Shown in pieces: positions 1-23,463 of a stretch of DNA of 23,463 bases. Each line of letters starts with the position of its first letter. Position 1 is the first letter of the stretch. The stretch is from a virus. Both the position numbers and the translations under genes were made by a program. The stretch lies in the IMG/VR virus record IMGVR_UViG_3300014914_000473, positions 1-23,463 of that record; one strand, given 5' to 3'. A model generated the notes under the pieces. That model ran no database searches. It worked only from the letters and a program-made list of their open reading frames with translations, and was not told where the DNA came from.

Positions 1-816
1 GAACTGAAGTCCCTCCTTGAGGCTGTTTCTATCCGTCGTACCAAGGACGAGATGACTGGTTTCCCTGATAGAGTTTTCATGGTTCGCGACGTGGAGATGA
101 AGGGTAAGCAGTTGGCACTGTACAAGACGCTATCAGGCGAATTGGCTGCTGGGATCTCACAAGGGACTCTAAACAACCTGTACAGCTTCCTGGAGAGTAA
201 CACGACAGCGTTGCGGCTACGTCAGGTGATGAGCCATCCTTCGTTATTAGACGAAGAAGGGGATTCTGCTAAGCACGAGGAGTGCGATCTGCTGTTAGCG
301 GAGATTTTATCTGATCCAGACGCAAAAGTTGTGATTTGGACAGAGTTCCGTAAGTCAGTTGAGTTGCTGCAAAAGAGATACGATAAATTGTATGGCGCAG
401 TTAAAATTTACGGTGGGGTGGGGAACGAGGAGCTTACCCAGATAGCGCATGATTTCGAACATGAAGACAAGCCGAGGGTAGCCGTGTGTATTCCCGCAAA
501 AGCAGGTACCGGGGTAGACTTCCTGGCGAGAGCGCGAACCGCTATCTACGTGGATCGACCGTATTCGTTTACTTTGTACAAACAGAGTATTGACAGGATA
601 CACCGGCGTGTTGCTACAGGTAAATTGTCGAAGCTGGATCGCATACGTGCTAAGCCAGCGACACTTATTTTCTTAGATGCAACGAATTCTATTGATGAGC
701 TGATTCGGGATCAATTATTAGGAAAACAGCGTATGGCAGAAGCCATTACTACCAGTACTGAAAAGTTAGTGGAACTTGGACGGGACGACCTCCTCAAATA
801 CTTGGTGACTAAGTGA
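1..816 (+). CDS. SNF2-type DEAD/H helicase, C-terminal part (5' end outside window)
   Basis: The reading frame is open from base 1, so only the last 271 residues are visible. It starts with a stretch resembling the SNF2 segment between the two RecA-like lobes (SIRRTKDEM). The second helicase lobe follows: VVIWTEFRKS is motif IV-like, CIPAKAGTGVDF is motif V, and QSIDRIHRR is motif VI with the arginine finger. Proteins of this family are ATP-driven dsDNA translocases; phage members are often linked to replication or recombination fork remodelling. The Walker A and B motifs would lie upstream of the window. An internal ATG at 52 exists, but a start there would cut the domain, so I treat the gene as 5'-partial. 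The stop overlaps the next GTG start (GTGA at 813-816), which suggests translational coupling. The helicase assignment is firm; the exact role is not known. Confidence 0.82.
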   Translation, partial: ELKSLLEAVSIRRTKDEMTGFPDRVFMVRDVEMKGKQLALYKTLSGELAAGISQGTLNNLYSFLESNTTALRLRQVMSHPSLLDEEGDSAKHEECDLLLAEILSDPDAKVVIWTEFRKSVELLQKRYDKLYGAVKIYGGVGNEELTQIAHDFEHEDKPRVAVCIPAKAGTGVDFLARARTAIYVDRPYSFTLYKQSIDRIHRRVATGKLSKLDRIRAKPATLIFLDATNSIDELIRDQLLGKQRMAEAITTSTEKLVELGRDDLLKYLVTK

Positions 817-2006
817 ATGATTCTCTAAAAAATATGATACAGACGGACGTGAACGGACATCCGGTGGCTCTTGCCAATTTGCAAGGTCTTTTTCCCATCT
901 ATTTTACAAAGGAAACCCGGTTTTCTCCTGATGACTATTTCGAGGAGATGACGGATATTTCCCGGCAGATCTGGAGTGCGTTAGGTTATGCGGGTTTACT
1001 CAACCCTTGGCATGACACGAATCATCTGAAGTTTTTGCGAATTAAACGGGATAGTTTTCGTTCGTTCCTGTATCGAATGGCCGAGATGGATGTCCATTGG
1101 AAAACCTACTGTGTATTGTCTTTCTTGATGACGGGGTACGAATGGTGGGAACGCCCCATGCAGTTATTCATACAGACGATACACTGGACGTGGGTGGGTA
1201 AGCTACGGGAGTACGTAGGTTCTCGTGTACTGCTGGATCAGGTGGCTTTCTTTATGTTGGAGTTTGTGAACCTCCAGATTGCTCACACAGGACGTGCGTA
1301 CTTTGCTAAAGGTACTTTTGTCGCACCTGATCCTGCCAAGTTGCATACAGCAGGGGTTAATAAGAGGCGTAGCAAAAGTAGCAGTGAGGAATCCTCTAAA
1401 AGGAAGCCTCCGAAATGTCTTTTGCTTTATCGCAAGATTGCTGATCGAATTAAGCAATTGGAAGTGGAGGATGTTAGCTATGTGGATTGGCTTCACGCGA
1501 AATTTAAGGAGTGCAGGGAGATTAATTCCGGTAGCGCAGTTTCAATTAACGCTATTGTTAACTTCAACTCACTGGAACCTGATTTGAAGTTGTTGAAATC
1601 CGCAGTTGCAGATCCCTGGCGAAGTGTTCGTGAATTCCTGGGGTTGTCATTTGACTGTGAGTTTCCGGATGGCAGCATACCGAAAGGATGGAGACCTTCT
1701 CATGATGATACTCCTGATACTGAGCGTATAGCGGTTATCCACGCAGATGGCTACTACCACTATAAGGATGGGACGCAGCGCAGAGGGAAACGTCACTATG
1801 CTAATAATAAGTATTTGGCGATCATGTGTACTCCGGAGAACTTTATTGATTTTAAGAGTGCGTGGGATGATTCGCGATTACTATCGGGTAATCCTTCGTG
1901 GGAGCAGTATTCGAAGTGGGGACTCTACCCTGGTATCTGGGATGAGAAGGGGTTGAACGTTTCGGTCTATCATTCGATAAATAACGTGAAGTGGAGGAGG
2001 GCGTAA
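813..2006 (+). CDS. Hypothetical Trp/aromatic-rich protein
   Basis: This is a 397-residue protein with a GTG start overlapping the helicase stop by four bases. I do not recognise the family. The first ~165 residues are rich in Trp, Phe and Tyr and look mainly helical, but there is no clear signal peptide or membrane segment. Around residues 183-200 is a basic, Ser-rich stretch (NKRRSKSSSEESSKRKPPK) that looks like a flexible linker. The C-terminal third again has many aromatics (GYYHYKDG, KWGLYPGIWDEKG). An internal ATG at 834 could be an alternative start. It lies between a helicase and a Nudix-like gene in the replication operon, so a DNA or nucleotide-related role is possible, but nothing in the sequence shows it. 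The long uninterrupted frame with tight junctions at both ends supports a real gene. Confidence 0.75.
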   Translation: MNDSLKNMIQTDVNGHPVALANLQGLFPIYFTKETRFSPDDYFEEMTDISRQIWSALGYAGLLNPWHDTNHLKFLRIKRDSFRSFLYRMAEMDVHWKTYCVLSFLMTGYEWWERPMQLFIQTIHWTWVGKLREYVGSRVLLDQVAFFMLEFVNLQIAHTGRAYFAKGTFVAPDPAKLHTAGVNKRRSKSSSEESSKRKPPKCLLLYRKIADRIKQLEVEDVSYVDWLHAKFKECREINSGSAVSINAIVNFNSLEPDLKLLKSAVADPWRSVREFLGLSFDCEFPDGSIPKGWRPSHDDTPDTERIAVIHADGYYHYKDGTQRRGKRHYANNKYLAIMCTPENFIDFKSAWDDSRLLSGNPSWEQYSKWGLYPGIWDEKGLNVSVYHSINNVKWRRA

Positions 2007-2680
2007 TGGATGCAAACGAGCAGGTGTGGGTGCTGGACGCAAAGGCTTTAAATAAATTCGAGGGATTGGAGTTGTCGAAGTTCGTAACCAGTCCTTCCGC
2101 TGTGCATTCATTCTGGCAGTCGCTGGAGCATGCGTTTTTTATGAGTAGAGGTGAAGCTGAAGTTCTCCCTGCGTACAAACAGATCATCCCTTACATGGTG
2201 TTATCGTCTCAAGGGAAATACCTCACGTATCGTCGTGCAGGCAGTGAAGCCAGGTTGTCTGATAAGTTTTCGATAGGAGCCGGTGGCCATATCAACCCGG
2301 CTGATGTTCAGGAGTTTAGGAAGCGTATGGTGTACCATGCGGCTCTTCGTGAGTTGGACGAAGAACTGGAGCTAAACGTGGGAGGTGGCAGGTTTCCCTT
2401 GAGTACTGCTGTACAGGATGGTGATCTTGGTATCCACGGACTGCTCTATGATCCTTCCGATGAGGTGGGGCGTGTACATCTGGGCCTCGTCCTGCAATTG
2501 ACACTTCCGTGGGAAACTGCGATGGAGGTTCGGATGTCCACCGAAGGCAAGGATGTGACGTGGAAGAGTTTGTCGGAATTGCATGAGGTGCCTAACTTGG
2601 AGGGGTGGTCCCATATTTTGCTTCCTTACCTGAATGACGCGATAACTACCATATCGTTGAAAGAGCTGGCGGGTGCATGA
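2006..2680 (+). CDS. Nudix-like hydrolase
   Basis: The product is 224 residues. I chose the ATG at 2006, which overlaps the previous stop (TAATG) and has a GGAGGAGG ribosome site at 1993-2000; the frame is also open from a GTG at 1991. Residues ~88-123 hold a Nudix-like signature: SIGAGGHINPAD, then a longer-than-usual spacer, then HAALRELDEELEL, which gives the RE-x-x-EE metal-binding core (R115, E116, E119, E120). Nudix enzymes hydrolyse nucleoside diphosphates linked to another group; phage members may clean up nucleotides, RNA caps or ADP-ribose. The spacer between GG and RE is longer than the classic 23-residue box, so the substrate cannot be inferred. The N-terminal ~60 residues are family-specific. 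It overlaps the next gene by four bases (ATGA). Confidence 0.72.
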   Translation: MDANEQVWVLDAKALNKFEGLELSKFVTSPSAVHSFWQSLEHAFFMSRGEAEVLPAYKQIIPYMVLSSQGKYLTYRRAGSEARLSDKFSIGAGGHINPADVQEFRKRMVYHAALRELDEELELNVGGGRFPLSTAVQDGDLGIHGLLYDPSDEVGRVHLGLVLQLTLPWETAMEVRMSTEGKDVTWKSLSELHEVPNLEGWSHILLPYLNDAITTISLKELAGA

Positions 2681-3420
2681 GTAACTGGTCTCCTTTACGC
2701 ACAAAGATCCAGGGAGGATGCCCTGCTTGTCAGGGGTCGGGTTATGTGGATTTTGAGTTGTGCAACTGTACCTTGAAGTTCAGGGCGTTTAACCGGCTTA
2801 TCAGGGGTGGCTTCCACGAACATTCGTTGGATGTCGTGAGTTCACCTGACTACATTTTGCCCGTGATGGAGTCGGGTGCGGAGGCATTTACTTATTTTAT
2901 GCAGCACCCGCTAGAAGTGTGTTCCTGGGGACACAGTTTGTATCTCTTCTCAAAAGAGAATGGACTCGGTAAGACTACGTTGGCACACTATGCGATGTAT
3001 GCGGTCTTGTGGACCTTGAGTCGTACCGAGAATTATGGGCCGAAGCGTACATACGCGTTTGAATCCATACAGTCTCTCTGTAAGAAGGAGAACGCAGGAA
3101 AACCTTATAGTACGTGGGATGCCACTATTCTGGTTATTGACGATCTTGGTGCGGAGTCGCGGAGTGCTCTGTGGAAGAAAGAGAATAACCTGGCAATGTT
3201 GCATGAGGGCCTGCATCACCGACTTGACAGGTCCTACCCTACAATTGTCACATCAAACTATACACCTACGGCACTTTCGAAGTTGTATGAAGGTGTGCTC
3301 GATTCAGTACTCGAAATACAACCCGATGGTACTATCGGTGGCCAGCGTTATCGACAGATAGAGGTTGGTGGAGAAGGTGATTTCCGTCGTAAAGACGGTT
3401 ATAGTGTGTGGCCTGTTTGA
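2677..3420 (+). CDS. dnaC: DnaC-like AAA+ ATPase, probable helicase loader
   Basis: The product is 247 residues and starts at an ATG overlapping the previous stop (ATGA). The N-terminus has a small metal-binding cluster, C15-x2-C18 and C29-x-C31, resembling the zinc-like N-terminus of DnaC/DnaI-type loaders. The ATPase core follows: a Walker A of the form KENGLGKTT at 93-101, in which the first conserved Gly is replaced by Lys; Walker B ILVIDDLGAE at 151-160; and a sensor 1 stretch IVTSNYTP at 190-197. Loaders of this family bind the DnaB helicase and place it on ssDNA. The gene directly upstream encodes no helicase, but the next gene is DnaB-like and overlaps it, which is the classic loader-helicase pairing. 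DnaA/IstB-type relatives are possible; the neighbour makes a loader most likely. Confidence 0.82.
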   Translation: MSNWSPLRTKIQGGCPACQGSGYVDFELCNCTLKFRAFNRLIRGGFHEHSLDVVSSPDYILPVMESGAEAFTYFMQHPLEVCSWGHSLYLFSKENGLGKTTLAHYAMYAVLWTLSRTENYGPKRTYAFESIQSLCKKENAGKPYSTWDATILVIDDLGAESRSALWKKENNLAMLHEGLHHRLDRSYPTIVTSNYTPTALSKLYEGVLDSVLEIQPDGTIGGQRYRQIEVGGEGDFRRKDGYSVWPV

Positions 3421-4763
3421 GAATTGACGTACGCGTAGAAGCCGAATTCCTGGCAGCTGTGATTCAGCAATCCGAGGTGATTGACCTGGACGTGTTGCGC
3501 TCGGTAGAGCCGGAACATTTTCAAGTGGATGCCTATAAGTGGATTGTGAAGATCTTCCAGGGACGTGCATGGAAGCGATTGGAATGGGACTACCTGGAGC
3601 AGGAGTTGTTGTCGGTACCGGATGACGAGACTCAGCAGCTTTATCGAAATCAGCTATGGGCATTGTACACGAAGACTTTGAAATTCGAAGAGGATGCTGA
3701 CGCCAAGTTTCGTACCTATGTCAGTTTTTGTATCTCGAATGCAAAGACCAGGGCAGCGTATGAAGGGTTTGAGCGTACGTCGAGGGTAGATTACCTTCTG
3801 GATGAATTGCAGGAGGGTGTAAGAGAAGCTCGTCATGTCGTGGAGGGTTCCAAGTTACGTTCAGTTGACTATTTTGATAATTATGATAGTCGGATGGAGC
3901 GACGGAGAAACCAGCGGGATAACCCTACGATCAACCCACGCGTACTGACGGGGATCTCCGGTCTTGATCAGCAGTTTGTAATCAAGGCACCCATGCTCGT
4001 AGATTTTCTTGCTCCATTTAAGCGGTACAAATCTATCTTTTTAAATGCTATCGGCTACGCAGCTGTTCTCCAAGGCTTCAATGTATTGCATGTTACGTAT
4101 GAGAACTCGGAAGAAATGACAATGGATCGTTACGATGCCATGTTCTCCGAATTGAATTATGACCGTATATCAAACCTTCTGCTTACACAGGCGGAGAAGG
4201 ATGCAGTTGACCATACTTTTAAGTGGATGAACCAGTGGCCCAACCGTCTTAAGATCGTTAAGGCTACCGCAGAAGAGACTACGGTTTCCGAAGTAGAAGA
4301 GGCGTTGGATCGTTTTCGTGACGTAGATGGCTGGGTACCTGATGTAGGTATATGGGACTATGTAAACATTATCGCACCCAGTGTACGCTTTAACGAAGAA
4401 CGCAGGGACCAGAAAAAGGCAGTATGGGATCTGAAACGTCATACGGAGAAGTGGGGTGTTGCAACGTTTACTGCATCGCAGGCGAATATGGAAGGTGCGA
4501 AGGCAGATCGTATGACTATTGGTCATCGAGGGAAGAGCATCGATCTCTCCCAGGCGTTTGACTTATCTATTGCGATTGACCAGACTGATGCGGAGCGTGA
4601 TGAGGGTATTATTGTGCTTAGTCCTCACTTTGTACGTGGGGGTGCTATCACTATACCCGAGGTTGTGTTAGATGCAGAGCTGGACCGTATGTCTGTCTCA
4701 CGCGAGTTGCATCGTTTATGGGAGCATGCGCAGCGAGTAAATCCTTTTATTACGGAGAGTTAG
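3408..4763 (+). CDS. dnaB: DnaB-like replicative DNA helicase with degenerate Walker A
   Basis: The product is about 450 residues. Starts at GTG 3408 or TTG 3417 are both possible; the latter overlaps the upstream stop by the TTGA pattern and neither has a strong ribosome site. The N-terminal ~150 residues match the helical DnaB N-domain in layout. The RecA-like core begins near LTGISGLDQQF (180-190). Where the P-loop belongs the sequence is LAPFKRYKS (201-209): Lys and Ser are kept but the glycines are lost. The order that follows is DnaB-like: VTYENSEEM with the catalytic-type Glu (E232), a Walker B-like VGIWDYVNII (D317), TASQAN with the conserved Gln, and a final region resembling the DNA-binding and arginine-finger part. 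It would unwind the fork with the adjacent loader and primase. ATPase activity should be confirmed because of the altered P-loop. Confidence 0.8.
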   Translation: MACLRIDVRVEAEFLAAVIQQSEVIDLDVLRSVEPEHFQVDAYKWIVKIFQGRAWKRLEWDYLEQELLSVPDDETQQLYRNQLWALYTKTLKFEEDADAKFRTYVSFCISNAKTRAAYEGFERTSRVDYLLDELQEGVREARHVVEGSKLRSVDYFDNYDSRMERRRNQRDNPTINPRVLTGISGLDQQFVIKAPMLVDFLAPFKRYKSIFLNAIGYAAVLQGFNVLHVTYENSEEMTMDRYDAMFSELNYDRISNLLLTQAEKDAVDHTFKWMNQWPNRLKIVKATAEETTVSEVEEALDRFRDVDGWVPDVGIWDYVNIIAPSVRFNEERRDQKKAVWDLKRHTEKWGVATFTASQANMEGAKADRMTIGHRGKSIDLSQAFDLSIAIDQTDAERDEGIIVLSPHFVRGGAITIPEVVLDAELDRMSVSRELHRLWEHAQRVNPFITES

Positions 4764-4773
4764 GTACTTATGT

Positions 4774-4791
4774 GAAGGACTGGTTCTTTTT
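4774..4791 (+). terminator. Weak terminator-like hairpin after dnaB
   Basis: GAAGGA (4774-4779) can pair with TTCTTT (4784-4789) across a CTGG loop, followed by two more Ts. The stem is short and includes G-T pairs, so this is at best a weak intrinsic terminator between the helicase gene and the promoter candidate. Confidence 0.2.
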
Positions 4792-4792
4792 G

Positions 4793-4823
4793 TTGACAAG
4801 TGTTGTGGTCGTATGCTAGTTAT
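4793..4823 (+). promoter_or_regulatory. Sigma70-type promoter candidate before the primase gene
   Basis: A perfect TTGACA lies at 4793-4798. A TG-C extended -10 element (TGCTAGTTAT, 4814-4823) gives a hexamer TAGTTA at 4817-4822 with an 18-base spacer. The -35 is consensus but the -10 hexamer is poor. It sits in the only sizeable gap of the window (4764-4864). The bases between it and the primase start are AT-rich and hold a small TCGT/ACGA inverted repeat at 4829-4840, with no other gene visible. It would drive the primase-onward operon using the host RNA polymerase. Confidence 0.45.
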
Positions 4824-4864
4824 ATAGTTCGTTTTTACGAGAATTTTTACGGGTAAGGTGTTTT

Positions 4865-5827
4865 TTGGACAAGTACGAGTATATCCTATCGAAGTTCCCC
4901 TCGAAGTCCCCTAATGCAAGCGGGGAGATACACACGCAATGTCCTTTTCACGACGATCACGGCCCTTCTTTTAGTATTAATACAGATAGCGGTGCTTTTG
5001 TTTGTGGTTCACCTCGTTGCGGAGTTCGTGGATCCTTCGCGTACTTTTATAAGCTTACTGAGGGTATCGAATCCTGGGCACAGGTATATCGCGATCTAAG
5101 GATTACTGAGGTCAGCCCTGACATACTGGAGTTGATTAAATCTAAACCAGACCGGAAGAAACAATACCGGATTTCAGCTTGGCCTCATCCAGATCAGGTT
5201 GAGTCTGTTCGCTCTATTCAGTATCTAACGGAGAGGGGGATAACCTCGGATATTATCGAGAGGTATGGCTTGGTATATGGTATCTCCGGTGATTGCACTG
5301 GAGTATCTATTGCCGATTCCCTCGTGATTCCTGTCTACGATCTGAACGGCGTGTTCGTTACTTTCCAGGTGAGGTATCTCGCGAAGGGTGCCCCTCTCCG
5401 CTGGCGTATGCCTTCGGGTTCGCCTGCGCAGAATGTGTTGTACGGGGGTTGGCTCGTGCAGGGAGAACCTTCTGAGTTATGGATTGTAGAGGGTGCGAGT
5501 GATGTGTGGACTATGGCATTGCTCGGTTGTCAGTCAGTAGGTCTCTTCACTAAGGAGACGAGCGCAGCTCAGTTGAATCGGTTGCGTGACCTGTGCGTGA
5601 GTAACGAGTTGACGCCGGTAATCTGTATGGACGGTGATGCAGTGACTCGCAAGAACGGGTTGGTTACCGTGGATTACGGTCTGCGTATTCATAACGAATT
5701 GTGTGCTTTTGGGCTTGATCCTGTTTTGGTTCACCTGAACGAGACCGAGGACCCAGGGGGGTTAACGGAAGAGCGTTTTCAGGAGATCAGACGTAACACG
5801 GAGGGTTTAAGTGGACGGGCGGCTTAA
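4865..5827 (+). CDS. dnaG: DnaG-type DNA primase (CHC2 zinc finger plus Toprim)
   Basis: The product is 320 residues. The start is a TTG at 4865 preceded by an AAGGTG stretch; no ATG or GTG lies nearby in frame. The N-terminal CHC2-type zinc finger has C26, H29, C47 and C52 in the expected setting (CPFHDDHGPSFSI and FVCGSPRCGVRG). Residues ~119-139 (YLTERGITSDIIERYGLVYG) match the DnaG linker between the zinc and catalytic regions. The Toprim core shows IVEGASD (E209, D213) and CMDGD (D256, D258), the acidic metal ligands. The enzyme makes RNA primers for Okazaki fragments. At 320 residues it lacks the C-terminal helicase-binding domain of cellular DnaG and any fused helicase domain, so coupling to the DnaB-like helicase must be by another route. 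It overlaps the next gene by 17 bases. Confidence 0.9.
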   Translation: MDKYEYILSKFPSKSPNASGEIHTQCPFHDDHGPSFSINTDSGAFVCGSPRCGVRGSFAYFYKLTEGIESWAQVYRDLRITEVSPDILELIKSKPDRKKQYRISAWPHPDQVESVRSIQYLTERGITSDIIERYGLVYGISGDCTGVSIADSLVIPVYDLNGVFVTFQVRYLAKGAPLRWRMPSGSPAQNVLYGGWLVQGEPSELWIVEGASDVWTMALLGCQSVGLFTKETSAAQLNRLRDLCVSNELTPVICMDGDAVTRKNGLVTVDYGLRIHNELCAFGLDPVLVHLNETEDPGGLTEERFQEIRRNTEGLSGRAA

Positions 5828-6632
5828 GCAAACATTAGAGTGGATTGCACTCGGTTTGGACAAGAGTGATCCTGCATTAGCGGCAGTTATCCGGGAGTGG
5901 GCACCTTTCTTTTTTGTATCTGCGTTGCGAGTAGCCAGGGTGACGGGTGTAGACGCGGACGACGCTCTTGGTGATATTCTTGTTGCAGTAGTGGGTGTAA
6001 ATTCTTTATACAAAAAACCCCTGTACCGGTACAAGGGTGCACTCTACCACGTTGTCGTAGAGGATGGGGTTGCTGTACACGTGAGTACACCTCCTGCTAA
6101 CCTAAAACAGCGTTTATTCTGGACAATGAAAACTAACCTGGAGTCAGTCACTATGGGTCGGATGGAGTCCATGGTTTACCATCAGGTTAAGCACCATTGT
6201 GTTAATGCAACTAAAGCTTCGTTTAGCCTGAAGCGCGGTTACGGTATTTGTCTGCACGAGGTCTCGCTTGATACGGTTGAGGAGCAGCAGGGTGAAGACT
6301 CCAACATTGATACTAGCGTCTACCCGTCTATGCGTGAGATTCGTACTTACATAAATGACATCGAGAGTGATCCTGAGAGTATGCTTTCTGTAGCACAACT
6401 GGTCGCCGGGATGACCGCAGGTATCTCAACGAAGGCGCTTGGTGTATTAACTGAGTTACTTGCGGATCCGGGTATCTCCAATGCTGGTATCAGCAGGCGT
6501 TTAACGTGCACTCACAAACAGGCAGCGGCTGCGCGTTTGGAGATTTTGCGTACTTTTATGTTGATGGAAGGGGAAGATATTTCTACACCTTGCAGGACTC
6601 CCGTGTATATAAAGGCAGATCAACTATGGTAG
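5811..6632 (+). CDS. Sigma-factor-like protein
   Basis: The product is 273 residues, starting at GTG 5811 with a GGAGGG site just upstream (5800-5805) and overlapping the primase. Residues ~28-62 (REWAPFFFVSALRVAR, then GVDADDALGDILVAVVGV) resemble sigma-70 region 2, with a DAxxxAL type helix seen in ECF and phage sigma proteins. Residues ~100-130 form another amphipathic helix region. Residues ~207-250 (ALGVLTELLADPGISNAGI, then RRLTCTHKQAAAARLEIL) look like a region 4-type helix-turn-helix. Between them is a Tyr-rich beta-like stretch. If correct, it would direct RNA polymerase to phage promoters. It ends in a seven-base overlap with the clamp gene. The similarity is by pattern only; another helix-turn-helix DNA-binding protein is possible. 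Confidence 0.5.
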   Translation: MDGRLKQTLEWIALGLDKSDPALAAVIREWAPFFFVSALRVARVTGVDADDALGDILVAVVGVNSLYKKPLYRYKGALYHVVVEDGVAVHVSTPPANLKQRLFWTMKTNLESVTMGRMESMVYHQVKHHCVNATKASFSLKRGYGICLHEVSLDTVEEQQGEDSNIDTSVYPSMREIRTYINDIESDPESMLSVAQLVAGMTAGISTKALGVLTELLADPGISNAGISRRLTCTHKQAAAARLEILRTFMLMEGEDISTPCRTPVYIKADQLW

Positions 6633-7750
6633 TGAGTGTGGTTAATAAGAAACTCGTACTGGATTACCAGTTTGGTTTGGATTTTTGCCGTGCACTGGAA
6701 AAATGCAGCCCTAAGAATGATTTCGTCTACTTCTCTTATGATGGGAATCACTTTAGTATGTTTGCCCAGTCGCACATGGCGACCGTGTACGGGGCTGCGG
6801 AGGTACAAGGTGCCCCCTCCTTCCACGCGGGAATCGATTCTCCAAAGTTCGTTGCGCTCTTTAAGAAACTATATAAAGGGAGTGACATCGTATTGAGTGC
6901 CACTGCTTCCCATCTGACAGTGACGGAAGATAATATCAAGGTACGTTTTCCAGTAACGTCATACATTAAACACGCCACCTTTCCGAAGTTTCACTACATC
7001 GAGGGGGATGAGTGTGCATGGCTGGCGAAGCATTTGCATCTGTGTGAAGAGGCCATTGGTGAGGACAAACGCTTTCCCGGTGTACTAGTTGATGCTACTT
7101 CACCTAACGTAGGGCGTGTTCTCAATTTCTCAACTTTTGCTATCAGGTCCTGTGCATACTCCTCTTTTTCATTTCCGAATGTTCGGTTTGTTGTACCCCC
7201 GGAGATGTGCATGTCGCTTGGGTTGTTCTCGAAGTCGTTAACGCATCTGATGGTGGAGTCTCAGAGATTCGGCGGCAAGCTGAAAAGCGGAGTGTACTAC
7301 TACATGTCCCTGCTTTCGGATGGGTACCCGCGCACGTATGCGGATTCGCTGGGGTTGTTGGATAGGCGTATGCAGGTTTCGCTGGATGGCCGGAAGTATG
7401 TTTTTAAGAGGGAACGTCTCCTCGAAGTATTGGATCTCGTTGCTGCCGTGGTAGGGACAGAGGAGCACTCGGTGCTTTGTTCCGTCGAAGGTGTGGATGC
7501 TGCTAATAAGCGTCCGGTATGGCTTATTAGTGCCAGTACCTATAGTGGATTGGAGGCGAGCGAGCGCGTAGAGTGTCTCACTCCGGGGCCTACTGACATG
7601 ATCCCTTTTCGGGTTAATAAAAAGCATGCGATTGGGAACATAAAAGTACACCAGGAGCACGTTGTTGTTTACGATAAGGACGAGACTCACTTGATTGTTA
7701 CCGATGAAACTTGTTCGGATGTGACGGTGTTGCTGAAGGCACCTGCATAG
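6626..7750 (+). CDS. dnaN: Beta-type DNA polymerase sliding clamp
   Basis: The product is 374 residues, close to the ~366 of bacterial beta clamps. I chose ATG 6626, which overlaps the upstream stop (ATGGTAG) with an AAAGGCAG site at 6611-6618; the frame is open 40 codons further upstream to GTG 6506, but that would overlap the sigma-like gene by 126 bases. Domain 1 shows the clamp pattern FHAGIDSPKFVALFKKL, then SDIVLSATASHLTVTEDNIK, and a FPKF segment. A second domain covers about 120-245. A third domain (about 250-374) contains IPFRVNKKHAIGNIK and ends with strands like those of beta. The clamp encircles DNA and holds the polymerase, and would be loaded by the DnaX-like protein at 12233. 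Sequence identity to beta is low, so the call rests on length and domain pattern. Confidence 0.72.
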   Translation: MVVSVVNKKLVLDYQFGLDFCRALEKCSPKNDFVYFSYDGNHFSMFAQSHMATVYGAAEVQGAPSFHAGIDSPKFVALFKKLYKGSDIVLSATASHLTVTEDNIKVRFPVTSYIKHATFPKFHYIEGDECAWLAKHLHLCEEAIGEDKRFPGVLVDATSPNVGRVLNFSTFAIRSCAYSSFSFPNVRFVVPPEMCMSLGLFSKSLTHLMVESQRFGGKLKSGVYYYMSLLSDGYPRTYADSLGLLDRRMQVSLDGRKYVFKRERLLEVLDLVAAVVGTEEHSVLCSVEGVDAANKRPVWLISASTYSGLEASERVECLTPGPTDMIPFRVNKKHAIGNIKVHQEHVVVYDKDETHLIVTDETCSDVTVLLKAPA

Positions 7751-7759
7751 GAGTTTGAA

Positions 7760-8473
7760 GTGTCTAAGAAAAATAAAAAATCAGTAGAGTTGATCCCTAA
7801 AGTTATTTTGGATGAGGATATGTTGGTTGAGTTGAATCGGCATTATGCTGCGCGGTTGGGGGACGAGGTACTAGGGAGGGAGTGCTTCTCGGATCCAAAG
7901 ATGGATAGCCATGTGTGCAATCCGCATGCGTTGCTGCCGGGTGATGTCGAGTGCAAACACTGTGGGCATGTCATAGGGCGTCCGTGTACGGTGACGTGTG
8001 ATGTGCATCATTTTTGCCTGGCGGTGTATGGTTATCGTTTGGGGGTTGGCGTCACTCCGAGAATGCGCAAGATCATGAAAGCGGTCAAGCATAACCTCAC
8101 GAGTCTTCCTTATACGGATCTGTACCAGTTGGTGGTAGAGCGGCATGCTTTGCAGGATGACAAGCCTGTGTCAATGGATGCAGGGGAGTCCTTGAAGGAC
8201 GAGGTACAGATGGAGTTGTCCGGTGTGGAGGATGTTGTTTCTTCAACAGGGGATTCTCCTTTGCATGCCCTTATAATGGATGATGCCGGTTTTGAGCTGG
8301 TGACAGTCAGGGAGGGCGCTGCTATTTATGGCTGCACCTACGTTATGCTGTATTCGTACGTGCAAAAAGGTCTTCTCAAAAAGTATAAAAAAGGTACTGC
8401 GATCTACCTTAGAAAACTTGACGTGGAAGCGCTGAAGGGCAGCAAATTGCCAAAGGACACTTCGAATGGATGA
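7760..8473 (+). CDS. Zinc-finger plus excisionase-type helix-turn-helix protein
   Basis: The product is 237 residues, starting at GTG 7760 with AGGAG at 7749-7753, six bases upstream. The middle has a Cys/His cluster, C65-x2-C68, C76 and C80 with nearby histidines (CKHCGHVIGRPCTVTC), suggesting a metal-binding knuckle. The C-terminus, residues ~181-226 (VTVREGAAIYGCTYVMLYSY, then VQKGLLKKYKKGTAIYLRKL), matches the layout of the MerR/excisionase-type helix-turn-helix with a wing: a first helix, a recognition helix, then a basic strand and 'LDVEALK'. It is likely a DNA-binding protein, perhaps for replication-origin or transcription control, in an operon with the clamp. The acidic ~130-165 stretch looks like a linker. 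The domain reading is by eye; the function is inferred. Confidence 0.6.
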   Translation: MSKKNKKSVELIPKVILDEDMLVELNRHYAARLGDEVLGRECFSDPKMDSHVCNPHALLPGDVECKHCGHVIGRPCTVTCDVHHFCLAVYGYRLGVGVTPRMRKIMKAVKHNLTSLPYTDLYQLVVERHALQDDKPVSMDAGESLKDEVQMELSGVEDVVSSTGDSPLHALIMDDAGFELVTVREGAAIYGCTYVMLYSYVQKGLLKKYKKGTAIYLRKLDVEALKGSKLPKDTSNG

Positions 8474-9041
8474 TCTGGTGAAAGTCGCTGAATTTGGTGA
8501 TAGGGACTCTATGGTTGAGGTGTACCAGAAGTTTTCCAGTTCAGCGCAGAAAGTTTTCTTTGATGTATCGTGTGCGACGGAGTGCGTGGAGGGAGCCAAA
8601 CGTTACCTATCCCCGGTGGTTCACGTAGACGGAGGTGTGGCTCTCGCTATTTCTGTGCTGGAGGCAATGGAGTACATCTCAGTACGACATGCTGAGCTTC
8701 GAAAACTTACAGTGGAGCCAAAGGTGACTCCGCTCAAGAATAGTGCACTGGTGGGGCTGGCCGGGTTGACGCTTGGTTCGGTTCATGACGAGTACACCCA
8801 TGTCAAGGAATTTAAAAGGGGATCTGTTGTAGTAGAACTACTTACAAAGGAAGTGGATGGCGTTGACATATTCCATCTTTGTTGTTGCAGGGAGTTTCTC
8901 GCTAGTACGGGCAATCTCCAGCGTGAGTTTCTGATCCAGCAGCGTGATCTCAGGGATCTTGCCATGGCACTCCTTACGGGGTGGACTTACTACCGGGACA
9001 ACTGGATTACGGATTCCCCTATTAAGAGTAGAAGGTGGTAA
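8466..9041 (+). CDS. Hypothetical protein
   Basis: The product is 191 residues, starting at ATG 8466 with an AAAGGA site at 8452-8457 and overlapping the upstream gene by eight bases. I do not recognise it. It begins with DDLVKVAEFGDRDSMVEVYQ, looks alpha/beta, and has a run of cysteines, HLCCCREF (about 136-143), which is not a standard metal site. There is no signal peptide or membrane helix. It sits directly before the polymerase gene, which points to a replication-associated role without defining it. Confidence 0.7.
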   Translation: MDDLVKVAEFGDRDSMVEVYQKFSSSAQKVFFDVSCATECVEGAKRYLSPVVHVDGGVALAISVLEAMEYISVRHAELRKLTVEPKVTPLKNSALVGLAGLTLGSVHDEYTHVKEFKRGSVVVELLTKEVDGVDIFHLCCCREFLASTGNLQREFLIQQRDLRDLAMALLTGWTYYRDNWITDSPIKSRRW

Positions 9042-9044
9042 TCC

Positions 9045-11249
9045 ATGTTTTTCTCTGATGTGAAAGTGCCCTCCACCTATATCCTGGCTGACAACCCGAA
9101 GAAGCTTGCGTGGTTGTCAGATCAGTTGCTGAATTCAGCGGAGTTCGCCTTTGATATCGAGACTAATTACCCGACTGGTGTTAATAAGAAAAAAGGACTA
9201 CCCCCGGATTATGTAGAGTTGGTGGCAGGAATTTCTTTTGCGTGGGGGCGCACACAGCTAGTGACTCCCTGGAAACCAGGGAATGCAGTGTATGTTCCTC
9301 TGATAAAATCGGATGATACACCTTTCTGGGGTAAAAGGCAGCACAGCGTTCTCGATACACTTCGGAAGATCCTGGAAAATGATATCCCAAAGGTTGCACA
9401 CAATGGGAAGTTCGATGTTCGAAAGCTGGCTATACTAGAGGCGTTTCGTACCCGAGGTCTTCTTTTCGATACGATGCTTGCACACGCATTGCTCGATGAG
9501 GAGAAGCTTGTTTCTTCGCATGCCTTGAAGTCTGATTTTAGTATCGATGGAAAACGTATAAAGATAGGCATCGCCGATGCGTACCTCGATGCTAACGCGA
9601 GTCTGTTTAAGGGGGACCTGAAAGACGCTCTTCGTTTCTATGATCCGCAGATGAAAAGGTACAGCAAGGTGCCGTTGAAGACTCTGTACCCCTATGCGTG
9701 TGCCGATGCGGACCTCACCCTGTCTCTCAAGTATGCGTTCTGGCCTCTGCTGGAAGAGGAAAAGCTCCTGCCGATCATGCAGGATCTGATCATGCCACTA
9801 CAGCATGCGCTAATGCTGATGGAGTTGCACGGAGTACCCCTCGATCTGGGTCGTGCACGTGAGGTTTTAGGGGAAACTGCGGCTACAATGCAGGAGTGTG
9901 AAGAGCCTATCTTCAAGATGTGTGGCACTAAGTTTAATCTGGGGAGTCCTAAGCAGCTTGGTGTGATGCTTTTTGAGACACTTGGCTTGCCGGGTGGTAA
10001 GAAGGACAAGGTAACCCATCAGTGGGTGACGAACTCGGAAGCCTTAAAAGCACTTAATCATCCGTTGTCGGAGCCACTGCTCAAGTTCAGACGTGCCCAG
10101 CAGATCCATGGTCTTTATGCTGAGCCTGCTCTCAAGAAGGTTGTTGAGGTTACAAACGAAGGCTACCTGGGATGGGTCCACCCCGAGTACTGGATGGATT
10201 CTGTTACCGGGAGACTGAAGCTTACTGACCCTAACCTGACAACACTTCCACGACCTGAAAACGGAGGTCTTGTTGTCAAGTCTATGTGGTGTGCTGACGA
10301 TGAGCACCGTTTTATCTTTAAGGATTTCTCACAGGTGGAGCTACGAGTAGCGGCTCATATCTCCAGGGAGCCTGTATGGATCGAAGGTTTCCATGCAGAC
10401 CATGATATGCACGCAGCTATGGCCGCGAGGATCTGGCACCCGCATTTAACTCCTGAGCAGGTGAAAGAGCATCACGGTGCAGACCGGTCGAAGGCGAAGA
10501 CTGTGAATTTTGGTATTATCTACGGACAGACTTTGTATTCTCTTTCTCAGCGCCTGGGTATCACCTACGAAGAAGCGGATACACTGGTTAACGTGGACTA
10601 CTTCGGGGCTGCTCCGGTGTTACGTCAGTGGATAGAGGATACGCACACGTTTGTGCGTAAGTACGGATACATGAATAACATCTTCGGACGTCGTAGACAT
10701 CTGCCCGACGCACAATTGCATATCCCTGAGTCAGTTCCTATGCCTTCATGGGACGATAGACCTTCATGTTACCGGAAGGGTCCTTACGCCACTTGGCTTG
10801 GGATGGAACCGCAGGATTTGTATACGATAGACACGCAGACTCTTCGTTCTCATCTGAAGTCTCAGAAGGGCTATGCGCACTGTAATAACTGTTCTCATTT
10901 ACATTCGTGCGTGATCAACAGGGAAGTAAAGTTTGTTAAGGGGAAGGTCGAGCGGGCTTTCCGTCAGTCGGTTAACAGTCCTATTCAGGGTTCTGCGGTG
11001 GACATGGCTTCGATGGCGTTATGTACGATCTCCCAGCAGCTGCAGCAGTATGATCTGCCTGCTGCTCCTATCCTGCATATACATGATGAGCTGGTGGTGT
11101 ATTCACACGTGAGTTGTGTAGATCAGGTGTGTGCGATTATGGACGAGGCAATGACTAGTGATCTGGTGCGCCGGACTGACTTCCTTGTGCCTTTGAAGGT
11201 AGATACTGAAATTGTTCAGCGTTGGTCAGACAAACACTCAAAGGAGTAG
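9045..11249 (+). CDS. polA: Family A DNA polymerase with 3'-5' exonuclease and a Cys-rich insertion
   Basis: The product is 734 residues, starting at ATG 9045 with a GAAGGTGG site six bases upstream. It lacks the N-terminal 5'-3' exonuclease domain of bacterial Pol I, as is usual for phage enzymes. The proofreading domain has Exo I FAFDIET (D37, E39), Exo II VAHNGKFDVRKL (D124) and Exo III YACAD (Y217, D221). The polymerase domain has motif A DFSQVELR (D427), O-helix RSKAKTVNFGIIYG (R481, K485, Y493) and motif C HIHDELVV (H680, D681). The nucleotide-selecting Phe of E. coli Pol I (NFG) is kept. Between GRRRHLPD (548-555) and ERAFRQSVNSPIQG (636-649) about 80 residues replace the roughly 13 of Pol I; this insert has C575, then C613-x2-C616-x5-C622. 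This is the likely replicative polymerase, acting with the clamp and clamp loader nearby. Confidence 0.95.
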   Translation: MFFSDVKVPSTYILADNPKKLAWLSDQLLNSAEFAFDIETNYPTGVNKKKGLPPDYVELVAGISFAWGRTQLVTPWKPGNAVYVPLIKSDDTPFWGKRQHSVLDTLRKILENDIPKVAHNGKFDVRKLAILEAFRTRGLLFDTMLAHALLDEEKLVSSHALKSDFSIDGKRIKIGIADAYLDANASLFKGDLKDALRFYDPQMKRYSKVPLKTLYPYACADADLTLSLKYAFWPLLEEEKLLPIMQDLIMPLQHALMLMELHGVPLDLGRAREVLGETAATMQECEEPIFKMCGTKFNLGSPKQLGVMLFETLGLPGGKKDKVTHQWVTNSEALKALNHPLSEPLLKFRRAQQIHGLYAEPALKKVVEVTNEGYLGWVHPEYWMDSVTGRLKLTDPNLTTLPRPENGGLVVKSMWCADDEHRFIFKDFSQVELRVAAHISREPVWIEGFHADHDMHAAMAARIWHPHLTPEQVKEHHGADRSKAKTVNFGIIYGQTLYSLSQRLGITYEEADTLVNVDYFGAAPVLRQWIEDTHTFVRKYGYMNNIFGRRRHLPDAQLHIPESVPMPSWDDRPSCYRKGPYATWLGMEPQDLYTIDTQTLRSHLKSQKGYAHCNNCSHLHSCVINREVKFVKGKVERAFRQSVNSPIQGSAVDMASMALCTISQQLQQYDLPAAPILHIHDELVVYSHVSCVDQVCAIMDEAMTSDLVRRTDFLVPLKVDTEIVQRWSDKHSKE

Positions 11250-11252
11250 TTT

Positions 11253-11294
11253 ATGTATAAGTTGAAAATGAAAGATGAGGTAAGAGATGCCTAA
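11253..11294 (+). CDS. 13-codon mini-ORF ahead of the lysozyme-like gene
   Basis: ATG at 11253 encodes MYKLKMKDEVRDA then TAA. It has an ideal ribosome site, AAGGAG at 11241-11246, six bases upstream. Its stop overlaps the next ATG (ATGCCTAA, 11287-11294). The next gene has only a weaker AGGTAAGAG site, so this mini-ORF may serve to bring ribosomes to it, or it may just be a by-product of a start change. A function as a peptide is not shown. Confidence 0.35.
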   Translation: MYKLKMKDEVRDA

Positions 11295-12216
11295 AGCACG
11301 TTGGGTAAAATGGAGGAGTGGCGGTGGTCCCCGCGTAAGAGGTAAGAACGGGTTCAACCCACCCAAACCGTGGGGTCCCTGGACGAAACTTCTCGGAGTG
11401 GTTGCACGCTGTGAGGGGGCACACGACACCGTAGTTATGTACGATGAGACCGGGGTAACCTGGGGGTTCATGCAATGGACCTTCAAGAGTGGTCGTCTCC
11501 AAAGATTACTGGAGAGTTTCAAGTCAATTGAGCACATCAATTTTGAGGAAGATACTCGTTTTAACCTTTTTGATTCCGTTTGTTGTGGCGCTAACGGTGT
11601 TCAGCGTTTCGAGCGTTTTGGTTTCAGGATCACCGGGGGTAAGTTCGTTGACCTGTCAACTGGCAAAGCTCTCAATATGAATAAGCGTGCAGATCAGAAA
11701 CGCTGTGCTAACATCTGCATGGGTCGAGTACGATATCCGAAGAATGTGAAGCAGCAGCGGTTGCACGCGCTGGGTTTGGCAAACTTGTTTGCGGGACTGG
11801 GCAGCAGTGTCGACGTGGCAGAAGCTCAGACTCATTTTGCGAAACAGGAGTTCCGGCGACAGCTGCGTTATAATCGCAAGCCGTTGAAGGGCAATAGTAT
11901 AGAATGGTTGCTAGGCGGGGATAGGGATAATCCAATGGATTTCTTGTGGGGTACTCCACTGCCTGCGTTATTCTTTACAAATTGGCAAAATCATCCTGCG
12001 GCTGCGTATCGGTTGTTTATGAAGGTGAGGAAAGCAGTAGATCCGAGTGATTCTCACGCTTACTTCCAGCATGCGTGGAAGGCGGTTAACCGATCCAAGT
12101 TTGGTAACTGGGGTTGGGGAAAACCTTCGAACAAGAGTCCTCGTGTATTGAGGATTAGGAGAGCAATTGTGGAATTCTACGGTTTGTCGAATAGTCAATT
12201 GCCTTTGTACAAGTAG
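11287..12216 (+). CDS. Lysozyme-like protein, probable peptidoglycan hydrolase
   Basis: The product is 309 residues. The first ~30 are basic and Pro/Gly-rich. Next comes LLGVVARCEGAHDTVVMYDE (35-54) followed by TGVTWGFMQWTFKSGRLQRL (55-74). The order Glu (E43), then a YD-x-x-G pair, then GFMQWT, resembles lysozyme-fold enzymes that cut the glycan of peptidoglycan, in which an early Glu is the general acid. The rest, to 309, is rich in Trp, Arg and Asn, with no recognised cell-wall-binding repeats. There is no signal peptide. It stands alone among replication genes, between polymerase and clamp loader, an unusual place for an endolysin. It may be an endolysin, a virion-associated lysin or an unrelated protein; I recognise the N-terminal pattern only. 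Confidence 0.45.
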   Translation: MPKARWVKWRSGGGPRVRGKNGFNPPKPWGPWTKLLGVVARCEGAHDTVVMYDETGVTWGFMQWTFKSGRLQRLLESFKSIEHINFEEDTRFNLFDSVCCGANGVQRFERFGFRITGGKFVDLSTGKALNMNKRADQKRCANICMGRVRYPKNVKQQRLHALGLANLFAGLGSSVDVAEAQTHFAKQEFRRQLRYNRKPLKGNSIEWLLGGDRDNPMDFLWGTPLPALFFTNWQNHPAAAYRLFMKVRKAVDPSDSHAYFQHAWKAVNRSKFGNWGWGKPSNKSPRVLRIRRAIVEFYGLSNSQLPLYK

Positions 12217-12232
12217 TAGGGGTTTTGCGTTA

Positions 12233-13330
12233 ATGCAATACTCAGTGAAATACCGACCTCACGTTTTTGCACACGTAGTGGGTCAGCCGGTGACGGTGAG
12301 AATACTTCTGAACTCTATTCGTATGGGTAGAGTTCCAGGGGCTATTCTATTCTCAGGCATACGGGGGACAGGCAAGACAACGCTGGCTCGTCTGTATGCG
12401 AGGGCACTAAACTGTGAGGACTTAATATCGTCTGGTGATCTGTGTGGTCAATGCCCTTCTTGCCGGGAGGAGACAGATACACATCCGTCTATTATTGAGA
12501 GGGATGCCGCTACTCACAACGGAGTGGATGACATCAGGGATTTGAATAGTCTGTTGCAACAGGTGGTATTGCATCGGTATCGTGTGGTGATTCTGGATGA
12601 GTGTCACATGCTTTCGAAGCAGGCACAGGCTGCGCTGTTGAAAATTCTGGAAGAGCCTCCGCCTAATACTGTGTTCCTGATGGTGACAACTGATCCCCAA
12701 AAGTTGGAGTCAACGATCAGATCGAGGTGTATCCAGGCACCACTGAGGACTCTTACCTCTGTCGATGTGGCCACCAATGTCAGGAATATCCTCCAGGCAG
12801 AAGGGAAGCAGTACACAGAGGACTTTGTAGAACAGTTGAGTATGTTGGGTGGAGGATCATTAAGGGACGTACAGCAGCTTCTGGAGGGTCTTGTACTGGC
12901 AGCAGGGGATGATGTCGTAGGTCTTGAGTTGTTAAGAGATTCGGTAGGGGTCATCTCCACTCAGGAGTATGGTGAGCTTGCAGAAGTACTGGATCATAGA
13001 AATTTAAGATTTTTTTTACAAGAAATTCGCAGGTGGTATAGCGAGGGAAGGGACGTAAGGTTCCTGTTTATGGAAGGGATTCCTGTGTTGTTACGGGACT
13101 TTATGATTTTCCTTAGTGGAGTTCCTGCGGGTACGGTGGAGATGCACACAGGGCTATCATACGGATCTCTTTCTTGTAACTTAAGATTACAGCTCTCTGA
13201 CGTGAGGCGAGTGGCTCATGAGTGGGAGGTGACGATGGAGTTTATGAGGTACACCCTCAACCCTGTTGTTATATGGAGCATGTTTGCCGCCAAGGTATGT
13301 TGTGAGTACGACCAAACTACCTTGGCATAG
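12233..13330 (+). CDS. dnaX: DnaX-like clamp loader ATPase (gamma/tau type)
   Basis: The product is 365 residues. I chose ATG 12233, where homology to DnaX begins (YSVKYRPHVFAHVVGQ), with an AGGGG site at 12218-12222; the frame is open to 12167 but that part overlaps the upstream gene. Motifs in order are Walker A GIRGTGKTT (42-50), a DnaX zinc module of C61, C71, C74 and C77, Walker B VVILDECHML (D122, E123), sensor 1 around MVTTDP, the SRC motif IRSRC (162-166) and a sensor 2 GGSLRD (~207-212). The protein is about the length of bacterial gamma without a long tau tail. It would open the beta-type clamp encoded at 6626. No separate delta or delta-prime gene is visible in the window, so it may act as a homo-oligomer or with host subunits. 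Confidence 0.92.
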   Translation: MQYSVKYRPHVFAHVVGQPVTVRILLNSIRMGRVPGAILFSGIRGTGKTTLARLYARALNCEDLISSGDLCGQCPSCREETDTHPSIIERDAATHNGVDDIRDLNSLLQQVVLHRYRVVILDECHMLSKQAQAALLKILEEPPPNTVFLMVTTDPQKLESTIRSRCIQAPLRTLTSVDVATNVRNILQAEGKQYTEDFVEQLSMLGGGSLRDVQQLLEGLVLAAGDDVVGLELLRDSVGVISTQEYGELAEVLDHRNLRFFLQEIRRWYSEGRDVRFLFMEGIPVLLRDFMIFLSGVPAGTVEMHTGLSYGSLSCNLRLQLSDVRRVAHEWEVTMEFMRYTLNPVVIWSMFAAKVCCEYDQTTLA

Positions 13331-13667
13331 CGAGTTCAAGTGTCCTCGGTGCTTACGTTGGTTGAGGAGGGGAGGCTCGGTTGAAACCGAGTCGTTTATT
13401 GAGGTAGTTTTTAAATGTGGTTTCTGCGGAATACACGAGCGAGTGAAGCTCGGTTTGAAAGAATGGAAGGACTTTACTGATGGACGAATTACAGAGACAA
13501 GCGTTAGCGGAAGTGACCGAGTTCTCAGGATCGAAAGGCGACCGCTGGGTGCTCGACGAGTCGTTACGAGAAAGAGCAGAGGCCCTGGTCGAAAAGTTTT
13601 CGGACGATCTAAGTCACGTACAGCTTCAGCACGTCGTGTTTCTAAGGGTGGTAGGGGCGTCAAGTAG
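13302..13667 (+). CDS. Small zinc-ribbon protein with basic tail, overlapping the metallopeptidase gene
   Basis: GTG 13302 begins a 121-residue frame that overlaps the end of dnaX by 29 bases, with CCAAGG just upstream. The first 59 residues form a compact zinc ribbon: CPRC (C14, C17) and CGFC (C39, C42) separated by a beta-rich stretch. The rest is strongly basic (about a quarter Arg/Lys, with Ser and Gly) and is encoded entirely over the 5' end of the next gene in a different frame. The ribbon half is well supported by its motif. The tail may be a real overprinted DNA- or RNA-binding extension, or the frame may run on by chance. No partner is known. Confidence 0.5.
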   Translation: MSTTKLPWHSEFKCPRCLRWLRRGGSVETESFIEVVFKCGFCGIHERVKLGLKEWKDFTDGRITETSVSGSDRVLRIERRPLGARRVVTRKSRGPGRKVFGRSKSRTASARRVSKGGRGVK

Positions 13668-14163
13668 TACATGGTACGGGAAATGTCAGCATGTAGGGCG
13701 TACGCCGAACGTGTTGATACCTCGTTACATTATGATGAAGCTGGGTCAGCTGGGGATGCTGGATCTTACTCAGCTACGGGGGATTGAAGCCGAGCTACTG
13801 GATTTGCGTTATATCATTACGATTAACGATACCGCTATTCAGGCGCGAGTTGGTAGTGGGCCGGGGGCATCGGAGTTGAAAGAGACTCTGGAAGTTATCA
13901 CTCTCTACCATGAGCTACTGCACATCCCCCCGGGTATGCTCAAGGGTTGCGTGGGGCATGACCGTAATGATTTCGCTAAGGTACTTCATCGCTTCGGTGT
14001 GTTCTGGGCAGATGGTATTGTGACGCCTCCGGGGGAGGCTCTGGCATCCTCCCAGGATGCTCAGACTTTAGTACGTGAGTTGCTTGACATGGGAATCACA
14101 TCAGGTGGACGGACAACGCCTTCCGGTCCCGCACCTAACTCAGGGGAGCCTGATGCCGAGTAA
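13480..14163 (+). CDS. Putative phage metallopeptidase (HExxH)
   Basis: The product is 227 residues, starting at ATG 13480 with GGAAGG at 13465-13470. Residues 141-148 read TLYHELLH, an HExxH zinc-protease motif (H144, E145, H148), and GHDRNDF (159-165) could supply a third ligand. The layout, with an N-terminal helical part, a middle strand region (ELLDLRYIITIND) and then HExxH near the C-terminus, resembles the small phage 'putative metallopeptidase' family often seen in phage early regions. Family members have no well-established substrate. The ~60 residues after the motif are low in structure and rich in Pro, Ser and Gly. Its 5' 188 bases are shared with the zinc-ribbon frame. Its stop overlaps the next start. 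Confidence 0.65.
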   Translation: MDELQRQALAEVTEFSGSKGDRWVLDESLRERAEALVEKFSDDLSHVQLQHVVFLRVVGASSSTWYGKCQHVGRTPNVLIPRYIMMKLGQLGMLDLTQLRGIEAELLDLRYIITINDTAIQARVGSGPGASELKETLEVITLYHELLHIPPGMLKGCVGHDRNDFAKVLHRFGVFWADGIVTPPGEALASSQDAQTLVRELLDMGITSGGRTTPSGPAPNSGEPDAE

Positions 14164-14818
14164 CTTTGGAATATCAGTGGTAGGCGGGGAAGTGAACTTT
14201 TCCCTGAACGAAGAGCTGGGTGAGGTTGATGTCCAGAAGATGCTTACGTTTCACGCAGAGGACATTGATGCGTTGTTGCGTACTCACTCTGCGGATCAGG
14301 CTTACTGGGAAGCTCTCGCATTGAGGTTGAAACTACGTTACGAGGAGTTTAAGGACATTTGGGTACGCAAGTGGTGGGCACGTGCAAACAGGTATTCCCG
14401 CGTAATGCTGGGGGCATACGGAGATAAGTCTCCCACTAACAGTGCAATAGAGGATATGGCGGTCCAATTGTACTCACAGGATGTCAGCGACACTGAACGT
14501 CAAAAGTTTGGAGTGATTGCACATGCGTTTGCCACCAAGAAGGGTACGTACCGAGGATCTCCTGACGAATACTACGTAGAGATGTTCGCGCAGTTGCTCC
14601 AGAATCCCTCATGGTTTTTTGAGAATGTAGTCACGATGGAGAAGAAGCTGGAGAGCGATTTTAATATCGTGCAGACAGTTGCGAAGCGATTAAATAGTCA
14701 GGCATTTCACTTGGATCTTTACGCTAAGTTACATGCACCTAAAAAAGGAAATATTGGCCCGATGGCCATTGACGAACGTGCCGTCCTGGACGGTATAGGA
14801 GGAAAAGTTTATGAGTAA
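14153..14818 (+). CDS. Hypothetical helical protein, possible recombination mediator
   Basis: The product is 221 residues. I chose ATG 14153, with an AGGGGAG site at 14142-14148 and an 11-base overlap with the previous gene; the frame is open to 14075. It is mostly helical: residues ~40-85 are long amphipathic stretches (YWEALALRLKLRYEEFKDIW, then VRKWWARANRYS), and near the C-terminus is WFFENVVTMEKKLESDFNIV. No catalytic motif is visible. It lies immediately before the candidate ssDNA-binding gene and RecA, the position of the mediator UvsY relative to gp32 and UvsX in T4-type systems, and has a comparable helical pattern near its end. That role is inference from order and shape; I do not recognise the family. 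Confidence 0.7.
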   Translation: MPSNFGISVVGGEVNFSLNEELGEVDVQKMLTFHAEDIDALLRTHSADQAYWEALALRLKLRYEEFKDIWVRKWWARANRYSRVMLGAYGDKSPTNSAIEDMAVQLYSQDVSDTERQKFGVIAHAFATKKGTYRGSPDEYYVEMFAQLLQNPSWFFENVVTMEKKLESDFNIVQTVAKRLNSQAFHLDLYAKLHAPKKGNIGPMAIDERAVLDGIGGKVYE

Positions 14819-16196
14819 TTTTAATATGCCCTACCAAAAAGAGAAGGAAGCCAGCGATAACAAGAAGAGCGCTCCATTGAAGCAACTGTGGAAGGCACTT
14901 CCGTTGAAGGCAGGCAGCTCTCATTCGAATGATGTGATCATACCCTTGTGTTCTCCCAACACATGGCAGCTGTTCAATCCTACTCCGGAGCAGGTAAGGA
15001 AATACGGGATGTGTACCCCCGGCGTGGATGGTCTGGTGGCTCTCAACGCTGCAAACCCAATGTACACATTCTACTTCAAGCTGCCGGTGCATGACATTCC
15101 CGCCTTTAATCGACCTGATGGGACGCAGGGATGGGCGCAAGTTCTCTGTCCGGTTCAACTCAACCAGTACTTAGTGCTGCTCGGGCAGCAGCCCTTGTTC
15201 GAGAACCCGCGTTGTGCACATTGTGAGGAGGAGGCTCGACTCTGGGAAGTGACCAACCAGAGGTGGGATACTTGTGGAACAGACAAAGGCAGTCTATCGA
15301 CGGAAGGCTACTTTGATTTTATCGAGAAAGATCCTATCCTGGGGCCTGCGCGTAAAGCTATAGCTTCGTGCAAGGTTAGGGAGAAGTACTTCATTCCGAT
15401 CTTTGATCATGCAAAATTCAGAAAGGATCGTCCGTTAGACGAAGGAGAGGCAGGAGTCGAGCATCAGGCATGGCTTGCATCTGTTGGTATTTTTGAGAAG
15501 CTGGTTATGCTGTTCGAGGCAGGTCTTCGCTTTTTTGAGAATAGCTCTGCTGGATTCCCTGTGCTGTCAATTGTCAGGGATAACACTAACTGCGTCGGTG
15601 CCAGTCTGATGAAGACCAAGTACGATGTGATCACGGTTAACAGGTTCCACGCGTACGAAGCGGACTGGGTAGCGTACTTAACTAACTATGCGGCGATGGT
15701 AGATCCTTCTAAGTTGGTCCATCTCATATCATACGAAGAGGGGCGTTTCTATGTCGAGCAGATGAAGTCGGCAGGCAATGACTACCAGGTTCCTGCGACA
15801 GCACCTCCTATAGGTGTTCCGCCTGTAGCGGGTGCAGCACCTCTAGGCACAATGGCTCCGTCCGTAGCTGCTTCTCCTCTGGGAGCACCTCCGACGTCAG
15901 CACCTCCAACAGGTGTGCCTCCTGTAGCGGGTGCAGCACCTCTAGGCACAATGGCTCCGTCCGTAGTTGCTTCTCCCATGGGAGCACCTCCGACGTCAGC
16001 ACCTCCAACAGGTGTGCCGCCTGTAGCGGGTGTAGCACCAGTGGCAGTTTCTCCGGTTCCTACACAGCCACCAGCTCCAGCACCACCAGTGGCGGTTTCT
16101 CCGGTAGCAACGGTACCTGCGGTAGCAGGGACTGCACCACCCGAGAGAGCAGCAACACCTCCGGCAGGAGACGCACCACCTAGACGTCAGTGGTAG
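14811..16196 (+). CDS. Candidate ssDNA-binding protein with Pro/Ala-rich tail
   Basis: The product is 461 residues, starting at ATG 14811 with an AGGAGG site at 14797-14802. The first ~325 residues are a globular region. It has several Cys/aromatic segments (PRCAHC at 133-138, TC at 154-155, [15 protein letters not shown] at 186-200) that fit the zinc-containing gp32-like ssDNA-binding proteins of large phages, in which Trp and Tyr stack on bases. Residues ~326-461 are almost only Pro, Ala, Val, Gly, Thr and Ser, with a 33-residue repeat. The usual acidic SSB tail is absent; the end is PPRRQW. The tail is long and uncharged except at the end, so it likely forms a flexible linker or spacer. 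The gene position, directly before recA, supports an SSB. The call is by position and composition, not by clear homology. Confidence 0.45.
15813..16043 (+). repeat. 99-bp tandem repeat coding the Pro/Ala tail
   Basis: Two complete copies of a 99-base unit lie at 15813-15911 and 15912-16010, differing at five bases. A third, partial copy follows to about 16043. They encode 33-residue units starting GVPPVAG and ending TSAPPT. The near identity at the DNA level indicates a recent duplication, and the unit length is a multiple of three so the frame is kept. Confidence 0.92.
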
Positions 16197-16207
16197 AAGG
16201 GAACGCA

Positions 16208-18373
16208 ATGGCACAGGCTAAGAAGAAGCAAAAAAAGTTAGAAGCAGATCGAACTGTTGAAATTCTTAAGAAGATTTCAGCTACCAAAGAGGGTAGTGAG
16301 TTCGGGTTGCAGATGATGGATGTAACAAAGATAGCTGACGTACCGCGTACCCCGTCAGGGATTCTTAGCCTGGACCTTGCACTCGGAGGGGGTTATCCTT
16401 GTGGTCGAATAATCGAGATGTTCGGTCCAGAGGGAGGCGGTAAGACTACAGTTGCTCTCCACGCCATGGCAGAAGCACAGAAGCGTGGGGGGACAACTGC
16501 TCTTGTAGACGTGGAGCATGCGTATGATCCCTCGTATGGAACCAGGGTGGGTATCGACCATGCGAAAATGTTGTTCTCTCAGCCGAATAGTGGGGAGCAG
16601 GCATTGTCTACAGTAGACATGCTGTGTGATCATCTGAAAAAAGGTGATGTGATCGTAGTGGATTCGGTGGCGAACCTTACTCCGCAGGCTGAACGTGACG
16701 GAGAGATGGGGGACACTCACGTAGGTCTGCTGGCTCGATTGATGAGTCAGGCGATGCGCAAGCTCACGTCGAAGGTATCCGAGTCAGGTGTTACCCTAAT
16801 CTTTATTAACCAAATTCGCCACAAGATAGGTGTCATGTACGGGTGTTTTCATGAGGATACGCCTGTAATATTTGTTGATGGGTCTCAGCATAGTATTCGT
16901 GAAGTAGTTGAGCAAAAGTTGGAAGGTCCCTTACTTTCTTTTAACGAAGAGGCAGGGCTATTTGAACCTAGAAAAATTATTAATTGGTTTCAAAATGGAG
17001 CGCTAGATACGAACGCAGGGGAACAGTGGCTGACCATATCTACCTCTTCTGCGGGAGGCCCCAATGGTAATATGAGTTTTACTTGTACACCTGGCCACAC
17101 GGTATACAAGTGTGAGTGTAGCAAATCCGCGTCCTCCTCTCTGGAGCTGAAGAAGGTGCCAGCATCAGAGTTGAAATTAGGCGATAAGCTTGTTTCGTGG
17201 TGTGAGGTTAGGCTGGGCTTGAATTCTTTTTACCAAGATATTTTGTATGGTACGATGTTAGGGGATGGCTGTTTAAGGCTCAGGTCTGTTTCAACCGCGT
17301 GTTTAAGTTTAGCGAATCAAGAGCAACCTGATTACCTGAAGTGGAAGTTAACTAAACTTGAGGGATTGAACTTTACCTTAGCGGGTAATGCAACACGTCC
17401 TCGGTGGGATTCTTCCTATACAACTGAGCTTGCCAATTTACGACGTGTTTTTTATTCAGAAGATGGAAGCGGCTTTAGGGGGGTTCCTTCTATGAAGGAG
17501 TTATCTCCGCTATCTGCTGCGGTTTGGTACATGGATGATGGGTGTTACTCTAAAAGTCATAGGAGGGGTTTCATATCTGCTAAGAGGTTTTGGCCTTCGC
17601 GGTTAGATGAGGTGGAGTCTCTACAAAAACTTTTGTGTTCTCTTATAGGGTGCGATACTGAGGGGGTTGTGATCGATCACACAGGGAAGGGGTTACGTAT
17701 AAACGTAGCAGCATTCGCACAGTTTAGTAAGAAAATAGCCGTGTACGTACCTGCGTGTATGCAGTATAAGCTTAATCCCGTGGATAGAAATCGCTATGTT
17801 GATTTTGATACAGGGGATCTAGAAAAAGTTCAGAGGATTCCTTACCTGGTGGATGTGCGTCAGATTGCAGTAGGTTCAACTCGTAAGCATCGAGCTAAGC
17901 GAAAGTATGATTTACAGGTTGAAGGCAATAGGAACTACCTCGTAGGGGGTAGTCATCGTGGCGTGGTAGTCCATAATAGTCCCGAAACGACGCCCGGTGG
18001 AAATGCTTTGAAATTCTACGCTTCCCAGCGACTGGACATCCGTCGTATCGCTAAGCTCAAAGAGACGGATGAACGCAATAACCCTTTGGGGCATATGGTG
18101 AGGATCAAGATAGTCAAGAACAAAGTTGCTCCTCCTTTCCGGGAGGCTGAGCTTGAGATCTACTACGGCTATGGGTTTCTTCGAGCGGCAGATCTTTGTC
18201 TGCTCGGGGTAGCGGAGGGTATTATAACGCGGAGCGGTACATGGTATTCCCTCGACGGTGTGAACCTGGGGCAGGGAGCGGAGAAGACCAAGCACTATCT
18301 GGCCAGTAACCCGGATAAGATGGATATGATCGAGGAGAAGGTGAGGGCAATATATGCACGTAACAGTACCTAA
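16208..18373 (+). CDS. recA: RecA recombinase interrupted by an intein
   Basis: The precursor is 721 residues. I chose ATG 16208 with a GAAGGGA site; GTG 16190 is also open in frame. The RecA exteins total 343 residues: 1-212 and 591-721. They show Walker [10 protein letters not shown] (73-81), VDVEHAYDP with the catalytic Glu E103, Walker [13 protein letters not shown] (148-159), the [14 protein letters not shown] segment (199-212) and then, after the intein, [22 protein letters not shown] and [13 protein letters not shown]. Spliced, these give a standard RecA that pairs homologous DNA and may help replication restart. The intein sits exactly in the L2 DNA-binding loop, so unspliced protein should be inactive. 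A candidate SSB precedes it and SbcCD follows. The stop overlaps the next start by 20 bases. Confidence 0.97.
16844..17977 (+). mobile_element. RecA intein with LAGLIDADG homing endonuclease
   Basis: The intein is 378 residues. It begins with Cys ([13 protein letters not shown]) and ends with VVVHN, followed by Ser as the +1 residue, all the residues needed for splicing. Block B is [10 protein letters not shown] (T82 and H85 of the intein). The homing domain shows two LAGLIDADG-type motifs, [10 protein letters not shown] (133-142) and AAVWYMDDG (225-233); both keep an acidic residue, so cleavage activity is plausible. Block F is around [14 protein letters not shown]. The DNA is visibly richer in A and T than the recA exteins on either side, a sign of acquisition from elsewhere. 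The cleavage site would be the intein-less recA L2-loop codons. Confidence 0.95.
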
Positions 18374-18647
18374 GTCAACTTCATTCGAACAGGTTTGCTG
18401 GGGGATTGTGAATGACGAACTGCATAGGCTTAGTGATGATTTTCTATTGGAGGATGTCGATCTACTCTGCCAGTACGTGGTTGTTCGCTTCCTCAAGACA
18501 TCCCCCCACGTCCATGGAAGGACTGTCACAAAGGACTTGACTTCCAAGTTGCTGGGTTTTGTGGAAGAGATCTACCCCGTGATGGTTACGTTTATAACCA
18601 TGGCGAACTCCCTTCCGGTAAGAGAGCTGGAAAATGAAACAAATTAG
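18354..18647 (+). CDS. Hypothetical small protein
   Basis: The product is 97 residues, starting at ATG 18354 within the end of recA, preceded by an AGGTGAGGG site. I do not recognise it. It is helical and rich in Val and Leu in the middle ([16 protein letters not shown]) with acidic patches, and no membrane segment is clear. It overlaps the following SbcD-like gene by 14 bases, so it belongs to the same transcript and may be a cofactor of recombination, but no evidence shows that. Confidence 0.6.
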
Positions 18648-19746
18648 GTTCATTGCGTACGGTGATATACACCACGACAGGAAGGCAGCGAGGTGTCTTA
18701 CACTGGAGGATACCTTGGGGGTGGAGCAGCAGGTCCACGAGCGGGTAGCGCAAGGTGCTTTTGACTTCTCTGTGTTTGTGGGAGATCGTTTTCTGAAACG
18801 TGAACCCGAAGATGAGATTAAGGTCAAGGCAGACAGAGCACTCGCAGGTTTCCTTCAGTTGCGACCCAATGCTCCGCACTACCACCTGATAGGTAACCAT
18901 GACTGGACCAAGAACAATAGGGATTGGCATACGTCAGAGTCGTTGAAGGGTATCTCCAACCTGGTGATGCTGGACAAGCCTCTCACTATAGATATGTCGG
19001 TGCAGGGAAAGGACTACCTGATCCATGCGCTCCCAGCGGATGTTCCTTTTGATGCGGCGCAGTATGCTGCGGATGGACTCGCATTTAATCTCTTCCTGTT
19101 TCACGGTATCGTAAAAGGATCTCTCATGTCAGAGAGTTCCAGTCGAGTGTTTGACGATGGCATCAGCTTGGCAGAGATTGATCTGCCTGGGTGGGATATG
19201 GTGCTCGGAGGAGACATTCATGTTCCTCAGACGATTCCTTTTGTCAACTGCGAGGGTGGTTACACAGGGTCAGTGCTCCAGCGCACACGTGCAGATGCAG
19301 ATCAACGTCGTGGTTGGTTGGAGGTCACTGCCACGAAGGAGTCTACCGGCTGGTCCGTCGAGAAAGTCTTTGTACCTACTCGTAACTTTTTTCACCGTGA
19401 AGTGTGGCACGTGGACTCCGCCACCACGTACGAGAGTATTAGCGTGAATGAGGACTTCGTGAGTGATAACGCCGTGGAGATAAAACTGGTGGGTGCACGC
19501 CAGGATGTCGACCGGGTTGCTGACGACGGTCGCTGGGTTAACTACAAGAATATCATGTGTGCGCGTAGCATCGAAGTGATACGTGAGTACCAGGTGGAGC
19601 AGAGTGAAGCCGTAGTGGATATGAGTGTTTCGAGTAGTGCGCTGGATGATCTGACTCTCTACTTGGGGAGTGGTTTTGCAAACATAGGTACGCTATCTCA
19701 AGACAAGATCTTTGCGGTAGTGAAAAAGATGCAGGGTGTACTGTGA
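18634..19746 (+). CDS. sbcD: SbcD/gp47-like calcineurin-type nuclease subunit
   Basis: The product is 370 residues. The metallophosphatase motifs appear in order: GDIHHD (10-15), VGDRF (49-53; the usual second Asp of GDxxD is not at the normal spot), GNHDW (87-91), FHG (156-158, H157) and GGDIHVPQ (192-199, D194 and H196). Between 210 and 230 the stretch YTGSVLQRTRADADQ matches the SbcD/Mre11 region after the fifth motif. This subunit cuts DNA ends and hairpins together with the SbcC ATPase encoded at 19960. In T4 the equivalents (gp47/gp46) resect ends for recombination-dependent replication. The start is ATG 18634, overlapping the previous gene; its ribosome site is weak, so it likely depends on coupling. 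Confidence 0.92.
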   Translation: MKQIRFIAYGDIHHDRKAARCLTLEDTLGVEQQVHERVAQGAFDFSVFVGDRFLKREPEDEIKVKADRALAGFLQLRPNAPHYHLIGNHDWTKNNRDWHTSESLKGISNLVMLDKPLTIDMSVQGKDYLIHALPADVPFDAAQYAADGLAFNLFLFHGIVKGSLMSESSSRVFDDGISLAEIDLPGWDMVLGGDIHVPQTIPFVNCEGGYTGSVLQRTRADADQRRGWLEVTATKESTGWSVEKVFVPTRNFFHREVWHVDSATTYESISVNEDFVSDNAVEIKLVGARQDVDRVADDGRWVNYKNIMCARSIEVIREYQVEQSEAVVDMSVSSSALDDLTLYLGSGFANIGTLSQDKIFAVVKKMQGVL

Positions 19747-19783
19747 GTACACAAAACATAGAGCTGGAAAAGGAGAACATCGA

Positions 19784-19960
19784 ATGCCCAAGTTTATCGA
19801 TTACGAGTGCGAAAACTGTGGATACGTCGAAGAAGAAATGTTCGGAGACACAGAGCAGCAGCCCGAGGCTCTCGAACAAAAATGTTCCGAATGTGGAGGA
19901 GCACTGAAAAGGGGACTCAATGTCAAAAGCAACTGTCAAATCTGGAAGCAGCATATCTAA
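19784..19960 (+). CDS. FmdB-like zinc-ribbon protein
   Basis: The product is 58 residues, starting at ATG 19784 with an AAAGGAG site at 19769-19775. It begins MPKFIDYECENCGYVEE and has two CxxC pairs (C10, C13 and C33, C36, the second in CSECGG), the pattern of the small FmdB-type zinc ribbons. Its function is not established in general. Here it lies between the two subunit genes of the SbcCD nuclease, with its stop overlapping the SbcC start (TAATG). That suggests it might be a partner or regulator of the complex, though it could also be a passenger. The frame is open further upstream to 19736, but the ATG chosen has the good ribosome site. Confidence 0.75.
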   Translation: MPKFIDYECENCGYVEEEMFGDTEQQPEALEQKCSECGGALKRGLNVKSNCQIWKQHI

Positions 19961-22023
19961 TGCTAACGATTAGGTACATCAACCCTACAGGGATGTTCAG
20001 CTATGGCCGTTCGCACAACATTGATGTGGAGCACAAAGGTCTTGTTAATCTGGTTGGAGTGAACGACGATAAGGGCGGTGACTCTAATGGTGCTGGCAAG
20101 TCTTCACTGTTCAATGCAATGTGTGAGATCCTTTACGGGGAGAACCCTACTGGGGTTTCAGGTAACGAAGTAGCCAATCAGGTGATGGATTCAGGCTTCG
20201 CAGGCCGGGTCGAGTTCTGTTCCTGGGAAGGCATTTACTACCGTGTTACCTACTGCAGGGCATGGAAGGAAGACTTCTACCCGGTAGACACTGACAACAA
20301 GGTGAAGTATCGAGGAGCAAAGCCCAGTTTGTTTTTTGATAAGTTCGAGGACGACCAGTGGAAGGACGCGAGAGCGGATAGCATGAAGAATACAAAGGAG
20401 CTTATCGTCGAAGCTCTTGGTATTACTTACGGTCGGTTCCTTTCTATTGCATACCTGAGTCACCGAATAGGATCTTTATTCCTTCGTGGTACCAATGCTG
20501 ACCGCATGGACATCATGGCAGGTATTACCGGAGTGGAGGAGTGGGATAATATCCTGGTCAATGCCCGTGCGAAGAAGCTGAGCATCCAGCATGAGAGTGC
20601 TGCAGCTCAGCAAAAGCTTTCACATGAAGAGGGGGCGCTTGCTCAATTGCAGATCCGTCTGGTGCAGATGGAATCCGCTGACTACCCTGCGCAACTCGTT
20701 ACACTGGGTGAATCACTTAAGAAGGGTGTAGACTCACTTGCTTCTATCGAGGAGATTATCATCCAGAAGCAGGAAGAGGTAGAGGGACTCTCGGCTGACC
20801 TGGCCTCTGCGTACGAGCGTACCGGAGCAGGCGACCTGTCTCAGCAGATTTCTGATCTTGCGGTTAAGGAGTCGGAGTTGAGGAACCCTTCCTTCATTGA
20901 CGATTCACTGCCTGAGTTTGATCCGGTCCATCGTCAGAATGTAGAGTATAAGCGCATTGAGCTGGACAGGCTTCGCGGGACGATACGTGCGGTGACTGGA
21001 GAGGCTGATGTATGGGCACTGGAGGAGTGTCCTACCTGCGGTTCTACCATAACTGAGACGATGCGAAAGCAGGTCCAGTCTAAAGTGGACAAGCTGGAAG
21101 AGGAGAACACGGCCCTGGAGGGTGAGTGGGTCTCGCTGGTTAAGTTGTGCAACGCAGAAGAGGAGAAGGTACAGAAAGCCCGCCAGACCAAGTACAACAA
21201 ACGTCTTAAGAAGGCGGACAAGCTGAAGGATCAGGTGGCTGAGCTACGCGTACAACTGAAGAATAGCACCGTGGAGTATGAACGTGTTGGTGGCCTTGTC
21301 AATCAGGTGAATGCAGACCTGCAGCAAGCCAAGGTCACCCGGGCGCAGCTGGGAGGTGCCCAGGCATCTTTTACACAGCAGCAGGCGGACGTGAAACTCA
21401 GAGTAGACGAAGTAGAATCTCTCAAAAATTCTATACAGGTAAAGGAGGGGCTGATTGCTCCTTTAAAGGCCAACGTGGATTCAGATACAGAGGAGCTTGC
21501 AATTCTTGGGTGGGTGATCCAAAATGTTCCTTACATCAAGTTGCACCGTATGTCCGTAGCGATGAGCCATCTCTCCGATAAAGTGAACGGTTATCTGTCT
21601 GACATGGGAGACACTGTGCGAGTGAACATCACGAGTTTCGACGAGAAGAAGTCTACCAAGGGTGCAGGTGACGTCAAGGATATGCTCAAGTCCGAGGTGA
21701 AGGTGGAAGTGATTGACGGTGAAAAGAATATCGATCCCCGGCTTTACTCGGACGGGGAGACCTCCAAGATCTCGAACGCACTTATCCGTGCATTACACGA
21801 GTTGGCGATGCAGGGTGGTCATGGTTGTAATCTGATTCTTCTGGATGAAATCTTTTCATTTGTAGATCTTAATAATTCGCAGAGACTTGCAGAGAGTTTT
21901 AGGGATGTAGGGAAAGGCACCACACTGGTGACGGACAATTCAGGTTATGTCAATGACCTGATGGAATTCGCTGAGGTCTGGGTGGCGCGTAAACGTAACG
22001 GGATGACGTTACTGGAGGCATAA
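19960..22023 (+). CDS. sbcC: SbcC/gp46-like SMC-type ATPase subunit
   Basis: The product is 687 residues. ATG 19960 overlaps the upstream stop; the frame is open to 19807 but the region before the Met is a shadow of the zinc-ribbon gene. Walker A is GVNDDKGGDSNGAGKSS (33-49), with an extended loop before the GKS as in several phage SbcC proteins. Long coiled coils cover about 205-350 and 370-510, with a zinc hook CPTCG (C357, C360) at the turn. The C-terminal lobe has a signature-like SDGETSKISNAL (597-608) and Walker B LILLDEIFSFVD (625-636). It is shorter than E. coli SbcC (about 1050), typical for phages. It drives the SbcD nuclease. Confidence 0.93.
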   Translation: MLTIRYINPTGMFSYGRSHNIDVEHKGLVNLVGVNDDKGGDSNGAGKSSLFNAMCEILYGENPTGVSGNEVANQVMDSGFAGRVEFCSWEGIYYRVTYCRAWKEDFYPVDTDNKVKYRGAKPSLFFDKFEDDQWKDARADSMKNTKELIVEALGITYGRFLSIAYLSHRIGSLFLRGTNADRMDIMAGITGVEEWDNILVNARAKKLSIQHESAAAQQKLSHEEGALAQLQIRLVQMESADYPAQLVTLGESLKKGVDSLASIEEIIIQKQEEVEGLSADLASAYERTGAGDLSQQISDLAVKESELRNPSFIDDSLPEFDPVHRQNVEYKRIELDRLRGTIRAVTGEADVWALEECPTCGSTITETMRKQVQSKVDKLEEENTALEGEWVSLVKLCNAEEEKVQKARQTKYNKRLKKADKLKDQVAELRVQLKNSTVEYERVGGLVNQVNADLQQAKVTRAQLGGAQASFTQQQADVKLRVDEVESLKNSIQVKEGLIAPLKANVDSDTEELAILGWVIQNVPYIKLHRMSVAMSHLSDKVNGYLSDMGDTVRVNITSFDEKKSTKGAGDVKDMLKSEVKVEVIDGEKNIDPRLYSDGETSKISNALIRALHELAMQGGHGCNLILLDEIFSFVDLNNSQRLAESFRDVGKGTTLVTDNSGYVNDLMEFAEVWVARKRNGMTLLEA

Positions 22024-22025
22024 CA

Positions 22026-22490
22026 ATGGGTAAGAAGTCGTACGATAATTTTGTTGAGTTTGTTCAAGGGGAGTTTGGTGTCACTGCAATCGAACATCCA
22101 AACGAGGGTGTTGAGGGTGCGGTGATCATCCTGGGTACTTGTGGGGGTCGTGGTTTTATGGGAGGGATCGGGAATCTCTCGAATGATCTCCAGGATGTAT
22201 TCTTTCCGCTGGCCTACCAGGAGTTGCCTAATCGTGACTCCGCGACAGGAGAGGTGATAGGGGTGCACCCCTCACTGGGGAATGCGTTTGCAGCGATGGG
22301 ACTCCTCCCCTTCCAGCTCTTGAAGTTGGATTCTATCTACTTCCTGAGTAGTGGACGTGAGCGGGATCGGATGATGGCAGAGGAGTACGGCAAGGCACTC
22401 TTACAATATCGTGCACAGGAGAGTAACATTCACATGGCAGGCACTCCTAAGATAGTGGCACCTACGGGTGGACCACTCAAGGCGTTATAG
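22026..22490 (+). CDS. Hypothetical protein
   Basis: The product is 154 residues, starting at ATG 22026, two bases after the SbcC stop, with a GGAGG stretch at 22014-22018. I do not recognise it. It has a Gly-rich segment, LGTCGGRGFMGGIGNLSND (36-54), that is not a P-loop, and later regular helix-like stretches (MGLLPFQLLKLDSIYFLSSG). There is no signal peptide or transmembrane helix. Its location after sbcC and before a RusA-like gene places it in the recombination operon, but no role can be named. Confidence 0.7.
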   Translation: MGKKSYDNFVEFVQGEFGVTAIEHPNEGVEGAVIILGTCGGRGFMGGIGNLSNDLQDVFFPLAYQELPNRDSATGEVIGVHPSLGNAFAAMGLLPFQLLKLDSIYFLSSGRERDRMMAEEYGKALLQYRAQESNIHMAGTPKIVAPTGGPLKAL

Positions 22491-22491
22491 G

Positions 22492-22746
22492 ATGAGCGGG
22501 CCGGGGAGTATGGTACGCCGGGATAAGGCGGCACAGAAGGCGAAGAGTCGGGCCAAGAGGGTCGATCAGGTGAAGTACGAGATTGATAATAATGATATCG
22601 TACTGTTGAGCGGGCCTTACGCAGGGAAGTATGCCTCCCAGGTGTTCACTCAAGGGGTCAAGGAGCGCGACTGGTTGATCAAGAATCTTTGGTTTACCCA
22701 CGATGCAGACGTGATGGCGATCATCAGGGGTTTATTGTGTCAGTGA
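22492..22746 (+). CDS. Small hypothetical protein, possibly DUF3820-like
   Basis: The product is 84 residues. ATG 22492 begins one base after the previous stop; the frame is open eight codons upstream. The first ~30 residues are very basic (RRDKAAQKAKSRAKR). The rest (LLSGPYAGKYASQVF, then KERDWLIKNLWF) resembles the short 'GPYAGK...WL' pattern seen in small phage proteins related to the exodeoxyribonuclease X C-terminal region. This likeness is weak. It overlaps the start of the RusA-like gene and could be a DNA-binding accessory, but this is inferred only from its basic N-terminus. Confidence 0.55.
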   Translation: MSGPGSMVRRDKAAQKAKSRAKRVDQVKYEIDNNDIVLLSGPYAGKYASQVFTQGVKERDWLIKNLWFTHDADVMAIIRGLLCQ

Positions 22747-23228
22747 TCACCCCCGAGCCTATACGTATAGTGCCTCGCACTTATACATTTGTGATCAAAG
22801 GGAAGCCCTGGGTTCAGAAAAATAATTTATTTATATATTACCGTAACCCTCGTGCGAAGACGGGGGCGTTTGTTGGACACTCGAAAGACCTTGGAATTGC
22901 TAGGGATTCGATGTCCAACGAGTTATACTTGAGATACAGGGAGCAGGGTGGGCGATCACCAATCGACTATCCTATGGATCTGTTTCTTGTATTTTATGTA
23001 GAGAGGCAACATGAACCTGATCTGGATAACCTGCCTGCTATCGTGTGCGATGCTATGCAGGGGATAAAGGTGAAAGGTGTAAAGGGAGCCAGGGCATCTG
23101 CGATCATCGTAGAGGACAAATTGGTAAGGACGATACAAACCCGTAAGATTGTGAAAGGACACATTGATTATGTCGGAGAACCACGAACAGAAATCACAGT
23201 TAGCAGAAGCTTCTATGGACTCAAGTGA
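22737..23228 (+). CDS. rusA: RusA-like Holliday junction resolvase
   Basis: The product is 163 residues if it starts at GTG 22737, which sits six bases after an AGGGG site; GTG 22743, which overlaps the previous stop (GTGA), would give 161. The protein starts TYTFVIKGKPWVQKNN, like the RusA N-terminus with a beta strand and the GKP-W/R motif. The catalytic region reads EPDLDNLPAIVCDAMQG, matching the D-x-DNL-x-K/A-x-x-x-D-A-L motif with two aspartates, and IIVEDKLVRTIQTRKI supplies the third (VED). RusA cuts four-way junctions made during recombination. It fits with RecA, SbcCD and SSB upstream. Length is near the ~120 of E. coli RusA plus a short insertion. It overlaps the final gene. Confidence 0.85.
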   Translation: MSVITPEPIRIVPRTYTFVIKGKPWVQKNNLFIYYRNPRAKTGAFVGHSKDLGIARDSMSNELYLRYREQGGRSPIDYPMDLFLVFYVERQHEPDLDNLPAIVCDAMQGIKVKGVKGARASAIIVEDKLVRTIQTRKIVKGHIDYVGEPRTEITVSRSFYGLK

Positions 23229-23463
23229 AGTAGCTGTTTCAGCAGACGAGCCTGTGAAGGAGTCATCCATCCCCGAGGATGCAGTCCTCTTAGAAACCCC
23301 GGAGGCCGATGCGCTCCTTAAGGAGAAGCTGGCCGACGTTAAGCCGTGTGACCTTCCGTTGAGGGAGCCTCTCATCGAGCCTCTTTCACCTCCGTATCAG
23401 GTGGTGCTCTGGTTTAAGTATGATGAGCTTCGTACTTTGCTGGATGAGTACTGGAATGATCAC
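23170..23463 (+). CDS. Hypothetical protein, 3' end outside window
   Basis: The first 98 codons are visible; the frame is open to the last base. ATG 23170 has an AAAGGA site at 23154-23159 and overlaps the RusA-like gene by 59 bases; ATG 23215 would overlap it by only 14 but has a poorer site. The N-terminal ~55 residues are acidic, with many Glu, Asp, Ser and Ala, and look disordered. A more hydrophobic stretch (PYQVVLWFKYDELRTLLDEY) begins near the end. I do not recognise it. Confidence 0.55.
   Translation, partial: MSENHEQKSQLAEASMDSSEVAVSADEPVKESSIPEDAVLLETPEADALLKEKLADVKPCDLPLREPLIEPLSPPYQVVLWFKYDELRTLLDEYWNDH

Follow-up and report, generated by a model that had tools for sequence, protein, structure and literature searches.

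The family A DNA polymerase (PolA) encoded in the window, that is, the whole 23,463-nt stretch of viral DNA analyzed here (IMG/VR record IMGVR_UViG_3300014914_000473, positions 1 to 23,463), carries a cysteine-rich insert in its polymerase domain, and the four cysteines of this insert are kept in every insert-bearing relative that we recovered. The reading that we favor, at a probability of about 0.58, is that the insert is a structural four-cysteine metal mini-domain in the fingers, which more likely holds a [4Fe-4S] cluster than zinc and acts downstream of the active site.

A cysteine-rich insert in the polymerase domain of a phage PolA

The polA product matched PF00476 (DNA_pol_A; E = 3.8e-82, 276.7 bits against a gathering cut-off of 34.3), PF01612 (exonuclease; E = 4.6e-10), and PHROG 17 (DNA polymerase). 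These DNA_pol_A and exonuclease domains were the only ones found by Pfam, and a 5′ nuclease domain was absent. In the alignment with the Klenow fragment, motif A (D427/E432), the O helix (R481-K485-F489-Y493), R640/N644/Q648, and motif C (H680-D681-E682) were all present. The polymerase catalytic residues were invariant or nearly so across the relatives, and the exonuclease residues D37, E39, D124, Y217, and D221 were in place and similarly conserved in the alignment. The best AF2 model of the whole protein (pLDDT 86, pTM 0.83) superposed on Klenow with a Z of 39 over 584 residues (rmsd 3.6). The coordinates of polA, its insert, and the neighboring replication genes are collected in Table 1.

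Table 1. Features of the polymerase gene, its insert, and the replication genes around it (window coordinates)
Feature	Position	Strand	Description
DnaB-like replicative helicase	3408..4763	+	PHROG 19, E=1.8e-33; syntenic in relatives
DnaG-like primase	4865..5827	+	CHC2 zinc finger; PF01807, PHROG 47; syntenic
polA	9045..11249	+	734 aa (P0001); family A DNA polymerase with 3'-5' exonuclease domain
Cys-rich insert	10716..10952	+	Residues 558-636; replaces E. coli Pol I 830-837, between GRRRHLP hairpin and helix Q
C575	10767..10769	+	First predicted metal ligand, in a [P/W]-x-C-[Y/F/W] setting; invariant in 18/18 distinct sequences
C613	10881..10883	+	Predicted metal ligand; invariant
C616	10890..10892	+	Predicted metal ligand; invariant
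Extended helix Q	10899..11048	+	Residues 619-668; DSSP of AF2 model, phmmer alignment
C622	10908..10910	+	Predicted metal ligand, in first turns of extended helix Q; invariant
DnaX-like clamp loader ATPase	12167..13330	+	PF13177, E=2e-33; PHROG 5846; syntenic

A preliminary description of this DNA had reported about 80 additional residues between GRRRHLPD and ERAFRQSVNSPIQG. The ORF translation bears this out: 80 residues separate D555 from E636 (10707–10953, residues 555–636), compared with approximately 12 in E. coli Pol I by the same borders. When the borders were taken from the phmmer alignment with Klenow, residue 557 corresponded to chain residue 506 (E. coli 829) at the left edge and residue 637 to chain residue 515 (E. 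coli 838) at the right edge, leaving approximately 79 residues where E. coli has 8. The right end of the insert lies four residues ahead of R640, which corresponds to E. coli R841. Between the O helix and motif C lay 184–202 residues in the insert group versus 101–145 in the other PolAs retrieved, and in none of the latter was the cysteine motif found at the insert site. Among 13 sequences, mean pairwise identity was 36% for the insert and 57% for the polymerase domain outside it.

Conservation of the four cysteines

Whole-protein searches of IMG/VR yielded 12 further distinct relatives with 47–69% identity to the window protein. A scan with a single protein recovered three relatives at approximately 60% identity, and an alignment scan returned the set at 47–69%, the largest contig being 212 kb, followed by a steep fall to approximately 31%. 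DNA-pattern scans, in which the patterns represented only C613, C616, and C622 together with the helix Q motif, all set at fixed distances, added five PolAs with 28–52% identity, bringing the sample to 18 distinct sequences (the window, 12 from the whole-protein search, and five from the patterns). The patterns recovered close relatives (L094 and L095) as well as divergent PolAs on contigs of 139 kb (L181/L182, 28% identity), 183 kb (L271, 37%), and 28 kb (L272, 35%); the matches in L099, L270, and L273–L276 were due to chance.

All four cysteines (C575, C613, C616, and C622) lay exactly where the preliminary description had placed them. Their spacing in the window is C-x37-C-x2-C-x5-C, and the order C-x(n)-C-x2-C-x5-C occurred in 18/18 distinct sequences; the distance between C575 and C613 varied from 37 to 54 across the relatives, C-x2-C-x5-C was constant, and the four residues together covered only about 48–65 residues. 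The loss of any of these cysteines from insert-bearing relatives had been proposed as evidence against a metal site, and this comparison revealed no such loss. All four were kept in each of the 13 sequences obtained from the whole-protein search alone (window included), and in all 18 distinct sequences with identities to the window down to 28%. For the five sequences recovered by pattern, conservation of the C-x2-C-x5-C trio is built into the search; C575 in its [P/W]-x-C-[Y/F/W] setting, which was outside the search pattern, was nonetheless present in all five. Among the 15 closest sequences, both TGT and TGC occurred at each of the four positions, and this synonymous variation indicates that the conservation acts at the protein level.

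Little else in the insert was fixed. Of the 79 insert columns, 8 were invariant across the first 15 distinct sequences, all four cysteines among them, an arrangement with a chance probability of 5e-5 if columns are assumed to be equivalent; this figure is a guide only, because it ignores the general tendency of cysteines to be conserved. In alignment A5 (17 sequences, including three more distant PolAs), invariance within the insert was confined to the four cysteines and P561; no further invariant cysteine column occurred anywhere in PolA. The nearby histidines to which the preliminary description had drawn attention (H603, H612, H618, and H620) varied among the relatives and were rejected as ligands. 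Taken on this pattern of conservation, it is highly probable that the insert binds a metal.

Cellular and named-phage sequences were also searched. A protein-profile scan of genome contigs from the GTDB species genomes scanned gave zero confirmed relatives, and five cellular DNA-pattern matches were rejected because they were not PolA. No insert-bearing PolA was found among the named phages of INPHARED, where tblastn of the insert returned only noise. The PolAs of Listeria phage LP-110, Sphingomonas phage Birtae, Streptomyces phage BRock, Dinoroseobacter phage R26L, and Thermus phages P23-45 and 15-6 had a short or different loop and lacked the motif.

In a separate group of PolAs (L214, L228, L231, L235, and L256), we observed an apparent N-terminal fusion to a family-4-like uracil-DNA glycosylase domain, identified from an early CxxC and a VGEAPG motif in translations judged by eye; such glycosylases belong to an Fe-S class. 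The C-x2-C-x5-C of the L235 PolA, and like motifs in those of L214, L231, and L256, lie in these N-terminal glycosylase-like domains, not at the insert site.

Phylogeny and genomic setting

In a PolA tree built with gappy columns dropped, the 16 insert-bearing PolAs (all those in the tree except L182) formed one clade with support of 100/99, in which L272 and L271 were the deepest branches. L182 was placed outside this clade on a long branch, although a single common clade was not rejected (p-AU 0.059). Because L182 falls apart from the main clade, the insert would either be old, with subsequent losses, or have moved once by a single transfer. The P-x(n)-P-x(n)-P-x-C-Y layout shared by the inserts argues for their homology.

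The close relatives had a gene order in common, consisting of a DnaC-like loader, DnaB, primase, unknown genes, PolA, clamp loader, and RecA. On the basis of this conserved replication gene order, it is very likely that the window PolA serves as the replicative enzyme in a lineage of large phages. L182 had nothing in common with the window apart from the polymerase and the left-edge helicase. The terminase families PF03237 and PF17289 gave zero matches in the searches.

Several other features of this region were observed. Two genes without a Pfam or PHROG match (6620–7750 and 11287–12216) were syntenic with polA across the lineage, and the former (approximately 376 aa) occupies the slot expected for a sliding clamp. 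The DnaC-like helicase loader (2677–3420) has a probable zinc site at its start (CPACQGSGYVDFELCNC). In the slot expected for a single-stranded DNA-binding protein (15750–16196) there is a 461-aa protein whose C-terminus is a long repeat tail rich in Pro/Ala/Val and which had no match in Pfam or PHROG. From its translation, the RecA gene (16190–18373) is apparently split by an intein, with the N-terminal part of RecA followed by a segment ending in VVVHN and then by a further segment.

Predicted structure and proposed role at downstream DNA

The local fold of the insert was predicted confidently by AF2. The pLDDT of the insert was 76–88 within the full-length model, and when a 94-residue fragment was modeled alone with only 15 sequences, the pLDDT was 88.1 and the pTM 0.76. 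In the predicted layout, which consists of coil and short helices, a short helix contains C613, C616 falls in a turn, and C622 belongs to the first turns of a helix that continues into helix Q. Helix Q is lengthened N-terminally in the model and bears R640, N644, and Q648, which correspond to E. coli R841, N845, and Q849. Comparison of the insert with Pfam and with PDB sequences gave only noise, even at E-values up to 10, and the isolated insert had at best a Foldseek E of 6.6 and a VIA Z of 2.2 against PDB folds, a kind of comparison in which small irregular domains are easily missed.

In Bst and E. coli Pol I, R779 (S831) and R784 (R836) touch the downstream duplex DNA, and strand displacement requires S769, F771, and R841 (PMC6846080). 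A role at downstream DNA is proposed for the insert because it takes the place of the E. coli segment that includes S831 and R836; judged from homologous position only, we give this role an even chance. The preliminary description had suggested an effect on processivity or redox sensing of the replication state. Position would make strand displacement or fork engagement likelier than processivity, and redox sensing is a speculative possibility.

We propose the following mechanism. The insert would be a small structural metal domain lodged in the fingers of a family A phage replicase, and its four cysteines would jointly hold one metal centre, [4Fe-4S] being likelier than zinc. This centre would staple a coil-rich excursion of 60 residues onto the N-terminally extended part of helix Q, whose R640, N644, and Q648 would hold the template at the primer end. 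The insert would most likely form a rigid platform on the downstream side of the active site, well placed for guiding or opening the downstream DNA, and would influence strand displacement or the way in which the polymerase engages the fork or helicase.

Nature of the proposed metal centre and alternative explanations

The preliminary description had compared the insert with the Fe-S nucleases of the Cas4/AddB family. The comparison holds for the ligand order, which is identical, but no sequence or fold match to such nucleases was found. There was no RecB-like PD-(D/E)xK nuclease spanned by the cysteines, and the insert had no Pfam nuclease match. Membership of the Cas4/AddB family is thus not indicated, whereas the narrower proposal that the insert binds metal in the manner of an iron staple stands, by analogy. 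In Cas4 SSO0001 this arrangement holds a [4Fe-4S] cluster on Cys32 and Cys188/191/197, and in Pcal_0546 a [2Fe-2S] cluster on Cys64 and Cys200/203/209 (PMC4176176), while in DUF3799 (PDB 3L0A) the same four-cysteine staple holds zinc, not Fe-S (PMC3466216). Because C-x(n)-C-x2-C-x5-C is the iron-staple ligand order, [4Fe-4S] is favored over zinc and, if a metal is bound, is the somewhat more probable cluster type; since iron staples also hold zinc or [2Fe-2S], our own estimate of Fe-S against zinc is only about two to one.

The foremost alternative is that the four cysteines bind one structural zinc, producing a zinc-stabilized loop that would sit at the same site and do the same mechanical work without redox chemistry. 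Such a site is possible, and we hold it to be appreciably less probable than the favored reading. All of the ligands are cysteines and a tetrahedral arrangement could be formed, as the zinc-bearing staple of DUF3799 illustrates (PMC3466216). Zinc is frequent in phage replication proteins, the window primase (PF01807) included, and an Fe-S biogenesis gene (A-type carrier, PF01521) was found in none of 12 related records, a function that the host could supply. Against zinc, C-x2-C-x5-C together with a remote cysteine is the order of the Fe-S iron staple, and its tail matches that of EndoIII/MutY. Classic zinc sites usually consist of two CxxC/CxxH knuckles.

It is improbable that the insert is instead a lineage-specific loop expansion whose cysteines have a non-metal use, such as a redox-switched disulfide or packing on a partner protein. 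The PolAs of Streptococcus phages Dp-1 (L189) and MS1 (L183) carry an insert of approximately 75 residues at the same site, but theirs is acidic and cysteine-free, and these PolAs lie elsewhere on the tree. This loop is therefore a recurrent expansion site that tolerates growth, and expansion here does not in itself require metal; disulfides between paired cysteines would also be possible. However, four invariant cysteines with a fixed C-x2-C-x5-C in a poorly conserved remainder form a pattern typical of metal ligands, and stable disulfides are unlikely in the bacterial cytoplasm. Least probable is that the polymerase captured part of an iron-staple nuclease, or of some other known Fe-S domain, and that the insert derives from it, for although the ligand order is that of Cas4/AddB, the insert has only about 80 residues without nuclease motifs, no Pfam or PDB sequence match or PDB fold match was found, and Cas4 (PF01930) was absent from 13 related phage records.

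Comparison with known systems and implications

Compared with E. coli Pol I, the window PolA has the same family A polymerase and 3′-5′ exonuclease fold and keeps the catalytic and template-contact residues; it differs in lacking the 5′ nuclease domain and in having the four-cysteine insert instead of residues 830–837. With the iron-staple nucleases (Cas4, AddB, and Dna2/Bad), the insert shares a remote N-terminal cysteine and a tight C-terminal trio in the same order. The phage insert differs from them in its fold context, in having no nuclease domain or motifs and no detectable homology, and in the location of the trio at the start of a long helix within a polymerase. The cluster loop of EndoIII and MutY has the same last three ligands, C-x2-C-x5-C, and places its cluster near DNA, as in Deinococcus EndoIII2 (DrEndoIII2; C199/206/209/215) (PMC9268735) and MutY (C-x6-C-x2-C-x5-C) (PMC2954223). 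The first spacing is 6 in that loop versus 37–54 in the insert, so that the EndoIII/MutY pattern does not occur in the insert, which also has no helix-hairpin-helix glycosylase domain.

The insert would be a sequence hallmark of an uncultured large-phage lineage. There is, in our judgment, about one chance in two that a [4Fe-4S] cluster lies in the catalytic core of this PolA, the first such case in family A, as part of a clade-defining mini-domain on the downstream-DNA face that arose independently of the cluster in Pol epsilon. Among open-access papers, the literature that the search covered, none was found to describe a metal or cysteine site in a family A polymerase core. If the favored reading is correct, phage replication might be sensitive to iron supply or oxidants, or strand displacement might be steered by the insert, which would represent a natural way to modify the strand-displacement face of Pol I-type enzymes.

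Replicative polymerases of eukaryotic family B are known to contain metal clusters, and it is debated whether these serve a structural, a redox, or a DNA-access purpose. The phage PolA would be a second, independent case in a simple family A enzyme, in which the purpose could be tested by single cysteine mutants, with expression in E. coli expected. The CysX of Pol epsilon belongs to a family B enzyme, is unrelated in fold and position, and carries a cluster that has been called unique to Pol epsilon; nevertheless, it provides a precedent for a replicative polymerase whose catalytic core houses a [4Fe-4S] cluster; the cluster sits at the base of an extra domain and has been proposed to control DNA access (PMC9581978).
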